Assembly (NCBI RefSeq): GCF_020400605.1
Contig: NZ_JAINRD010000018.1
Location: 124,001-188,000 of the forward strand
Origin: Streptomyces aculeolatus
Lineage (GTDB): Bacteria; Actinomycetota; Actinomycetes; Streptomycetales; Streptomycetaceae
Direction: 5' to 3'
DNA: 64,000 nucleotides
Made by a program: the position numbers and the translations under genes. This document shows, in pieces, positions 1 through 64,000 of the stretch. Each line of letters begins with the position of its first letter. Position 1 is the first letter of the stretch. The notes under the pieces were generated by a model, which saw only the letters and a list, made by a program, of their open reading frames with translations, had not been told where the DNA came from and searched no databases.

Positions 1-96
1 GGCCAGGCGAAGGAGAGATTTGAGCAGACGATGGCGGCGTCGGACATGGAGACGACCTCAAAGGTACAGAGGGCGGAGCGGAGAGTCCCGCCCTGA
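1..96 (+). CDS. Possible C-terminal tail of a gene entering from the left edge
   Basis: Frame 1 is open from the first base to a TGA at 94-96 and encodes about 31 residues, polar and helix-like, beginning GQAKERFEQTMAASDMETTS. Codon usage is compatible with coding. The gene start is outside the window and no family is recognisable, so this is only a plausible 3' end. Confidence 0.25.
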   Translation, partial: GQAKERFEQTMAASDMETTSKVQRAERRVPP

Positions 97-634
97 GACA
101 GACAGGGAAGCGGGCGCGACGAAACGGACCACCTCGGCAGCGCTCCTGAGCGCCGGCCGGTGGCCGTCAGATCCGGGTCTCACCCCGAGATGTCGTCTTC
201 ACCCACCACGTCTGCGACTCCTCAATACACAGTCCACGTCCCTCACAGGCTAACAGCCGACGTACCCGTCACCGGGGCGGCCGTCCTTCGCGGCGGGGCC
301 GGCCACTCGTATGTTCTGGGGCATAGCGGTGATGCCGTACGAGCCCCGCCGACTATGGAGCCAGGCCGGTGGGCAGCCGCAGCCACGGAGCCGGGTCCTC
401 GCAAGATCGGTCCCGATCCCGTCCGTGCCAACCGGCGTCGCTGTCGCCCTCTCGCCACGGACCTCCGCCGGCCCTGGGAGAAGCCCACCGCCCCCGGCCG
501 GCTCACCCCCGCCCGGGTCCCGCCGGGGGTTCAGGAACATCCGCGCTCACCTCGCCTGCCCGGCCCGTGTCCCCAACCCCGCGGCGCCGGCCCCGGACGA
601 CCACTCGGCGCCAGGAACTGAAGCTTCCCCTTGA
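97..634. other. Region without a recognisable gene
   Basis: Several frames are open on both strands, as expected at this GC, but none has a ribosome binding site, a family motif or consistent third-position GC bias. Nothing is supported here. Confidence 0.5.
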
Positions 635-685
635 TCATGGACACCTGGAGACTGGGACGTGTGAGCCCAGAGGAAGCAGTGCCAG

Positions 686-1099
686 GTGGGAAGCAAGTAC
701 ACGAAGCGGTACTCGGAGGAGTTCAAGCGGGACGCCATCGCGCTTGTGGCCTCCCCGGGCCGGACGGTGACTGAGGTCGCCCCGGAACTCCACATCACCT
801 CGGAGAGCCTGCGGGGCTGGGTGAAGAAGGCCAGCGGTGTCGGGCAAGCCGCTGCGGGCGCGCCGGTGGCCGCCGGTAGCGGACCGGACGCGGTCGAGCG
901 GGAGGAACTCAAGCGGCTGCGCAAGCTCGCCACCGACCAGGCCAGGACGATCGAGATCCTGAAAAAAGGGAACCGGCCGGGCCGAGCGGGTCGGCGAGTC
1001 GAGGCGGCTGTCCGAGCGTCTGGGTTTCGAGCCGGTCGGCGGGTCCCCGACGCCGTCGACGGCGTGGCCGGGTGCGTTTGCTGGCGCCGACTCATCTGA
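686..1099 (+). pseudogene. IS3-family transposase OrfA remnant
   Basis: The first ~90 codons, from the GTG at 686, encode a typical IS3 OrfA. It opens KYTKRYSEEFKRDAIALV, continues with the HTH stretch that ends in SLRGWVKKA, and has a leucine-rich tail ELKRLRKLATDQARTIEILKK. Family members continue with a short tail and then an OrfB carrying the DDE domain. Here the frame turns into a low-complexity Arg/Gly stretch after EILKK, and no OrfB follows before the convergent deacetylase gene. The A-run AAAAAA near 962 is where OrfA-OrfB frameshifting is normally expected, so the break lies close to the old junction. I read it as a truncated IS relic that cannot move by itself. Confidence 0.75.
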
Positions 1100-2537
1100 C
1101 TACCTGACGCTGGAGCCCCTGTAGATCGTCACCCCCGGCGCAGCCCCCTGCACATCGGCCGACGCGCAGCGCGGTGACCACTGGCCAGGGGGTGTCGCGG
1201 TCGGGGCGGGACGCGGAGACGGCGATGCCGCCGGTGGCCACCGGGCCGGGGACCGTGGTGGTCAGGGTGACCGCGCCGTCGACCCGCAGGGCCGCCCGCC
1301 TGCCGCTGACCGTCAGTTCGATCCGGTGCACCTCCGCGCCGGGGAGCTCGCGCTCGGCCACCACCTGCCCGTCCCCGGCCAGCCGGGCCCGGCCGTAGGA
1401 GATCCGCACCTGCATCGGCGTCCCGCCGACCCGGGCGGTGAGGCCGAACGTCGCGCCCTCCGGCGCCAGGCCGGTGACGTCCGCCCGCACCGTGTAGTGG
1501 TCCCAGTCCGCGGTGGCGTGCGGGGTGTACTCCGCGTACTGGTAGTCGCCCTCGCGCGGTCGGCGCGCGCCGTTGAACGGGAAGTCACCGGGGTCCAGGG
1601 GGCGGCGGTCTACTGAGCGCCAGTCGTGGCGTGCGGCCAGCGGCTCGGCCTCGGGCGGCCGCGGTGTGCGCCGCGCGACCTCGCGGACCAGTGCGCCGGC
1701 CGTGGTGCCGGACAGCACCTCCAGGCGTTCGAACCGGCCCGCGGCGGCGGCCCGCCGGCTGGGCGGGAGCGGGGTGGCGCTGCGGTTGGTGAGGGCGGCG
1801 GTGAACAGCCGGCCGACGACCTCGTCGGCGAAGCCACGGGTCTCGGAGAAGGGGTAGGAGAACAGCACGGGGCGCGGCAGGCCGTGCTCGGCGAACGCGG
1901 CCAATGAACGTTCCAGGTCCCGCCGGGCCGCGCTCGGGGAGGTCGCCGCGGCACCGCGCCGGTGGTGCAGGTCGTGGCTGTGGCTCTGCAGGTCCCAGCG
2001 CCCGCTCTGCCGCATGCGGGAGACCTCCGTCCAGGTCAGGTAGTAGGGGCGGGGGTCGCCGACCCGGCCGGTGATGAGGAACGCCGAGCCGTGCATGCGG
2101 TGCCGGGCGAGGATGCGGTCGGCATGCACCCATAGGCCCTTGGTGCCGTCGTCGAAGGTGAGCAGGACGGAGCGTGGCGGCACCGGCCCGCCCGCCACGT
2201 AGGTGGCGAACTCGCGGGCGGTCAGCGTCCGGTAGCCCGCCGCGCGCAGTGCGCTCAGGTGGGCGTCGAAGCGTTTCGGGGCGACGGTGTAGCGGCTGCC
2301 AGAGCCGGGCTTGATGTCGTGGTAGGCGAGGACGACCGGCGCGGCGCGGTCCGGCAGGCCGACGCCCAGCTCCCGCCATGCGGCCATCTGCCCGGGTGCC
2401 GCCCCGGCGGTGGGCGCGGCGTGCTGCGCGGCGACCTGGCCGGTGCCCTCCTGCAGGTGCCAGGCGGCGGCGAACGGCGCGGCCAGCACGGCGGCGGTCA
2501 GCAGACCGAGGCCCGCCCGGGCCAGCCGGGCATTCAC
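1092..2537 (-). CDS. Secreted polysaccharide deacetylase (NodB domain) with C-terminal jelly-roll-like domain
   Basis: This 481-residue protein starts with GTG at 2537. That codon overlaps the stop of the 36-residue gene as GTGA, which is why I prefer it to the in-frame GTG seven codons upstream. An uncleaved signal or signal peptide (about residues 8-25) exports it. The NodB homology domain (about 65-310) has AYHD, the TFDDG motif near 127-131 and SHSHDLHH near 185-191, which supply the catalytic Asp and the metal-binding Asp/His. The last ~150 residues look beta-rich and resemble a laminin-G/concanavalin-like sugar-binding fold; this is inference. It is the last gene of the polysaccharide operon and probably removes N-acetyl groups from the polymer outside the membrane, as IcaB/PgaB-type enzymes do. 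The final residues overlap DNA next to the IS relic, so the very C-terminus may be rearranged. Confidence 0.85.
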   Translation of the reverse strand: MNARLARAGLGLLTAAVLAAPFAAAWHLQEGTGQVAAQHAAPTAGAAPGQMAAWRELGVGLPDRAAPVVLAYHDIKPGSGSRYTVAPKRFDAHLSALRAAGYRTLTAREFATYVAGGPVPPRSVLLTFDDGTKGLWVHADRILARHRMHGSAFLITGRVGDPRPYYLTWTEVSRMRQSGRWDLQSHSHDLHHRRGAAATSPSAARRDLERSLAAFAEHGLPRPVLFSYPFSETRGFADEVVGRLFTAALTNRSATPLPPSRRAAAAGRFERLEVLSGTTAGALVREVARRTPRPPEAEPLAARHDWRSVDRRPLDPGDFPFNGARRPREGDYQYAEYTPHATADWDHYTVRADVTGLAPEGATFGLTARVGGTPMQVRISYGRARLAGDGQVVAERELPGAEVHRIELTVSGRRAALRVDGAVTLTTTVPGPVATGGIAVSASRPDRDTPWPVVTALRVGRCAGGCAGGDDLQGLQRQVVR

Positions 2538-2644
2538 AGCCCGGGCCACTGCGGCCACCGGCCGCGGCCGAGGACCAGCAGGTAGAGCGCGGCCAGGACC
2601 AGGGCGGTGACGGTCGCGGCCAGGGCCCCGGGGAGCCGGTTCAT
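2534..2644 (-). CDS. 36-residue single-pass membrane peptide between synthase and deacetylase
   Basis: An ATG at 2644 overlaps the glycosyltransferase stop as ATGA, and its own TGA overlaps the deacetylase GTG as GTGA. It encodes 36 residues: MNRLPG, a hydrophobic helix (ALAATVTALVLAALYLLVLG) and a short basic/aromatic tail. Two nested 4-bp overlaps strongly suggest a translated, coupled gene. I do not recognise the family. By position it resembles the small membrane partners (IcaD, PgaD) that accompany processive GT2 polysaccharide synthases, but there is no sequence basis for homology. It could also act only as a translational bridge. Confidence 0.6.
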   Translation of the reverse strand: MNRLPGALAATVTALVLAALYLLVLGRGRWPQWPGL

Positions 2645-4044
2645 GTGGCGCTCCTCGACCAGACGCCGCGCCGGATGGTGAGCAGCGACCACGCCAGCAG
2701 CCAGGACAGCAGGGTCGCGGAGAGGAGGCTCATCAGCGGCCGGTAGCGCCAGCGGGTGCTGCCCGGGTGGTCGAGGCGGAACGCGGCACCCCACACCGCG
2801 CCCTTGAGCAGGATGCCCGCGAGATAGAGGAGGGTGAGCACCGCGGCGCCGGTCAGCGGCGCCCAGATCAGGTGGCGGACGGCCATGACGGGGGCGACCA
2901 GGACCCAGAGCACGTGCCCGTAGTAGAGGGCGGCGGCGCCGGGGCCGCAGCGCCAGATGAAGGTGCCGGTGAAGAAGATGTTGCGGATGAAGCTCTTCTT
3001 CCAGCGGACCTGCTGGCGCAGGAACGGGCGGAAGCGGGCGGGCACGGTGGTGTGCACGGCGGCGGAGCGGACGTAGCCGGTGCGCCAGGGCAGCTCGGGG
3101 TGGTCGGCGGCGGTGACGAACGGCGAGTCGGCGTGCCGTTCCTTGAGGCGGCGGCCCAGCCGGCGCTGGCCGAGGACGTAGCCGGTGAGCTGGCGGTCGG
3201 TGGCGAAGCGGAAGTCGCGGCCGAGGAAGCGGTCGTCGGCCCAGGCGGGCAGGTAGTTGTAGACCGCGTCGCGGCGGAAGACGGCCAGCGGGCCGGAGAT
3301 GCAGGTGACGGCGCCGAAGACGGCCTCGGCGGCCTTGGCGATGCGGAACTGGCCCTCGTACCAGACGTCCTGGATGCGGGTGAGGAGGGTGTCGTCGGCG
3401 TTGAGGGCGCGGGCGTGCCCGCCGACGGCGCCGAGTTCGGGGTGCGCGACCAGGGCAGCGACGCAGCGGGAGAGTGCGTCGGGGGCGAGTACGCAGTCGG
3501 AGTCGGTGAAGGCGAGCACGTCGCCGTCGGCCAGGGCCGCGGCGCGGACCAGGGCGCGTTTCTTGCCGACGTTCGCATCCAGGCAGACAACGCGGACGGG
3601 AAGTTCGGCGGCGAGGGCGCGCAGGATGGCCGGGGTGCGGTCGGTGGAGGCGTCGTCGACCACGATGACCTGGGTGTCGGGGTGGTCGCCGGCGATCATG
3701 GAGCGTACGCACGCCTCGATGCGGTCCTCCTCGTCCTTGACGGCGAGGAGGAAGCTCACCCGGGGGCGGGCCGGCAGAGCGGGGAAGTCGGCGGCGTTCC
3801 GGGGGCGGTGGCGGAGGGGTCCCTCCGCGGGATCGTCGTAGTGGGCGTAGGCGATGAACAGCATGGCGGTGGTGCCCGCCAGCACGAGGAAGCCGTAGCC
3901 GAGCAGCAGGGGCGCGCGGCTGAGTCCGGGCGCCCGGGTGGCGAGGAGTACCAGCAGCGGGGTGAGAGCGAGCAGGGTGACCAGGCGGCGCAGCGCATGG
4001 CGGACGCTGGGGTCGGCGGTCGCCGGCCGGGTGGTGGCCTTCAT
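2641..4044 (-). CDS. Processive family 2 glycosyltransferase, hyaluronan/chitin-synthase-like
   Basis: The 467-residue membrane protein starts at ATG 4044, overlapping the upstream stop as ATGA. Two N-terminal membrane helices (about 20-36 and 45-66) precede a cytosolic GT-A domain. That domain has SFLLAVKDEE near 97-106, VVDDAST near 128-134, DSD near 181-183, SGPLAVFRRD near 250-259, TDRQLT near 282-287 and the processive signature QQVRWKKSF near 344-352 (QxxRW). About four further helices follow. The SGPL, DRxLT and QxxRWxKS set is characteristic of the class I hyaluronan, chitin and NodC synthase group. Expected role: polymerise a UDP-sugar at the membrane and extrude the chain. The neighbouring nucleotide-sugar dehydrogenase suggests a uronic-acid-containing polymer; product identity cannot be read from sequence. 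An upstream in-frame extension to 5637 lies over the dehydrogenase gene and is rejected. Confidence 0.85.
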   Translation of the reverse strand: MKATTRPATADPSVRHALRRLVTLLALTPLLVLLATRAPGLSRAPLLLGYGFLVLAGTTAMLFIAYAHYDDPAEGPLRHRPRNAADFPALPARPRVSFLLAVKDEEDRIEACVRSMIAGDHPDTQVIVVDDASTDRTPAILRALAAELPVRVVCLDANVGKKRALVRAAALADGDVLAFTDSDCVLAPDALSRCVAALVAHPELGAVGGHARALNADDTLLTRIQDVWYEGQFRIAKAAEAVFGAVTCISGPLAVFRRDAVYNYLPAWADDRFLGRDFRFATDRQLTGYVLGQRRLGRRLKERHADSPFVTAADHPELPWRTGYVRSAAVHTTVPARFRPFLRQQVRWKKSFIRNIFFTGTFIWRCGPGAAALYYGHVLWVLVAPVMAVRHLIWAPLTGAAVLTLLYLAGILLKGAVWGAAFRLDHPGSTRWRYRPLMSLLSATLLSWLLAWSLLTIRRGVWSRSAT

Positions 4045-5321
4045 ACGAGGTACCTGTGCTTGAGGCTGTCGAACCGGTAGGTGGCGTCGAGGACGGGACC
4101 CGGCTGGGCATGGAGCCAGCCGGTGTCCTGTCCGGGGTGCAGGGTGTGCACAAGGACCAGGTCCCATCGGGCGCCGCCCGGGTCCGGGTGGCTGTGCAGC
4201 AGCCGGGTGCCCAGGCGGAGTTCGGGGACCAGCGGATCGGTGTACGCGACGTCGGCGCCGGCCTCGGCGAGGTCGGCCATGATCGCGAGCGCGGGCGACT
4301 CGCGGCAGTCCGCGACGCCCGGCTTGTACGCCACGCCGGCCAGCAGCACGCGCGCGCCGCGGGGCACGCCGCCGCCAGGCGCTGCGCTGCGCTCGGCGAG
4401 CAGGTCCAGGGCCCGGCAGGCGACGGTGTGCGGCCGGGCGGCGAGCGCGGCCATCGCGGTCTCGGTCACCGGCGCCGCCACCCGCCCGCCGCGCAGCTGC
4501 CACAGCAGGTAGTGCGGGTCGCAGGGAATACAGTGGCCGCCGGCCCCCGGGCCGGGCTGGAAGGGCAGGAAGCCGTAGGGCTTGGTGGCGGCGGCGTCCA
4601 CGATCTCCGCGGCGTCCAGGCTGAGGTGCCCGGCGATGTCGGCGAACTCGTTGGCCAGGGCGATGTTGACGGCCCGGAAGGTGTTCTCCAGGAGCTTGGT
4701 CAGCTCGGCGGCCTCGGGCGAGCCGACCACGTGGACCCCGGCGGCGACCGGTTCGAGGAACGCGGCGGCGCGGCGGGCGCACTCGGGGCTCGCGCCGCCG
4801 ACAACGCGCCGGACGGTGCGCTGAGGGCGGCCGACATTGCCCGGATCGATGCGCTCGGGGGCGCAGGCGACGAAGACGTCGTGCGCGGGGCTGAGCCCGC
4901 GGGCTTCGAGAGGGCGCAGGAGCAGCTCGCGGGTGGTGCCGACCCAACTGGTGGAGGCCAGGACGAGGGTCTGGCCGGGGTGGGCGTGGGCGACGGCCGC
5001 GGCGCAGGCGGCCTTCAGCGCCCGCAGATCGGGCAGCCGGTGGGCGTCGACGGGCGTGGGGACGCAGATGACAACGGCGTCCGCACCGGCCAGCCGGGCG
5101 GGGTCGGTAGTGAGGTCGAACGACGGGCCGCCGGCGTGCGCGGTGAGCCGGTCCCGGTCCTCGGGCAGCAGATCTACCCGGCCGCGCCTGATGTCGGCGA
5201 GCCGGCCCGGGTCGCTGTCGAGGCCGATAACCGGCGCTCCGACGGCGAGCAGCGCGAGCGCGGTGGGCAGGCCGACGTAGCCGAGCCCGACGACCGCCAC
5301 CGTTCCGGAAGACCATCGCAT
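4041..5321 (-). CDS. UDP-sugar 6-dehydrogenase (UDP-Glc/UDP-GlcNAc dehydrogenase family)
   Basis: The 426-residue protein oxidises the C6 hydroxyl of a UDP-hexose or UDP-N-acetylhexosamine to the uronic acid using two NAD+. Visible motifs: Rossmann GLGYVGLP near 12-19, VICVPTP, APERIDPGN, a helical ELTKLLENTFRAVNIALANE segment, and the catalytic Cys in GAGGHCIP. A C-terminal UDP-binding domain (GVAYKPGVADCRESPA) follows. The APERIDPGN variant leans toward the WbpA/UDP-GlcNAc dehydrogenase branch rather than HasB/Ugd, but substrate is uncertain. It is first in a four-gene operon and would supply the uronic donor for the following glycosyltransferase. Start ATG 5321; an internal GTG ten codons later is possible because no strong Shine-Dalgarno site is visible. 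Confidence 0.85.
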   Translation of the reverse strand: MRWSSGTVAVVGLGYVGLPTALALLAVGAPVIGLDSDPGRLADIRRGRVDLLPEDRDRLTAHAGGPSFDLTTDPARLAGADAVVICVPTPVDAHRLPDLRALKAACAAAVAHAHPGQTLVLASTSWVGTTRELLLRPLEARGLSPAHDVFVACAPERIDPGNVGRPQRTVRRVVGGASPECARRAAAFLEPVAAGVHVVGSPEAAELTKLLENTFRAVNIALANEFADIAGHLSLDAAEIVDAAATKPYGFLPFQPGPGAGGHCIPCDPHYLLWQLRGGRVAAPVTETAMAALAARPHTVACRALDLLAERSAAPGGGVPRGARVLLAGVAYKPGVADCRESPALAIMADLAEAGADVAYTDPLVPELRLGTRLLHSHPDPGGARWDLVLVHTLHPGQDTGWLHAQPGPVLDATYRFDSLKHRYLV

Positions 5322-6070
5322 GGTGAGCCCACCCGCCGGCGAAGAGGAATTGTCCGAGTGTGTCCTTTGCGTAGAACATACCGGCAGAGATTCCTAGATA
5401 GGGGTATTTGTCGCTTCGATCCCGGCGTCCTGGGCGTCGAGGGCCAGCACGCCCAGCGGGGTACCGTCCGGGCGGGGCGACGATCAGCCGCGCGGCGGCC
5501 GGGGCCCGCTCGACACCCTGGGAGACCTCGCTGAGCGCGTGCAAGCTGCACGCCAGCGCGGTATCCAGGCCGCCATCCTCCGTGAGGTTGGCGGAGTCAT
5601 CGACGCTGGTCCAGCGTCCGATCTGGTCGGTGGGCATGACGGGGCTCTTGCGGTTCCATTCCTGGGCACTCGGTAAGGCGGGGAAGCGAGAAGGCCCGGG
5701 CGGTCAAGGACCTCACCCGCGATGACGAGGTCGCGGCGCCGGCCGCGGCCAGTCTGCTGAGCCGTCCGCAGACCGCTTCCGTCCTGCCGGCTGCCGAGCG
5801 GGTCCGCGCGGTCCAGCACCTGACCTGCAACGAGGAGGTACACCGTCGAGTTCCTGCGCTGGTCGTATGCGTGGACCGCGTATGTCAGCCCGATCGCGCG
5901 AAGACGCGCTGGAGGTAGCGCAACTTCGAACTGCGCAACCAGTGCAGTAAGCAACTCTGACCGAGCTCCGAATGCCGCGGTTACAGAAACAGGCTGCCGG
6001 ATCCCCGGTGTTGGGGCGGTCGGGGAGTGCTGCTTCTTGTGGTCGCGTACGCAGCCAGGACAACCCTGTA
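5322..6070. other. Operon leader region and unrecognised sequence upstream of the IS
   Basis: About 750 bp without a convincing gene. A relatively AT-rich patch at 5345-5415 probably holds the minus-strand promoter of the polysaccharide operon, though no unambiguous -35/-10 pair stands out. Minus-strand sequence from about 5637 to 5450 is open and protein-like but has no recognisable domain and runs into the dehydrogenase in another frame, so it may be a broken gene. Confidence 0.45.
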
Positions 6071-6072
6071 GG

Positions 6073-6097
6073 GGGACTGCTGCACGGGTTGGTGACA
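6073..6097. repeat. IS3 terminal inverted repeat, orfB side
   Basis: Begins GGGACTGCTGCA and ends GGTGACA. It matches the reverse complement of 7326-7350 at 21 of 25 positions, with the outer 12 and inner 7 bases identical. Confidence 0.85.
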
Positions 6098-6102
6098 GGG
6101 GT

Positions 6103-6993
6103 TTATGCAGCGAGCGCTGCGGGTGGGGTCATGATGGTCTCGTACTCGACAGGGGTCAATCGGCCCAGGCGTCGCTGGCGACGGCGCCGGTGGTAGGTGC
6201 GTTCGATCCAGGTCACGATCGCGATCCGCAACTCCTGCCGGGTGGCCCAGCTGCGGCGGTCGAGGACGTTCTTCTGAAGCAGCGCGAAGAAGCTCTCCAT
6301 CGCGGCGTTGTCGCCGGCCGCCCCGACCCGCCCCATGGAGCCGACCAGGCCGTGCCGGGTGAGCACGGCGGCGACCTTGCGTGACCGAAACTGCGATCCG
6401 CGATCGGAATGCACGATGCACCCGGTCACCTGGCCGCGGCGGGCCGCCGCGGACTGAAGCGCGGCCACCGCGAGCCGGGACTTCATCCGGCCGTCGATGG
6501 AGTAGCCCACGATGCGGCCGGAGTAGACGTCCTTGACCGCGCACAGATACAGCTTGCCCTCACCGGTCGGGTGCTCGGTGATGTCCGTGAGCCACAGCCG
6601 GTTGGGCGCGTCGGCGGTGAAGTCACGCCGCACCCGGTCATCGTGCACCGGCGGCCCGGCCTTGGCGTTCTTGCCGCGGCCCCTTCGCTTGCCGAAGGCG
6701 CTCCACCATCGGTTGTCCCGGCAGATCCGCCAGGCGGTCCGCTCGGCCATCACATGACCCGCGGCCCGCGCTTCGTCGAGGAGGAAGCGGTGGCCGAACT
6801 CGGGGTCATCGCGATGCGCGTCGAACAGGGCGTTGGCCCGATAGGCGGCGGTCCGTTCGGCGTCGGTGACCGGCCGGGCCAGCCACCGGTAGTAGGGCTG
6901 ACGGGCCAGCTTCAGCACCCGGCACGTCACCGCCACAGGCACCCGCACCCGGGCATCGGCGGCGGCCAGCTCGCGGACGAGCGGGTACATCAT
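6103..6993 (-). CDS. IS3-family transposase OrfB (DDE integrase domain)
   Basis: 296 residues. An N-terminal HTH_21-like segment (VAVTCRVLKLARQPYYRW) is followed by an rve integrase core. The DDE acids are in WLTDITEHPT, HSDRGSQFRS and NAAMESFFALLQKNVL, with the usual basic tail RTYHRRRRQRRLG and TPVEYE ending. The start ATG 6993 overlaps the OrfA stop, next to an AAAA run (GCAAAATGATG). A -1 slip there would join the frames directly, the usual way the IS3 fusion transposase is made. All catalytic positions are intact, so the element may be active. Confidence 0.9.
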   Translation of the reverse strand: MMYPLVRELAAADARVRVPVAVTCRVLKLARQPYYRWLARPVTDAERTAAYRANALFDAHRDDPEFGHRFLLDEARAAGHVMAERTAWRICRDNRWWSAFGKRRGRGKNAKAGPPVHDDRVRRDFTADAPNRLWLTDITEHPTGEGKLYLCAVKDVYSGRIVGYSIDGRMKSRLAVAALQSAAARRGQVTGCIVHSDRGSQFRSRKVAAVLTRHGLVGSMGRVGAAGDNAAMESFFALLQKNVLDRRSWATRQELRIAIVTWIERTYHRRRRQRRLGRLTPVEYETIMTPPAALAA

Positions 6994-7283
6994 TTTGCCG
7001 GCAGACTCGCCTGCGACAGATACGCCGCGGCCCTCCTGAGCACCTCGTTCTCCTGCTCCAGCAGCCGGATCCGCTTGCGGGCCTCGCGCAGCTCCGCCGA
7101 CTCCTTCGATGTCGTCCCGGGCCTGGTGCCCTCATCGGTGTCTGCGCGGCGCAGCCACTTCGCGAGCGTGATCGGGTGGACCCCGAAGTCGGTGGCGATC
7201 TGTTCCAGCGTGACGCCGGGCTCGCGGTTGCGGGCGACCCGTACGACGTCCTCGCGGAACTCCTTCGGATACGGCTTGGGCAC
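6990..7283 (-). CDS. IS3-family transposase OrfA (HTH protein)
   Basis: 97 residues, usual length for OrfA. The N-terminus PKPYPKEFREDVVRVARN plus TLEQIATDFGVHPITLAKWLRRAD forms the helix-turn-helix that binds the terminal repeats. The C-terminal ELREARKRIRLLEQENEVLRRAAAYLS is a leucine zipper. It ends PAK-stop where A-rich DNA allows frameshifting into orfB. The start lies about 67 bp inside the inner edge of the right-hand inverted repeat side. Confidence 0.9.
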   Translation of the reverse strand: MPKPYPKEFREDVVRVARNREPGVTLEQIATDFGVHPITLAKWLRRADTDEGTRPGTTSKESAELREARKRIRLLEQENEVLRRAAAYLSQASLPAK

Positions 7284-7325
7284 TGCGACATCCTTCCAGG
7301 CCGCCTCTCAGCAAGCCAGGTCAGG

Positions 7326-7350
7326 TGTCACCCGACCCTGCAGCAGTCCC
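7326..7350. repeat. IS3 terminal inverted repeat, orfA side
   Basis: Reads TGTCACCCGACC then CTGCAGCAGTCCC, the imperfect inverse of 6073-6097. The outermost 12 bases match perfectly. Confidence 0.85.
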
Positions 7351-7533
7351 AGGCGATGACGAGGACGTCGATGAGGTCGCCGCCGCTGCCGCGCCCTCGC
7401 CGTCTACGGCGAAGCCGTCGCCACCCGTTTCAGTGATCCCTGAAGGGTGTCCACACGCGCCGGCCCGTAGCGCGGCCAGAGTGTGTCCCGCCACCGCACG
7501 ACGCGAACGCAGCGCACCACGAAAGGAGCCCGT

Positions 7534-8358
7534 ATGTCGGCACCATCCGCGATCGATCACCATGCGAGGACCGGATACAGCCTCCCGTTGGCCTACTGGC
7601 TGGCCCAGGCATCCGATCTTGCGTACAAGGACGAGGCCACCATCGATTCCCGGGCCCGCGCCTGGGGTTTCGACGAGGTGCGCCACCATCAGACGCGGTT
7701 CACTCCCCCGTTCCCGCTCGAAGACAGCCAGGCGTACACCGCGGCCAGCGACCACATGATCATCACAGCCTTCCGCGGCACGGAGCCGGCGCAGATCCGG
7801 GACTGGCTGTCCGACGCGAGCACTCCCCCCTGGCCGGGCCCGGCCACCACGGGCTACGTGCACCACGGCTTCGCCGAGGCACTCCAGTCGATCTTCCCCG
7901 GGGTCAAGGACACCCTTGCGGAGTTGCGCACCGAGAACCAGACGGTGTGGTTCACCGGCCACAGTCTCGGCGGTGCACTCGCCATGCTCGCCGGTGCGCG
8001 GATGTACCTGGAGGACCCGCGGCTCCAGGCGGACGGCGTCTACACCTACGGGCAGCCCCGTACCTGCGACCGCATCCTGGCAGCCGCCTGCAACAAGGGC
8101 TTCACGAACCGCATGTACCGCTTCGTCAACAACAACGACATCGTTCCCCAACTGCCTCCCGAGCCCGTGTTCACGCACGTCGAGGCGCTCAGGTACATCG
8201 ACGCGGGCGGCAAACTGCACGACTCCATGGGCCTGCTCGGCAGTCTGGCGGACCGGGCCAAAGGACTGACCGCGGACGCCTTCGCCCCCGCTGCGGACGG
8301 CGTCCGGGACCACTCGATCAAGCGCTACATCGCCGCCATCGAGCAGAACCTCCCCTGA
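7534..8358 (+). CDS. Class 3 lipase family alpha/beta hydrolase
   Basis: 274 residues from ATG 7534, preceded by GAAAGGAG at a good distance; an earlier in-frame GTG gives a basic extension that I rejected. The Lipase_3 nucleophile elbow GHSLGGAL places the catalytic Ser near residue 144. The rest of the fold includes FRGTEPAQIRDWLSD, VHHGFAEAL and YTYGQPRTCD. NNNDIVPQLPP near 195-205 probably supplies the catalytic Asp, and a His near HSIKRYIA closes the triad. No signal peptide is visible, so it is cytosolic or exported non-classically. The substrate is probably an acylglycerol or other ester. It stands alone between the IS and decayed sequence. Confidence 0.85.
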   Translation: MSAPSAIDHHARTGYSLPLAYWLAQASDLAYKDEATIDSRARAWGFDEVRHHQTRFTPPFPLEDSQAYTAASDHMIITAFRGTEPAQIRDWLSDASTPPWPGPATTGYVHHGFAEALQSIFPGVKDTLAELRTENQTVWFTGHSLGGALAMLAGARMYLEDPRLQADGVYTYGQPRTCDRILAAACNKGFTNRMYRFVNNNDIVPQLPPEPVFTHVEALRYIDAGGKLHDSMGLLGSLADRAKGLTADAFAPAADGVRDHSIKRYIAAIEQNLP

Positions 8359-8369
8359 CGGTTCGGCCC

Positions 8370-8555
8370 TCGAACATCTTGCTCGCCGCGGACGGCCCGA
8401 GGTGATCGATTTCGGGATCGCCTGCGCGATGGACGCCACCGTGCTGATCGAACCCGGCAAGACCGTCGGGACACCCAGCTTCATTTCCCCCGAACAAGCC
8501 TCAAGCGGCCGGGTCGCGGAGCCCAGTGATGTCTTCGCCCTCGGAGCTGCTCGCC
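8370..8555 (+). pseudogene. Internal fragment of a Ser/Thr kinase gene
   Basis: This stretch is a diverged copy of the kinase gene at 10645-12515. It matches about 11066-11255, from PSNILLAADGPR through VIDFGIA, the activation loop, SPEQA and DVFALGA. One G is missing after GACGGCCCGAG, which shifts the frame, and neither the N-lobe nor the TPR region is present. It is a non-functional duplicate or the scar of a rearrangement. Confidence 0.8.
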
Positions 8556-8574
8556 ACTCCAGACGTCAGTAGCC

Positions 8575-9654
8575 TCACCGGCCGGCGTGCCCTGGCCGCC
8601 CCCGTCCCTCCGAACCTGTGTGGTCGGTTCCGGCTGCCGGGTCCCGTACGCGAAAGACCCCGGGCCGTACCTCGTCGGACAGCAGGTGAATCTCCCTGTT
8701 GAAGTCCGGGGGCCATTGCGTGTCGGCGTTCCACTCGATTCCGGGCACGAGGGGGAGTTCCTGTACGTAGACCAGGTTCGCGCCGGACAGGTTCACGTCG
8801 GTCAGGATCACGGTGGCGGCCAGGAGCGCGTGGGACAGATCCGTATGGGAAAGGTTCGCGCCGGTCAGGTTCACATGCGTCAGGCGTGTGCCGGCCAGGT
8901 TCGCACGAGAGAGGTTCGCCCCGATGAGGTTCACATGCGCCAGGCGTGTGCCGGCCAGGTTCGCACCGGACAGCTTCGCGCAGATCAGATCCACGCGCGT
9001 CCGGTTCGTGCCGGACAGGTGCGTGTCGGACAGATCGGCCGAGGACAGGTCCGCGCCCCGCAGGTCCGCGGACGTCAGATCCCCGCCGGTGAGCACCGCG
9101 CGCCGAAGATCGCGGGCGCGGTCCGGGACAGGCCGGGGCGCCGCGAGGCGTTCGGCTGGTGGAACGGCACGTGCGGGCGGCTGAGCGGCGGCAGAGCGCT
9201 GTGCGATGGCGGACGCCGTGTCCTCCAGCGCGGCGGTAGGAGCATCCGGGCATGCGAGGTAGAGCAGCCCGCGCAGGATCTCGGCCTGCTTCTGCGTCTC
9301 GGGATCGTCCACCACGACTCCAGGCCAGGCGCGGTCTTGCCGCGGGTCACGGGTTCGGCAGACCGGGCACCGGCCGGAACGGGGGCTGAGCGAGATCACC
9401 CGGGCGAGCGCCAGGAGGACGTCGGCGGCGGCGTTCGCGGCCCGCCGCTCGCGCTCACGCAGCCCCGCCCCCGGCACGTGGGCCTTCTCAAGGATGAGGG
9501 TCTGGATTCTCCGGAAGTGCTCCTCGGCGAATTTCCAGTCCGGTTCGCGCGGCTGGACTTCAGCGGGGCCCTCGTGCGGGTGGAGGTTGCCGAAGGCGGT
9601 GACAGCCTCGGCGAGGTCACCGCCGCACCGGTGCAACTCGTGCAGAGTGATCAT
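8575..9654 (-). CDS. Pentapeptide-repeat protein
   Basis: 359 residues. The first ~170 are helical with no known domain, apart from a lone CPVC near residue 97 in a Pro/Arg/Asp-rich stretch. Residues ~178-290 carry about twenty pentapeptide repeats of the A(D/N)LxX type (SADLRGADLSSADLSDTHLS, LSGANLAGTRLAHVNLIGANL), which fold as a right-handed quadrilateral beta-helix. Some family members mimic DNA and protect gyrase, but many have no known role. The DNA from 8850 to 8990 repeats itself closely at base level, so the array grew by recent duplication. The start ATG overlaps the TGA of the broken upstream gene as ATGA, so the two were once a coupled pair. Confidence 0.85.
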   Translation of the reverse strand: MITLHELHRCGGDLAEAVTAFGNLHPHEGPAEVQPREPDWKFAEEHFRRIQTLILEKAHVPGAGLRERERRAANAAADVLLALARVISLSPRSGRCPVCRTRDPRQDRAWPGVVVDDPETQKQAEILRGLLYLACPDAPTAALEDTASAIAQRSAAAQPPARAVPPAERLAAPRPVPDRARDLRRAVLTGGDLTSADLRGADLSSADLSDTHLSGTNRTRVDLICAKLSGANLAGTRLAHVNLIGANLSRANLAGTRLTHVNLTGANLSHTDLSHALLAATVILTDVNLSGANLVYVQELPLVPGIEWNADTQWPPDFNREIHLLSDEVRPGVFRVRDPAAGTDHTGSEGRGRPGHAGR

Positions 9655-10058
9655 CTGCCGTCCCCGGCGTCGTCGGGGGATCGGGTCCGGCTGATGAGTT
9701 CCGCCATCACGGCGGCGAATTCCTGGCTCTGGTGGCGTTGGATCTGATCAGCGATCAGGTAGCCAGCCGCCCCTCCGACGAGGGCGGGCACAGCGGCCCA
9801 GCCGACGAGGGACAGCGGCTACGCCGCCCACCCGGGATCCACATCGGCAGGAGAAGCGATGCCGACCAGCACCTCGTAGGCGCCAACCCACCCCACCAGT
9901 AACCCGTTCAGCAGAAACAGCGCGGTGCACGGCCCGAGTACCCACACCGCGCGGGTCAGAAGCCAGAAGGGCATACGGCCGAGCGCGTGCCGACGCGCCC
10001 ACCACGTCGCGGCCCGCTGCCCGATACTGGGCGGAGGCGGCGGTGACAGGACAGACAC
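9651..10058 (-). pseudogene. Small membrane protein gene split by an in-frame TAG
   Basis: From a GTG near 10058 the frame reads VSVLSPPPPPSIGQRA, then hydrophobic helices around WLLTRAVWVLGPCTALFLLNGLLVGWVGAY. It then meets a TAG at 9819-9821. The same frame continues cleanly past the stop with a third helix (LSLVGWAAVPALVGGAAGYLIAD) and a helical tail QRHQSQEFAAVMAELI. It ends at a TGA that overlaps the pentapeptide-gene ATG. The intact gene would encode about 135 residues. Because the downstream half keeps coding character, the nonsense change looks recent. Sequencing error or readthrough are alternatives. Confidence 0.7.
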
Positions 10059-10333
10059 GCCGCCCAGCGTAGAGGGCGGCACCCTTGCGCTTGCTGAAGT
10101 CCCGCAACATACGCCCGACCGAGAGTCCCGTACGACCAAAGAGGACTTCAGGCCCCGAACGACGGCCTACCCGCGCAGGGCGCGAAACTCATCGCCGAAC
10201 CCGCCCGCCATCCCACCCGGCGCCGAGTTCGCCGCCGCCCTCGGCAGCCCGCTCGCATATTCGCGGGTCGGCCGCCGCGGCGGGGCAAGCCGCGTTTCCA
10301 GGGAGGTGAGACCCCGGGTGGTCGCCGGGGGGC

Positions 10334-10426
10334 TCAGCCGCAGTCGTTGAGGTTGCAGCCGCGGAGGTCGTGGATGGGCCCGCCGCTCTTGGTGACGCAC
10401 ACCCACCGGCCGGAGTAGTTGCGCTT
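10334..10426 (-). pseudogene. C-terminal fragment resembling a peptidase-inhibitor I36-type secreted protein
   Basis: The minus strand encodes about 30 residues (NYSGRWVCVTKSGG ... DLRGCNLNDCG-stop) with the Cys spacing and aromatic pattern of the C-terminal half of small secreted I36/SMPI-like proteins. No start or signal peptide is present upstream, where the sequence changes to an unrelated fragment at 10435. Confidence 0.5.
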
Positions 10427-10434
10427 TTCAAGCG

Positions 10435-10557
10435 GAGCTGCGGGACCTCCTGGGCGCCAGGCTCGGGCACGCCTACTTCCAGGACCGCGGCCGCCGCGCC
10501 GCCGGCCTGGAAGTGACTGTCACCGACATCGACCACCTCGACGTCGACCTCAGTTGA
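10435..10557 (+). pseudogene. Truncated paralogue of the 12686-13036 gene
   Basis: Reads ELRDLLGARLGHAYFQDRGR and ends in an acidic IDHLDVDLS-stop. The ELRDLLGAxLxxAYFQD block is shared almost exactly with the intact gene at 12686-13036, but the 5' part is absent and the tail differs. It is a broken relative flanking the kinase on its other side. Confidence 0.6.
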
Positions 10558-10644
10558 GCGCCCATTCTTGAACCGCCCGGTGCGTCCTGGTGGTTGGGTA
10601 GGTCTCGTACTGGTTGCTGGTGTGTGAATCCGGTGGAGGGGGCG

Positions 10645-12515
10645 TGATGGAGCCGCTGGCGGCGGGGGATCCGGTGCGCGTGAGGGATTTCGTGCTGCGT
10701 GGCCGGCTGGGCGCGGGCGGGATGGGGGAGGTGTTTCTGGGCCGGTCGCCGGGCGGGATGGCGGTGGCGGTGAAGGTGGTGCATCCGCATCTGGCGCGTG
10801 AGGCGGAGTTCCGGCATCGCTTCCGGCGGGAGGTGGCCTCCGCGCGGGCGGTCGGTGGCGCGTACACCGCACCGGTGGTGGCCGCTGGGCCGGAGGACGA
10901 CCCGCCGTGGATCGCGACGGCCTACATCCCCGGGCCGACCCTGACCGATGCCGTGGCCAAGGCCGGGAGGTTCCCGGTGGGTTCGGTGTGGCCTCTGGCC
11001 GCCGGGCTGGTCGAGGCACTGCAGGCTATCCACGCCGAGGGCCTGCTCCACCGCGATCTCAAGCCGTCGAACATTTTGCTTGCCGCGGACGGCCCGAGGG
11101 TGATCGATTTCGGGATTGCCCGGGCGCTGGACGCTACCGTGCTGACCGAACCAGGCAAGACCGTCGGCACACCCAGCTTCATGTCCCCCGAACAAGCCGC
11201 GGGCAGCCGGGTCGAGCGGCCCAGTGACGTCTTCGCCCTCGGAGCCGTACTCGCCTTCGCCGCCACCGGAGTCAAGCCCTTCGGCGGGGGCGGGCCGCTG
11301 GCGGTCTTGTACCGCGTAGCCACCGCCGAGCCGCAACTGGACAAACTGACCGGCCCACTACGCGACCTGATTGCCGCGTGCCTGGCGAAAAACCCCGCAG
11401 ACAGACCCACCACCACCCAACTCCTCCGCGAAATCCTCACGCACTGGGCTCCGCCCGACGACATCCCACCCGCCCCACCACGGCCCCAGAAACTGAACCC
11501 CCTCATCCAGACACGCGCCATACCCGCCACCACCCCGCATTCCCCGCCCACGGACGTCCGCGGTTCTGATCAACCCGACGCCCTGCACGCCCGGAATCAG
11601 CGGGCCTGGAAACTCGGTGACGCGGGTGAGTATGCGGAGGCGGCCCGGTTGTTCGCCGAGTTGGCCGCTGACCGGGCGCGTCTCCTCGGGCCGGATCACC
11701 CCGACGCGATGCGCGCCCGCCAGAACCACGCCCTTTTCCTTGGTGGGGCGGGCGAGCACGCGAAGGCGGCCCGGCTGTTCGCCGAACTGGAAGCCGACCA
11801 GGCGCGCGTCCTCGGGCCTGACCATCCCGCCACCGTGAGCACCCGAGAGCTCTACGCCTGGCAACTCGGTGAGGCGGGTGGGAATGCGGAGGCGGTCCGG
11901 CTGTTCGCCGAACTGGAAGCTGAACGGGTCCGTGTCCTCGGGCCAGATGACCACCGCGTCCTGTTCTACCGTCATCTGCGTGCGTTGAACCTTGGTGAGG
12001 CGGGTGAGAGTGTGGAGGCGGCCCGATTATTCGCCGAGTTGGCCGCTGACCGGGCGCGTCTCCTCGGGCCGGATCACCCCGACGCGATGCGCGCCCGCCA
12101 TCAGCGTGCCTGGAACCTTGGTGAGGCGGGTGCGCGTGCGAAGGCTGCCCGGCTGCTGGCCCGGGTCGTCGCTGACCGGGCGCGTAACCTCGGACCGGAT
12201 CACCCCGAGACCCTGCGTTCCCGCCAGGACCATGCCTGGAACCTTGCTGGGGCGGGTAAGCGTGCGAAGGCGGCCCGGCTCTTCGCCGAGTTGGCCGCTG
12301 ACGAGGCGCGTGTCCTCGGGCCGGATCACCCCGCCACGCTGCTCTGCCGCCACCTCCACGCCTGGAGCCTAGGTGAGGCAGGTGAGTATGTGGAGGCTGC
12401 CCGGCTACTGGACGGGGTTGTCGCTGACCGGGCGCGCGTCCTCGGGCCAGATCATCCCGACACGCTGCGTTCCCGCCAGGTCCACGCCTGGAACCTAGGT
12501 AAGGCGGAGGAGTGA
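10645..12515 (+). CDS. Ser/Thr protein kinase with seven C-terminal TPRs
   Basis: 623 residues from ATG 10645 (GGTGGAGGGGG upstream; an earlier in-frame GTG/ATG at 10614 lacks a site). The Hanks-type kinase domain spans residues 13-270: glycine loop GRLGAGGMGEVFLG, AVKVV with the ATP-binding Lys near 43, HRDLKPSN near 136, DFG near 154 and SPEQ near 177. All catalytic residues are present. A Pro-rich linker (~272-315) leads to seven 42-residue TPR units of the LGxAGExxEAARLFxELxADRARxLGPDHPxT type, similar to kinesin-light-chain/NPHP3 TPRs, ending shortly after the last. No membrane helix, so cytosolic. The TPRs probably recruit a partner or substrate. A decayed copy of its catalytic core lies at 8370-8555. 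Confidence 0.9.
11605..12500 (+). repeat. Seven tandem 126-bp units inside the kinase gene
   Basis: Each unit encodes one 42-residue TPR. Blocks such as GCCGCTGACCGGGCGCGT followed by CTCGGGCC GGATCACCCC recur with few changes, and units 1 and 4 are nearly identical over about 70 bp. Such homology allows unequal recombination, so repeat number may vary between strains. Confidence 0.85.
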
Positions 12516-12559
12516 GCAGCCGACCCCCGTCGACAGCTCGCCGTCGCGGTGGCAGCGGA

Positions 12560-12652
12560 TCAGCCGCGCTGTTGCTTCCGCTTCCGTGACTTCGAGTCGG
12601 CCCAGGCCATCAGGAGGATGAGCGCGATCAAAACGGCGACGATGGACAGCAT
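12560..12652 (-). CDS. Possible 30-residue membrane peptide or fragment
   Basis: The minus strand from ATG 12652 encodes MLSIVAVLIALILLMAWAD followed by a basic tail SKSRKRKQQRG: one membrane helix with positive-inside charges. The frame is open further upstream with plausible residues (LLSDAAHLLRG), so this may instead be the end of a longer broken gene. No Shine-Dalgarno site is evident. Confidence 0.35.
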   Translation of the reverse strand: MLSIVAVLIALILLMAWADSKSRKRKQQRG

Positions 12653-12685
12653 GACGATCGTCGTGGTGCCGCTGCCGCGGAGCAA

Positions 12686-13036
12686 GTGCGCCGCATCACT
12701 GAGCAGCTCCCGCCCGGCATCACCGGCCAGCTCCTCACCCGCCACGGCGCCGGCGCCGGCGAAGCCGAGCTGCGGGACCTTCTCGGCGCGGGACTCCGGC
12801 AGGCATACTTCCAGGACCACGACCTCCGGTCGGCGGCGGGGCGCGCGCCGCTGGACGCCGAGTCCGCAGACGCGGTGCGCGCCTACACCGCGAAGAAACG
12901 CGCCGACGCCGACCAACTCGTCGGCGCCCTGGAGCACATCGCCGCCCACGGCCTGCCCCTCGCCATGACTTCGTGGGAAGACCTACGGGAGGCCAAGCTC
13001 GCCGAGCTGGCCGCCCGGCGCAGCACCGCCGCCTGA
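12686..13036 (+). CDS. Small hypothetical protein with paralogous fragment nearby
   Basis: 116 residues starting with GTG 12686. The sequence is helical and charged: MRRITEQLPPGITGQLL, ELRDLLGAGLRQAYFQDHDL, then a long helix AVRAYTAKKRADADQLVGALEHIAAHG and WEDLREAKLAELAARR. I do not recognise a family. The ELRDLLGA...YFQD block also occurs in the truncated copy at 10435-10557, so it is a repeated accessory gene. It lies just downstream of the kinase; a functional link is unproven. Confidence 0.5.
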   Translation: MRRITEQLPPGITGQLLTRHGAGAGEAELRDLLGAGLRQAYFQDHDLRSAAGRAPLDAESADAVRAYTAKKRADADQLVGALEHIAAHGLPLAMTSWEDLREAKLAELAARRSTAA

Positions 13037-13506
13037 ATGGGCTGGGGCCGGGTCCGGCAACGCCCCACCGGCACACGGCAACCACCAGCGGGCAGGGCGG
13101 GGCGCTGCTACGCACAGCGCAGCCCGAACTCCTTCAACTGCTCGACACGCTCCGGTATCAGTCAGGCCCTGTGCCCTGGGGCACGTTGGAGGACCAGATA
13201 CCCAGCCGGACACCTGCCTTGCCCTGGTCTCCGGGTCGGCCACAAGCTCGGACGCGCTCGTGGACTCCTGGCGCAGCGCGGACGGATGCAGCATTCTTTC
13301 GGCGGCGGGGATGTTTTTCCGGTTCAGGAGCCGGGCTCAAAGAGCTCAAGGGAAGCGACTCAGGCGGGTGTGGACGTGACAGCAGACTCGAACGGCTTCA
13401 GCCCTCAGACGAACAGTTCAGGTCAGGGTGCGGCTGAGCGTCACGAGGGCCGGACAGAAACGCCGCGTTCGACTGATCCACCCCCGTGGACGTGGGGGAG
13501 GCACTG
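13037..13506. other. No gene recognised
   Basis: 470 bp with lower GC than its surroundings. Overlapping open frames lack motifs or a consistent coding signature. The last ~20 bp contain the GGGGGAG ribosome binding site of the next gene. Confidence 0.45.
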
Positions 13507-14313
13507 ATGCCTGACGATGCTCCTTCGCGCGCTGACCACCCGGACAGTCACGACCCCGTGCCCGCCTCGCGGGCGAGTGGCCGCCAGATCTCAGAGCGTC
13601 CAGGAAGCGGCCAAGGCGATGAAGACGACTCACCACGCAGCGCAGGAGATGATCCCTCATACCGAAGTAGGGCCTTCTGGATCTCTCACGTGGCCATGCC
13701 AGTGCTGGTTGCCGCATTCTCTGCCCTCATCATCGGTTTAGGGGGATACCTTTGGAGCCTTTCGCGTCATACCGACACTCCCGAGCCCCTCGAAGTCAAC
13801 GAAACGATGCTCCAGCCTCAACCGCCCCCTACAGGCTACCTCGACCCGCGCGGCTGCCCTGAACATCACTACAGCGAAACTCCTCTACAGGGCATTCCCA
13901 AGAAGGCGCCCGACTTCCCGGGAAGATATAGTCCAGCACGCCTCTCCGTGGTGCTTCAATCGGAAAGTGACGACCCGATTGTTGTTACCTCCGCACACGT
14001 CACCGTCCTGTCGCGGAAGATCTCATCGAAGAATCCACGAAAAATCTGCACATCCGGCATGCCGACGCGCAATTTCACGGTCGACCTGGATGACCAACCT
14101 CCCATGATGCGTCCGGACGAAGCGGAGTCCGATTTCCCATACAAGGTTTCCGCCAGTGACCCGGAATACTTGCACATGGAATTTCAGGCGCGTAGGCACG
14201 AGGTTCGCTTTTACTTGACGATTGACTGGGTGCAGGGCGGAGAAAGGAGGAGTACCACCCTCGACAACGAAGGCAAAGACTATATTGTGAGGCCGGTTCA
14301 TGCGGCGCAGTAG
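13507..14313 (+). CDS. Hypothetical protein with one membrane helix and extracytoplasmic domain
   Basis: 268 residues from ATG 13507, preceded by GTGGGGGAGGCACTG. A disordered acidic/Ser-rich N-terminus (1-60) precedes one helix (VAMPVLVAAFSALIIGLGGYLW, about 63-84). The ~180-residue outside domain is beta-rich (RLSVVLQSESDDPIVVTSAHVTVL, EVRFYLTIDWVQGGERRSTTL) and has two or three Cys. I recognise no family. The pattern resembles the many orphan sensors or stress proteins of Streptomyces. GC is visibly lower than in neighbouring genes, consistent with horizontal acquisition. Confidence 0.7.
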   Translation: MPDDAPSRADHPDSHDPVPASRASGRQISERPGSGQGDEDDSPRSAGDDPSYRSRAFWISHVAMPVLVAAFSALIIGLGGYLWSLSRHTDTPEPLEVNETMLQPQPPPTGYLDPRGCPEHHYSETPLQGIPKKAPDFPGRYSPARLSVVLQSESDDPIVVTSAHVTVLSRKISSKNPRKICTSGMPTRNFTVDLDDQPPMMRPDEAESDFPYKVSASDPEYLHMEFQARRHEVRFYLTIDWVQGGERRSTTLDNEGKDYIVRPVHAAQ

Positions 14314-15057
14314 GCAGCACGCACTTCCAACGACCGGCAGGCGATAGCGAACACACGAAGAAGGCTTCGCCCTCCCTGCACCTCGTCATGGCGCCGACGT
14401 CGTCCTGTATCCTGCCGCCTGCTGATCAGTCGCGCGTGGCGGGACCGAAGATGGCTTGGGGTCATCACGAGCCCGGGGTTCCGTACCGGAGGCGGAACCG
14501 CACGACGTCGACCTGGCCGTCGACGCCCACCGCGATGAGCGGATGGTCCAGCACATAACCCGCTGCCTGTTCACCGGCCGCAACCCCTACGCCGAGCTGC
14601 GCGGCCAGTTGGCAGGGCGCACCCGCGGCGTTCAGTTCGTGTTCGAGATTGCCGGGCGCGAGCAACTGGCATGCGAAGGCGCGAGTATGCTGCGCCTATG
14701 GCGCCGCGGCGACTCCCTCGCCCAGCCCTTCAAACCCTGCACGGCATCGCCCCGGACCCAGTGGCAGGTCGGGCACCGCGCGACGACGTGATCGCCTAGT
14801 TCGACGGGCTGGACCGCGTCATCCCCCGCCAGGCCCGCGGCGACCTCATCGGCTGGCGCGACGCCGGCCGCATCACCATCGCCCGCCTCACTCTGCCCGA
14901 ACAGCCCGCCGAACTCAAAGATCCCGAAGCCGCTAACCCATCGAGATGCGATGGAAGACCGACAGCCCGCTGCGCCGCGCCGGGCTGGCCGCGCTGGAGA
15001 TCCCCGCCCCCACCCGCACGCGCCCCCTGCACGCCCTGCTCCTGACCCCAGGCTCAG
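14314..15057 (+). pseudogene. Decayed coding sequence, at least one in-frame stop
   Basis: Plus-strand fragments with protein character include DERMVQHITRCLFTGRNPY (~14537), then another frame reading DLIGWRDAGRITIARLTLPE and KDPEAANPS (~14845-14940). The second frame is interrupted by TAG at 14797-14799 and changes frame again near 14945 (KTDSPLRRAGLAALEIPAP). No family is recognisable. I read it as one or two genes broken by nonsense and frameshift changes. Confidence 0.4.
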
Positions 15058-15083
15058 CCCCGTCGGCGGTACCGCCGACGGGG
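15058..15083. terminator. Perfect 26-bp palindrome, probable transcription terminator
   Basis: CCCCGTCGGCGG is followed by TA and its exact inverse, giving 12-bp arms with almost no loop in linear form. No T-run follows, but strong hairpins without U-tracts are common terminators in Streptomyces. It closes the decayed stretch before the 15328 gene. A protein-binding site is the alternative. Confidence 0.5.
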
Positions 15084-15327
15084 TGGCGAGGAAGGGCGCC
15101 TCGGTACTCACAGCGCTCAGGCATCACACCCGCTGAGGCGCTGTCACGGCACGAGGCGTCGCCGTGCTCGAATGTGGGCCCGCCGGTCTACCTCATCGGG
15201 CTGGGAATCATCGACGCTTCGCGGTCGGGATCTTCGTCGCTGCGTACCCGGTACATGCCCGTTCTGACCTCCTCCGAGCTTTCGGAAATGCCAGACGAGT
15301 CACGGAAGGCCGTGGTCTGCTGGGGAA

Positions 15328-15813
15328 ATGGAAGTTGTGGCCGCGAGCGTTGTCGCCGTCTTCGGCACGTTGCTGGGATCCGTTGTGACGCATGTGTTCC
15401 AGCGGCGTACCGTCATCCGTTCGGAGCGGTTCACGCGTGGCGAGAGGCTGAGGCAAGAGCGCATCGACGCATTCAGCGTGTTCGGCGGTGCGCTGGCGAA
15501 CTACCGCCGAGGGCAAATGGATCTGTGGTTCGCGATGCACGTACACCATGCCGAATCGGAGTTGCTCGAGATGCGGCGAGAGGCACAACGGCTTCGGGCG
15601 GCTGCGCTAGAGGCTATGTTCCGCGTGCAGCTGCTGACGGAGGCATCCGACGTAGTGGAGGCGGCTCGACGTGCTGTGCGGGCGATCGACCAGATAGATC
15701 GGGCAGAGACCCGGACGGAACTCGATCAAGAGCGGGTGACATCCCGCACACTGGTTTACAACTTCATCAGCACGGCGAAGCCGCATACCGCCGTACCGGG
15801 TGAAGGGCACTAG
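15328..15813 (+). CDS. Small membrane-anchored coiled-coil protein, function unknown
   Basis: 161 residues from ATG 15328 with a short GGGGA upstream. One N-terminal helix (VAASVVAVFGTLLGSVVTHVF, about 3-23) is followed by a long charged helical region (RSERFTRGERLRQERIDAFSVFGGALANYRRGQMDLWF). More amphipathic helix follows, rich in Glu/Arg/Ala, and the ending is short and non-helical. This architecture is frequent among uncharacterised actinobacterial proteins that sit on the inner face of the membrane. No catalytic motif is visible. Confidence 0.7.
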   Translation: MEVVAASVVAVFGTLLGSVVTHVFQRRTVIRSERFTRGERLRQERIDAFSVFGGALANYRRGQMDLWFAMHVHHAESELLEMRREAQRLRAAALEAMFRVQLLTEASDVVEAARRAVRAIDQIDRAETRTELDQERVTSRTLVYNFISTAKPHTAVPGEGH

Positions 15814-16030
15814 GAAGTCCGTCCGGGAGGTTGCGAACGTCGGGAGACCACGTAACAGGCTAGCCCTCAAACGGCTGATCGACGTGTTCTGCCCTCACCC
15901 CTACACCCCCGTACGTCCTCAGGGTGATCGCGGCTTCGGGTTCGACCAGCTATCCAGCAGCGTCTTTCCCCGGTGGTGGCGTCGATGACGGCGATACCGG
16001 CATTCCGGGCACCTGCTGCCCCTAGGGAGA

Positions 16031-16507
16031 TCATTTACGTTCGAGAGTGTTCAGGTCGCACGCGTCGGGATCGCCAAGGATCTGGTACAGCGTGGGGTCG
16101 TCGGCCGACCCGTCAGCACGCAACTCGTAGGTCACCTCGCCATCTTCGGAAACTGAATGCGGTACACTCAGGTGAATAGCCAGTTCGTCGGCGCTTTCCG
16201 TGCGAGCGAACTCCCATCTGCCCACCCCGGGTGGGATGTTGATTGATTCGCCGTCGAGGTCACTGAATGCATCGAAATGCCGCCAGTCACCGAAGCGCAG
16301 CTTCCCGCCGGGCAAAAGCCGGAGCGTGCCATATTCACTCCCGACATAACGGCCGTCCAGGTTACCGGCCTTCACCTCGTCATCGAGCCGACTGATGCCG
16401 CACCCGAAGTAGTTGGCGGTGCACGAGGTGAGCATCCCCGCAAGCAGGAGTGCCGTCGCCGCGAGCACGACACCGGGCACGACGCGGGCAAATATCCAGT
16501 GCGACAT
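16031..16507 (-). CDS. Putative lipoprotein, function unknown
   Basis: 158 residues from ATG 16507. The signal peptide has hydrophobic VVPGVVLAATALLLAGM and a lipobox LTSC with the modified Cys near residue 29. The mature part is beta-rich, with a lipocalin-like appearance: DGRYVGSEYGTLRLLPGGKLRFGDW, GVGRWEF and ELAIHLSV. The pattern 'GxYxG...G.L.L..GG.....' recurs in small actinobacterial lipoproteins of unknown role. Two Cys (CGI, DACDLN) may pair. It has no operon partner. Confidence 0.75.
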   Translation of the reverse strand: MSHWIFARVVPGVVLAATALLLAGMLTSCTANYFGCGISRLDDEVKAGNLDGRYVGSEYGTLRLLPGGKLRFGDWRHFDAFSDLDGESINIPPGVGRWEFARTESADELAIHLSVPHSVSEDGEVTYELRADGSADDPTLYQILGDPDACDLNTLERK

Positions 16508-16744
16508 TGGCAGAGGCTAGCCGATTCCGGTGCTGTCGATGTGTGACCGGGTGTACCGCGAGGCCCATCCGTGAAGCCACGGTGGGCGGCCGGGGCCGCG
16601 GTGGACCGCTGGGCAGCGGTCCCGATTCGTTGCCCCGCGCGCCCACTCTCCGAAAGGAGGGATGCCGCGGTGGGACCGCTGCACCGGCGCCGCCGGTAGC
16701 CGCCGGGACTCTCGGGTCCGCCCGGGCTCAGGTCTCCAGCCCGA

Positions 16745-16945
16745 TCGGCGCAGAAAAGCTACTACGACGGCGCCCGCAGCCTGGACATCGACCACCTGGT
16801 ACCGCTCGCCGAAAGCTGGGACAGCGGAGCCTCGAACTGGGATGCGAAGCGGCGTGAGGCGTACGCCAACGACCTCGGCGCCGAAACCTCGCTCATCACG
16901 GTGACGGCCCGCTCCAACCGCAGCAAGGACGACCGCACAGATCGT
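16745..16945 (+). pseudogene. Fragment of a secreted HNH/DUF1524-type endonuclease
   Basis: One frame reads SYYDGARSLDIDHLVPLAE, then ESWDSGASNWDAKRREAYAND and SLITVTARSNRSKDDR. DIDHLVPL with downstream W-(5-8)-R and Asn/Arg-rich SNRSK is the typical HNH core of actinobacterial secreted nucleases. The signal peptide and N-terminal third are missing, and the C-terminus dissolves into unrelated sequence. Confidence 0.7.
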
Positions 16946-17438
16946 TTGCTGGTCCGACAGTCATGTGATCGCAGGTCGGCGGTGCCAGCCGCAGGGGCGC
17001 GATTTGCAGCTCGGTTGCGCGTATGAGACGGCGCCCGGACTGAGAGGGCGGCCACTGGGCGAGACCAACCTCACCGGACCGTTTGTGGGACCAACCCTGC
17101 GGGCGCGTGGGGCACTCCAGAGCCGGTGCGGTGTTCCGGGCGCAGCGCACCGCGTGCTGCGGCGCGCTCTGCCCGGTGGCCGACTCCGGTGCGGATGACG
17201 GCTGGGTGAAGCTCAGGATGTTGCCGTGCGGGGCGATGACCCGCGCTTGCGTCGTTCTCTGCAACTGGGCCGATCACCCGTTGCGTCGGCGGCTCCAGGG
17301 ATTACGCGGTCCGCGGTCATCCCAGGTGTGGCACACCCAGGATGGCGAGGCAGGGGATCGGCACCTTTCGGCAACGGGGCGAGGAGTGGCAGAGGATGCG
17401 GGGACCAGCTCCGTACCTTCGGAAAGGACCGACGTGCC
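16946..17438. other. No supported gene
   Basis: A minus-strand frame 16896-17264 is open with plausible residues but no motif or binding site. The right end carries GGAAAGGA, the ribosome binding site of the next gene. Otherwise nothing was seen. Confidence 0.4.
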
Positions 17439-18446
17439 ATGTACCTTCGCATGCGTCCCCTCCTTCTCGGCCTGGCCGCCGTCCTGACTCTCGGCTTCGT
17501 CGGCACGGCCCCTGCGGCGCCGGCGCCCGAGCCCCTTGACCACTACGTCATACCGGGTGACCGCGCCTTCCCCGTCGGTCTCGCCTACGATCCGGATACC
17601 GGGCGCTACTACGCCGGCAGCGCCGCCGACGGCACCCTCTACCGGGGGCACGTGGACGACAGGGCGGCCGAGGTGTGGTCGCCCGACGGTGCCGACGGAC
17701 GGACCGTCACCGCCGGGATGGCCATGGACGGCGAGGGCCGCCTCTACGTCAACGGTGCCGACACCGGCGTGGTCCGCGTCTACGACCCCGCGGACGGTGA
17801 ACTGCTCGCCGAACTCTCCGGTCGCGACGGCGGCTTCGTCAACGAGATCACCATCGCCGACGACGGCTCCGCCTTCGTCACCGACTCCCGGCTCCCCGTG
17901 ATCTACCGGATCACCGAGCGGCGCGGGCAGTGGACCATGAAGCCCTGGCTGGAACTGGCCGACTCGCCCATCGACTGGGTGGACGGCGAGCACAACCTCA
18001 ACGGCATCCTCGCCGTGGGCCACCGCCACCTGCTGGCGATGCAGAGCAACACCGGGCAGGTGTGGCGCATCGATCGCCACACCCGCAAGGTCACCGAGGT
18101 GGACCTCGGTGGGGAACTGCTGCCCAGCGGCGATGTGATGATCTCCGACGATGGCCGCCGCGTGTACGTCACCCAGGGCAACCTCTACGCCGCGGGCAAC
18201 CGCGAACCCCGCGTCGCCGTCGTGGACTTCGGCCGCAACCTCGCCCGCGCCGAGATCACCGACAGCCTCGTCCCGCCCGGCGGCCTGCTGCACCCGGCCC
18301 AGGCCGCGCTCACCGGGCAGGGGCGGCTTCTCGTGCTCAACACCCAGTACAACCGCTACATCCAGGGGCTACCGCCGGAGTCGCTTCCCTTCACCATCTC
18401 CAGCATCCCCGTGCCGGACCGCGGCCGGCAGTCCGGCGGAGCCTGA
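17439..18446 (+). CDS. Secreted SMP-30/gluconolactonase-like beta-propeller protein
   Basis: 335 residues from ATG 17439, spaced from GGAAAGGA. A Sec signal peptide (MYLRMRPLLLGLAAVLTLGFVGTAPAAPA) is cleaved near residue 29. The rest is a six-bladed propeller of the SMP-30/NHL type: FPVGLAYDPDTGRYYAGSA, GMAMDGEGRLYVNGADTGVVRVYD, FVNEITIADDGSAFVTDS, LNGILAVGHRHLLAM and PSGDVMISDDGRRVYV. The Asn/Asp positions that bind divalent metal in SMP-30 (VNEI, LNGI, SGDV) appear conserved. Lactonase or sugar-binding activity is inference. The next gene in the same direction is a regulator 124 bp away. Confidence 0.8.
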   Translation: MYLRMRPLLLGLAAVLTLGFVGTAPAAPAPEPLDHYVIPGDRAFPVGLAYDPDTGRYYAGSAADGTLYRGHVDDRAAEVWSPDGADGRTVTAGMAMDGEGRLYVNGADTGVVRVYDPADGELLAELSGRDGGFVNEITIADDGSAFVTDSRLPVIYRITERRGQWTMKPWLELADSPIDWVDGEHNLNGILAVGHRHLLAMQSNTGQVWRIDRHTRKVTEVDLGGELLPSGDVMISDDGRRVYVTQGNLYAAGNREPRVAVVDFGRNLARAEITDSLVPPGGLLHPAQAALTGQGRLLVLNTQYNRYIQGLPPESLPFTISSIPVPDRGRQSGGA

Positions 18447-18570
18447 CCGGCGCTGCCCGAACGCCGGGCCGAGGCACCGCCCGCCGTGCCCCCGGGCCGC
18501 CGCCCCCTGCCGCTCGACAGGAGGTGGCGGCCCTCTTCGGTTCCGCCCGGTCCTGCTTACGCTGGGGGGC

Positions 18571-19392
18571 ATGGACCGCCGAGAGCAGCTCCGTGACTTC
18601 CTCCGAGGCCGTCGGGCCCGGCTCACCCCCGCCGACGTCGGCCTCCCCCACGCGGGGCGGCGACGTACCCCGGGCCTGCGGCGCGAGGAGGTGGCGGTCC
18701 TCGCCGGGGTCGGGGTCTCCTGGTACACGTGGCTGGAACAGGGACGGGACATCAAGGTGTCCGCGCAGGTGCTTCACGCCATCAGCGGGGCCCTGCTGCT
18801 GACCCCCGACGAGTGCGCCTACCTCTTCCGGCTGGCCGGGCTCAGCCCGCCGCCCGCCGAACCCGCTCCCCGCGCCGCGATCGACGCGGAGCTCCGCCGC
18901 ATGCTCGACGCCTGGTCGCCCCGCCCGGCCTACATCCTGGACCGCCACTGGGGGTTGGCGGCCGTGAACGGCGCGGCCCGCGAGGTGTTCGGATTCGGCG
19001 AGCGGGACTACAACTGCCTCGTGGCATTCTTCACCAGCGCCCGCTACCGCGCCGCCTACTCCCGTTGGGAAGAGGCGGCGCCGGACGTCGTGGCCCGTTT
19101 CCGGGCGGAAGCGGCCCGCCACCCGGACGACCCGGAGTTCGGCCGGCTCGCCGATGATCTCAGCGCGGTCAGCGGGGAGTTCGCCGCCCTCTGGGCCCGG
19201 CACGAGGTCACCGACACGGCGCACGGCACCAAGACCCTCACCCACCCCCGCTGCGGTGAACTGGTCTTCGAGTACCGCCGCCTGCCACTCCTGGACCATC
19301 CCGGGTACGAGATGGTGCTGCACAACCCGGCGCCGGACACCGGCACCCTGGAGCGCATGGAGCAGTTGGCGGCCCTGGTCGAGGCCGCCTGA
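18571..19392 (+). CDS. XRE-family regulator with MmyB-like ligand-binding domain
   Basis: 273 residues. The HTH (about 10-75) contains LTPADVGLPHAGRRRTPGLRREEVAVLAGVGVSWYTWLEQGRDI, the standard signature of this actinobacterial group, ending LTPDECAYLFRLAGL. The C-terminal ~170 residues match the MmyB-like PAS-type domain (PAYILDRHWGLAAVNGAAREVFGF, LVAFFTSARYRAAYSRWEE, FAALWARHEV, LTHPRCGELVFEYRRL). These regulators usually repress a neighbouring short-chain dehydrogenase; here one follows 94 bp downstream in the same direction. The start ATG 18571 is preceded by GGGGGG. Confidence 0.9.
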   Translation: MDRREQLRDFLRGRRARLTPADVGLPHAGRRRTPGLRREEVAVLAGVGVSWYTWLEQGRDIKVSAQVLHAISGALLLTPDECAYLFRLAGLSPPPAEPAPRAAIDAELRRMLDAWSPRPAYILDRHWGLAAVNGAAREVFGFGERDYNCLVAFFTSARYRAAYSRWEEAAPDVVARFRAEAARHPDDPEFGRLADDLSAVSGEFAALWARHEVTDTAHGTKTLTHPRCGELVFEYRRLPLLDHPGYEMVLHNPAPDTGTLERMEQLAALVEAA

Positions 19393-19486
19393 GGCAAGGG
19401 CCGCCCGCGCCCGCCGATCCTGGTGGTACGGGACCCGGGATCGTTCCGCTCTGTCTCGCCTGCCGTGCCGCGCACAAGCTCTGAGC

Positions 19487-20251
19487 ATGAGTGAATCCAC
19501 CGCAGCCCGGTACACCGGCAAGACCGTGCTCATCACGGGCGGCACCAGCGGCATGGGCCTGGCGACCGCCCGCCGGCTACGCGACGAGGGCGCCCAGGTC
19601 GTCATCACCGGCCGCGACCGGGGCCGGCTCGACGCCGCCGTCGAGGAACTCGGCGGTGATTCCGTCCTCGGAGTCACCGCCGACGCCGCCGACCTCACCG
19701 CCCTGGACGCCCTGATGGAGACGATCCAGGCCCGCTACGGCGGCCTCGACGTCGTCTTCGCCAACGCCGGGGCGGGCGTCTTCAAGCCCAGCGCCGAGAT
19801 CACCGAGGCAGACTTCGACCTCGCCGTCGACGTCAACTTCAAGGGCGTCTTCTTCACCGTCCAGCGGGCCGTCCCGCTGCTGCCGCCCGGCGGGAACGTC
19901 ATCATCAACGCCTCCTGGACCCTGCACCGGGGCGGGAGCCTCCTCACCCTGTACTCCGCCACCAAGGCCGCCGTGCACAACCTGGCTCGTACGCTGGCCG
20001 CCGACCTCGCGCCGCGCGGCATCCGCGTCAACTCCGTCAGCCCCGGCTACATCGACACCCCGATGTATCCCGAGGCCGACCTCCCCGCGGAGGTGGCCGC
20101 CGCCAGCCGCGCCCGTGTCCCGGCCGGCCGCTTCGGGCGCCCGGCGGAGATCGCCGACGCTGTGGCGTTCCTCGGCTCTGCCGAGGCCGCGTACATCAAC
20201 GGCCAGGACCTCGTCGTCGACGGCGGACTGGTCGCCTCCATCCCGGACTGA
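19487..20251 (+). CDS. Short-chain dehydrogenase/reductase (SDR)
   Basis: 254 residues, classical SDR length. NAD(P)-binding TGGTSGMG near 18-25; VITGRDR at the end of beta-2 suggests NADP preference. NAG motif FANAGAG near 92, active-site Ser in INASW, YSATK (Tyr and Lys of YxxxK) near 158-162, and SPGYIDTP. It ends INGQDLVVDGGL. Substrate unknown. The adjacent XRE-MmyB regulator probably controls it, the usual pairing in this family. Start ATG 19487 has GAGC upstream, weak. Confidence 0.9.
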   Translation: MSESTAARYTGKTVLITGGTSGMGLATARRLRDEGAQVVITGRDRGRLDAAVEELGGDSVLGVTADAADLTALDALMETIQARYGGLDVVFANAGAGVFKPSAEITEADFDLAVDVNFKGVFFTVQRAVPLLPPGGNVIINASWTLHRGGSLLTLYSATKAAVHNLARTLAADLAPRGIRVNSVSPGYIDTPMYPEADLPAEVAAASRARVPAGRFGRPAEIADAVAFLGSAEAAYINGQDLVVDGGLVASIPD

Positions 20252-20499
20252 CCCCGCCCGCGTCCGGTCGGCCCCCGGGCCGCCCCGGCCGTCCCCGGGG
20301 GTTGCAACGTTCAAACACGTCGCCGCAGCCGTCCCCACGGTCGCTGAGGTGCTGGAGCAGCATCGGGAGAGCCTGCCGCTGCTTCCGAGCCCGAGTTCGT
20401 CCAGCGCCTCGGCGCGCTCAGCGGTCAGCGTCGCGCGGCGGCTCTTCACGTTCGACAGCCACACCCAAGCCGGACCCGATGCTCGATGCCATCGTCGAC

Positions 20500-22038
20500 T
20501 CAGCCGCGCAGGGCCTTGCGCCGGGCCGCCGGGTGTACCCGGGCCCACGCCTCGGGGAGCTGCCTCTCGTGTGCGCCGGCCGCGGCCCGCTCTGCGCCGT
20601 ACAACAGGCCCCAGGTGAAGGCGGTGTCGCCCGCCGTATGAGCGGAGACCGCCATGCGGAGCAGGGCTTCGCGGGCCACGACGCCGTCGTGCTGGTCGCC
20701 GCTCACCTGCTGGACGGCCTTGGCGCGCTTGCGGAGCCGCTGCGCGGGCTTCCCCAGGGCCGGGCCGGCGGTCTCCGCGGCGTACCGGAGTCGCTTGGCG
20801 GTCTTGCGGGCGTGGTGGATCGCGGCGTCGCGCTCGGGTCCGGGGGGCGTCTCCAGCGCGCGGTCCATGCGTTCGGCGAGCCGGTCGTACTCCTTGAGGA
20901 GGGCCTTGACCATTACCTTCTTGGGCTTCCCGGCGGCCTTCGGGCGGAGCGGCGGAGCGTCGGTCAGCGCCGCCAGCCGGTTCAGCAGCTCCAGGTAGCG
21001 GGGCGAGGCGAGCGCGTCGAGGGTGCGCCGGCGGCCTTCGGCCCGCTGCGCCACGTCCCAGGCCTGCAGCCGCGCGGCGACCGGGCCGCGTACCAGCTCG
21101 CCGGGCAGCTCCCGTACGCCGGAGGCCAGCCGCTCGTTGAGCACTTCGTGGTCGCGCTCCGCGCCGAGCGCCCGGGCCAGCCACCGCAGGTCGCGGCGGA
21201 TCGGATCGGTGACGTCACGAGCGAGGACGGAGCGGTAGGAGCGCAGACAGTTGCGCAGGCGGCGGGCCGTGGTGCGCATCTGATGCACCGCGTCGGGCGT
21301 GTCGCGCCGGACGGCCGGGTCGAGGTCCCTGAGCTTCGCGGTCATCCGGTCCAGGTAGGCGAGCACGTGGTCGCCGGCCGACCCCGCGGCGACCCCGCGG
21401 CGCTTCTTCGGCGTCCGCTGCGGCAGGCCCGCGGTCCCGGCCAGGGCGCGGACCGCCTTGGCCGGGCTGCCGGCGCGTTCGACGCCGTTCTTGCGCAGCA
21501 CCTTCTCGAGGTCGTCCAAGAGCGCGGGGTCTTCGCCGTCGGCGAGCTCGACCTCTATCTCCGTCCACACCGCGTGCCCGCCGGACTCCAGCAGCGATTC
21601 GGCGTGCACCGCGTCCAAGCTCAGCTCGGCCAGCAGGTCGCCGTCGGCGTCGAGGAGGCGGTGCAGGGAGCGGGTGGAGCGGATCCGCACCACCGGGCGC
21701 AGCGGCGCGCCGCGGGTGCGGGACAGAACGAGCTCCCGTAGCTCCCCGGGGACGTCCTCCGACGATGGCGGGGCCTGGATCTCCTCCCGGCCGTCGCCCT
21801 CCAGGGGCAGCTTCAGGTGCCACCCGGCGTCGGTGCCGCCGGTTCTGCGGCGCAGCGACGCGTCCGTGCGGGTCAGCCGCAGGTCCCCGGTGTCGTAGTG
21901 GACGGCGTCCAGCTCCTGCATCCCGCCCTCTGCCAGCGAGGCGACCGGGTGCACTGCGGTCAGCTCGGGCAGCCAGGGGATGCCCTCGGCCGCTGCCGCC
22001 GCGTACTTGCGCTCCGTCTCCTGCTTCGCCTGGGCCAT
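20500..22038 (-). CDS. CYTH-CHAD domain protein
   Basis: 512 residues from ATG 22038. The N-terminal CYTH (triphosphate tunnel) domain, about 1-210, has ETERKY, the ExExK-like start, ELDAVHYDTGDLRL, SLRRRTGG, GWHLKLPL, LAELSLDAV and WTEIEVELADG. The C-terminal CHAD domain (about 225-500) is helical with conserved His and basic residues: AVHQMRTTARRLRNCLRSY, LGAERDHEVL, IHHARKTAKRLRYA and QQVSGDQHD. CHAD domains bind polyphosphate and localise to its granules, and CYTH domains hydrolyse or bind triphosphates, so a polyphosphate-linked role is expected. An open extension to 22458 has no start signal and was not used. Confidence 0.9.
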   Translation of the reverse strand: MAQAKQETERKYAAAAAEGIPWLPELTAVHPVASLAEGGMQELDAVHYDTGDLRLTRTDASLRRRTGGTDAGWHLKLPLEGDGREEIQAPPSSEDVPGELRELVLSRTRGAPLRPVVRIRSTRSLHRLLDADGDLLAELSLDAVHAESLLESGGHAVWTEIEVELADGEDPALLDDLEKVLRKNGVERAGSPAKAVRALAGTAGLPQRTPKKRRGVAAGSAGDHVLAYLDRMTAKLRDLDPAVRRDTPDAVHQMRTTARRLRNCLRSYRSVLARDVTDPIRRDLRWLARALGAERDHEVLNERLASGVRELPGELVRGPVAARLQAWDVAQRAEGRRRTLDALASPRYLELLNRLAALTDAPPLRPKAAGKPKKVMVKALLKEYDRLAERMDRALETPPGPERDAAIHHARKTAKRLRYAAETAGPALGKPAQRLRKRAKAVQQVSGDQHDGVVAREALLRMAVSAHTAGDTAFTWGLLYGAERAAAGAHERQLPEAWARVHPAARRKALRG

Positions 22039-22366
22039 ACCGTCGAGGTTGACCAAATCGCACCCCTCAAACCCGTACGAAGACGTTGAATCCAACGAAC
22101 GGCTGAACGTGGCCGAGGTCGCGGCCGACTTCGCTCGGGTCGAGGGCGCCGACCACCGGGAGCCCCGGCGGCCCGCGAGTCGCAGGCGTTCCACCTGGAG
22201 GAGCTGGGGGAATACGAAGAGGCCGAGCGCTACGGGCCGACGGAGCCGCCTACCGCGCCCGCACCGAGGGGGACCGGCCGCCTGACTGCAGGCGGCCCCT
22301 CCCGCCGCCGGCATCCCGGGCGCGGGTGTGCGCGGAGGGCGGTCCGGCGGCGGGAGCGGAGCGGTG
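22039..22366. other. Intergenic stretch with a possible coding remnant
   Basis: Plus-strand 22180-22290 encodes an acidic helical stretch EELGEYEEAERYGP, reminiscent of a TPR end, without a start or continuation. No terminator run was seen. Otherwise nothing recognisable. Confidence 0.35.
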
Positions 22367-23518
22367 TCAGGCTGCCGGCACCGGCGGCCACCAGGGACTG
22401 CGGGCTGCCGGCACCGGCGGCCACCAGGGACTGCGCTCCCGGATCGCCGACTGGGCACGGGTGACGAGCCCCGGGTAGGACTTGCCGGGGTACCAGGGGG
22501 CGGTGGGCAGAGAGTCGAAGCCCGGCACCTTCTCCATGTACCGCACCATCAGCCGCCGCAGCGCGCGGTCGGGTAGCTCGCCGCGCATGGCGCCGACGTT
22601 CTCGGTCAGGTGGTCGGGGTCGGAGGTGGCCGGCAGCACGGCGGTGACGGCCGGGTGGCCGAGCACCCACTTCAGGAAGAACTGCGACCAGGTGGCCGCC
22701 CCGAACTCCCTCACGAGGTCCGGCACCTCCCGGCCGCGTACGACGTGGTGCAGCCGTGCCTTCTCCAGCGGCATGTTCACCAGGACCGCGACGCCGTTGT
22801 CCGCCGCCGCCGGGAGCACGCGCTCCTCGGCGGCGCGGGTACGCACGGAGTAGTGCACCTGGACGAAGTCGACGTCGCCGCGCTCGATCCAGTCGGCAAG
22901 CACGTCGAAGTAGGCCGGCTCGTGGTGGGTGACGCCGATGGCGCGGATGCGGCCCTCCCGTTTCCACGCGTGCAGCATCGGCAGGACGCAGTCGATGTTG
23001 ACCAGGCTGTGTACCTGTACGACATCCAGCGGCCGCCCGCGCGCGAGGCGTTCCATGGAGCGTTCGAGACTGGCCAGCGCGTGGCCCTCGTCCCAGAGGA
23101 AGTCGCCGGTGGACCAGATCTTGTCGGCCAGGAACACCCGGTCCTGGAAGCCGGTGAGGGCGGCGCCGGTGTTGGTCTCGGCGGCGCCGTAGAGCGGGGA
23201 GGTGTCGACCACCCGGCCGCCCGCCTCGTAGAACTTCCTGACCACCTCGGCGATGTGGCCGGTGGGTGCGCCCGGCAGGGTGTCGAAGGTGGTGAACGTG
23301 CCGAGCCCGACGGCCGGCAGCCGCTCCCCGGTGCCCGGCACCTCCCGGGTGATCAGCTCCCGCGACTCCCGCGGCCCGGGTGCGCCGGGCCGCCCCTGCG
23401 CCACCGCGGTCCCGGCGCCGGCCGCTGCCGCCGCCACGGCCAGGCCGCCGGTCCCCTGGAGCACGCGGCGCCGGGTGGTGCCGCGGGTGGCTGTCGTCGG
23501 GCTGTCGTCGGTCGTCAT
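22367..23518 (-). CDS. Tat-exported aldo/keto reductase
   Basis: 383 residues from ATG 23518. The N-terminus carries a twin-arginine signal (TTRRRVLQGTGGLAVAAAAAGAG), so the folded, cofactor-loaded enzyme is exported. The AKR barrel shows LPAVGLGTFTTF, Asp and Tyr in VVDTSPLYG, Lys in FLADKIW, His in VVQVHSL, and strands IRAIGVTHH, VDFVQVHYSV and VTAVLPATSD. The catalytic tetrad D-Y-K-H is therefore intact. C-terminal twin repeats of RSPWWPPVPAA, from a 33-bp duplication, form an unusual Trp/Pro-rich tail. Divergent from a LysR regulator, which probably controls it. Confidence 0.88.
   Translation of the reverse strand: MTTDDSPTTATRGTTRRRVLQGTGGLAVAAAAAGAGTAVAQGRPGAPGPRESRELITREVPGTGERLPAVGLGTFTTFDTLPGAPTGHIAEVVRKFYEAGGRVVDTSPLYGAAETNTGAALTGFQDRVFLADKIWSTGDFLWDEGHALASLERSMERLARGRPLDVVQVHSLVNIDCVLPMLHAWKREGRIRAIGVTHHEPAYFDVLADWIERGDVDFVQVHYSVRTRAAEERVLPAAADNGVAVLVNMPLEKARLHHVVRGREVPDLVREFGAATWSQFFLKWVLGHPAVTAVLPATSDPDHLTENVGAMRGELPDRALRRLMVRYMEKVPGFDSLPTAPWYPGKSYPGLVTRAQSAIRERSPWWPPVPAARSPWWPPVPAA
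22371..22436. repeat. 33-bp tandem duplication at the end of the reductase gene
   Basis: Two head-to-tail copies of a 33-bp unit beginning GCTGCCGGCACCGGCGGCCA, identical except for the last base. In the reductase frame they encode RSPWWPPVPAA twice, immediately before the stop. Confidence 0.9.
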
Positions 23519-23585
23519 AGCCAACTCCCATCGGTGGCGGGGCACTTGCCGCTCGGAGCGTAGGCCGGGACGTGGGAGGAACGCA

Positions 23586-23623
23586 CAGACCGGTTTGGTC
23601 TGGGCACATACCCTGAAGGTATG
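23586..23623. promoter_or_regulatory. Two 17-bp dyads in the divergent promoter: probable LysR operator
   Basis: CAGACC-N5-GGTCTG at 23586-23602 and CATACC-N5-GGTATG at 23607-23623. Both are perfect 6-bp arms with 5-bp spacers, and centres are exactly 21 bp apart, two helical turns on one DNA face. The second includes the LysR start codon. This fits the two-site binding (recognition and activation) of LysR dimers and autoregulation. Confidence 0.7.
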
Positions 23624-24547
23624 TCGCTGGATCTGCGCCTGATGCGCTACGTCATCGCCGTCGCCGAGACCGGCGGCTTCCAGGCCGCCGCCGAGCGGCT
23701 GCACATCGCCCAGCCGCCGCTCAGCCGCCAGATACGGCAACTGGAGGGCGAGTTGGGGGTCGCCCTCTTCGAGCGCCGGCCGACCCGGCTCACCGGCGCG
23801 GGGCAGGTGTTCGTCGACGCCGCGCGGGAGACGCTGGCCGCCGCCGAGCGGACGGTCGCCGTCACCCGCCGCGCCGCCCGCACCGCCACCGGAACCCTGC
23901 GCGTCGGCTACGGGCCGACCACCGCGCACTCCGAGATGCCCCTGCTCCTCGCCGCCCTCGCCGAGGCGCACCCGGAAGTGACCGTGGAGGCGGTCGAGTC
24001 CTGGGACCCCGGTCTCGTCGACGGTCTGCGCACCGGCGGGCTCGACGCCGCGCTCGGCCGTCACCTGCCGACCCCGCGGGACTGCCGGGCGCTGACGCTG
24101 CGCGCCGAGGAGTACGTCGCCGTGGTGCACGCCGGCCACCGGTACGCCGGCCGCGGTGCCGTGGCCCTGCGCGACCTGCGCGGCGAGACCTTCCGCTTCC
24201 TCGCCCGGGACCTGGCCCCCGACTACCACGACGCGGTCCTGGCCGCCGCTCGCAGCACCGGTGAGGACTTCGCCGTCTGGCACAACCCGGTCCCCGGGCT
24301 GCGCAACCATCTCGGCGTCCTCACCGACGGCTTCATGCTGCTGCCGCGCTCCGTCGCCGAGCACCTGCTCCCCGCCGCCGCGCGCCTGACCCTCACCGAC
24401 CCGTTGCCGCCCGTGCCCCTGCGGTTGGTCCACCGCGGCGCGCGGGACGCGCCCGCTCTCGCTGCGCTGGTCCGCACTGCCCGTGCCCTGAGCGCCGCCG
24501 AGGGCTGGACCGCCGGCACCTCCCCCGACGCCGGCTCCGATGCCTGA
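23621..24547 (+). CDS. LysR-family transcriptional regulator
   Basis: 308 residues. An N-terminal winged HTH (LMRYVIAVAETGGFQAAAERLHIAQPPLSRQIRQLEGELGVALFER) and a periplasmic-binding-like effector domain (TLRVGYGPTTAHSEMPLLLAAL, LDAALGRHL, GFMLLPRSVAEHL) have normal family length. The start codon lies inside a dyad, with the divergent Tat reductase 102 bp away, the classical LysR target arrangement. Effector unknown. A closely spaced ribosome binding site (GAAGG) precedes the ATG. Confidence 0.92.
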   Translation: MSLDLRLMRYVIAVAETGGFQAAAERLHIAQPPLSRQIRQLEGELGVALFERRPTRLTGAGQVFVDAARETLAAAERTVAVTRRAARTATGTLRVGYGPTTAHSEMPLLLAALAEAHPEVTVEAVESWDPGLVDGLRTGGLDAALGRHLPTPRDCRALTLRAEEYVAVVHAGHRYAGRGAVALRDLRGETFRFLARDLAPDYHDAVLAAARSTGEDFAVWHNPVPGLRNHLGVLTDGFMLLPRSVAEHLLPAAARLTLTDPLPPVPLRLVHRGARDAPALAALVRTARALSAAEGWTAGTSPDAGSDA

Positions 24548-24704
24548 ACGACCGACTCGGCGTGTGGTGGAGGAGCGGTGGGGGAGGGCGGGGCGGAAGG
24601 TGAGCATGCGCCTGTGGAGTACGGTCATCCGGGCGGCCGAGACGCGGAGTGAGCGTCGTCCCATGGCGGGTACTGCCATTGCCGGACGGAGCCTGCTTCG
24701 TGTT

Positions 24705-25592
24705 CTACGGCTCTTCCCTGGCGGGGCCTTCTTCGGGCTCTACGCTCCTGGCCTTGATCAGCGGAGAGATGAGCAGGTCGTACACCGCGACTCCGGCGAG
24801 TCCGCCGATGAGCGGGCCGACAATGGGGATCCACCAATAGCCGCTGAACCACTCGAACGTGCCGGGGAAAGCGATAGAGCCCCAGCCTTCGAAATACGTG
24901 AACAATCGGGGACCGAAGTCACGTGCGGGATTGATTGCGTATCCTGCGTTTGTGCCGAAAGTCAAACCGATCGCGACGACCACCAAACCGATGAGGAACG
25001 GGTGGAGATTGGACATCGGGGCAGTGTTGCGCTTGTCGATGAGTGCGCAGATCAGCAGAAGCAGGATGCCGGTCCCCACGATCTGGTCGAGCAAGGGGCC
25101 CCACCAGGAGTCTCCGAAGTATTCGGCGGGGAACGTGGCGAAGATCGAGTAGGTGGGCAGCGATTTGTCTCGCGGGACGCCCGCTTTTGTGTTGGCCGCG
25201 TCGATGGCCCACCTGTAGGACGCGTAGACGAGCGCGGCGGCGACGAAGGCACCCACGACCTGCGCCAGCCAGTAGGGCAGGACCTTCCTCCAGGGGAAAT
25301 CCCGTCGAGCCGCGAAGCCGAGGGTCACTGCGGGGTTGAGGTGTGCTCCACTGACGCCTCCGGCCACATACACGCCGAATACCACGGCGAGCCCCCATCC
25401 CCACGAGATGATGAGCCAGTTGGCGGGCCCGAAGTCGCCCGTTTGCCGGCCTGATCCCGGCAGGCCGGCGACTGCGACAGCCACCGACCCGACACCCAGC
25501 AGAATCAGGACGAACGTGCCCAGGAACTCGGCAGCCATCTCGCCGCCGAGTCCTTGTCGATACCCGCGTCGACGAACGATGCGTTCAGCCAT
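24705..25592 (-). CDS. MIP-family channel, aquaglyceroporin-like (GlpF type)
   Basis: 295 residues from ATG 25592, with GAGGAGGG upstream. Six helices and two half-helices: the first NPA is in SGAHLNPAVTLG and the second in GYAINPARDFGPRLFTYF. The Asp after NPAR is typical of glycerol-conducting members, and the loop between helices is long, as in GlpF. It probably passes glycerol and water passively. No glycerol kinase or glycerol-3-phosphate dehydrogenase lies beside it, unusual for glpF. GC content is lower than in the adjacent genes. Confidence 0.9.
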   Translation of the reverse strand: MAERIVRRRGYRQGLGGEMAAEFLGTFVLILLGVGSVAVAVAGLPGSGRQTGDFGPANWLIISWGWGLAVVFGVYVAGGVSGAHLNPAVTLGFAARRDFPWRKVLPYWLAQVVGAFVAAALVYASYRWAIDAANTKAGVPRDKSLPTYSIFATFPAEYFGDSWWGPLLDQIVGTGILLLLICALIDKRNTAPMSNLHPFLIGLVVVAIGLTFGTNAGYAINPARDFGPRLFTYFEGWGSIAFPGTFEWFSGYWWIPIVGPLIGGLAGVAVYDLLISPLIKARSVEPEEGPAREEP

Positions 25593-26466
25593 GTACCCTC
25601 CTCGGTCAGAAAGCAACGGAACCTTTCATTCCTCACCCGAAAGGCAGGGCAATTCGGGGTGGGCGCGCCGGTGAATCCACAGATTTCACCTACACGGAGC
25701 AATCCGCAGGACAGGCAGTGAGCCTCTTCAGCGTTGCAACGCCAGGGTGAGAACGGCCTTGGTGATGACGTCATGCGGGTGGGACTGCATCGGGATCTGC
25801 GGGAGATCCGCCATGACTTCAGGCGGCAACGCCGTGTTTGACGGGTTTGCAGCGCCGGTCGCCCTCGCGAGTGACAAGCAGCATGGTGACCCACTCCACG
25901 AGCGCACGCGGCAGGGCGAGTGCGGCAGGATGGATGACCAACGAGGCTCCCGAGCTAGGGGATTGGGACGTCCGACATCTCGATCAACAGCCCGGGGCCT
26001 CGCTCGTCGCGGCTCGCGAACCGTCACCTGATCGGTGGCCACCTCGAAGGAGCTCACTGTCGTTCAGCTGCCCTCATACTCACCGGGCCTCAACCCGCAG
26101 GAGGGCGCCGTGAGACCGATCGTGCGGTGCCCGTCGCCTCGACCTGGTTCAGGGGTGGACGAATGGCGGTGGATGTGACGTTCGGGCGAGGCGCCTCGCC
26201 CACTCATCACCGTGCGACCAGCGCGTGACCTGGCACCGGGGTAACGGGCCCTGACAAAGTCGGGCGGACCGCCGTCGTTGGGCGGCCGATCAAGTCCGGC
26301 CATGTGACGGACTTCGACGAGTTGCTGCGCCCGGGTCCACGGCACCTGACTGAGAGGGCTTGACCAGCATCGGAGGCGGACACCGCCACGCCGGCGAGTT
26401 GGTCGGCGTCGGCGCGCTTCGGCGGCTCCGGCACCACAGCCGCATCCGACGCGATATTCAGGTGGC
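25593..26466. other. 870-bp stretch without a supported gene
   Basis: Several short frames have protein-like ends: on the minus strand MADLPQIPMQSHPHDVITKA near 25815, and on the plus strand TGPDKVGRTAVVGRPIKSG near 26245-26360. Each lacks a start signal and family. These may be remnants of two small genes. No repeats or terminators were recognised. Confidence 0.35.
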
Positions 26467-26484
26467 TCTCAGAGTTCTTTGAGG
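26467..26484 (+). promoter_or_regulatory. Candidate response-regulator direct repeat upstream of the RR gene
   Basis: TCTCAG-N5-TTTGAG with 11-bp spacing, containing TTCTTTGAGG at 26475-26484. It matches 28869-28886 at 13 of 18 positions. OmpR-family regulators bind such direct repeats with 10-11 bp period, so autoregulation is likely. Confidence 0.55.
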
Positions 26485-26506
26485 TTTCTCCTCTACACCG
26501 GAAGGT

Positions 26507-27235
26507 GTGACCCTCAGCCCTGACGCCCACGCCACTGTCCTTGTCGTCGATGACGAGGAGAACATTCGCGACCTGCTGTCGCAGACGCTCCGGCTGGTCG
26601 GGTTCGACGTGCGGACGGCGGCGAGCGGGTTCGAGGCGCTGACGGCGGCAGAGGCGAAGGCTCCGGGGCTCGTGGTGCTGGACGTGATGCTGCCGGACAT
26701 CGACGGGTTCGAAGTGGCCCGACGGCTTCGTGCCGGCGGAGGGAAGGCGCCGGTGCTGTTCCTGACCGCGCGGGACACGGTGGCCGACCGGGTGGCCGGC
26801 CTGACGGCGGGTGGCGACGACTACGTGGCCAAGCCGTTCAGCCTGGAGGAGGTGGTCCTGCGGATCCGGGCCATCCTGCGGCGTACCCGGGCGGCCCCGG
26901 CGGAGCCGGCCGCGCCGGCTGACAGCGAGGTGCTGCGCTACGCGGATCTGGAGCTGGACGAGGGCGCGTACGAGGTGCGCCGCGGCGGGCGTCTGGTGGA
27001 GCTGACTCCGACGGAGTTCAGGCTGCTGTGGTTTCTGCTGGCGAACGCCGGGCGAGTGGTCAGCAAGGCACAGGTCCTCGACCGGGTGTGGTCCTACGAC
27101 TTCGGCGGCGACAGCCGGATCGTCGAGTCGTACGTCTACCACCTGCGCAAGAAGCTCGACGCGCACGGGCCGCGGCTCATCCACACCGTGCGCGGCGTCG
27201 GCTACGCGCTGCGCCTGCCGCGGGACCGGAGTTGA
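26507..27235 (+). CDS. OmpR/PhoB-family response regulator
   Basis: 242 residues, GTG 26507. Receiver domain (about 10-120): acidic pocket VVDDEE, phosphoacceptor Asp in VVLDVMLPD near 56, Thr in FLTARD and Lys in VAKPF. Trans_Reg_C winged helix (about 140-236): ELTPTEFRLLWFLLANAGRVVSKAQVL, SRIVESYVYHLRKKL, IHTVRGVGYALR. Its last bases overlap the kinase start (TTGA). It probably controls the lipoprotein-transporter operon downstream, whose promoter carries the same direct repeat. Confidence 0.92.
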   Translation: MTLSPDAHATVLVVDDEENIRDLLSQTLRLVGFDVRTAASGFEALTAAEAKAPGLVVLDVMLPDIDGFEVARRLRAGGGKAPVLFLTARDTVADRVAGLTAGGDDYVAKPFSLEEVVLRIRAILRRTRAAPAEPAAPADSEVLRYADLELDEGAYEVRRGGRLVELTPTEFRLLWFLLANAGRVVSKAQVLDRVWSYDFGGDSRIVESYVYHLRKKLDAHGPRLIHTVRGVGYALRLPRDRS

Positions 27236-28827
27236 CGCACCGGCCACCGCAGCCTGCCGCCCCGGCACCACGGCGCGGCAGGCCGCGGTGGCGGGTGCGG
27301 GGCTGGCGCCGCTGGACGCTGCGGGCGCGGCTGGCGGTGGTGATCGCGGCGCTGGCCGCGCTGGCCCTCGTCGCCGTCAACGGTGCGGCACTGGTGCTGT
27401 TGCAGGCGTACCTCGTCGATCGCGTGGACCAGCAGCTGGCCAACACGGGCAGTTCGTCGGCCCTCGACAGGGAGCGCATCGCGGAGCTGAAGGCGGGGCC
27501 CCTGGGCGACGGCGGCTCGGCCGAACACATCCTGTCGCAGCGTGCCGGGGCGACGACCCGGATCTACGCGGTAGCCGAGGACGGCAGCGTCGAGCAGTTT
27601 CCCGAGGAGGCCGAGTCGCCGGGGCCGCGGCTGCCGGGGCGCGCCGAGTTGGCCGCGCGCGCCGGCGACCCGCCGTTCACGGTGCCCGCCGAGGAGGGGG
27701 ACGCCGACTGGCGCGTGGCCGTGGGGCCCAAGGAGGCCGACGCGGATGACGAGTTGACCGTGACGGCCACCTCACTGGCGACGGTACAGGCCACGTACGA
27801 GCGGCTGCTGCTGATCGACCTGGCGGTCACCGCCGGTGTGCTGGCGGTGCTGGCGGTCACCGCGGCGCTGGTCGTCCGGGTGGGCCTGCGGCCGCTGACG
27901 CGGATGACGGTGACCGCCGGCGCCATCGCCGCAGGCGACTTCTCCCGCCGCGTGGACGACGCGGACGCGCACACCGAGCCGGGCCGGCTCGGCGCAGCGA
28001 TGAACGCGATGCTCGCCCGGGTGGAATCCGAGATGGCCGCCCGAGTGCTGTCCGAGCAGCGGCTGCGCCGGTTCCTCGCGGATGCGTCCCACGAGTTGCG
28101 TACGCCGCTGACGTCGATGCGCGGCTTCGCCGAGCTGTACCGGCGCGGTGGGGACCCGGCGGATGCGATGCGGCGGATCGAGGCCGAGGCGCAGCGGATG
28201 GGGGTGCTCGTGGAGGATCTGCTGCTGCTCGCGCGGCTGGACGAGCAGCGCGGGCTGGAGTGCCGCCCCGTCGACATGCTGGAGCTGTGCGCGGATCTGC
28301 TGCGCGATCTGCACGCCAGGTCGCCGGGGCGGCACATCCGCCTGGCCGGGCTGGACGACGCGGGCCTGCCCGAGCCCGTGGTGGTGGCCGGGGACCCCCT
28401 GCGGCTGCGGCAGGTGGTGGGCAACCTGCTGGCCAACGCCGATCGGCACACCCCACCGGACGCCGTGATCACGGTGCGGGTGGGACGGGCCGCCGCGGTC
28501 GGGCATCCGGTGGGCGGGGGGTCTCAGCCGGCCGCCGGCCGGAACGCGGGGGACGGCGTCGTCGCGGTGGCGGGCACCGGGCCCGCCGCGGGGACGGCGG
28601 CCGCAGTGGTGGAGGTGGCCGACACCGGTGCCGGTGTGCCGGCCGGGCACGCCCCGTACGTCTTCGAGCGGCTCTACCGGGCCGACACGGCGCGCCCACG
28701 CGGCGGCAGCGGTCTCGGCCTCGCCATCGCCGCCGGACTGGCGCAGTCGCACGGCGGGCGCATCGAGCTGGCCGACCGGCCTCCCGGCTCGGGGGCGGTC
28801 TTCCGGCTGCTGCTCCCGGTGGAGTGA
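27232..28827 (+). CDS. Membrane sensor histidine kinase
   Basis: 531 residues if it starts at TTG 27232, which overlaps the RR stop as TTGA; a GTG 21 codons further in is possible. Order: basic N-terminus, helix LAVVIAALAALALVAVNGAALVLL, ~120-residue outside sensor, second helix LLLIDLAVTAGVLAVLAVTAALVV, and HAMP (GLRPLTRMTVTAGAIAAGDFSRRV). Then HisKA with ASHELRTPLTSMRGFAELYR (phospho-His) and HATPase_c (GNLLANADRHTP, VADTGAGVPA, GGSGLGLAIAAGL). A Gly/Ala-rich insertion of ~45 residues (GGGSQPAAGRNAGDGVVAV) interrupts the ATPase domain between N and G1 boxes. It signals to the preceding regulator. Confidence 0.9.
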   Translation: MTHRPPQPAAPAPRRGRPRWRVRGWRRWTLRARLAVVIAALAALALVAVNGAALVLLQAYLVDRVDQQLANTGSSSALDRERIAELKAGPLGDGGSAEHILSQRAGATTRIYAVAEDGSVEQFPEEAESPGPRLPGRAELAARAGDPPFTVPAEEGDADWRVAVGPKEADADDELTVTATSLATVQATYERLLLIDLAVTAGVLAVLAVTAALVVRVGLRPLTRMTVTAGAIAAGDFSRRVDDADAHTEPGRLGAAMNAMLARVESEMAARVLSEQRLRRFLADASHELRTPLTSMRGFAELYRRGGDPADAMRRIEAEAQRMGVLVEDLLLLARLDEQRGLECRPVDMLELCADLLRDLHARSPGRHIRLAGLDDAGLPEPVVVAGDPLRLRQVVGNLLANADRHTPPDAVITVRVGRAAAVGHPVGGGSQPAAGRNAGDGVVAVAGTGPAAGTAAAVVEVADTGAGVPAGHAPYVFERLYRADTARPRGGSGLGLAIAAGLAQSHGGRIELADRPPGSGAVFRLLLPVE

Positions 28828-28868
28828 GGCGGGCCCGCTTCCGCCCGTACCGCGCGCTCGTGTGTGAC

Positions 28869-28886
28869 TTCCAGCTTTCTTTCAGG
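28869..28886 (+). promoter_or_regulatory. Candidate response-regulator direct repeat upstream of the transporter operon
   Basis: TTCCAG-N5-TTTCAG, 11-bp spacing, with TTCTTTCAGG at 28877-28886, about 90 bp before the lipoprotein ATG. Its match to 26467-26484 links the two-component system to this operon. Confidence 0.55.
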
Positions 28887-28971
28887 CGCTGTCGAGGCGC
28901 GGCGCAGAGCACGGCCAGGCTGGGCTGCCAGCATCGCCGCTCGTAGCGAACAGCGACGAGGAGGAGTGGCG

Positions 28972-29526
28972 ATGAAGTGCAACAGGACATGGATACGCAT
29001 GCGGGCGACCGCGGCGTTGCTGGCGGCGCTGGCGGTGTGTTCCACGGGGCTGCTCGCCGGCTGCGGATCCGGCGGGGACGACAGCTCCCAGGTGGCCACC
29101 GTCGAGGACGGGAAGTCCGGCGGTGCCAAGGACGACTCGGACGGTGACGACGCGGCGCAGGCGCAGGAGTTCGTCGACTGCATGCGCGCCAACGGCATCG
29201 AGATGGAGGACCCCGACCCGCAGACGGGAAAGCTGAACCTCGAGGAGATCGTCGGCGGCGGCGCCGACCGGAAGGCGCTGAGCGAGGGACTCGACGCCTG
29301 CCGTGATGTGGCCCCGCAGTCGTTGCAGGACGCGGGGGAGAGCAAGCAGAACCCGGAGGCGCTGCAGGAGTTCACCGACTGTATGCGCGACAACGGCGTG
29401 GCGATGGAGGACCCGGGCCCCGAGGGCATCGACCCCCAGGCCATGCCGACGGAGGACGCCGACTACCAGAGCGCGCTGGACACCTGCCGCGACAAGCTCG
29501 TCGTGGGCTCCGGAGGCGACCGGTGA
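28972..29526 (+). CDS. Lipoprotein with duplicated DCMRxNG domain
   Basis: 184 residues from ATG 28972 (GAGGAGG upstream). Signal peptide with lipobox LLAGC, lipidated Cys near 31, then an acidic linker. Two related halves follow: QEFVDCMRANGIEMEDPDP ... LDACRDV and QEFTDCMRDNGVAMEDPGP ... LDTCRDK. Each has two Cys, probably disulphide-bonded outside the membrane. The CMRxNGxxMxDPxP motif is widespread in actinobacterial lipoproteins of unknown function. As the first gene of the transporter operon, it may bind the exported compound or sense it for the kinase. Its stop overlaps the adaptor gene start (GTGA). Confidence 0.85.
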   Translation: MKCNRTWIRMRATAALLAALAVCSTGLLAGCGSGGDDSSQVATVEDGKSGGAKDDSDGDDAAQAQEFVDCMRANGIEMEDPDPQTGKLNLEEIVGGGADRKALSEGLDACRDVAPQSLQDAGESKQNPEALQEFTDCMRDNGVAMEDPGPEGIDPQAMPTEDADYQSALDTCRDKLVVGSGGDR

Positions 29527-30869
29527 CCCCCGGGGACGACATCGGCAGGCGGCACGGTGCACGCGAGGACGCCGGTTTCGACGGCGGTGCCGTCGAGGAC
29601 GATGCCGTCGAGGGCGGCGGCTTCGAGGACGGCGCCGGGACCGGCACCGTGGCGCCCGATGCCCCGAAGCGGGGCCGCCGCGGGGGACGTTCGGCGCGTG
29701 CCGTCGGGGCGGGCGCCGCCGTCGTCACGGTGGCGTGCGTGGTCGGCATCGCCGCCACCGGCGCCTTCGGCGGTGACGGCGGCGAGCCGGAGCCGACCGC
29801 GCCGTCCGCCCCGCCGAAGACGGCGAAGGTGGAACGCACCACGCTCACCCGCACCGAGACCGTCGACGGCAACCTCGGCTACGGGACCGCCACCGCCGTC
29901 CAGGCCGCTACCCCGGCACCGCCCGCGACGGGCGGCGACTCCTCCGGCCCGGCGGCCGGGTCCTCCGGGTCCGGCTCCTCCCAGGACGGGCAGAGCGACG
30001 GGGCCGCGGCCGGCAGCGGCGTCGTCACCTGGCTGCCGGACCCCGGTGACGTCGTCAAGCGCGGCGCGGCCGTCTACAGCATCGACGAGGGCAAGGTGCC
30101 GCTGCTGTACGGCTCGACCCCCCTCTACCGCACCCTCGACGTGGGAGCCGAGGGCAAGGACGTCCAGATGCTCGAAGCCAACCTCGCGGCGCTCGGCCAC
30201 TCCGGCTTCACCGTCGACGACACGTACACCGACGGCACCGCGAGCGCCGTCGAGAGCTGGCAGGAGGACCTCGGGCGCGAACAGACCGGCACCGTCGCCA
30301 TCGGGGACGCCGTCGTCGCAGGCGGGGCCAGGCGGATCGCCGACGTCCAGGCCGTACGCGGCAGCGCCCCCTCGGGGTCCATCCTGACCTGGACCGGCAC
30401 CGAGCGGATCGTCACCGTCGACCTGGAGGTGCAGTACGAGGACCTGGTCGACGAGGGCACCGAGGGCACCGTCGAGCTGCCCGACGGCACCACCGTGGCC
30501 GCCGAGGTCACCGACGTGGGCACCGCGGCCACCGCCGAGCCCTCCGACGCCGGCGGAGGCGACGCGGCGCCGGGCGCCGCGGCGGAGGCCACGCTGCCGG
30601 TCACCCTGGCGGTCGGGAAGCAGAAGGAACTGGGCCGCTATGAGGCCGCGCCCGTCGACGTCACGGTCACCGCCGAGACCCGCGAGGACGTACTCGCCGT
30701 GCCGATCAACGCCCTCGTGGCGCTCCAGGAGGGCGGCTACGCGCTGGAGACGGTCGGCGCCAAGGGCATCGCGTACGTGCCCGTCGAGCTCGGCATCTTC
30801 GCCGGCGGCATGGTCGAGGTCTCCGGCGAGGGCGTCAGCGCCGGCATGGTCGTGGGAGTCCCGAAGTGA
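29523..30869 (+). CDS. Membrane-fusion/adaptor protein with peptidoglycan-binding domain
   Basis: 448 residues, GTG 29523. An acidic disordered N-terminus, then a helix (AVGAGAAVVTVACVVGIAATGAF), a MacA-like barrel start (VERTTLTRTETVDGNLGYG) and a Gly/Ser linker. Next comes a peptidoglycan-binding-1 domain (LDVGAEGKDVQMLEANLAALGH ... DGTASAVESWQEDLG), a beta-barrel (ILTWTGTERIVTVDLEVQYED) and a C-terminal domain (VLAVPINALVALQEGGYALETV). This is the actinobacterial variant of MacA/HlyD adaptors, in which the PG-binding domain replaces the long hairpin. It would link the ABC permease to the cell wall. Coupled at both ends by 4-bp overlaps. Confidence 0.88.
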   Translation: MTPGDDIGRRHGAREDAGFDGGAVEDDAVEGGGFEDGAGTGTVAPDAPKRGRRGGRSARAVGAGAAVVTVACVVGIAATGAFGGDGGEPEPTAPSAPPKTAKVERTTLTRTETVDGNLGYGTATAVQAATPAPPATGGDSSGPAAGSSGSGSSQDGQSDGAAAGSGVVTWLPDPGDVVKRGAAVYSIDEGKVPLLYGSTPLYRTLDVGAEGKDVQMLEANLAALGHSGFTVDDTYTDGTASAVESWQEDLGREQTGTVAIGDAVVAGGARRIADVQAVRGSAPSGSILTWTGTERIVTVDLEVQYEDLVDEGTEGTVELPDGTTVAAEVTDVGTAATAEPSDAGGGDAAPGAAAEATLPVTLAVGKQKELGRYEAAPVDVTVTAETREDVLAVPINALVALQEGGYALETVGAKGIAYVPVELGIFAGGMVEVSGEGVSAGMVVGVPK

Positions 30870-31639
30870 CCGACGCGAACGGCGCCCCCGCCACCCCCGT
30901 GCTGGAGCTGCACGGCGTGTCCAAGACGTACGCGGACGTGCACGCCCTGGCCGGCGCCGACCTGACCGTACGCCGCGGCGAACTGCTCGCCGTCGTCGGC
31001 CCGTCCGGCTCCGGCAAGTCCACCCTGCTCAACATCATGGGCACCCTCGCCCGCCCCACCACCGGCGCCGTCCGCGTGGACGGCCACGACATCGACGAGC
31101 TGACCGACCGTGAGCTGTCGGCGCTGCGGGCCACCGCCATCGGCTTCGTCTTCCAGCAGTTCCACCTGGCGCCGGGGGTACGGGCGCTGGACGCCGTCGC
31201 CGACGGGCTGCTCTACAGCGGCCGGCCGCTGCGCCGCCGGCGCCGGCTGGCCGAGCAGACGCTGCGCCGCGTCGGCCTGGGACACCGGCTCGGGCACGAA
31301 CCCCACCAGCTCTCCGGCGGCGAGAAACAGCGCGTGGCCATCGCCCGTGCGGTGGCCGGCGCACCGGCGCTGCTGCTCGCCGACGAGCCCACCGGTGCGC
31401 TCGACTCCCGCTCCGGGGCGGCGGTGATGGAGCTGCTGCACGGCCTGCACCGGGCCGGCACGACCGTCGTCGTCATCACCCACGACCGGGAGATCGCCGC
31501 CGCGCTGCCCCGCGAGGTACGGCTCAGGGACGGGCGGATCGAGACCGACACCGCCGACGGGGGCGGCCGCACCGGCCCCACACGTGCCGACCGTCCCGGC
31601 GCCCGCGACCGCCGCGCCCTCCGGGAGGCAAGGCCGTGA
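30866..31639 (+). CDS. ABC transporter ATP-binding protein (MacB/LolD class)
   Basis: 257 residues, GTG 30866. Walker A GPSGSGKST near 46-54, Q-loop FVFQQFHL, signature LSGGEKQR, Walker B LLLADEPTGALD and H-loop VITHD are all intact. The FQQFxL and TGALD features are typical of MacB/LolD/FtsE-type ATPases serving a single large-loop permease. A basic Arg-rich tail of about 35 residues follows the core. It energises the following permease and overlaps it by GTGA. Confidence 0.92.
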   Translation: MTDANGAPATPVLELHGVSKTYADVHALAGADLTVRRGELLAVVGPSGSGKSTLLNIMGTLARPTTGAVRVDGHDIDELTDRELSALRATAIGFVFQQFHLAPGVRALDAVADGLLYSGRPLRRRRRLAEQTLRRVGLGHRLGHEPHQLSGGEKQRVAIARAVAGAPALLLADEPTGALDSRSGAAVMELLHGLHRAGTTVVVITHDREIAAALPREVRLRDGRIETDTADGGGRTGPTRADRPGARDRRALREARP

Positions 31640-32862
31640 CCGCCACCGCACCACCGGCCGCCCCCGCCCGGCGCCTCCGCCCCGCCCGGCTCAGCCCCCT
31701 CGACGTGCTGCGCACCGGCGGCTCCGGGCTGCGTTCGCGCCCCGCGCGGGTGTTCCTCTCCGCGCTCGGCATCGCCATCGGCATCGCCGCCATGATCGGC
31801 GTGGTCGGCATCTCCACCTCCTCGACGGAGGAACTGGACCGCAAGCTCGACGCACTGGGCACCAACCTGCTCACCGTCGCGCCCGGTGAGACCGTCGGCG
31901 GCGGCGAGGCCCACCTGCCTGCCGAGGCCACCGAGATGATCGGCGACATCGCCCCCGTCCAGTCCGTCTCCGCCGTCGGCCTGACCGAGGCCCGGGTCTA
32001 CCGCAACGACCGCATACCGGCTGAGGAAACCGGCGGCATCGGCGTCTACGCGGCACGCACCGACCTGCCCGCGACCGTCGGCGCCCGGGTCACCGGCGGG
32101 CGCTGGCTGAACACCGCCGACACCGCCTACCCGGCCGTCGTACTCGGCCCCGACGCGGCGGCCCAACTGGGCGTGCACGCCGCCGGACCCGGGGTGCAGG
32201 TCTGGCTGGGCGGGCGGTGGTTCACCGTCGTCGGCCTGCTCGCCCCCACGGAACTCGCCCCCGAACTCGACGCCGCCGCCCTCATCGGCTGGCCGGCCGC
32301 GGAGCAGGAGGTCGGCTTCAACGGCTACGCGACCACCATCTACACGCGCACCGAGGAAACGGCGGTCGAGGACGTCCAGGCCGTGCTCGGCGCCACGGCG
32401 AACCCGCAGGAGCCGACCTCCGTCGAGGTCTCCCGCCCCTCCGACGCGCTGGCGGCCAAGGAGGCCACCGACGACGCGCTGAACGGGCTGCTGCTCGGAC
32501 TCGGAGCAGTGGCGCTGCTGGTCGGCGGCGTCGGGGTGGCCAACACCATGGTCATCTCGGTGCTGGAGCGGCGCGCGGAGATCGGCCTGCGCCGCTCGCT
32601 GGGCGCCACCCGCGGCCAGATACGCACCCAGTTCCTCTGCGAGTCGCTGCTGCTGTCCGCCCTCGGCGGGATCGGCGGCGTACTGCTGGGCATCGGCGTC
32701 ACCGCCGGCTACGCCTCGTACCAGGGCTGGCCCGCCGTCGTACCCCTGTGGGCGATGGCCGGCGGTGTCGGTGCCACCCTCGCCATCGGCGCGCTCGCGG
32801 GCTTCTACCCCGCCGTCCGCGCCGCCCGCCTGCCTCCCACGGAAGCCCTCGCCGCCAGGTGA
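31636..32862 (+). CDS. MacB-like ABC transporter permease (FtsX family)
   Basis: 408 residues. N-terminal helix (VFLSALGIAIGIAAMIGVVGI), a ~220-residue extracytoplasmic MacB_PCD domain (LDRKLDALGTNLLTVAPGE ... GGRWLNTADTAYPAVVLG), then three helices of the FtsX core (LLLGLGAVALLVGGVGVANTMVISVLERRAEIGLRRSLGATRGQI, LLLSALGGIGGVLLGIGV, VGATLAIGALAGFYPAVRAARLPPTEAL). This mechanotransmission type couples ATP hydrolysis to movement of substrate outside the membrane. With adaptor and lipoprotein it forms an export system, probably for a peptide or envelope stressor; substrate unknown. Confidence 0.92.
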   Translation: MTATAPPAAPARRLRPARLSPLDVLRTGGSGLRSRPARVFLSALGIAIGIAAMIGVVGISTSSTEELDRKLDALGTNLLTVAPGETVGGGEAHLPAEATEMIGDIAPVQSVSAVGLTEARVYRNDRIPAEETGGIGVYAARTDLPATVGARVTGGRWLNTADTAYPAVVLGPDAAAQLGVHAAGPGVQVWLGGRWFTVVGLLAPTELAPELDAAALIGWPAAEQEVGFNGYATTIYTRTEETAVEDVQAVLGATANPQEPTSVEVSRPSDALAAKEATDDALNGLLLGLGAVALLVGGVGVANTMVISVLERRAEIGLRRSLGATRGQIRTQFLCESLLLSALGGIGGVLLGIGVTAGYASYQGWPAVVPLWAMAGGVGATLAIGALAGFYPAVRAARLPPTEALAAR

Positions 32863-32900
32863 CACTCACCGGCAGCCTCAGGCCACCATGATGCCCGTCA

Positions 32901-32947
32901 AACCCGCGGGAGCCCCGGCCGGGCCCCGGCCCGGGCCCCGCCGGGTT
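32901..32947. terminator. GC-rich hairpin between convergent genes
   Basis: Outer arms AACCCG/CGGGTT enclose nested GGCCGGGCCCCGGCCCGGG runs, giving a very stable stem in both directions between the permease stop (32862) and the convergent monooxygenase-like stop (32957). It probably works as a bidirectional terminator; there is no T-run. Confidence 0.55.
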
Positions 32948-32956
32948 CCGCACCGG

Positions 32957-33286
32957 TCACGGGCGGGCGTCCAGGGCCACCGGGGGCAGGTCCGCGATCT
33001 CGAAGTGGGTGACGGTGCGGTCGTAGTCGAGAACGACGGACCGGGCCGCGGGCTCGACCGCGGCGACCGTCGGATCGGAGCCGGCGAGGGCACGGACAGC
33101 GTCGAAGCACTCCCACACGGTCAGTACCCGTATGTGCACGAGCCCCGCGTCGGTCCGGGTCAGCAGAAAGGCGGAGTGAAAGCCGGGTAGCGCACGCAGC
33201 CGCGGCAATACGGCGGCCGTGAAGTGCCGGGTGTACTCGCCGGCGCCCTCGGGGGTGGCGGTCGCGCTCCAGTCACGCAGGATCAT
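32957..33286 (-). CDS. ABM/dimeric alpha-beta barrel family protein
   Basis: 109 residues from ATG 33286. MILRDWSATATPEGAGEYTRHF, LPRLRALPGFHSAFLLTR, VHIRVLTVWECFDAVRALAG and AARSVVLDYDRTVTHFEI form the beta-alpha-beta repeats of the antibiotic-biosynthesis-monooxygenase fold. Such small proteins are cofactor-free oxygenases, haem-degrading or stress proteins; function cannot be assigned. Divergent from an AraC regulator 121 bp away, which may control it. Confidence 0.75.
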   Translation of the reverse strand: MILRDWSATATPEGAGEYTRHFTAAVLPRLRALPGFHSAFLLTRTDAGLVHIRVLTVWECFDAVRALAGSDPTVAAVEPAARSVVLDYDRTVTHFEIADLPPVALDARP

Positions 33287-33407
33287 CGCCGGTGTCCTCT
33301 CGTACGGTTGCGGGGTGGGGGTCTTCCCCGGGCGACAGTCTCGGCCCGGCCACAGGGCTCCGGCTTGAACATCCGTGCTCATCCGCACCCCGGCCTACGA
33401 TGAGTCG

Positions 33408-34244
33408 ATGCGGCACACCACGCCTCTCGCCCGGGGTGACGGCTTCACCCTCGAAGAGCAGCGGATGCACTCCGACACCGACCGCTGGTGGCCCGTGCAA
33501 GCCCACGCCCGTCACGCGCTGGTCCTCGGCCGCCGGGGCTCGTACGCCGTGCGGCTGCGGGGCTGGCAGGCAACCCTCGATCCGGTCAGCGCCTTCGCCG
33601 CCGCCCCCGGCGACGAGCAGACCATCGCCCACGGCGCCGGCGCCCGCGACATGTGCACCGTCCTGACCCTCGAGCCGCCCCTGCTCGACGACCTCACCGC
33701 GGGCGGCGCGGGGCTGCCCGACCGGCCCGTCGCCGTCGACGGCCGCACGCAACTGCGCCACCGCCTCCTGCTGCGGCACACCCGGCGCGGCGCAGACCCC
33801 TTCGCCGTCTTCGAAGAGGCGATCCGGCTGGCCACCGCCGTCCTGAGGCAGCCCGCCCCGCGGCCCGCCGGGGCGCAGCGCCCGGCCACGCTGCGGGCCC
33901 AGCGGCGCATCGTGCGCGACGCCCGCGATCTGCTGGCCGCCGACCCGGCCGGGCTCTCCCCGGCACAACTGGCCCGTGCGCTGGGCGTCTCACCGCACCA
34001 CCTCAGCCGGATCTTCCACCGCCACCACGGGCGGACACTCAGCCAGTTCCGTCTTCAACTGCGCATCCACCACGCCCTCGACCGCATCGAGGCCGGCGAG
34101 TCCGACCTGTCCGGCCTCGCCGCCGATCTCGGCTTCGCCGACCACGCCCACCTCACCCGGACGCTGCGCACCCACGTCGGCCACCCGCCCACCGCGCTGC
34201 GCCGTCTCCTCGGCACCGACGGCCCGGGCGGTCCGCCCGCGTAG
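33408..34244 (+). CDS. AraC-family transcriptional regulator
   Basis: 278 residues from ATG 33408 (an in-frame GTG 11 codons earlier is less likely). The N-terminal ligand-binding cupin-like region contains GDGFTLEEQRMHSD, HALVLGRRGSYAVRLRG and TCTVLTLEPP-type strands. C-terminal AraC domain with two HTHs: LSPAQLARALGVSPHHLSRIFHRHHGRTLSQFRLQLRIHHALDRI and DLSGLAADLGFADHAHLTRTLRTHVGHPPTALRR. Probably regulates the divergent ABM-family gene. Effector unknown. Confidence 0.9.
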   Translation: MRHTTPLARGDGFTLEEQRMHSDTDRWWPVQAHARHALVLGRRGSYAVRLRGWQATLDPVSAFAAAPGDEQTIAHGAGARDMCTVLTLEPPLLDDLTAGGAGLPDRPVAVDGRTQLRHRLLLRHTRRGADPFAVFEEAIRLATAVLRQPAPRPAGAQRPATLRAQRRIVRDARDLLAADPAGLSPAQLARALGVSPHHLSRIFHRHHGRTLSQFRLQLRIHHALDRIEAGESDLSGLAADLGFADHAHLTRTLRTHVGHPPTALRRLLGTDGPGGPPA

Positions 34245-34767
34245 CCCCTGCGGTGTCCGTGACCGCGAGAACAGCCGGGGACCAGCCGAATCGACCCCGG
34301 CCCTCCTTGACCGGCCCCGGACCACCGCCGCGCCACCGGTCCGCCCCTCACCCATACGTCCCTCCCCGGGCCGCCGAGCCGAGTAATCGCGTAGGGAGGC
34401 GAATCGGGACAGAACGCATGTTAAGAACACATGGGCACCTGAACGGCTGAGATTGCGAAGATCGTCTTCACGTCCGGTACTTGAGGCGGACCTTCGGGGT
34501 TCCGCATCGCGGGGGAGGTGCCCGGGGCCGCCGCCGTCCTAGTTTGTGGCGGGACCGAAACCCCAGCGTTCGTACCGAAGAGACGCGCGGCGCCCCGCTT
34601 CCCGAGTGAGCGCACGCCGCCCGCCGTCCTCCGCCACCGCCTCACCCGCACCCCTAGCTCCGCCGCCGCCTTACCGCCCCCTGCCCTGAAACCGCCGGGC
34701 CGCGGGTCCGCAGCCGGCAACGGCGGGCGGGCGGCGCGCGTGTCGCCCCGCGTACAGGAGACCGCCC
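34245..34767. other. 520-bp intergenic region
   Basis: No supported gene. A lower-GC patch at 34380-34470 may hold a promoter for the membrane glycosyltransferase, but no clear -35/-10 pair is visible. CAGGAG at 34756-34761 is that gene's ribosome binding site. Confidence 0.4.
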
Positions 34768-36261
34768 ATGGCCCTCACCCGGCCCGCCGCCCCCGCCCGC
34801 CGCCTTCAGGCGCCCGCCCTGCCCGCAGGCGCCATCCTCCGCCGGTCCGACCCGCCGCCATGGCTGTTCGCCCTGGCCCCCGCCGTCGTCACCCTCGTCC
34901 TCGGGCTGTGGGGGCTCACCCGACGGGGGTCGATGTGGTGGGACGAGGCCGCCACGTACGACATGGCGCGGCGCGGCCTCCCCGAACTCCTCGACGCGCT
35001 CGCCACCGTGGACGCGGTCCACGGCCTGTACTACCTGCTGATGCACGGGGTGTTCGCGGTGTTCGGCGACAGCCTGTACGCGCTGCGCCTGCCCTCGCTG
35101 CTCGCCATGTCCGCCGCGGCCGCCGGCGTCGCGCTGCTCGGCGGCCGCCTGGCGGGGCCCCGCGCCGGGCTGCTCGCGGGCGTGGCCTTCGCGCTGCTGC
35201 CCGCGGTCCAGCGCTACGCGCAGGAGGGCCGCTCGTACGCCCTCGTCTGCGCCGCCGTCACCTGGTCGACCTGGCTCTTCGTACGCGCCCTGGAAGAGCG
35301 CCGGACCCGGCTGTGGGCGGGCTACGGGACGGTGGCCCTCACCGGCTGCCTGCTGCACGAGTTCGCGGTGCTCGCCGTCGCCGCGCACGGTGCCGTCCTG
35401 TGGGTCTCGCCGCGCTCCCGCCGCGACCGGCGGGCCTGGACCCGGACGGCGGGCGCAGTGGCGGCGGCGCTGGCCCCGCTGGCCGTGCTCAGCTCCCGGC
35501 AGTCGGCGCAGGTGGCCTGGATAGGACCGCCCGGCGCCGGCGCGCTCCTCGGCTACGTCGTCCCCGCCCTCGCCGGCCTGCTCTGCGCCGCGCTCCTCCC
35601 GGCGGCCGCGCGGCCGCTGCGGTCCATGGCACTGGCGCTGCTGATCCTGCCCGGCGGACTCCTGCTGCTCTCCTCCGCGATCGTGCCGCTCTACGTCTCC
35701 CGCTACGTCCTCTACGAGGAGGTCGGCCTCGCGCTGCTCCTCGGCGCCGCGCTGGACCACCTCTGGCGCCGCCGGTGCCACCGGCGGCTGCTCGCAGCCC
35801 TCGCCGCGGCGGGCGCGCTGGTCGCGCTGGTCCCGGTCGGGCTGCATCTGCGCGGCCCGGAGAGCCGCCAGGACGACCTTGGCGCCATCGCCCGCGCCGT
35901 CCAGGCGCAGGGGCGGCCCGGCGACGGGCTGCTCTTCATGCCGGGCAGGCGCCGCGGCTGGCAGGCGGCCGACCCCGCGGCGTACGCCGGGCTGGTCGAC
36001 CTCGCCCTGCGGAAGGACCCGCGTACGTCCGGGACCCTCTACGGCATGGAACTGCCGCCCGCCGCCGTCCACGCCCGGATGCTCCGGGCCGACCGGATCA
36101 TCGCGCTGCGCGACCCGGTCGGAGCACCGGCCGACGCCGCCCGCGTCGAAGAAGTGAAACGGACAGTCCTGCGGGCGCACTTCCGCCCCTGCGGCACCAC
36201 GGAGGTGCACGGCGCGCGCGTCACGGTCTACGCCCGGCCCGGCCGCTGCGACCCGGCGTAG
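34768..36261 (+). CDS. GT-C (family 39-like) membrane glycosyltransferase
   Basis: 497 residues, ATG 34768. About ten membrane helices; the first periplasmic loop carries RRGSMWWDEAATYDMARRG, whose Asp-Glu is the catalytic acidic pair of polyprenyl-phosphate-dependent glycosyltransferases (ArnT/PMT group). VDAVHGLYYLLMHGVFAVFGDSLYALRLPS and AQEGRSYAL are other typical stretches. The soluble C-terminal part (from ~365) resembles the family's periplasmic domain. It would transfer a sugar from a polyprenyl phosphate to a cell-wall polymer or protein outside the membrane. The acceptor is unknown, and the adjacent two-component system may or may not be related. Confidence 0.82.
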   Translation: MALTRPAAPARRLQAPALPAGAILRRSDPPPWLFALAPAVVTLVLGLWGLTRRGSMWWDEAATYDMARRGLPELLDALATVDAVHGLYYLLMHGVFAVFGDSLYALRLPSLLAMSAAAAGVALLGGRLAGPRAGLLAGVAFALLPAVQRYAQEGRSYALVCAAVTWSTWLFVRALEERRTRLWAGYGTVALTGCLLHEFAVLAVAAHGAVLWVSPRSRRDRRAWTRTAGAVAAALAPLAVLSSRQSAQVAWIGPPGAGALLGYVVPALAGLLCAALLPAAARPLRSMALALLILPGGLLLLSSAIVPLYVSRYVLYEEVGLALLLGAALDHLWRRRCHRRLLAALAAAGALVALVPVGLHLRGPESRQDDLGAIARAVQAQGRPGDGLLFMPGRRRGWQAADPAAYAGLVDLALRKDPRTSGTLYGMELPPAAVHARMLRADRIIALRDPVGAPADAARVEEVKRTVLRAHFRPCGTTEVHGARVTVYARPGRCDPA

Positions 36262-36335
36262 TACCTGAGGAGGACCCGCCCGGATCCGTATCCGGAAGGA
36301 CGCCGCCGGGCCCCGCACGCCCGTACGGTGTGCGG

Positions 36336-37829
36336 GTGACCGAGTCCACACGCAAAGCCCCCCGCGTCCGCGGCGAGTTCGAGGTGATCCGGGACGGCTG
36401 GCGGCTGCTGGGCCGTGCGATGCACCGGACACGTGCGACGCGCCGCGAGCTGTTCAGGGAAGCGTTCGCGCTGACGCCGCTGCCCGTGCTGCCTTCGGAC
36501 GCCCCGGTGGTGCGGGGCGTCCCGCCCGCCGTCAGGCGCGTGGCCGTCCGGCTGCCGCACATGGCGATCGTCGCGCTCGCCCTGTTCCTTTTCGGCTGGG
36601 GCAGCGGCTGGTACTGGTCCGCCGCGGACGACGGCTTTGCCGACCTCGGCACCCTTGAGGAAAATCACGTGGGGCTTCCCGTCGGACTCGCCGCCGCCCT
36701 CCCTCTGTTGCTGGTCCTCTTCCGGCCGGTCGGTGCCTGGTGGCTGTCCATGGTGATGTGCTTCGGCATCGCCGCCACGGTCAGTTGGGCGGACGCCTGG
36801 CCCTGGGCGTACGCGACCTTCGTCTCGCACCTGGTCGTATTGACGGTCGCCGCGCTGCGCCGCGGCACGGGAACCGCTGTCGCGATGTGGTTCCTCACGG
36901 TCCTGACCAGTGCCGTCGCGCAGTGGCTGTGCGCGGGTTCGCGGGTCAACGACGGAGCGAACGTCGTAGAAATGGCCGTGGCGTCGGCGGTCGTCGTCGC
37001 CGTCGCCGTCTCCGTACGCGGCTGGACCGCCGCCAGCCGCCGTGCCGAGGCCAGCGGGGCGCTCACCGCCCAGGAGCGCTCCCGGCGTACGCGGCTGGAG
37101 AAGCGGACGTCCATCGCGCACGAGCTGCACGACGTCGTGGCGCACCACATGTCCGTCATCGCGATCCAGGCGGAGGCCGCGCCCTACCGGGTGGAGAACC
37201 CGCCGCCCGAACTGACCGCGTCCTTCGCGACGATCCGGGAGAACGCCGTCGCCGCGCTCGCCGAACTCCGGCGCGTCCTGGGCGTCGTACGCACCGAGGA
37301 CTACGAGACGCCGTCCGCCCCCCAGCCGACCCTCGCCGACCTGGACCGGCTGCTCGGCAACGTCCGCGACGCGGGCCTGACCGTCGAGAAGACCGTCACC
37401 GGCGCGCGGCGCGAACTCCCGCAGGGCGTCGAGCTGTCGGCGTACCGCATCGTCCAGGAGGCCCTGAGTAACGTCCTGCGGCACGCCCCGGGCGCCCCCG
37501 CGAAGGTCGAGCTGTCGTACGTCCTGGGCGGTCTCGCCCTGCGGATCGTCAATGAGGCGCCGGCCGGCGAGCGGCCGCCGTCGCACGGCGCCGGGCAGGG
37601 CGTCACGGGGATGCGCGAGCGCGTCGCGATGCTCGGCGGCCGGATGACCGCGGGCGACACCCCCGACGGCGGCTACGAGGTGGCCGTGCTGCTCCTCACC
37701 GACGAACCCGCCGACGACCCCCTCGAAGGCCCGGCCGACGACGCCGCCCCCGCCCCCGCCGACGTCCGCGGCGCCGCCCCCGTGGCCGGATCCGCCGAGG
37801 GTATCCGCGAGACGGCGGCCGGCACATGA
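36336..37829 (+). CDS. NarL-type sensor histidine kinase (HisKA_3)
   Basis: 497 residues from GTG 36336 (GTGTGCGG upstream; an upstream extension runs through the glycosyltransferase in another frame and is rejected). Cytosolic N-terminus of ~75 residues, then about five helices (MAIVALALFLFGWG ... VAMWFLTVLTSAVAQWL ... MAVASAVVVAVAVSV). HisKA_3 dimerisation domain with phospho-His in RTSIAHELHDVVAHHMSVIAIQAEA, and a HATPase with AYRIVQEALSNVLRHAP and GQGVTGMRERV. A ~45-residue Asp/Ala/Pro-rich tail ends the protein. It is coupled to the next gene by an ATGA overlap. Confidence 0.9.
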   Translation: MTESTRKAPRVRGEFEVIRDGWRLLGRAMHRTRATRRELFREAFALTPLPVLPSDAPVVRGVPPAVRRVAVRLPHMAIVALALFLFGWGSGWYWSAADDGFADLGTLEENHVGLPVGLAAALPLLLVLFRPVGAWWLSMVMCFGIAATVSWADAWPWAYATFVSHLVVLTVAALRRGTGTAVAMWFLTVLTSAVAQWLCAGSRVNDGANVVEMAVASAVVVAVAVSVRGWTAASRRAEASGALTAQERSRRTRLEKRTSIAHELHDVVAHHMSVIAIQAEAAPYRVENPPPELTASFATIRENAVAALAELRRVLGVVRTEDYETPSAPQPTLADLDRLLGNVRDAGLTVEKTVTGARRELPQGVELSAYRIVQEALSNVLRHAPGAPAKVELSYVLGGLALRIVNEAPAGERPPSHGAGQGVTGMRERVAMLGGRMTAGDTPDGGYEVAVLLLTDEPADDPLEGPADDAAPAPADVRGAAPVAGSAEGIRETAAGT

Positions 37830-38488
37830 CCATCCGGGTGCTCATCACCGACGACCAGTCCATGGTGCGCGAGGGGTTCACCGTGCTGCTCGACGCCCAG
37901 CCCGGCATCGAGGTCGTCGGCGAGGCCGCCGACGGCGGCGAGGCGGTGGAGCAGGTGCGCCTGCTCGCACCCGACGTCGTGCTCATGGACATCCGGATGC
38001 CGGAGGTCAACGGTCTGGAGGCGACCCGCCGGATCGCCGGCGCCGGGCTCGGCACCAAGGTCCTGATCCTCACCACGTACCACCTCGACGAGTACGTCTA
38101 CGAGGCCCTGCGCGCCGGCGCCAGCGGCTTCCTCCTCAAGGACGCGTCGGCCCGCCAGCTCGCCGAGGGCGTCCGCGTCGTCGCCGCCGGGGAGGCCCTG
38201 CTCGCGCCCACCGTCACCAAGCGCCTGATCACCGTCTTCGCCGAGCGCAAGCCGGTGCTGAACCTCCCGGCGGAGACCCGCGTCGCCGGTCTCACCGGCC
38301 GCGAGACCGAGGTCCTGGCCCTCATCGCGCAGGGGTTGTCCAACGCCGAGATCGCGGCCCGCCTCGTGGTCGCCGAGTCCACGGTCAAGACCCATGTGGG
38401 CCGGGTCCTGGAGAAGCTGGGGCTGCGGGACCGCACCCAGGCCGCGATCTTCGCCTACGAGACGCGCCTCGTACAGCCCGCGGGCTGA
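37826..38488 (+). CDS. NarL/LuxR-family response regulator
   Basis: 220 residues. Receiver: TDDQSMVREGF, phospho-Asp in VVLMDIRMP near 54, Thr in ILTTY, Lys in FLLKDA. LuxR HTH: LTGRETEVLALIAQGLSNAEIAARLVVAESTVKTHVGRVLEKLGLRDRTQAAIFAYE. This is the usual partner of the preceding HisKA_3 kinase. Target genes are not evident. Confidence 0.93.
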   Translation: MTIRVLITDDQSMVREGFTVLLDAQPGIEVVGEAADGGEAVEQVRLLAPDVVLMDIRMPEVNGLEATRRIAGAGLGTKVLILTTYHLDEYVYEALRAGASGFLLKDASARQLAEGVRVVAAGEALLAPTVTKRLITVFAERKPVLNLPAETRVAGLTGRETEVLALIAQGLSNAEIAARLVVAESTVKTHVGRVLEKLGLRDRTQAAIFAYETRLVQPAG

Positions 38489-38493
38489 CCGGG

Positions 38494-38640
38494 TCAGGCG
38501 GGGACGCCCAGCAGCGCGTCGAAGACGGTCGACAGCGCCCGCCAGCCGTCCGGAACCGCGGCGTACTCGGCGTCGGTGAGCAGGCAGGAGTCGAGTATCC
38601 GACGGAGCGTGGCGCGATCCGTGCTGGCGGACCGTCCGAC
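38494..38640 (-). pseudogene. Orphan C-terminal coding fragment
   Basis: A minus-strand frame ending at 38494 encodes about 48 residues, SASTDRATLRRILDSC then LLTDAEYAAVPDGWRALSTV and FDALLGVPA-stop, with good coding character. It has no start codon because a stop precedes it within the TetR gene. Family unknown. It looks like the stump left when the TetR-MFS block was inserted. Confidence 0.45.
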
Positions 38641-38644
38641 GGCG

Positions 38645-39211
38645 TCACGGTGTCAGCAGCACCTGCACCGTCGGGGCGAAGCGCCGCACCACGTCCTCGA
38701 TCGCCCCCGTGCGCAGCTCGGGGCCGCGCGCGATCCCGTACATCACTCCCAGGCCCACCAACTGGGCCACGGCCAGCTCGGCACGCAACCCGGCGTCGGG
38801 GCCTGCCAGGCGGCGGGCGAGATGATCCACCACCTGGGTACGGAAGTTCACCCGCAGGACATCGCCGTCCTCACCGTGCAGCGGAGCGAAAGCGATCCGC
38901 AGGAGCGGGTCGACGCCCCGTTCGCGCTGGCCTTCGAGGATGTGCCGGACCATGTGGGCACCCAGCTCGCCGAGGGGGGCGTCCAGCAGAGCACGGGCGT
39001 CGGTTTCGAAGGACATGACTCCGGCGAACAGGGCGTTCTTGTTGCCGAAGTACTTCACGATCAGCGGGGGGCTCACCCCGGCGCGTTCGGCAACGTCCTT
39101 CAGAGTGATCTCGGCGTGCGGGCGCCGGGCCAGCAGGTACCGGGCCGCGCGGAGGATGGCGAGCTTGCTCGTCTCGGCGTCCCGCCGGGGGGCGGGTGCG
39201 GGGGTGCTCAT
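38645..39211 (-). CDS. TetR-family regulator of the adjacent MFS pump
   Basis: 188 residues. TetR_N HTH: KLAILRAARYLLARRPHAEITLKDVAERAGVSPPLIVKYFGNKNALFAGV. The C-terminal ligand domain (LLDAPLGELGAHMVRHILEGQ ... ELAVAQLVGLGVMYGIARGPEL) is a TetR_C type common in Streptomyces. It lies 4 bp after the MFS gene in the same operon, with GAAGGGAG before its ATG. The operator upstream of the MFS gene (40718-40757) is the likely target, so pump and repressor would be induced together. Confidence 0.9.
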   Translation of the reverse strand: MSTPAPAPRRDAETSKLAILRAARYLLARRPHAEITLKDVAERAGVSPPLIVKYFGNKNALFAGVMSFETDARALLDAPLGELGAHMVRHILEGQRERGVDPLLRIAFAPLHGEDGDVLRVNFRTQVVDHLARRLAGPDAGLRAELAVAQLVGLGVMYGIARGPELRTGAIEDVVRRFAPTVQVLLTP

Positions 39212-39215
39212 GCCC

Positions 39216-40685
39216 TTACGCTCCCTTCTCGGTCCTCTCCGGGGCGACGGCGTGGACCCCGCGGCGTGCCTGGCGCGGCGGTTCGGCCGCCGCCGCGTCG
39301 CGCGGGATGACCAGGGCTGCGGCGCACGCCACGAGGGCGATTGCGCCGGCCATGGTGAATGTCAGCAGATAGCCGTGCAGCGTGGCGACCTGGACACCGC
39401 CGACTTCACTGGTGTGGTGTACCAGGATGGCTGCGACGGCGGCGCTGGACGTGGCCTGGCCGATCGTACGCATCAGAACGTTGACGCCATTGGCGGAGGC
39501 CGTCTGCTCCGCCGGGACCGCGCGCAGGATCAGGGTGGGGAGCGCCGAGTAGGCCAGGGTGGTGCCGGTCGAGACCACCGTCGCACCCGCGATGATCATC
39601 CACAGATCGCGGCTGTCGGCGATGCGCACCGCATAGCCGCAGGCGATGACGGCGGCGCCCAGCGCCAGGGTGACGCGCGGCCCGCGGGCCTCGGAGATCC
39701 GGGCGGAGACAGGCGAGAACAGGAGCATGGTGATACCGCCGGGCAGCAGGCACAGGCCGGTGGCGACGATGGACAGTTCGAGCCCGTAGCCGGTGGCCTT
39801 CGGCGCCTGCACCAACTGGGCCGTCACCAGGGTGTTGGCGTAGAACGCGAAGCCGGTCAGCAGGGCGGTCACATGCGGCAGGCCGACCCGCGGCCGTGCT
39901 GCGAGTCGCAGATCCACCAGTGGTGCCTTCGCGCGCAGCTGATGCCACGTCCACAGGGCCAGGACGACCACGGCGGCGAGGAAGAGGACGAGGATGGGGC
40001 CGCTGGTCCAGCCCCACTGCCCGCCCTGGGAGACGCCCAGCAGCAGGCACACCAGACCAGCGGCGAGCCCCAGGGTGCCGACGACGTCGAAGCGGCCCGG
40101 CTCGCGGACCGGCGACTCCCGTACCGCCCAGGCAACGGCTGCGATTCCCAGCGCGCCCAGGGCGCTGGTCAGCCAGAACATCACATGCCAGTCGGCGTAC
40201 TGGATCACCAGGGCAGCCAGCGGCAGGCCGAGGGCGGCACCGATCCCGACGGTGGAGCTCATCATCGCGACGGCCGATCCGCGGCGCTCCGGCGGCAGTT
40301 CGTCGCGCAGGATGCTGATCGACAGCGGTACCACGGCGGCCGCCGCACCCTGCAGCGCACGGGCCGTGATGATCACGGTGATATCGGAGGAGAGCGCGCA
40401 CATCACCGACCCGACCGTCATCAGCGTCAGCGCCGAGATGAGCACCCGCTTCTTGCCGTACATGTCGCCGGCCCGGCCGAGCACCGGAGTGAGTACGGCG
40501 CCTGCGAGCAGTGTCGCGGTCACCGTCCAGGACACCGTTCCCGCCGAGGCGCCGGTAAGCCTCGGCAGGTCCGGAAGGAGCGGTACGACGACGGTCTGCA
40601 TGACCGCCATCAGGATCCCGCCGAAGGCCAGTGACGGGATGGTGAACCGACCCCGCAGGCCGGGTATCGGGGCGGGTTCCGTCAT
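39216..40685 (-). CDS. MFS drug exporter (DHA2-like)
   Basis: 489 residues, about 14 membrane helices. Motif A-like GRAGDMYGKKRVLI in loop 2-3 and motif C-like SSTVGIGAALGLPLAALV in helix 5 mark a proton-driven exporter. Other stretches: ILMAVMQTVVVPLLPDLPRLTGAS and RALQGAAAAVVPLSISILRDELPPERRG. First gene of the pump-repressor operon. Substrate unknown. Start ATG 40685; the promoter region contains the paired TetR dyads. Confidence 0.9.
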   Translation of the reverse strand: MTEPAPIPGLRGRFTIPSLAFGGILMAVMQTVVVPLLPDLPRLTGASAGTVSWTVTATLLAGAVLTPVLGRAGDMYGKKRVLISALTLMTVGSVMCALSSDITVIITARALQGAAAAVVPLSISILRDELPPERRGSAVAMMSSTVGIGAALGLPLAALVIQYADWHVMFWLTSALGALGIAAVAWAVRESPVREPGRFDVVGTLGLAAGLVCLLLGVSQGGQWGWTSGPILVLFLAAVVVLALWTWHQLRAKAPLVDLRLAARPRVGLPHVTALLTGFAFYANTLVTAQLVQAPKATGYGLELSIVATGLCLLPGGITMLLFSPVSARISEARGPRVTLALGAAVIACGYAVRIADSRDLWMIIAGATVVSTGTTLAYSALPTLILRAVPAEQTASANGVNVLMRTIGQATSSAAVAAILVHHTSEVGGVQVATLHGYLLTFTMAGAIALVACAAALVIPRDAAAAEPPRQARRGVHAVAPERTEKGA

Positions 40686-40717
40686 TTACGCGCTCTCCGG
40701 TGACTCGGCACGATGCG

Positions 40718-40757
40718 GTGAATTTCTATTCACCGTATCAGGTGAATAGAAATTCAC
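40718..40757. promoter_or_regulatory. Paired TetR operator upstream of the MFS gene
   Basis: GTGAATTTCTATTCAC (40718-40733) and its exact reverse complement (40742-40757) flank an 8-bp spacer. Each half is itself a dyad GTGAAT-N4-ATTCAC. Centre-to-centre distance is 24 bp. The sequence is far more AT-rich than its surroundings and overlaps the likely promoter. Four half-sites suit two repressor dimers. Confidence 0.8.
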
Positions 40758-40789
40758 TTGTGCGGAAGGAAAGCACCCAGTTCGTTGGT

Positions 40790-41104
40790 GACCCCAGGCA
40801 GCGCTCCCGCGCACCGACGAGACCGCCCACCTGCTGGCCGAGGTGCACCGATGCCGGGGCCGGTCCCTCGGGCGACATCGCTCGCGCCGCCGGCGTCGGC
40901 AACGCGACGCTCAGCCGGTACCTTCCGACGCGTCAAGCGCTGGTCGCGGCCGTGTACGACGACCCGTTGCGCCGACTGCGTGCGGCCGCCGAGGGAACAC
41001 GCACCAACCAGCCGGCGTTCGAGGCTCCGACGACCTGACTGCGCCTGGTCGTCGACCACATCAACCGCCTGCTGTCCTTGATCCCGGAGGACGAGCAGAG
41101 GTGA
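40790..41104 (+). pseudogene. TetR-family regulator remnant with in-frame stop and frameshift
   Basis: Reads the TetR HTH core GDIARAAGVGNATLSRYL then PTRQALVAAVYDDPL, meets TGA at 41037-41039, and continues in the same frame as LRLVVDHINRLLSLIPEDEQ to a second stop at 41102-41104. The first helix is in another frame (RTDETAHLLAEVHRC), so there is an upstream frameshift as well. Its 3' end overlaps the C-terminus of the convergent EamA gene. Confidence 0.75.
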
Positions 41105-41987
41105 CGAGCGGTTCGTCGGCCGTCCGGCCTCGCTCGGCTCGGCGTGTGGCGGGACGGGCGAGGGCCACGCTCGCCAAGGTCAGTGCCAGCCCCGCTAGTT
41201 GGCGTCCGGTCAGCGTCTCGTCCGCGACCGCGGTGCCCAGCAGTACGCCGGTGACCGGGTTGAGCAGGCCGACCAGGCCGACGGTCGCCGCCGGCAGCCG
41301 GCGCAGGCCGGCGAACCAGGCGGCGAAGGCGAGCGCTGTGGCGACGAGCGCGACGTAGCCGAACCCGAGCAGTGCCGGAGCATCGAGGGCCGGTGGCCGG
41401 CCTTCGACGGCCGCGGCCGCCGGGAGCAGGATCAGGCCGCCGGCCACGAGCTGCCATGCCGTCGTGGCCAGGGTGTCGGTGCCGTCGCTCCAGCGTTTGG
41501 CGAGGAGGTAGCCGCATGAGGACATCGCCATGGCGCTCGCCGATGCGAGGATGCCGACGGGATCGATCGACGCGCTCGCGGTCAGCAGCATGATGCACAC
41601 GCCGGCCGCGCCCGTCACCGCCGCTGCCAGATGGCGTGCTCGCGGCGGCTCGCGGACCAGGGGCCAGGCCAGCACCGTCATGACCAGTGGGGCGGTGGCC
41701 ATGACGGTCGAGGCCACGCTGGTCGGCAGGCGCTGCGCGGCCACGTAGACGAGGGCGAAGAATCCGCCCATGTTCAGCACGCCGAGCACCAGGGACCGCC
41801 ACCACCACGAGCCGCGCGGCAGCGCCCGGCGCACGGCGAGCAGCAGCAGCCCGGCCGGCAGGGCCCGTATCGCCGCGCCGTACAGCGGTCGTTCGGGCGG
41901 CAGGAACTCCCCGGTGACGTAGTACGTCGTGCCCCACGCCACCGGTGCGATCGCCGTGATCGCCGACCAGCGCAAGGTAGCTTCCAT
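41061..41987 (-). CDS. EamA/DMT-family transporter
   Basis: 308 residues from ATG 41987, ten helices in two EamA repeats. Starts WSAITAIAPVAWGTTYYVTGEFLPPERPLYGAAIRALPAGLLLL; second repeat SASIDPVGILASASAMAMSSCGYLLAKRW ... LVATALAFAAWFAGLRRLPAATVGLVGLLNPVTGVLLG. Members export amino acids, metabolites or drugs. The Arg/Pro-rich last ~25 residues lie over the TetR relic and may be an acquired tail. Divergent from a MarR gene; two dyads cover its start codon, so it is probably repressed by that MarR protein. Confidence 0.88.
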   Translation of the reverse strand: MEATLRWSAITAIAPVAWGTTYYVTGEFLPPERPLYGAAIRALPAGLLLLAVRRALPRGSWWWRSLVLGVLNMGGFFALVYVAAQRLPTSVASTVMATAPLVMTVLAWPLVREPPRARHLAAAVTGAAGVCIMLLTASASIDPVGILASASAMAMSSCGYLLAKRWSDGTDTLATTAWQLVAGGLILLPAAAAVEGRPPALDAPALLGFGYVALVATALAFAAWFAGLRRLPAATVGLVGLLNPVTGVLLGTAVADETLTGRQLAGLALTLASVALARPATRRAERGRTADEPLVTSARPPGSRTAGG

Positions 41988-42026
41988 GGAAGCGAATATA
42001 TCTTCCTTGGAAGCTAGTGCGCTAGC
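41981..42026. promoter_or_regulatory. MarR operator between EamA and MarR genes
   Basis: CTTCCATGGAAG (41981-41992) and CTTCCTTGGAAG (42002-42013) are two near-identical dyads 21 bp apart, with TAGC and GCTA at the outer edges making a larger inverted arrangement. The first includes the EamA start codon. A further GCTAG-N4-CTAGC dyad (42013-42026) abuts the MarR ATG. Together they occupy the whole 39-bp gap. Confidence 0.75.
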
Positions 42027-42557
42027 ATGGCCCCTGTGGAGGAGAGCAGCACAGCACCCCTGGACCATGTCGCCCGGATCCAGGCCGAGTGGGCTCGGGA
42101 GCGCCCGGACCTGGATGTCACGCCGCAGGCGGTGATCGGCCGGCTGCACCGGCTGGGTGCCCTGCTGACGCGGCGGCTGTGCCTCGTCTACGACCAGTAC
42201 GGGCTGAGCGAGGGCGAGTTCGACGTGCTGGCGGCCTTGCGGCGGGCCGGGGACCCGTACGAGCGGGCGCCCGGCGAACTGGCTGCGCACACCATGGTGA
42301 CAACGGGCGCGATGACCAAGCGGATCGACCGTCTGGAACGCAACGGGCTGGTCACCCGGCGCCGCTCGGCGAGCGACGGCCGCGGCCGCGTGGTCGCCCT
42401 CACATCGGCCGGTCGCAAGCTGATCGACCGGGCCTTCACGGACCACATGCGCAACGAGCGCGACCTCCTCGACGCAGTCTCCCCCGAGGAGGCAGCCCAA
42501 CTGCGGACCCTCCTGACCGCGTGGCTGGCCCGTTTGGAGCAGCCGGACGGGACTTGA
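42027..42557 (+). CDS. MarR-family regulator
   Basis: 176 residues. Winged HTH: LSEGEFDVLAALRRAGDPYERAPGELAAHTMVTTGAMTKRIDRLERNGLVTRRRSASDGRGRVVALTSAGRKLIDRAF, a full MarR core with the DxRxxxVxLTxxG wing. N-terminal dimerisation helix HVARIQAEWARERPDLDV. It probably represses the divergent EamA transporter and itself through the dyads in the short intergenic region. Confidence 0.92.
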   Translation: MAPVEESSTAPLDHVARIQAEWARERPDLDVTPQAVIGRLHRLGALLTRRLCLVYDQYGLSEGEFDVLAALRRAGDPYERAPGELAAHTMVTTGAMTKRIDRLERNGLVTRRRSASDGRGRVVALTSAGRKLIDRAFTDHMRNERDLLDAVSPEEAAQLRTLLTAWLARLEQPDGT

Positions 42558-42750
42558 CCCCTGGCTGGGGGGTGCGGTGCGGCGGGAGCATCGCGACGGT
42601 TGCGGCGAGGTCCTCGGCGGCCTCGTGGACTTCGCCGGTCAGGAAGCCGAGCTGCCGGCCCCGCACCGTTTCCAGCGCCGCGGCGAACCGGTCGGTGGTC
42701 TCCAGGAGTTCTTGCCGGCAAGCACCATGGCCCCTGCGTCGTAGCCGCCC
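42558..42750 (-). pseudogene. Orphan helical coding fragment
   Basis: The minus strand encodes ELLETTDRFAAALETVRGRQ and LGFLTGEVHEAAEDLAATVA in one frame with normal codon bias, without a start signal. The frame runs into the end of the MarR gene without a sensible terminus. Probably a remnant; family not recognised. Confidence 0.35.
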
Positions 42751-42753
42751 GGG

Positions 42754-42795
42754 TATTTACATAAGCAATGAATATAAAAATGCTATGGTTCTGGC
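42754..42795 (+). promoter_or_regulatory. AT-rich promoter/operator of the second MarR gene
   Basis: An unusually AT-rich run, TATTTACATAAGCAATGAAT followed by ATAAAAATGCTATGG. AGCA and TGCT, with CAT/ATG further out, form an imperfect dyad around it. The ATG follows with no Shine-Dalgarno sequence, so the transcript may have a very short leader. A binding site for the encoded MarR protein is likely. Confidence 0.45.
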
Positions 42796-43254
42796 ATGAG
42801 TCGGCACGAAGCCGCTCCTGGCGCGTCCACCGCCATCGGGGCGGCCCTCTACGGCCTGGCCACCAGGGCCGTGAGACGTCTGCCGCGGGATATGAGCCTG
42901 ACGTCCGCCGCGACCCTGGCCACCCTGGAGCGGACCGGCCCGCGGCGTATCACCGATCTGGCCGCGGTCGAGGGTGTCACCCAGCCCGCGATGACCGCCC
43001 TGGTACGGGTGATGGAGGAGTCCGGCCTGGTCGAGCGGCGGGGCGACGCGGCCGACAAGCGGGTCACGCTGGTGTGCCTGACCGAGGCCGGCGCCTCCTA
43101 TGTCCGGACGCGGCGCCAGGCGGGCGTCCACGCGTTCGAGCGGTTGATCGGCGAGCTCTCCGGCGACGAGATCGAGGCGCTGATGGCGGCCCTTCCGGCG
43201 CTGAAGCATCTGGCAGAGCTCGAAAGCCAGGACCGCGAAGGGCCGAAGCAGTGA
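42796..43254 (+). CDS. MarR-family regulator coupled to an MFS transporter
   Basis: 152 residues. LTSAATLATLERTGPRRITDLAAVEGVTQPAMTALVRVMEESGLVERRGDAADKRVTLVCLTEAGASYV is the MarR winged helix, including DKRVTLVxLTxxG. Its stop overlaps the GTG of the MFS gene (GTGA), so repressor and pump are translated together. Ligand unknown. Confidence 0.92.
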   Translation: MSRHEAAPGASTAIGAALYGLATRAVRRLPRDMSLTSAATLATLERTGPRRITDLAAVEGVTQPAMTALVRVMEESGLVERRGDAADKRVTLVCLTEAGASYVRTRRQAGVHAFERLIGELSGDEIEALMAALPALKHLAELESQDREGPKQ

Positions 43255-44684
43255 CCGGGCAGCCGGTCGGCGGGGTCGCGGCGAAGGCGTTGCCGGTGGC
43301 GCGTTCCGAGGCGAGGCTGCTGGTCCCCGCCCTGGTGTTCATCGCTCTGGTCGTGGCGGCGGTCGGCAGCCTCGGGACGCCGCTCATCACCAGCGTGGCG
43401 ACCTCGTTCCACGTCTCTCTCGGCAGCGCGCAGTGGACGCTGACCGTCGCATTGCTCAGCGGCGCCGTTGCCACGCCGCTCTTGGGCCGGCTCGGGGCCG
43501 GCCCGCACCGGCGGGCCACGATCCTCGCCACGCTGGCGGTCGTCGTCGCCGGCAGCGCGCTCACCGTGCTGCCGCTGCCGTTCGCGTGGCTGCTGGCCGG
43601 CAGGGTGGCCCAGGGCGTCGGGCTCGGGCTGACGGCGCTGATGATGGGCGTGGCCCGGGACCACCTCCCCGAGGAGCGCAGCGCGGCCGTGATCGCCCTG
43701 ATCTCGGTGGTCTCGGTCATCGGGGCCGGCGTCGGCTACCCGCTGGCCGCACTGCTCGCAGAGTTCGGCGGGGTACGGGCCGCCTACGGCCTCGGCCTGG
43801 TCGTCACCGCCGCCGCCCTCCTGACCGCGTGGCGCTTCATACCCGAAGCCCCCGAAGGCCGCTCCGCCCACGTGGACGTGGCAGGCGCGGTCGTCCTGGC
43901 CGCTGCGCTGCTCCTGGTGCTGTTCCTCGCCGGCGAACGGAATCTGTGGAGCCGGTACCTCGCCGTGGCGCCGGGCCTCGCCGTCGTCGCCGTGGTGCTG
44001 CTCTGCGTCTGGGTTTTCATCGAGTTGCGCAGCACGACGCCCCTGGTCGATGTGCGGGCGGTGCGGCACCCGGCAGTCGCCGGGGCGAACCTCGCCATGT
44101 TCGCCGGCGGGATCGGCATGTACCTCCTGCTCACCCTCATCACCCGGTACGCGCAGACGCCGCCCGGCGCCGGCTACGGCTTCGGGCTGACGACCTTCGT
44201 CGCCGGGCTGGTCCTCATCCCGTTCTCGGTGCTGGGGTTCGTCGCCGGCAAGCTCACGCCGCGGGTCCGGACGCGTATCGCCGACCCCCTGCTCCTGGCC
44301 GGCAGCGCCGTCGTGGTCGGCGGCGGGTTCGCCCTGTTCGCGGCGGCCCGGTCGGACCTGGCAGAACTGTTCGTGGCGATGGGCGTGCTCGGCTTCGGCG
44401 TCGGCGGCTTCTCGGCCGCGATGCCCGGCGTCATCCTGGCCGTCACCCCCGAGAGCGAGACGTCGAGCGCCATGAGCTTCAACTACGTCGTCCGCAGCGT
44501 CGGGTACTCCCTGGGCAGCGCCATCGGCGGCCTGATCCTCACCGCGGGCACTGGCCCAGGTCACCGCTTCCCCGACGACGGCGCCTACACCACCGCGGCG
44601 CTGGTCGGCATCGGCGCCATGGCGATCACGACGCTGGCAAGCCTCGCTCTTGCCCGCCGATGCTCGTCCGAGACCCACCCGTAA
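43251..44684 (+). CDS. MFS transporter
   Basis: 477 residues from GTG 43251, chosen for the overlap with the MarR stop; upstream extension covers the MarR gene in another frame. About 14 helices: LLVPALVFIALVVAAVGSLGTPLITSVATSF, LGRLGAGPHRRATILATLAVVVAGSAL (degenerate motif A), RVAQGVGLGLTALMMGVARDHLPEERSAAVIALIS, and VVSVIGAGVGYPLAALLAEFGG (motif C-like), consistent with an exporter. Substrate probably toxic to the cell and sensed by the MarR partner. Confidence 0.9.
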   Translation: MTGQPVGGVAAKALPVARSEARLLVPALVFIALVVAAVGSLGTPLITSVATSFHVSLGSAQWTLTVALLSGAVATPLLGRLGAGPHRRATILATLAVVVAGSALTVLPLPFAWLLAGRVAQGVGLGLTALMMGVARDHLPEERSAAVIALISVVSVIGAGVGYPLAALLAEFGGVRAAYGLGLVVTAAALLTAWRFIPEAPEGRSAHVDVAGAVVLAAALLLVLFLAGERNLWSRYLAVAPGLAVVAVVLLCVWVFIELRSTTPLVDVRAVRHPAVAGANLAMFAGGIGMYLLLTLITRYAQTPPGAGYGFGLTTFVAGLVLIPFSVLGFVAGKLTPRVRTRIADPLLLAGSAVVVGGGFALFAAARSDLAELFVAMGVLGFGVGGFSAAMPGVILAVTPESETSSAMSFNYVVRSVGYSLGSAIGGLILTAGTGPGHRFPDDGAYTTAALVGIGAMAITTLASLALARRCSSETHP

Positions 44685-44717
44685 GTCAGATGCGTTCATC
44701 CCCACATCGGAGGTTCC

Positions 44718-45011
44718 ATGCCCAAGGGCTACTGGGTCAGCGCCTACCGCACCATTTCAGACCCTGAGAAGCTGGCTGCTTACAACAAGCTGGCCGCTCC
44801 GGCCGTCCAGGCCGGGGGCGGCCGGACCCTCGCCCGCGGCAGTCGGGTCGTGGCGTATGACGCCGGAATCGCCGAGCGCACCGTCCTGGTCGAGTTCGAC
44901 AGCTTCGAGCAGGCCGTCGCGGCGTACGAGAGTGCGGCCTACCAGGAGGCGCTGGTCGCCCTCTCCGACGGCGTCGAGCGCGACTTCCGCATCGTCGAAG
45001 GCATTGACTGA
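44718..45011 (+). CDS. DUF1330 family protein
   Basis: 97 residues from ATG 44718 with GGAGG upstream. KGYWVSAYRTISDPEKLAAYNKLAAPAVQAGGGRTLARGSRVVAYDAG, VLVEFDSFEQAVAAYESAAYQEALVAL and DFRIVEGID match the small ferredoxin-like DUF1330 fold throughout. Function unknown. It lies 33 bp after the MFS gene in the same direction and may belong to its operon. Confidence 0.9.
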   Translation: MPKGYWVSAYRTISDPEKLAAYNKLAAPAVQAGGGRTLARGSRVVAYDAGIAERTVLVEFDSFEQAVAAYESAAYQEALVALSDGVERDFRIVEGID

Positions 45012-45313
45012 CCGAGGTCCGGTCGGATCTTCCCTGAAGCTTCCTCGCTCACACGACTGCGGTTCAGATCATCACCGGTCCGCTGGGTGAGGGCGGTGAA
45101 CTGCTCGCGTACGTCGTCCAGGCGGCGAGATGCCGTCACCGCGAACCGCGCGAGCATGTCTTCGGTGCTGCGGGGGTGTGGAGGTGCCGCAACTGCGCGG
45201 GGGCCACCGCGAGGTGGAGGGCGATCGCAGTCGCCGTGGTCGCTGTGTCCGGCGGGCGGGTGCCACTCCTGCTTGAGCCCCCGCGCCCTTCCTCGCGGGG
45301 CGATCGCGTCGTG
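45012..45313 (-). pseudogene. Decayed small gene fragment
   Basis: Minus-strand fragments TATTATAIALHLAVAPAQLR (~45240-45180) and, in another frame, LARFAVTASRRLDDVREQF then TALTQRTGDDLNRSR (~45155-45040) both look coding, so a frameshifted remnant is likely. No family is recognised and no start signal is present. Confidence 0.35.
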
Positions 45314-47848
45314 TCAGGGCTGTCCGTAGGTCAGTCGGGCCGTGGCGGTGCAGTCTCTGTCCGCGACGCACCGTACCCAGTAGGCCGAGAAGTCGTCGGG
45401 GAAGGTGTGCGAGACCGTAACGCCGGTGCCGACGGTGAAGGTCCGGTAGGTGCACCACCTGCCGTCTCCGGTGAGGTCGACCTGGAGCGTGATGCCGACC
45501 GGGCCCGGGGCGTCGTGCGACAGGCGGACGCGCTTGTCGTCGTAGCCGGTCATCAGGTACGGATCGGAGGGGACGCCCGCCGTGACGCCGGTCTCCCGCC
45601 AGGGGCCGCCCTCGCCGCGTGGGCGGCCGAGTTGCCACAGGTCGTCCACGGCTCCGACCCAGAGCGCGGTCCGTCCGTCGTCGGAGCGCAGGATGTGCTT
45701 GCCCGCCGGTGCGTCGTCCCGTACGCCGGAGAGGACGACGAGGCCGACGTAGGAGCAGTAGTCCTTGATGCGCAGGTTATGTGTGGCGATCGGACGCATC
45801 TTGGCGAAGCCGCCCGCGTTCTCGGCGGGCAGTTCGTAGGCCGTGCCGTGGCAGTTGAACAGGTCGCGCTCGGTCACCACTTCGCGGTCCAGACGCTCGG
45901 GGCCCAGGGGGCCGTCGCCGTCGAAGGCCGGGTCGCCCTTGGGGAGCCGCCAGCGTCGGCCGGCGTCGTCGACGACCAGCACGGACGCGCTGTCGACGGT
46001 CAGGACGTCGGTGGGGATGGCCACGTTGTCGCGGTGGTACTGCGCGGAGTCGGGGTCGTCCACCCGGCGCAGGGCGAGTTCGCCGTCGAGTTCGTAGTAG
46101 CCGACCGGCTCTTGCCCGCCGGAACCCGCCGGGCGGTCGGCGACCAGGGCGAGGGTGCGCAGGTCGGCGCCGCGTGCCCGGACCAGACCGCCGGAGACCG
46201 CCGTGTCGCCGACGCCGGCGAGGCCGTCGAAGAGGGCGGCCGGGGTGCTCGGGCGCCGGTCCTTGTCCGACATGGCGAACGTCGCGGTGACGGTGGGGCA
46301 GTCGCGGTCGAGTCGCAGGCGCACCCACTCGGCGCGCAGGCCGGCGGGGAAGCCGGTCCACCGGTAGCCGCCCGCGGGCACGGTGATCCGGGTCAGGGGC
46401 GTCCAGGATCCCGTGCCCTCGCGGTCGATCTCCACGGCGAATTGCACCTGCCCCGGTGCGGTGTGGGTGAGATGCAGCGCGCGTCGTTCGAAGCCCGCGA
46501 AGAGGAAGGGGTCGGAGACGCTGCCGGCCTCGACCGGCTCGTCGTCCCACACGGCGCCCTGCCCGCGACGTACGCCGAGCCGGTCGAGCCGGTCGGGGCG
46601 GACGAACCACAGATTGGACTGGGACTGGCCGGGGCCGACGATGTTCCCCTTGTGCCGCCGCTTGTTGAGGAACTCGTTGCGGGCGGTGTCGTCGGTGCCG
46701 AAGACGACGTTCTCGCCCCAGCGGCAGAAGTCCCCGACGACCTTCAGATAGGTGGAGCGCTGCGAGATCCCGCTCGTCGCGCCCGGCTTGAAGCCCGGCG
46801 GGAAGTGCCACATGGCGCCGTGCATGGTCATCAGCAGACTGCTCTGGCCGATGTCGCGGATACGCGGCCACTCGGTGTTCCAACCGTGCGCGCCGTCGTA
46901 GCAGTGGCCGGCCTTGGGCAGCCGGTAGGTGTGCCAGCCACCGCCGTGGAGAACCATCAGGATCAGCGAGCGGTAGTCCCAGCCGACGGCCCACACCGGG
47001 TCGTCGGGGCCGGTGTTGCCGCCGGCGATGCCGCCGGGTCCGGTCACCTCGGTGAACTGATTGCGGCGTACCAGCGACCAGTCGCCCTCGCCGTTCCACT
47101 CGGCGAGGGCGCCCGAGGTCGTGCGCGGGTCGGTCAGGGCCTCGGGGGCGGCATCGCCGTTGTTGCTGTAGACGAGGACGGAGGCGCCCGTGTACAGCCC
47201 CTTTCCGTGGTAGCCCGGCAGCGCGGAGTCGATCGTGGCCGGGTTGGTCGGGCTCGTGAGGCCGCCGTTGCCGTCCTTGATGTGGCCGAAGACCTCGAGG
47301 GTGTCGACGTCGACGGAGTAGAGGCCCTCCTCCATCGTCGCGAAGTGGACGCGCTCTGCGGGAGCCGTCAGATGCCGGGCGGTCCCGGTGAGCCGGCCGG
47401 GCATCTCGGCGCGGGGGATCACCCGGACCCCGCCGGACCCGTCGATCACGTACGGGCCGATGAACAACTGCTGGGACTCGGCGTGGATCATCCGGTTCGC
47501 GTGCGTGCCGCCGACGCTCTCGGGCCGGACGGCCTGCCGGAAGTCCCCGGTGATCTCGTACAGCTTGTCGCTGGAGCCGCGCACCAGGTGCGGACCGTAG
47601 GTGACGGCCCAGAGCCGGCCCGCCCAGGGGACGACGGCACCGGTCCCGCACTCGCCCTCGTCGTTGAACATCGCAAGTGACGGAAAGACGCCGGACACCT
47701 CCGGCGGCGGGGTGCCCGCCCGGCCGCCGGCGGCCGCGGCTTCCCGCGCAGGCAGGATCAGCGGCGCGCCCGCGGCGACGCCGACGACGGCCGCGGCCGA
47801 GCGGGCGAGGAAGGACCGTCTGTTGGGGGGTTGCACATCCGTGGACAT
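45314..47848 (-). CDS. Large Tat-exported protein of unknown function
   Basis: 844 residues from ATG 47848. Twin-arginine signal NRRSFLARSAAAVVGVAAGAP with AREAAAAGG cleavage region. Residues ~45-400 contain propeller-like repeats (GRLWAVTYGPH, LYEITGDFRQA, QQLFIGPYVID, EGLYSVDVDTLEVFGHI, GLYTGASVLVYSNNG). Two similar beta modules follow: DPFLFAGFERRALHLTHTAPGQVQFAVEID ... WTPLTRITVPAGGYRW and DPYLMTGYDDKRVRLSHDAPGPVGITLQVD ... WCTYRTFTVGTGVTVSH. These look like duplicated carbohydrate-binding-type sandwiches separated by a second propeller-like part. I recognise no catalytic motif; a sugar-active or sugar-binding surface protein is a guess. Confidence 0.75.
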   Translation of the reverse strand: MSTDVQPPNRRSFLARSAAAVVGVAAGAPLILPAREAAAAGGRAGTPPPEVSGVFPSLAMFNDEGECGTGAVVPWAGRLWAVTYGPHLVRGSSDKLYEITGDFRQAVRPESVGGTHANRMIHAESQQLFIGPYVIDGSGGVRVIPRAEMPGRLTGTARHLTAPAERVHFATMEEGLYSVDVDTLEVFGHIKDGNGGLTSPTNPATIDSALPGYHGKGLYTGASVLVYSNNGDAAPEALTDPRTTSGALAEWNGEGDWSLVRRNQFTEVTGPGGIAGGNTGPDDPVWAVGWDYRSLILMVLHGGGWHTYRLPKAGHCYDGAHGWNTEWPRIRDIGQSSLLMTMHGAMWHFPPGFKPGATSGISQRSTYLKVVGDFCRWGENVVFGTDDTARNEFLNKRRHKGNIVGPGQSQSNLWFVRPDRLDRLGVRRGQGAVWDDEPVEAGSVSDPFLFAGFERRALHLTHTAPGQVQFAVEIDREGTGSWTPLTRITVPAGGYRWTGFPAGLRAEWVRLRLDRDCPTVTATFAMSDKDRRPSTPAALFDGLAGVGDTAVSGGLVRARGADLRTLALVADRPAGSGGQEPVGYYELDGELALRRVDDPDSAQYHRDNVAIPTDVLTVDSASVLVVDDAGRRWRLPKGDPAFDGDGPLGPERLDREVVTERDLFNCHGTAYELPAENAGGFAKMRPIATHNLRIKDYCSYVGLVVLSGVRDDAPAGKHILRSDDGRTALWVGAVDDLWQLGRPRGEGGPWRETGVTAGVPSDPYLMTGYDDKRVRLSHDAPGPVGITLQVDLTGDGRWCTYRTFTVGTGVTVSHTFPDDFSAYWVRCVADRDCTATARLTYGQP

Positions 47849-48016
47849 ACGTTGCCGTGTCCCTTCGAAGGCCGGTGTCGCCCTGGCACGCTGGGACCGT
47901 ACGACCGTACGCATCAACCGTCCAGATACCCCACAGAAACAATCAGAAATCAACAGGCGGGTCCTATGCGCGTGGTGAAGCGCTCGCGCGTGCGCTGAGT
48001 ACGCCGCCTGAGCCTG

Positions 48017-51000
48017 TCAACGGGTGCGTAGCTCGAAGAGGTGCTGGCCGCGGGCGCCTGCGGCGGCGAGGACCGGGGTGCGGCCCGCCCAGGCGCAGCC
48101 CGTCAGCTCGTCGTCGGTGCGGACGAGCGTCGCGAGGCTCGGGTCGTGGACGTTCCACACCTGGATCTCCCCGCCCGGGACCACGGTGGCGAGCCAGTTG
48201 CCGTCAGGTGAGACCGCCAGCGCGTTCACGCGGTCGGCGTGGCCGGTGAGGACCGCCGTGGACTCGCCGGTCATCGAGTCCCACAGGCGTACGGTCCCGT
48301 CGTTGCCGGCGGAGGCCAGCCAGGTCCCGTCGGGGGAGTACACCACCGAGTGCACTCGAGGGGCGTTGACCGTGATGGTGCACTCGCCGGACGCCGCGTC
48401 CCATACGCGTATGGTCGCGTCCTCGGCTGCGGTGGCCACCCGGGTGCCGTCGGGGGAGATCGCCACCGATGTCACCGCGCGTGTGTGACCGGTGAGGAGC
48501 GCGGTACGTCTGTGGGTACGGCTGTCCCACAACGGCAGTTCCTTGTCGCCACCGGTCGCGAGCCACAGACCGTCGGGGGAGATCGCCACCGGCCCGAGTG
48601 GGTGCCCGCCGCGGAAGACGCGGGACGGGCCGCCGGCGCGGTCCCACAGCCGGAGGCGCCCCGGCCTGTCGCTGGTGGCAAGCCAGGTGCCGTCCGGCGC
48701 GATCGCGACCGAGACGCGGGAGACGCGGCCTGATGCGTAGGTGTCGCCGGGAACGTGGGAGAGGGTGGCCGTGCAGTCGCCGGTGGTGCGGTCCCACAGG
48801 CGTACGTTCCCCGTCTCGTCGGCGGTGGCGAGCCACGTGCCGTCCGGTGAGACCGCCACCGAGACCCAGCCGCTGTGGCCGGTGAAGGCGTCGACGGCGG
48901 TTTCGGGCCCGCCGCGCGGCCGTGCGGTCGTACCCGGGCCGCGGCGTGCGGGATCGCCGTCCCGGAGCGGCACCGCCGAAGCGGGCCCGATCACTCCGGC
49001 ACTCGCGTCCCACAGCCGCACCGTCGCGTCCGCGCCGGCGGTGGCGAGCCAGGTGCCGTCCGGTGAGATCGCCACCGCGTTCACCCGCTTGGTGTGGCCG
49101 GCGCGGATGCCCAGGCACAGGCCGGTGGCGCGGTCCCACAGGCGGACGTTCCCCATGTCGTCACCGGTGGCGAGCCAGCCGCCATCAGTGGAGAAGGCCG
49201 CCGCTTGCACCGGGTCGGGGTTGCCGGTGAGTTCGATGGGCCGGGAACCGACGGGGTTCCACGGGAGTGGCGACAGCGGCGTCAGGTCCGCTCTGCGGGC
49301 CGTGCCCCGGCGGCGGGAAAGGGAGATCGCCGCCGAGGTCACCGGGGCGGTGCCGGGGGTACGAGGGGTGAGGCCCCCTCGTTCGATCCACCCACCACCG
49401 GTCAGCGTCACCGTCCCGTCCGCGGAGCCGGCGGCGAGGCATGCCCCGTCAGGGGAGATCGCGACTGACAGACCTCCTGCCGCGTAGTCGGCCAAGGGGT
49501 ACACGGTCGTGCCGGTGGTGGGGGACCAGCGGTGCATCTTCCTGTCCGCGCACACCAGGAGCCAGCGCGCGTCCGAGGAGATCGTCATCGATTCCGGCTT
49601 TCCGCCGAAGTCGTTGAGGGTGGCGATGCACTTGCCGCTGATCTGGGACCACAGCCGCACCTTCGCGTCGTCGCCGGCGGTGGCGAGCCAGGTCCCTTCC
49701 GGCGAGATCGCCACCGATGTGACCCGGGCTGTGTGGCCGGCGAGGGTGGCGGTGCATCTGCCGCTGGCGCGGTCCCACAGCCGCACCGCTCCGTCCGTGT
49801 CACCGCTGGCGAGCCAGGTGCCGTCGGGGGAGATCGCCACCACGTTGACGGTTGTGGTGTGGCCGGTGAGCGTTGCGGTGCAGGCGCCGCTCACGCGGTC
49901 CCACAGGCGGACCGTCCGGTCGCCGGCGGAGGCGAGCCAGGTGGCGTCGGGGGAGATCGCCACCGACAGCACATCCCACGTGTGGCCCGTCAGGGTGGCG
50001 AGCAGGGTTTGGTCCGGGAGGTCGGGTGGGGAGACCGTGTCGGCCAGGAGCGGCAGTGCGGGACGGCCGGACAGGCGGTCGGTGGTCTGGCCGCTCCAGG
50101 GCGGCGAGAACGCCAGCCTGCTGTAAAGGGTGTTCAGCACGAGCGGGGCCGGGTCGGCGGGGGCCAGGAGATGGGTGCACTGGGCCAGGGCGCGGGCGCG
50201 GGCTCCCGCGAGGCCGGTCGGGATGTGGCTCAGGTCGCGTACGGGCGCGTTGGCGCCGTGGCGGACCAGCCGCTGCTCCACCCAGCGGAGGTCACTGGCG
50301 ACGGCCTCGGCCAACTCCACGCGTTCCGCCGCCACCATGTGTTCGATCAGGTGGTCCTGGAGGTAGCCGTCCGCCAGCTCCCACCACGCGGTGTAGCGGG
50401 TCTCCCCGTAACCGAGCGGCGGTCCCGCGCCGGGAAGGCCCTCGGCCGCAGCCTCGGTCAGCTCGCGATGGAGCGCGACGAGCCGGGACGGGGGGTGGGT
50501 GCTGAGAAGGTAGTCGCGGATCACGTCGTGCAGGCTGACGCGCCCGCTGTTCTCCGGGGTGAGGGAAAGGAGGGACAGCCCTGCCAACTCGCTGCACAGA
50601 AGTCGGGAGTCGCGTTCGCTCAGCCCGCCGCTGGCCGCCCAGAGGCGGGCGATCAGCGGCAGCGGCACCGCCTCGTCCTCCGCGAAGACCGCGAGTTCCG
50701 CGAACCGCGCCCTGCCGCCCTCGGGCAACAGCCCGGTGGCCGCCTCGACGGTGGCGGAGACCGCACGCCGACGTTCTTCCGGGCGGTCCACGTCGACGGT
50801 GACGCGCCTGGGATCGACGCCCTGGGGGCCGTGGAGGAGCAGCTCCTGCAGTACCTCCTGGGCGGCCCCGGCCGGACTCTGTCCGGTGTCGGCGCGCGCT
50901 CGGATCTGCCGGTTCACGAGGCGGAGGAGCAGGGGCCAGCGACCGGTGGTGTCCAGCAGGGCGCCGGTGGTCCGCGGCGGCAGGTCGTCGAGTTCCCACG

Positions 51001-51718
51001 TCAGGACCGTACGGGCCTGGTCGAGCGTCATCTGGTCGACCTGGATCGCGCGGGCTCCGGCGGGCAGCAGGGCCGGGACGCGGGTGGTGACGAGCCGGAG
51101 GCACTTCCTGCCGCCGTGGAGGAAGGGATCCAACTGCTCGGCGGTCCACACGTCGTCGAGGAGCAGCAGGACCGGCTTGCGCTGGTCGAGCAGCCGGCCC
51201 AGGTGCCGGCCGGCGTCGGCAGGGTCGGTGAACTGTTCGCCGTCCCCGGTGATGAACCGGGTGATCTCGGCGACCCGTGCGGTGATGTCCGCCCGGCCCC
51301 GTACCTCCCGGCCGATCGTGAAGCGGTACACCCCGCCCTCGTACCGTTTGCGCACCCGCGGGCCGGCGCACACCATCTCCGCGAGCGTGGTCTTGCCGAA
51401 GCCCCCCGCGCCCCACAGCGACGTGGTGATGCCCACCGTCGATCCGAGTTCGCACACCGCGTCCTCGGCCCGCCGCCGCTCCTCGCGGTCGACGAACCAC
51501 GCCGGGACGGTGCCGGGCTCGGGTGCGGGCGGTTGGGCCGGGGCGGCGGGCGCGGATTCCTGCCGCCAGCTCCCCCAGGCGGCAACGCCGCCTCCGGCCA
51601 GGGCCAACGCCCCGAAGACTGCCCATCCGCCGGGCAGTGACACGTCGGAGGACCCCTGTAACCCCCCGACGAGGACGCCGACACCGGCGAGGAGTGCCCC
51701 TCCCGTCTGCCGCCGCAC
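48017..51718 (-). CDS. Membrane-anchored NB-ARC STAND NTPase with two WD40 propellers
   Basis: 1233 residues, GTG 51718. Two N-terminal hydrophobic helices (7-20, 32-48), then FVDREERRRAEDAV and an NB-ARC domain: P-loop GAGGFGKTT near 103-111, Walker B LLLLDDVW near 184-191, sensor RLVTTR, GxP-like GRWPLLLRL, and a winged helix ending in SLHDVIRDYLLS (MHD-like). A helical arm follows, then from about residue 590 some 14-15 WD40 units (TATLTGHTxxVxSVAISPDGTWLATAGxDxxVRLWD), enough for two seven-bladed propellers, the Apaf-1 layout. No CARD, TIR, protease or nuclease effector is visible. It probably senses a ligand through the propellers and oligomerises at the membrane; output unknown. No operon partner. 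Confidence 0.9.
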   Translation of the reverse strand: MRRQTGGALLAGVGVLVGGLQGSSDVSLPGGWAVFGALALAGGGVAAWGSWRQESAPAAPAQPPAPEPGTVPAWFVDREERRRAEDAVCELGSTVGITTSLWGAGGFGKTTLAEMVCAGPRVRKRYEGGVYRFTIGREVRGRADITARVAEITRFITGDGEQFTDPADAGRHLGRLLDQRKPVLLLLDDVWTAEQLDPFLHGGRKCLRLVTTRVPALLPAGARAIQVDQMTLDQARTVLTWELDDLPPRTTGALLDTTGRWPLLLRLVNRQIRARADTGQSPAGAAQEVLQELLLHGPQGVDPRRVTVDVDRPEERRRAVSATVEAATGLLPEGGRARFAELAVFAEDEAVPLPLIARLWAASGGLSERDSRLLCSELAGLSLLSLTPENSGRVSLHDVIRDYLLSTHPPSRLVALHRELTEAAAEGLPGAGPPLGYGETRYTAWWELADGYLQDHLIEHMVAAERVELAEAVASDLRWVEQRLVRHGANAPVRDLSHIPTGLAGARARALAQCTHLLAPADPAPLVLNTLYSRLAFSPPWSGQTTDRLSGRPALPLLADTVSPPDLPDQTLLATLTGHTWDVLSVAISPDATWLASAGDRTVRLWDRVSGACTATLTGHTTTVNVVAISPDGTWLASGDTDGAVRLWDRASGRCTATLAGHTARVTSVAISPEGTWLATAGDDAKVRLWSQISGKCIATLNDFGGKPESMTISSDARWLLVCADRKMHRWSPTTGTTVYPLADYAAGGLSVAISPDGACLAAGSADGTVTLTGGGWIERGGLTPRTPGTAPVTSAAISLSRRRGTARRADLTPLSPLPWNPVGSRPIELTGNPDPVQAAAFSTDGGWLATGDDMGNVRLWDRATGLCLGIRAGHTKRVNAVAISPDGTWLATAGADATVRLWDASAGVIGPASAVPLRDGDPARRGPGTTARPRGGPETAVDAFTGHSGWVSVAVSPDGTWLATADETGNVRLWDRTTGDCTATLSHVPGDTYASGRVSRVSVAIAPDGTWLATSDRPGRLRLWDRAGGPSRVFRGGHPLGPVAISPDGLWLATGGDKELPLWDSRTHRRTALLTGHTRAVTSVAISPDGTRVATAAEDATIRVWDAASGECTITVNAPRVHSVVYSPDGTWLASAGNDGTVRLWDSMTGESTAVLTGHADRVNALAVSPDGNWLATVVPGGEIQVWNVHDPSLATLVRTDDELTGCAWAGRTPVLAAAGARGQHLFELRTR

Positions 51719-51944
51719 TCCCGCACCCCCGTTTCGCGCCTGTCCTAGGGTCTGACCGAGTCTAGGCCCGAGTGCACCGCCGACACGTCCCGTCGCCGGT
51801 GGCGCCGTCGAGCCGCGAGTGAATCCGTGCAGCGGAGTGGACGAGGTCCGGCGGTGCGTTCACCGGGCAGCCCGGATGTCCGCAGGCCCACGCTCGTCGT
51901 CCTGGGGCGCACCTTGACCCCGGTCCGGCACGCCACGATTCTGT

Positions 51945-51980
51945 GTTGCGGTACATGAACCGCGTGCCGCAATAAGCAAC
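51945..51980. promoter_or_regulatory. Paired IclR-type sites upstream of mscR
   Basis: GTTGC-N7-GAACC (51945-51961) and GTGCC-N7-GCAAC (51964-51980), starts 19 bp apart. Each has one perfect half of the GTTGC-N7-GCAAC dyad seen at the other promoters of the island, in the same 19-bp register. Confidence 0.6.
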
Positions 51981-51998
51981 ATGAGTCGAGGAGTGGCC

Positions 51999-53084
51999 AT
52001 GACCCATCAGGTACGTGCCGTCGTCGCGCGGGCGAAAGGAGCCCCCGTCAGCCTGGAAACGATCACCGTCCCCGACCCGGGGCCGGGAGAGGCGCTCGTA
52101 CGGATCGAGGCATGCGGCGTCTGCCACACGGACCTGCACTACCGCGAGGGGGGCATCAGCGACGACTTCCCCTTTCTGCTGGGCCACGAGGCCGCGGGCA
52201 TCGTGGAGTCGGTCGGCGCGGGCGTCGCCGACGTGGCCCCCGGCGACTTCGTCATCCTCAACTGGCGGGCGGTGTGCGGGCAGTGCCGTGCCTGCCTGCG
52301 CGGGCGGCCGTGGTACTGCTTCGACACCCGCAACGCTAAGCAGAAGATGACCCTGGCCGACGGCACCGAACTGTCGCCGGCGCTGGGCATCGGCGCGTTC
52401 GCGGAGAAGACGCTGGTCGCGGCCGGGCAGTGCACGAAGGTCGACCGGGCCGCGTCGGCAGCCGCCGCGGGTCTGCTGGGGTGCGGGGTCATGGCCGGCC
52501 TCGGTGCGGCCGTCAACACCGGCGGGGTCGGGCGGGGCGACAGCGTGGCCGTCATCGGCTGCGGCGGGGTCGGCGCGGCCGCGGTCGCCGGGGCGTACCT
52601 GGCGGGCGCGGCGAAGATCATCGCGGTGGACGTCGACGACCGCAAGCTGGAGGTCGCCGGGAAGCTGGGCGCCACCCACACCGTCAACTCCCGGGACGCC
52701 GACCCCGTCGCGGCGATCCGGGAGCTGACCGGCGGCTTCGGCGCCGATGTGGTCGTCGAGGCGGTGGGCCGCCCCGAGACGTACGAGCAGGCGTTCTACG
52801 CCCGCGACCTGGCCGGCACGGTCGTCCTCGTCGGTGTCCCGACCCCGGAGATGAAGCTGGAGCTGCCGCTGCTCGACGTCTTCGGCCGGGGCGGTGCGCT
52901 CAAGTCGTCCTGGTACGGCGACTGTCTGCCGGGCCGGGACTTCCCGATGCTCATCGACCTCTATCTGCAGGGCCGGCTGGACCTGGACGCCTTCGTCACG
53001 GAGACCATCGCGCTGGACGGTGTGGAGGCGGCTTTCGAGCGCATGCGCGAGGGCGGCGTGCTGCGCTCCGTGGTCGTCCTCTGA
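51999..53084 (+). CDS. mscR: S-(hydroxymethyl)mycothiol dehydrogenase
   Basis: 361 residues from ATG 51999, which has CGAGGAG upstream; the ATG at 51981 lacks a site. Zinc-dependent alcohol dehydrogenase fold: catalytic zinc ligands in EACGVCHTD and LLGHEAAG, structural zinc Cys in [18 protein letters not shown] site [13 protein letters not shown]. The insert [31 protein letters not shown] and overall length match mycothiol-dependent formaldehyde dehydrogenases. It oxidises the formaldehyde-mycothiol adduct to the formate level. Next to three demethylation steps, each releasing a one-carbon unit, it would detoxify the product, and it shares the island's operator motif. Confidence 0.88.
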
Positions 53085-53195
53085 CCGTCGACCTGGACCC
53101 GGGCCGGTGTGCGGGTGCGCACGCCGGCCCGTCCTTGGGAGAGGCCGGTTCCGGCGTTGCGCTCCCCTCCGTCAACGTTTCGTATGGAGATTGAA

Positions 53196-53299
53196 GTTGT
53201 TTCATAGGCAACTGGGTGGCCCGCAAACGCCTTGACAAGGGGGAGGGGCCGCCGCAGACTGATGTTGCGCTGACCGCATTCTGTTTCGCCATACGCACC
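53196..53299. promoter_or_regulatory. Cluster of IclR-type sites before the Rieske operon
   Basis: GTTGT-N7-GCAAC at 53196-53212, then GTTGC-N7-GCATT at 53264-53280 and GTTTC-N7-GCACC at 53283-53299. The last two are 19 bp apart, as at the other promoters, and end 8 bp before the ferredoxin ATG. Confidence 0.6.
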
Positions 53300-53307
53300 G
53301 AGGTGTC

Positions 53308-53670
53308 ATGATGATTCCCGCGTGCCGACTCGCGGACCTTCCGCGGGGAGAGGCCTTCCGGCTCGACAGCGACCCGCCCGTCTCGGTGTTCCACACCGAT
53401 GCCGGCGAGGTCTTCGCCATCGACGACACATGCACCCACCAGGACGCCTCGCTCGCCGACGGCTGGCTGGAGGACTGCTGGGTGGAGTGTCCGCTGCACG
53501 CCTCCAAGTTCGACCTGAGGACCGGCGCCGTCGACGCGCCGCCGGCCAAGCGGCCCGTGCGGACCCACGAGGTCGTGATCGAGGACGGCATGATCTACGT
53601 CCAGCTGTCCACGGCCGCCCCCAACCTGCCGGCCTGCGTCGCGGCCCGGCTCGCCGGGGCCGGCGGGTGA
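53308..53670 (+). CDS. Rieske-type [2Fe-2S] ferredoxin
   Basis: 120 residues from ATG 53308 (a second ATG follows at once). Rieske ligands: Cys42 and His44 in CTHQDASL, Cys61 and His64 in ECPLHASKF; flanking FAIDDTCTH and FDLRTGAVDAPPAKRPVRTHEV are typical. It carries electrons from the FAD reductase, which overlaps it by 4 bp, to the Rieske oxygenase downstream. First gene of the probable betaine-demethylation operon. Confidence 0.92.
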   Translation: MMIPACRLADLPRGEAFRLDSDPPVSVFHTDAGEVFAIDDTCTHQDASLADGWLEDCWVECPLHASKFDLRTGAVDAPPAKRPVRTHEVVIEDGMIYVQLSTAAPNLPACVAARLAGAGG

Positions 53671-54857
53671 GGACCGTGGCCGTGGTGGGCGCGTCGCTGG
53701 CCGGGCTGTCGGCGGCGCGGGCACTGCGGCGCCAGGGCTACGACGGGCGGCTCGTCGTCATCGGGGACGAGCGCCACCGCCCGTACGACAGGCCCCCGTT
53801 GTCGAAGGAGTTCCTCGCCGGGGACATCGGCGAGGCGGAACTCGCCCTGGAGGCGGACGACGAGGACCTGCGGGCCGACTGGCTGCTCGGCGCCCGCGCC
53901 ACCGCGCTCGACCGCACGCGCCCCTCCGTCCGGCTCGCCGATGGCCGGGAGGTCCGCGCCGACGGCGTCGTCATCGCGACCGGCGCCGCGGCGCGCACCC
54001 TCCCCGGCACCGAAGGGCTGGCCGGGGTGCACGTCCTGCGCACCCTGGACGACGCCCGCAGGCTGCGGGCGGAACTGGCCTCGGGCGGAAGGCTGGTGGT
54101 GATCGGCGGCGGGTTCATCGGTGCCGAGGTCGCCTCCACCGCCAGCGCCCTCGGCCACGAGGTGACGGTGGTCGAGGCGGCCCCGACGCCGCTCTCGGGG
54201 CCGCTCGGCGAGACCATGGGCGGCGTCGTCTCGGCCCTCCACGCGGATCACGGCGTACGGCTCCTGTGCGGAGTCGGCGTCAGGGGCGTGGACGGGACCG
54301 GGCGGTCCTCTACGGGCGGTGTCCGGGGGCGGGCCGGCGCGGTCTTGCTCGACGACGGCCGCGAAATCCCCGCCGACGTCGTGCTGGCCGGTGTAGGTGC
54401 CCGGCCGTGCGTCGGGTGGCTGGAGGGATCCGGCGTCGCGCTCGACAACGGCGTCAAGTGCGGCGCGGACGGCCGTACCAGCGTGCCCGGGGTGGTCGCG
54501 GTCGGCGACTGCGCCAACTGGCACGACCCGCTCGCGGGCGCCCACCGCCGCGTCGAGCACTGGACCGGCGCGCGCGAGCGCCCCGACCTGGCCGTCGCGA
54601 CGCTGCTCTCCGGCGGGGCGGCGCACCCGCGGCCGCCGCGGCCGCCGTACTTCTGGTCGGACCAGTACGGGGTGCGCATCCAGTTTGCCGGTCACGCGTC
54701 CGGCGCCGACAGCGTGACGATCGAGGAAGGCGCCCCGGACGACCGCAACGTCCTGGCCGTCTACCGGCGCGCGGGCCATCCGGTCGCCGTGCTCGGTATG
54801 AACCAGCCGCGGATGTTCACCCGCTGGCGCAAGCAGCTCACGCCCACGGCCGCCTGA
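53667..54857 (+). CDS. FAD-dependent ferredoxin reductase
   Basis: 396 residues from GTG 53667, overlapping the ferredoxin stop as GTGA. FAD-binding VAVVGASLAGLSAARALRRQGYDGRL, RPYDRPPLSKEFL, the NADH-binding second Rossmann GRLVVIGGGFIGAEVASTASALGHEVTVVE, SVPGVVAVGDCANW, and the C-terminal reductase domain (PPYFWSDQYGVRIQFAGHA) are in normal order for the BphA4/RubB group. It passes electrons from NADH to the Rieske ferredoxin. Confidence 0.92.
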   Translation: MRTVAVVGASLAGLSAARALRRQGYDGRLVVIGDERHRPYDRPPLSKEFLAGDIGEAELALEADDEDLRADWLLGARATALDRTRPSVRLADGREVRADGVVIATGAAARTLPGTEGLAGVHVLRTLDDARRLRAELASGGRLVVIGGGFIGAEVASTASALGHEVTVVEAAPTPLSGPLGETMGGVVSALHADHGVRLLCGVGVRGVDGTGRSSTGGVRGRAGAVLLDDGREIPADVVLAGVGARPCVGWLEGSGVALDNGVKCGADGRTSVPGVVAVGDCANWHDPLAGAHRRVEHWTGARERPDLAVATLLSGGAAHPRPPRPPYFWSDQYGVRIQFAGHASGADSVTIEEGAPDDRNVLAVYRRAGHPVAVLGMNQPRMFTRWRKQLTPTAA

Positions 54858-54924
54858 CACCGCCGGGGCATCCCCTGCCGCGGTCGCCCATGACGGATCC
54901 ACGACGATTGCCGAGGAGTGCACC

Positions 54925-59594
<4,670 letters not shown>

Positions 59595-59646
59595 CGCCGC
59601 CGACGTGCCCGCCGTATCCGCCCCTTCCAGCAGACGGAGACGTCCG

Positions 59647-60879
59647 ATGAGCTCCCGCACACCCGGCGCCGGCCTCCCCGAGCACCCCGACCGGCTGTGG
59701 CGCAACCCCGACCCGAAGCGTGCGTACGACGTGGTGATCGTCGGTGGCGGCGGACACGGCCTCGCCACCGCCCACTACCTGGCGAGGAACCACGGAATCA
59801 CCGACGTCGCCGTGCTGGAGAAGGGCTGGCTGGCGGGCGGCAACATGGCCCGCAACACCGCCATCATCCGCTCCAACTACCTGTGGGACGAGAGCGCCGG
59901 CATCTATGAGCACGCCCTCAGGCTGTGGGAGGGGCTGACGGAGGAACTCGACTACCCCCTGCAGTTCTCCCAGCGCGGCGTGCTGAACCTCGCCCACAAC
60001 CTCCAGGACGTACGCGAAGGCGTGCGCCGCGTCGAGGCGAACCGGCTCAACGGCGTCGACGCCGAATGGCTCGGCCCCGAGCAGGTCGAAGAGGTCTGCC
60101 CGATCGTCGACGTTTCACCCGACGTGCGCTACCCCGTGCTGGGCGCCACCTACCAGCCGCGCGCCGGCATCGCCAAGCACGACCACGTCGCGTGGGGCCT
60201 GGCCCGCTCCGCCGACGCCGCGGGCGTCGACATCATCCAGAATTGCGAGGTCACCGGGGTGCGGCAGGCCGGCGGCCGGGTCGTCGGCGTGGAGACCACG
60301 CTCGGTCCGATCGCCGCCGGCAAGGTCGCGCTCTGCGCCGCGGGCCACACGTCGGTCCTCGCCGCCATGGCCGGCCTCGAACTGCCGCTGCAGAGCCGCC
60401 CGCTGCAGGCGCTCGTCTCCGAACTCCTGGAGCCGGTGCACCCGACGGTCGTCATGTCCAACACGGTGCACGTGTACGTCAGCCAGGCGCACAAGGGCGA
60501 ACTGGTCATGGGCACGGGCGTCGACGCGTACAACTCGTACACCCGGCGCGGCGCCTTCCACATCATCGAGGATCAGATGTCCGCGGCCCTGGAGCTCTTT
60601 CCGGTCTTCGCCCGCGCCCATGTGCTGCGCACCTGGGCGGGCATCGTCGACATCACCCCCGACGCCTCGCCCGTCGTCGGGCTCACCCCGGTGGAAAACC
60701 TGTACCTCAACTGCGGCTGGGGCACGGGCGGGTTCAAGGCCACGCCGGGGGTCGGCCGGGTCTACGCCCACACCATCGCCCACGACACGCCGCACCCCCT
60801 GGCCGCCCCCTTCTCGCTCGACCGCTTCACCACCGGCGCCCTCGTCGACGAGCACGGCGCGGCCGCGGTGGCCCACTAG
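59647..60879 (+). CDS. soxB: Sarcosine oxidase beta subunit
   Basis: 410 residues from ATG 59647, preceded by ACGGAG. FAD fold [52 protein letters not shown] is the SoxB signature, including the RNT(A/T)IIRSNY stretch where FMN attaches covalently in the heterotetramer. Further [35 protein letters not shown] and [16 protein letters not shown]. It oxidises sarcosine to glycine with formaldehyde or methylene-THF and peroxide, in complex with the alpha and delta parts encoded 11 bp downstream. Confidence 0.93.
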
Positions 60880-60890
60880 GGAGCCGAACC

Positions 60891-63800
60891 ATGCTGCTGA
60901 TCACCTGCCCGTGGTGCGGGCCCCGCGACGAGGCCGAGTTCCGCTACGGCGGCCAGGCACACGTGCCGTATCCGCAGGCCCCGGCCGACCTCACCGACGA
61001 GGAGTGGGCCCGCTACCTGTTCTTCCGCGCCAACCCGCAGGGCCCCTTCGCCGAGCGGTGGAGCCACGCGGCCGGCTGCCGCCGCTGGTTCAACGCGGTA
61101 CGGGACACCTCGACGAACGAGGTCCTGGCCGTGTACCAGTCGGGGGAGTGGCCGCCCGCCTCCGCGGAGCCGGATCCCGTCCATCCGGCGTCCCACCGCC
61201 GGATCCCTCCGGAGCCGGAACGGCAGGACACGGGCCGCGGGCGCGCCGCGACCGCCGGGGGCCCCGCCGAGGGCCGCCCGCCGCGCCGCGCCGCAAGCGC
61301 CCGGGACCACCGCGGCACGCCGCTCACCTTCACCTTCGACGGCACCGCGTACCGGGGCCGCCGAGGCGACACCCTTGCCTCCGCCCTCCTCGCGAACGGC
61401 GTCATCCGGTGCGGTACGAGCGTCCGGGACGGCCGCCCGCGCGGTATCTTCACCGCCGGCGTGGAGGAGCCCAACGCCGTCGTCCGCGTCGCGGGCACCT
61501 TCCCGGAGACGATGGTGCCCGCGACGACCCTCGAGCTGTACGACGGTCTGGTGGCGCACAGCCTGCCGGGCCGGGGGCGGCTCACCGAGGAGCCGGACCC
61601 GGCCCGCTACGACGCCGTACACGCGCACTGCGATGTCCTGGTGGTCGGCGCGGGACCGGCGGGACTCGCCGCGGCGGCGGCCGCCGCGCACGGCGGAGCA
61701 CGCGTCATCCTCGCCGACGACCGGCCGGGACCCGGCGGGAGCCTGCTGGGCACGGGCGAACGCCTCGACTGGGTCGAGGAGACCGCCGGGCGCCTCGCCG
61801 CCGAACCCGAGGTGCGCCTCCTTCCCCGTACGACCGTCTTCGGCTACTACGACGACAACTACCTCCTCGCCGTCGAGCGCCGTACGAACCACCTCGGCGC
61901 CGCGGCGCCGGCGCACGTCTCCCGCGAACGCGTCTGGCGCATCCGGGCACGCCACGTCGTCCTCGCCACCGGGGCCCACGAGCGCTCGCTGGCCTTCGCG
62001 GACAACGACCGCCCCGGGGTGATGCTGGCCTCCGCCGCCCGCGCCTACGTCAACCGCCACGGCGTCCTGCCCGGCCGCCGGGCCGTCGTCTTCACCACCA
62101 ACGACAGCGCCTACGCCGCGGCGATCGACCTGGACGGTGCGGGCGCCGAGGTCGCGGCGATCGTCGACACCCGCGCAGAACCGGGGGAGTGGGCCGACCG
62201 CGCCGAGGCAGCCGGCATCCGGGTGCTGGCCGGGCACGCCGTCACCGCCACCGAAGGCGACGACCGCCTCACGGCCGTGACGGTCGCCCCGTACGGAGAG
62301 TCCACCGGGCAGCGGTTCGCCGCCGACCTGCTCCTGGTGTCCGGCGGCTGGAACCCGGCGGTGCACCTGTTCAGCCAGGCCGGCGGCGAGTTGCGCTACG
62401 ACGAGGCGCTGGGCTCCTTCGTCCCCGCCGCCTGCCGGCAGGCGGTCGAGGCCGTGGGCGGCGCGGGCGGCGTGTCCGACCCGGCCGCGGCACTGGCGCA
62501 GGGGGCGGACGCCGGTGCCCGCGCCGCCGGGGCCGAGGGCTGCACGCCGACGGCGCCGGACCTCCCGGTGTTCGCCGCACAGCCGCACACGCCGCCCATG
62601 CACGTCCACTCCGTGCCCGGCGCCTCGGGCGCCCACCGCTACGTCGACCTCCAGCGGGACGTCACCGTCGCCGACCTGGCGCGGGCGACCGGCGCCGGTA
62701 TGCGTTCGGTCGAGCACACCAAGCGCTACACCACGGCCGGCACCGGCAGCGACCAGGGCAAGACCTCCGGCGCCCTGGCCGGCGGCGTGGTCGCCGAACT
62801 GCTCGGGGTGGACGTCTCGGAGCTCGGCACGACCACGTTCCGGCCGCCCTACGCCCCCGTCTCCTTCGCCACGCTCGCCGGCCGCGCCCGCGGAGCGCTG
62901 TACGACCCCGTGCGGGTGACCGCCCTGCACCCCTGGCATGCCGCGCACGGCGCCCGCTTCGAGGACGTGGGCCAGTGGAAGCGGCCGTGGTACTACCCGC
63001 GGGACGGCGAGGACATGGCGGCCGCCGTGCTCCGCGAGTGCCGCGCGGCCCGCGAGTCCGTGGCCTTCATGGACGCCTCCACCCTCGGCAAGATCGACGT
63101 CCAGGGCCCGGACGCCGCCGTCTTCCTCGACCGGCTCTACACCAACATGATGAGCACCCTGAAACCCGGCCGGATCCGCTACGGCGTGATGTGCCGCCCG
63201 GACGGGATGGTCTTCGACGACGGAACGGTCATCCGCCTCGCCGGGGACCGCTTCCTCGCCACCACGACCACGGGCAACGCGGCCGCGGTCCTGGACTGGA
63301 TGGAGGAGTGGCTGCAGACCGAGTGGCCGGAACTGCGGGTCCACTGCACTTCCGTCACCGACCACTGGGCCACCGTCGCTCTGGTCGGCCCGCGTGCCCG
63401 CCGGGTGTTCGGTGCGCTCGCGCCCCGGCTGGCGGTGGACAACGACGCCTTCCCCTTCATGGCGTGGCGGGACGCGACGGTGGCGGGGATCGCGGCCAGG
63501 GTGTGCCGGATCAGCTTCTCCGGCGAACTGGCCTACGAGATCAACGTCTCGCCGTGGCACGCCCTCGGTCTCTGGGAAGCGCTGTACGAGGCCGGCGCGC
63601 CCGACGGCATCACGCCGTACGGCACGGAGACCATGCACGTCCTGCGGGCGGAGAAGGGCTACCCGATCATCGGCCAGGACACCGACGGCACCGTCACCCC
63701 CCAGGACCTCGGCATGGGATGGGCGGTGTCGAAGAAGAAGCCGGACTTCATCGGCAAGCGTTCGCACGCCCGTGCCGACACCGTCCGCCCCGACCGCAAG

Positions 63801-64000
63801 CACCTGGTGGGCCTGCTCCCCGAGGACCCCGGCGCCTTCCTGCCCGAGGGCACCCACCTGGTCGCCGGCAGCGAACTGCCCGCGCCGCCCGTCCCGATGC
63901 TCGGCCACGTCACCTCCAGCTACCGCAGCGCGGCCCTCGGCCGGACGTTCGCGCTCGCCCTGGTCAAGGGCGGCCGGGACCGTATCGGCGAGCGGCTGCA
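60891..64000 (+). CDS. Fused sarcosine oxidase delta-alpha subunit, cut by the window end
   Basis: A single open frame from ATG 60891 to the edge (1036 codons, no stop). Residues 1-88 are SoxD: ITCPWCGPRDEAEFRYGGQAH, ERWSHAAGCRRWFN, with zinc Cys 6, 9 and 63. A disordered Pro/Arg linker (~89-142) leads straight into SoxA: LTFTFDGTAYRGRRGDTLASALLANGVIRCGTSV, NAD/FAD Rossmann VLVVGAGPAGLAAAAAA near 251, VVLATGAHERSLAFADNDRPGVMLA, and TKRYTTAGTGSDQGKTSG. From ~690 a GcvT domain (KRPWYYPRDGEDM ... ASTLGKIDVQGPDAAVFLDRLYTNMMSTL) follows. Normally soxD and soxA are separate genes. A gamma subunit gene may follow outside the window. Confidence 0.9.
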   Translation, partial: MLLITCPWCGPRDEAEFRYGGQAHVPYPQAPADLTDEEWARYLFFRANPQGPFAERWSHAAGCRRWFNAVRDTSTNEVLAVYQSGEWPPASAEPDPVHPASHRRIPPEPERQDTGRGRAATAGGPAEGRPPRRAASARDHRGTPLTFTFDGTAYRGRRGDTLASALLANGVIRCGTSVRDGRPRGIFTAGVEEPNAVVRVAGTFPETMVPATTLELYDGLVAHSLPGRGRLTEEPDPARYDAVHAHCDVLVVGAGPAGLAAAAAAAHGGARVILADDRPGPGGSLLGTGERLDWVEETAGRLAAEPEVRLLPRTTVFGYYDDNYLLAVERRTNHLGAAAPAHVSRERVWRIRARHVVLATGAHERSLAFADNDRPGVMLASAARAYVNRHGVLPGRRAVVFTTNDSAYAAAIDLDGAGAEVAAIVDTRAEPGEWADRAEAAGIRVLAGHAVTATEGDDRLTAVTVAPYGESTGQRFAADLLLVSGGWNPAVHLFSQAGGELRYDEALGSFVPAACRQAVEAVGGAGGVSDPAAALAQGADAGARAAGAEGCTPTAPDLPVFAAQPHTPPMHVHSVPGASGAHRYVDLQRDVTVADLARATGAGMRSVEHTKRYTTAGTGSDQGKTSGALAGGVVAELLGVDVSELGTTTFRPPYAPVSFATLAGRARGALYDPVRVTALHPWHAAHGARFEDVGQWKRPWYYPRDGEDMAAAVLRECRAARESVAFMDASTLGKIDVQGPDAAVFLDRLYTNMMSTLKPGRIRYGVMCRPDGMVFDDGTVIRLAGDRFLATTTTGNAAAVLDWMEEWLQTEWPELRVHCTSVTDHWATVALVGPRARRVFGALAPRLAVDNDAFPFMAWRDATVAGIAARVCRISFSGELAYEINVSPWHALGLWEALYEAGAPDGITPYGTETMHVLRAEKGYPIIGQDTDGTVTPQDLGMGWAVSKKKPDFIGKRSHARADTVRPDRKHLVGLLPEDPGAFLPEGTHLVAGSELPAPPVPMLGHVTSSYRSAALGRTFALALVKGGRDRIGERL

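Follow-up and report, generated by a model that had tools for sequence, protein, structure and literature searches.

A conserved four-gene cassette of Streptomyces aculeolatus predicted to make a partly de-N-acetylated N-acetylglucosaminuronate exopolysaccharide

Introduction

Several described systems resemble the locus reported here. The hyaluronan synthase (HAS) systems, represented by HasA-HasB, CvHAS and the vertebrate HAS, share with it the predicted GT2 fold, the DxD, SGPL, DRxLT and QxxRW motifs and a dehydrogenase gene adjoining the synthase gene, and in HAS the coupling of synthesis to export is established (PMC10939387). The PNAG systems IcaADBC and PgaABCD, together with MatAB, likewise combine a membrane GT2 enzyme with a CE4 deacetylase of the IcaB/PgaB type and have a small membrane partner (PgaD), whereas in Streptomyces MatB the GT2 and CE4 parts are fused (PMC5972031) and are encoded by separate genes in the cassette. 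A CE4 deacetylase gene also adjoins a chitin-synthase-like GT2 gene in rhizobial NodBC, although the nodABCI stretch examined has no dehydrogenase gene and the cassette has one. Finally, WecC and Cap5O share the EN(T/S)(F/Y)R helix and the GGHC signature with the cassette dehydrogenase, which we assume to be similar to WbpA as well.

Here we describe four adjoining genes in a 64,000-nucleotide stretch of Streptomyces aculeolatus DNA (contig NZ_JAINRD010000018.1, positions 124,001 to 188,000), referred to as the window. The cassette differs from the HAS systems in having a separate synthase clade and another dehydrogenase class, and in adding a membrane peptide and a deacetylase. No description of this cassette was found in a literature search that did not cover most subscription journals.

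Results

Layout of the cassette

The cassette lies on the minus strand of the window and starts with a nucleotide-sugar dehydrogenase of the UDP-HexNAc class, predicted to be a UDP-GlcNAc 6-dehydrogenase (4041..5321, ATG start, 426 residues), followed by a membrane GT2 polysaccharide synthase with a hyaluronan-synthase fold (2641..4044, ATG, 467 residues), a single-span membrane peptide (2534..2644, ATG, 36 residues) and a membrane-anchored, extracellular NodB/CE4 deacetylase with a C-terminal beta-sandwich (1092..2537, GTG, 481 residues). All four frames are open, and the three large proteins were confirmed by a Pfam scan. The synthase start lies within the dehydrogenase stop, and the junctions read, in gene order, ATGA, ATGA and GTGA, exactly the three successive 4-bp overlaps by which a preliminary description had joined the four genes. 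Overlaps of four bases are commonplace in actinomycete operons and prove little by themselves, so it is the conserved gene order that provides the real signal.

Conservation of the gene order

The order was followed in the best 80 of 114 confirmed relatives, comprising 64 actinobacterial loci and 16 others (Patescibacteria, archaea and unclassified); several of 14 further genomes of the genus are apparently those of named loci, hence the genus genomes and the loci are not independent sets. A dehydrogenase gene adjoins the synthase gene in 54 of the 64 actinobacterial loci, with two more cut by a contig end and eight not adjacent, and in nine of the 16 non-actinobacterial loci, giving 63 of 80 overall; in 14 of the 80, uncut by a contig end, it is not adjacent. 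On the other side, the gene directly following the synthase matches the deacetylase profile or encodes a lyase in 62 of the 64 actinobacterial loci (61 within the distance limit, plus L047), and in 14 of the 16 others this place is taken by a deacetylase and/or lyase gene. The peptide was found at 61 of the 64 actinobacterial loci and at none of the 16 others. The order that the preliminary description had proposed to look for in other actinomycetes is thus conserved across Actinomycetota and beyond. Members also occur in corynebacteria and one mycobacterium.

The deacetylase position varies. In L075 and L097 an adjacent deacetylase gene is missing, L065 has a NodB protein from a different subfamily, the L083 protein matches by its C-terminal half alone and has lost a recognisable NodB domain, and in L089 the match is confined to the NodB half. 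Nine loci have, directly behind the synthase gene, a gene for a heparinase II/III-type region, accompanied in six by a NodB domain, which Pfam detected in L088, L090, L093 and L094, while in L092 and L095 it was picked up by the deacetylase profile alone; no NodB was called in L096, or in L086 and L091, both cut by a contig end. The lyase profile was built from L088, L090 and L096, which match it by construction; the hits in the six remaining loci are independent. A GH18 profile made from the L084 protein alone matched only that protein.

The synthase

The structure model of the synthase (pLDDT 93.8) has a predicted hyaluronan-synthase fold (VIA Z 31.6 to 9yq5), in agreement with Foldseek and with the class I hyaluronan/chitin-synthase-type membrane glycosyltransferase first proposed from the sequence. 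The expected DSD, SGPL, DRxLT and QxxRW motifs were located as DSD at residue 181, SGPL at 250, DRQLT at 283 and QQVRW at 344. HAS is both the nearest solved fold and the nearest PDB sequence, at 19-22% identity to the HAS structures over aligned residues. In the family tree, which has long reference branches, two partial HAS rows and a reference set without streptococcal HasA itself, the 53 members form one clade apart from the six reference enzymes (support 98/98). As the synthases group with none of the six references and the gene order is conserved, neither of the contrary outcomes named beforehand (clustering with enzymes of known unrelated product, or an order conserved nowhere) came true.

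Among equivalog models, NodC and PgaC score highest on the synthase, both under cut-off. Membership in either family was rejected on the scores, which were 108.2 bits against a cut-off of 422.3 for PgaC/IcaA and 137.7 against 550 for NodC, and no PgaC/IcaA match above cut-off was found in the window's own genome. The claimed difference from MatAB is supported by this large shortfall, and the cassette further departs from the PNAG systems by its uronate-making gene.

The dehydrogenase and its predicted substrate

The assignment of the first gene as a sugar-nucleotide dehydrogenase held, with matches to TIGR03026 (E 5e-99) and PDB 4r16 (E 7e-44). The protein carries ENTFR at 212 and GGHCIP at 261, both motifs of the UDP-HexNAc class, and its top equivalog-type models are UDP-ManNAc dehydrogenases, with scores under their cut-offs. 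The Arg of the ENTFR helix and the GGHC His preceding the catalytic Cys each occur in 61 of the 62 family dehydrogenases aligned (E < 1e-100 and > 380 residues, with split, partial or distant ones such as those of L022, L033 and L084 omitted); their reading as HexNAc-class markers was judged from eight aligned references, some with activities that we presume. In contrast, E. coli Ugd, CalS8 (with an activity that we take as given), 3vtf and an E. faecium plasmid enzyme share motifs that the cassette dehydrogenase does not have. The E. faecium gene stands beside a synthase that we labelled ‘HasA-like’, the database record of which reads ‘glycosyltransferase’ only. Motif class is not the same as substrate: among NCBIfam models, the UDP-glucose dehydrogenase AglM scores 118 bits on the cassette enzyme against 78 for TuaD.

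No protein of the UDP-GlcNAc 2-epimerase family (PF02350) was found in the window's genome, which is 99.99% complete, and this sets it apart from the UDP-HexNAc dehydrogenase systems of WecC and Cap5O. Of 30 other genomes with the cassette, 18 lack the family as well, including nine of the 13 with a stated completeness of at least 90%; the remaining 17 are drafts and MAGs reached through the loci, of unstated completeness. Its absence argues against UDP-ManNAc in those genomes, and UDP-ManNAc was judged an unlikely substrate on these counts, while the presence of PF02350 in 12 of the 30, among them the close relative L023, leaves room for it in some hosts. N-acetylglucosaminuronate is therefore more probable than glucuronate, given the UDP-HexNAc-type motifs and the missing epimerase family, and the predicted acid sugar is an N-acetylhexosaminuronate, most likely GlcNAcA.

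This prediction bears directly on a true hyaluronan- or heparosan-like polymer, for which UDP-GlcA would be made, GlcA and GlcNAc would alternate and the deacetylase would free the amines of GlcNAc. The closeness of the synthase to HAS in fold and PDB sequence suits such a polymer, as would the heparinase II/III-type regions, which fit any 4-linked uronate, and motif classes do not fix substrates. Against these points stand the dehydrogenase without the motifs common to the four enzymes named above and a synthase family that lies outside the HAS references. A further point against is that six dehydrogenases in the window's genome score above the TIGR03026 cut-off, and of the two in which the motif was read, the cassette's own and one other, the second is GGSC-type, so UDP-GlcA could have another source. 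We regard this polymer as unlikely. The dehydrogenase class was the reason for not preferring hyaluronan itself, and the hyaluronan- or glucuronan-type product that the preliminary description had foreseen for the dehydrogenase and synthase was not upheld, as the motifs are of the UDP-HexNAc class and differ from those of the E. faecium plasmid enzyme.

The membrane peptide

The peptide has a single span, an N-terminus that is inside as judged by charge, and a motif Y-x-x-V-L-x-R-G in the alignment. In 12 genomes with the cassette, its profile matched exactly once per genome, and always at the cassette; at least one of the 12 (G283, locus L067) also contributed a row to the profile; across 61 relatives, the window's own genome was the only one with a match. 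Substitutions in the peptide block fell as 868/626/969 by codon position over 150 non-independent pairs, a weak pattern that fits coding.

The deacetylase and the lyase variants

The fourth protein belongs to the CE4 class by its NodB fold, TFDDG motif and metal His pair, as the preliminary description had recognised. It matches PF01522 (E 1.6e-17) and IcaB 4wcj (E 1e-16), with TFDDG at 127 and SHSHDLHH at 185. Both Asp residues and the first His are invariant in 38 aligned members (that of the window and 37 of 62 from loci with an assigned start), the metal-binding His having been assigned by reading the IcaB alignment. In the structure model (pLDDT 89, N-terminal helix 2-31), the NodB catalytic domain given by Pfam (1839..2186, minus strand) is closest to PplD 6dq3 (VIA Z 26.1), IcaB 4wcj (25.6) and PgaB 3vus (24.9). 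The C-terminal jelly-roll or concanavalin-like domain (1143..1664, minus strand; model residues 289-460) resembles phage fibre 8zdp (VIA Z 15.1) and CBM66 4b1m (14.6), so that the sugar-binding-like tail of an extracellular enzyme noted earlier does have a carbohydrate-binding-like fold in the model. Conserved columns of this domain extend to archaeal and Patescibacterial members.

The protein scores under the curated IcaB/PgaB-type equivalog cut-offs, yet IcaB, PgaB and PplD are nearest by both sequence and fold. This likeness, the NodC and PgaC models heading the synthase matches below cut-off, and the 14 uncut loci without an adjacent dehydrogenase would suit a chitin- or PNAG-like GlcNAc homopolymer in which the dehydrogenase is a passenger. 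Such a product is very improbable in view of the dehydrogenase adjoining in 63 of the 80 loci and the heparinase II/III-type regions found at the deacetylase position. The occurrence of these regions in nine relatives is an independent pointer to a uronate chain and suggests that the polymer contains one.

Apparent mobility and neighbourhood

The cassette is 88% similar at the DNA level to that of Streptomyces sp. CNH099 over 1133..5409, and the immediate flanks are unmatched, so it seems to travel as one unit. The final few codons of the deacetylase gene fall outside this stretch. A truncated IS3-type orfA (686..1099, plus strand; PF01527) lies beside the 3' end of the cassette, and an IS3-type element (6103..7283, minus strand; PF01527 and PF00665) lies upstream, with orfA at 6990-7283 and orfB at 6103-6993.

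No larger shared cluster emerged from k-mer comparison of neighbouring frames, which gave one chain of 70 loci made up mostly of spurious high-GC frames and other families of at most six loci; in a stricter repeat, the largest cluster held 19 loci and still looked spurious, one comprised nine Patescibacterial and actinobacterial-MAG loci, and the rest held at most eight. Pfam tallies showed no common pathway enzyme, either among the top 25 of 113 families for 72 of 100 listed proteins from 16 loci, where the concanavalin-like PF13385 was commonest (6 of 72), or among the top 25 of 53 families for 75 frames, many of them probably non-genes, from 19 actinobacterial loci. To say that nothing else is shared would nevertheless be too strong, since the protein that follows the synthase in L079 recurs: relatives are encoded close to the cassette in L087, L092 and L093 and at a distance of several kb in L085, and the L088 fusion ends in one. 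All five match at E 7e-55 or better, whereas the matches in L044, L059, L072 and L073 are weaker (E 1e-9 to 4e-5).

The neighbours also bear on whether the product might be a teichuronic-type cell-wall or lipid-anchored glycan instead of a free exopolysaccharide. Amino-uronates occur in actinobacterial wall polymers, the corynebacterial and mycobacterial members would fit such a role, and a bacterial sugar transferase is encoded near the Patescibacterial L079 cassette. However, the top 25 families of either tally include no recurrent lipid-carrier transferase, flippase or wall ligase, and the HAS fold joins synthesis to export, which makes a wall glycan improbable.

Discussion

We consider it rather likely that the four genes form a complete cassette, spread by horizontal transfer, whose product is a synthase-dependent exopolysaccharide that contains GlcNAcA and bears both carboxylates and free amines. 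Counting against this reading are the 14 uncut loci in which the dehydrogenase gene is not adjacent and the loci with a missing or altered deacetylase (L065, L075, L083 and L097). In the proposed pathway, the dehydrogenase would convert UDP-GlcNAc to UDP-GlcNAcA, as its class motifs and the missing 2-epimerase suggest, with UDP-Glc as another possible substrate. The synthase would then polymerise the acid sugar, probably together with UDP-GlcNAc, and extrude the chain through its own channel, as expected from the predicted fold. The peptide, which would be co-translated with the synthase, probably acts by stabilising that enzyme or by tethering the protein that follows, to judge from gene position and co-occurrence. 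Outside, the lectin-like domain of the deacetylase may grip the emerging chain while some N-acetyl groups are removed by the catalytic domain, the fold and motifs of which were observed. The end product, carrying both charged groups, would presumably serve as a matrix or adhesive coat, and its chemistry appears to differ from that of hyaluronan and of the Streptomyces glues known so far. The partly de-N-acetylated uronic polymer proposed at the outset therefore stands as regards synthase fold, dehydrogenase, CE4 deacetylase and conserved order, but not as a glucuronate or hyaluronan type.

More tentatively, the loci could represent an undescribed class of exopolysaccharide system, gene-transferred among Actinomycetota, Patescibacteria and archaea, in which a HAS-like enzyme makes a zwitterionic GlcNAcA polymer, aided by a microprotein subunit of about 35 residues in actinomycetes and by a lyase-deacetylase fusion in several Patescibacteria.

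The prediction is directly testable, as some hosts are named streptomycetes, including S. tendae, S. parvulus and S. violaceorubidus. If it is true, some streptomycetes make another synthase-type matrix polymer in addition to those of CslA and MatAB. Carrying acid as well as free-amine groups, it would be a natural counterpart of N-deacetylated glycosaminoglycans that takes three or four genes to make. The cassette would also offer a compact system for studying how a single-site GT2 enzyme picks an acidic donor and how a microprotein links a synthase with extracellular modification, and it would raise the question of why reduced Patescibacteria and archaea keep the same cassette.

Organization and conservation of the cassette

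Four genes, all on the window's minus strand, make up the cassette: a sugar-nucleotide dehydrogenase (5321-4041; Pfam dehydrogenase domains), a membrane glycosyltransferase, hereafter the synthase (4044-2641; Pfam GT2), a membrane peptide of 36 residues (2644-2534) and a NodB-type deacetylase (2537-1092; Pfam Polysacc_deac_1). The successive junctions read ATGA, ATGA and GTGA. Pfam matches to IS3-type transposases were found on the cassette flanks, namely a truncated gene (686-1099) and a gene pair that looks intact (6103-7283). A class 3 lipase gene lies directly outside the IS3 element (7483-8358), with nothing to tie it to the cassette, and a protein with pentapeptide-like repeats (A-D/N-L pattern in translation) is encoded on the minus strand at 8575-9654. 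In Streptomyces sp. CNH099, the nearest relative, DNA similarity covers 1133-5409 of the window as a single piece at 88%, and the sole further match is 62 bp long and lies far away. The CNH099 dehydrogenase (L022:8710-10001) is split over two frames, either by a draft error or by a genuine frameshift.

The preliminary description had treated the four genes as one operon, and adjacency counts in genus genomes and in named loci show that their order is conserved in other actinomycetes beyond chance. The synthase was found at E 1e-40 or better and at least 64% identity in 15 of 295 genus genomes, the window's own included. In tblastn searches the dehydrogenase lay beside it in all 14 other genomes (partially where the stored flank was short) and the deacetylase in 13. 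The exception without a deacetylase match, genome G186, is apparently S. hoynatensis (locus L065), in which a NodB protein of another subfamily occupies the same place.

A scan of named genomes confirmed 114 relatives, and the locus counts rest on the best 80 of these, 64 actinobacterial and 16 from Patescibacteria, archaea and one unclassified bacterium. The actinobacterial loci span Streptomyces, Kitasatospora, Actinacidiphila, Micromonospora, Mangrovihabitans, Williamsia, Corynebacterium, Mycobacterium, Pseudonocardia, Nocardioides, Quadrisphaera and other MAGs. Of these 64, 54 have the dehydrogenase next to the synthase; in two it is lost at a contig end, and in eight it is not adjacent. 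The membrane peptide is present in 61, and in 62 the next gene either matches the deacetylase profile or encodes a lyase (a heparinase II/III-type region). No such following gene was found at L075 and L097. For the 16 other loci, the dehydrogenase is adjacent in nine, cut in one and not adjacent in six; 14 of them have a gene for a deacetylase and/or lyase after the synthase, and the membrane peptide was found in none. Pseudonocardia endophytica carries two copies about 15 kb apart (L082 and L083); no NodB domain can be recognised in the deacetylase-like protein of the second, which may be a paralogue that only binds. The cassette is rare: with the window's genome included each time, it occurs in 15 of 295 genus genomes, in 3 of 394 at class level and in 4 of 396 at phylum level. 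Further neighbour genes are variable and most neighbour families are confined to subclades.

Synthase

The AlphaFold2 model of the synthase has a mean pLDDT of 93.8 (53-sequence alignment). Its best structural match is to hyaluronan synthases (HAS; 9yq5, VIA structure comparison, Z 31.6, 2.6 A over 374 residues, 20% identity), which also fill Foldseek ranks 1-13. The Pyrobaculum mannosyltransferase 6yv7 is a close second (VIA Z 30.1), and chitin and cellulose synthases rank lower. A tree was built with six references: S. meliloti NodC, E. coli PgaC, a Paenibacillus GT2, a HasA-like enzyme from an E. faecium plasmid and partial sequences of two HAS chains. All 53 family members fall in one clade (support 98/98). 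As drawn, Nitrosopumilus lies at the family base and Actinomycetota are apart from Patescibacteria and archaea, except for L085 and L091 from actinobacterial MAGs, which are placed among the latter; the order of the references is untrustworthy because their branches are long. These results give good support to an enzyme that would work like a HAS and do not support its being one.

The synthase relative of Nitrosopumilus is followed by a protein (L101:1621-3351) with a weak, sub-cut-off NodB match and a right-handed beta-helix domain. On a Paenibacillus cellulositrophicus plasmid (L110), a GT2 gene lies between two polysaccharide deacetylase genes, together with a GH18 gene; this is a possible cousin system, with no dehydrogenase within the stretch seen.

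Membrane peptide

All 61 actinobacterial peptides have a hydrophobic stretch ending in a Y-x-x-V-x-x-R-G-like motif, both of which the search pattern itself required. As the pattern presupposed these features, the profile built from the peptide alignment (A5) is the stronger evidence: in each of 12 genomes that carry the cassette it matched once and at the cassette (at least one of these genomes also gave a profile row), and against the genomes of 61 relatives it matched in the window's own genome only. The peptide is an unnamed conserved microprotein tied to the cassette. Its N-terminus is net positive in 61 of 61 sequences, from which an N-in, C-out topology is predicted. The gene order allows a guess that it stabilises the synthase or tethers the deacetylase.

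Dehydrogenase and donor sugar

The top equivalog-type models for the dehydrogenase are those for UDP-ManNAc dehydrogenases, which score 185 and 177 bits, under their cut-offs; TviB (121 bits), AglM (118), TuaD (78) and Ugd (37) follow. Among solved structures it is closest to a UDP-ManNAcA dehydrogenase, CalS8 and Cap5O. In the alignment, an Arg in the EN(T/S)(F/Y)R helix and a GGHC motif are common to WecC, 4r16, Cap5O and 3g79 and are lacking in E. coli Ugd, CalS8, 3vtf and the dehydrogenase beside the E. faecium gene. Among the cassette members examined, the Arg and the His were each found in 61 of 62. The window's genome encodes six TIGR03026 members over the cut-off; the motif was read in two, the cassette's own and one with the GGSC motif of UDP-glucose dehydrogenases.

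The window's genome (99.99% complete) gave no match to the UDP-GlcNAc 2-epimerase family in a search that was positive in 11 of 14 control genomes. The family is lacking in 18 and present in 12 of 30 other cassette-bearing genomes, and is lacking in nine of the 13 with a known completeness of at least 90%. Because of this absence, UDP-ManNAc is an unlikely substrate in the window's strain and UDP-GlcNAc would be the simplest one, motif class being no proof of substrate.

Deacetylase and lyase fusions

The deacetylase model (pLDDT 89, 38-sequence alignment) has an N-terminal helix that is a predicted membrane span. Its NodB domain is closest to PplD, IcaB and PgaB (Z 26.1, 25.6 and 24.9), and all 38 aligned sequences keep TFDDG and the first metal His unchanged. 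A sugar-binding-like tail had been proposed earlier, and as a predicted fold it is borne out by a jelly-roll domain (residues 289-462) matching a phage fibre (Z 15.1), CBM66 (14.6) and legume-lectin folds (about 12.8).

Nine loci have a heparinase II/III-type region in the gene directly after the synthase (L086, L088, L090, L092, L093, L094, L095, L096 and L091, the last from an actinobacterial MAG), and the N and C heparinase models of Pfam matched in the seven scanned. Six of the nine also contain a NodB domain, which Pfam recognises in L088, L090, L093 and L094 and the deacetylase profile alone in L092 and L095; none was found in the L096 gene, and the L086 and L091 genes are cut by a contig end. 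Single proteins with both regions directly follow the synthase at L088:11308-15288, L090:11299-14682, L094:11317-14925 and L093:3704-7318; the hosts are Patescibacteria, one archaeon and one unclassified bacterium. Heparinase II/III-fold enzymes are known as lyases of uronate-containing chains. A lyase-deacetylase fusion beside the synthase is what one would expect for a chain holding uronate and an N-acetylated sugar, and it bears on the polymer independently of the dehydrogenase motifs.

One neighbour family is an exception to the subclade-limited pattern: it recurs close to the cassette at several loci of Patescibacteria, with weaker matches at a few actinobacterial ones. Its mutually related members are L079:11449-12450, which comes after the synthase and has no Pfam match, L087:5551-6492, L092:8007-8948, L093:7299-8216 and the C-terminus of L088:11299-15291; they are perhaps a further chain-binding part.

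Proposed product

No description of this cassette was found in a literature search of accessible papers. MatB has been described as a GT2-CE4 fusion and MatA as a helper whose function is unclear (PMC5972031), and chitin synthases that bacteria acquired from eukaryotes have been described mostly from gammaproteobacteria (PMC5122149). For the present cassette, the analysis itself shows the gene content, order and distribution, the predicted folds, the motif classes, the co-occurrence of the microprotein and the lyase fusions; the donor sugars, polymerisation, export, deacetylation of this chain and a role in the matrix are inferred. The product would most likely be an exopolysaccharide with N-acetylglucosaminuronate as a constituent, probably alongside GlcNAc, and partly de-N-acetylated outside the cell.
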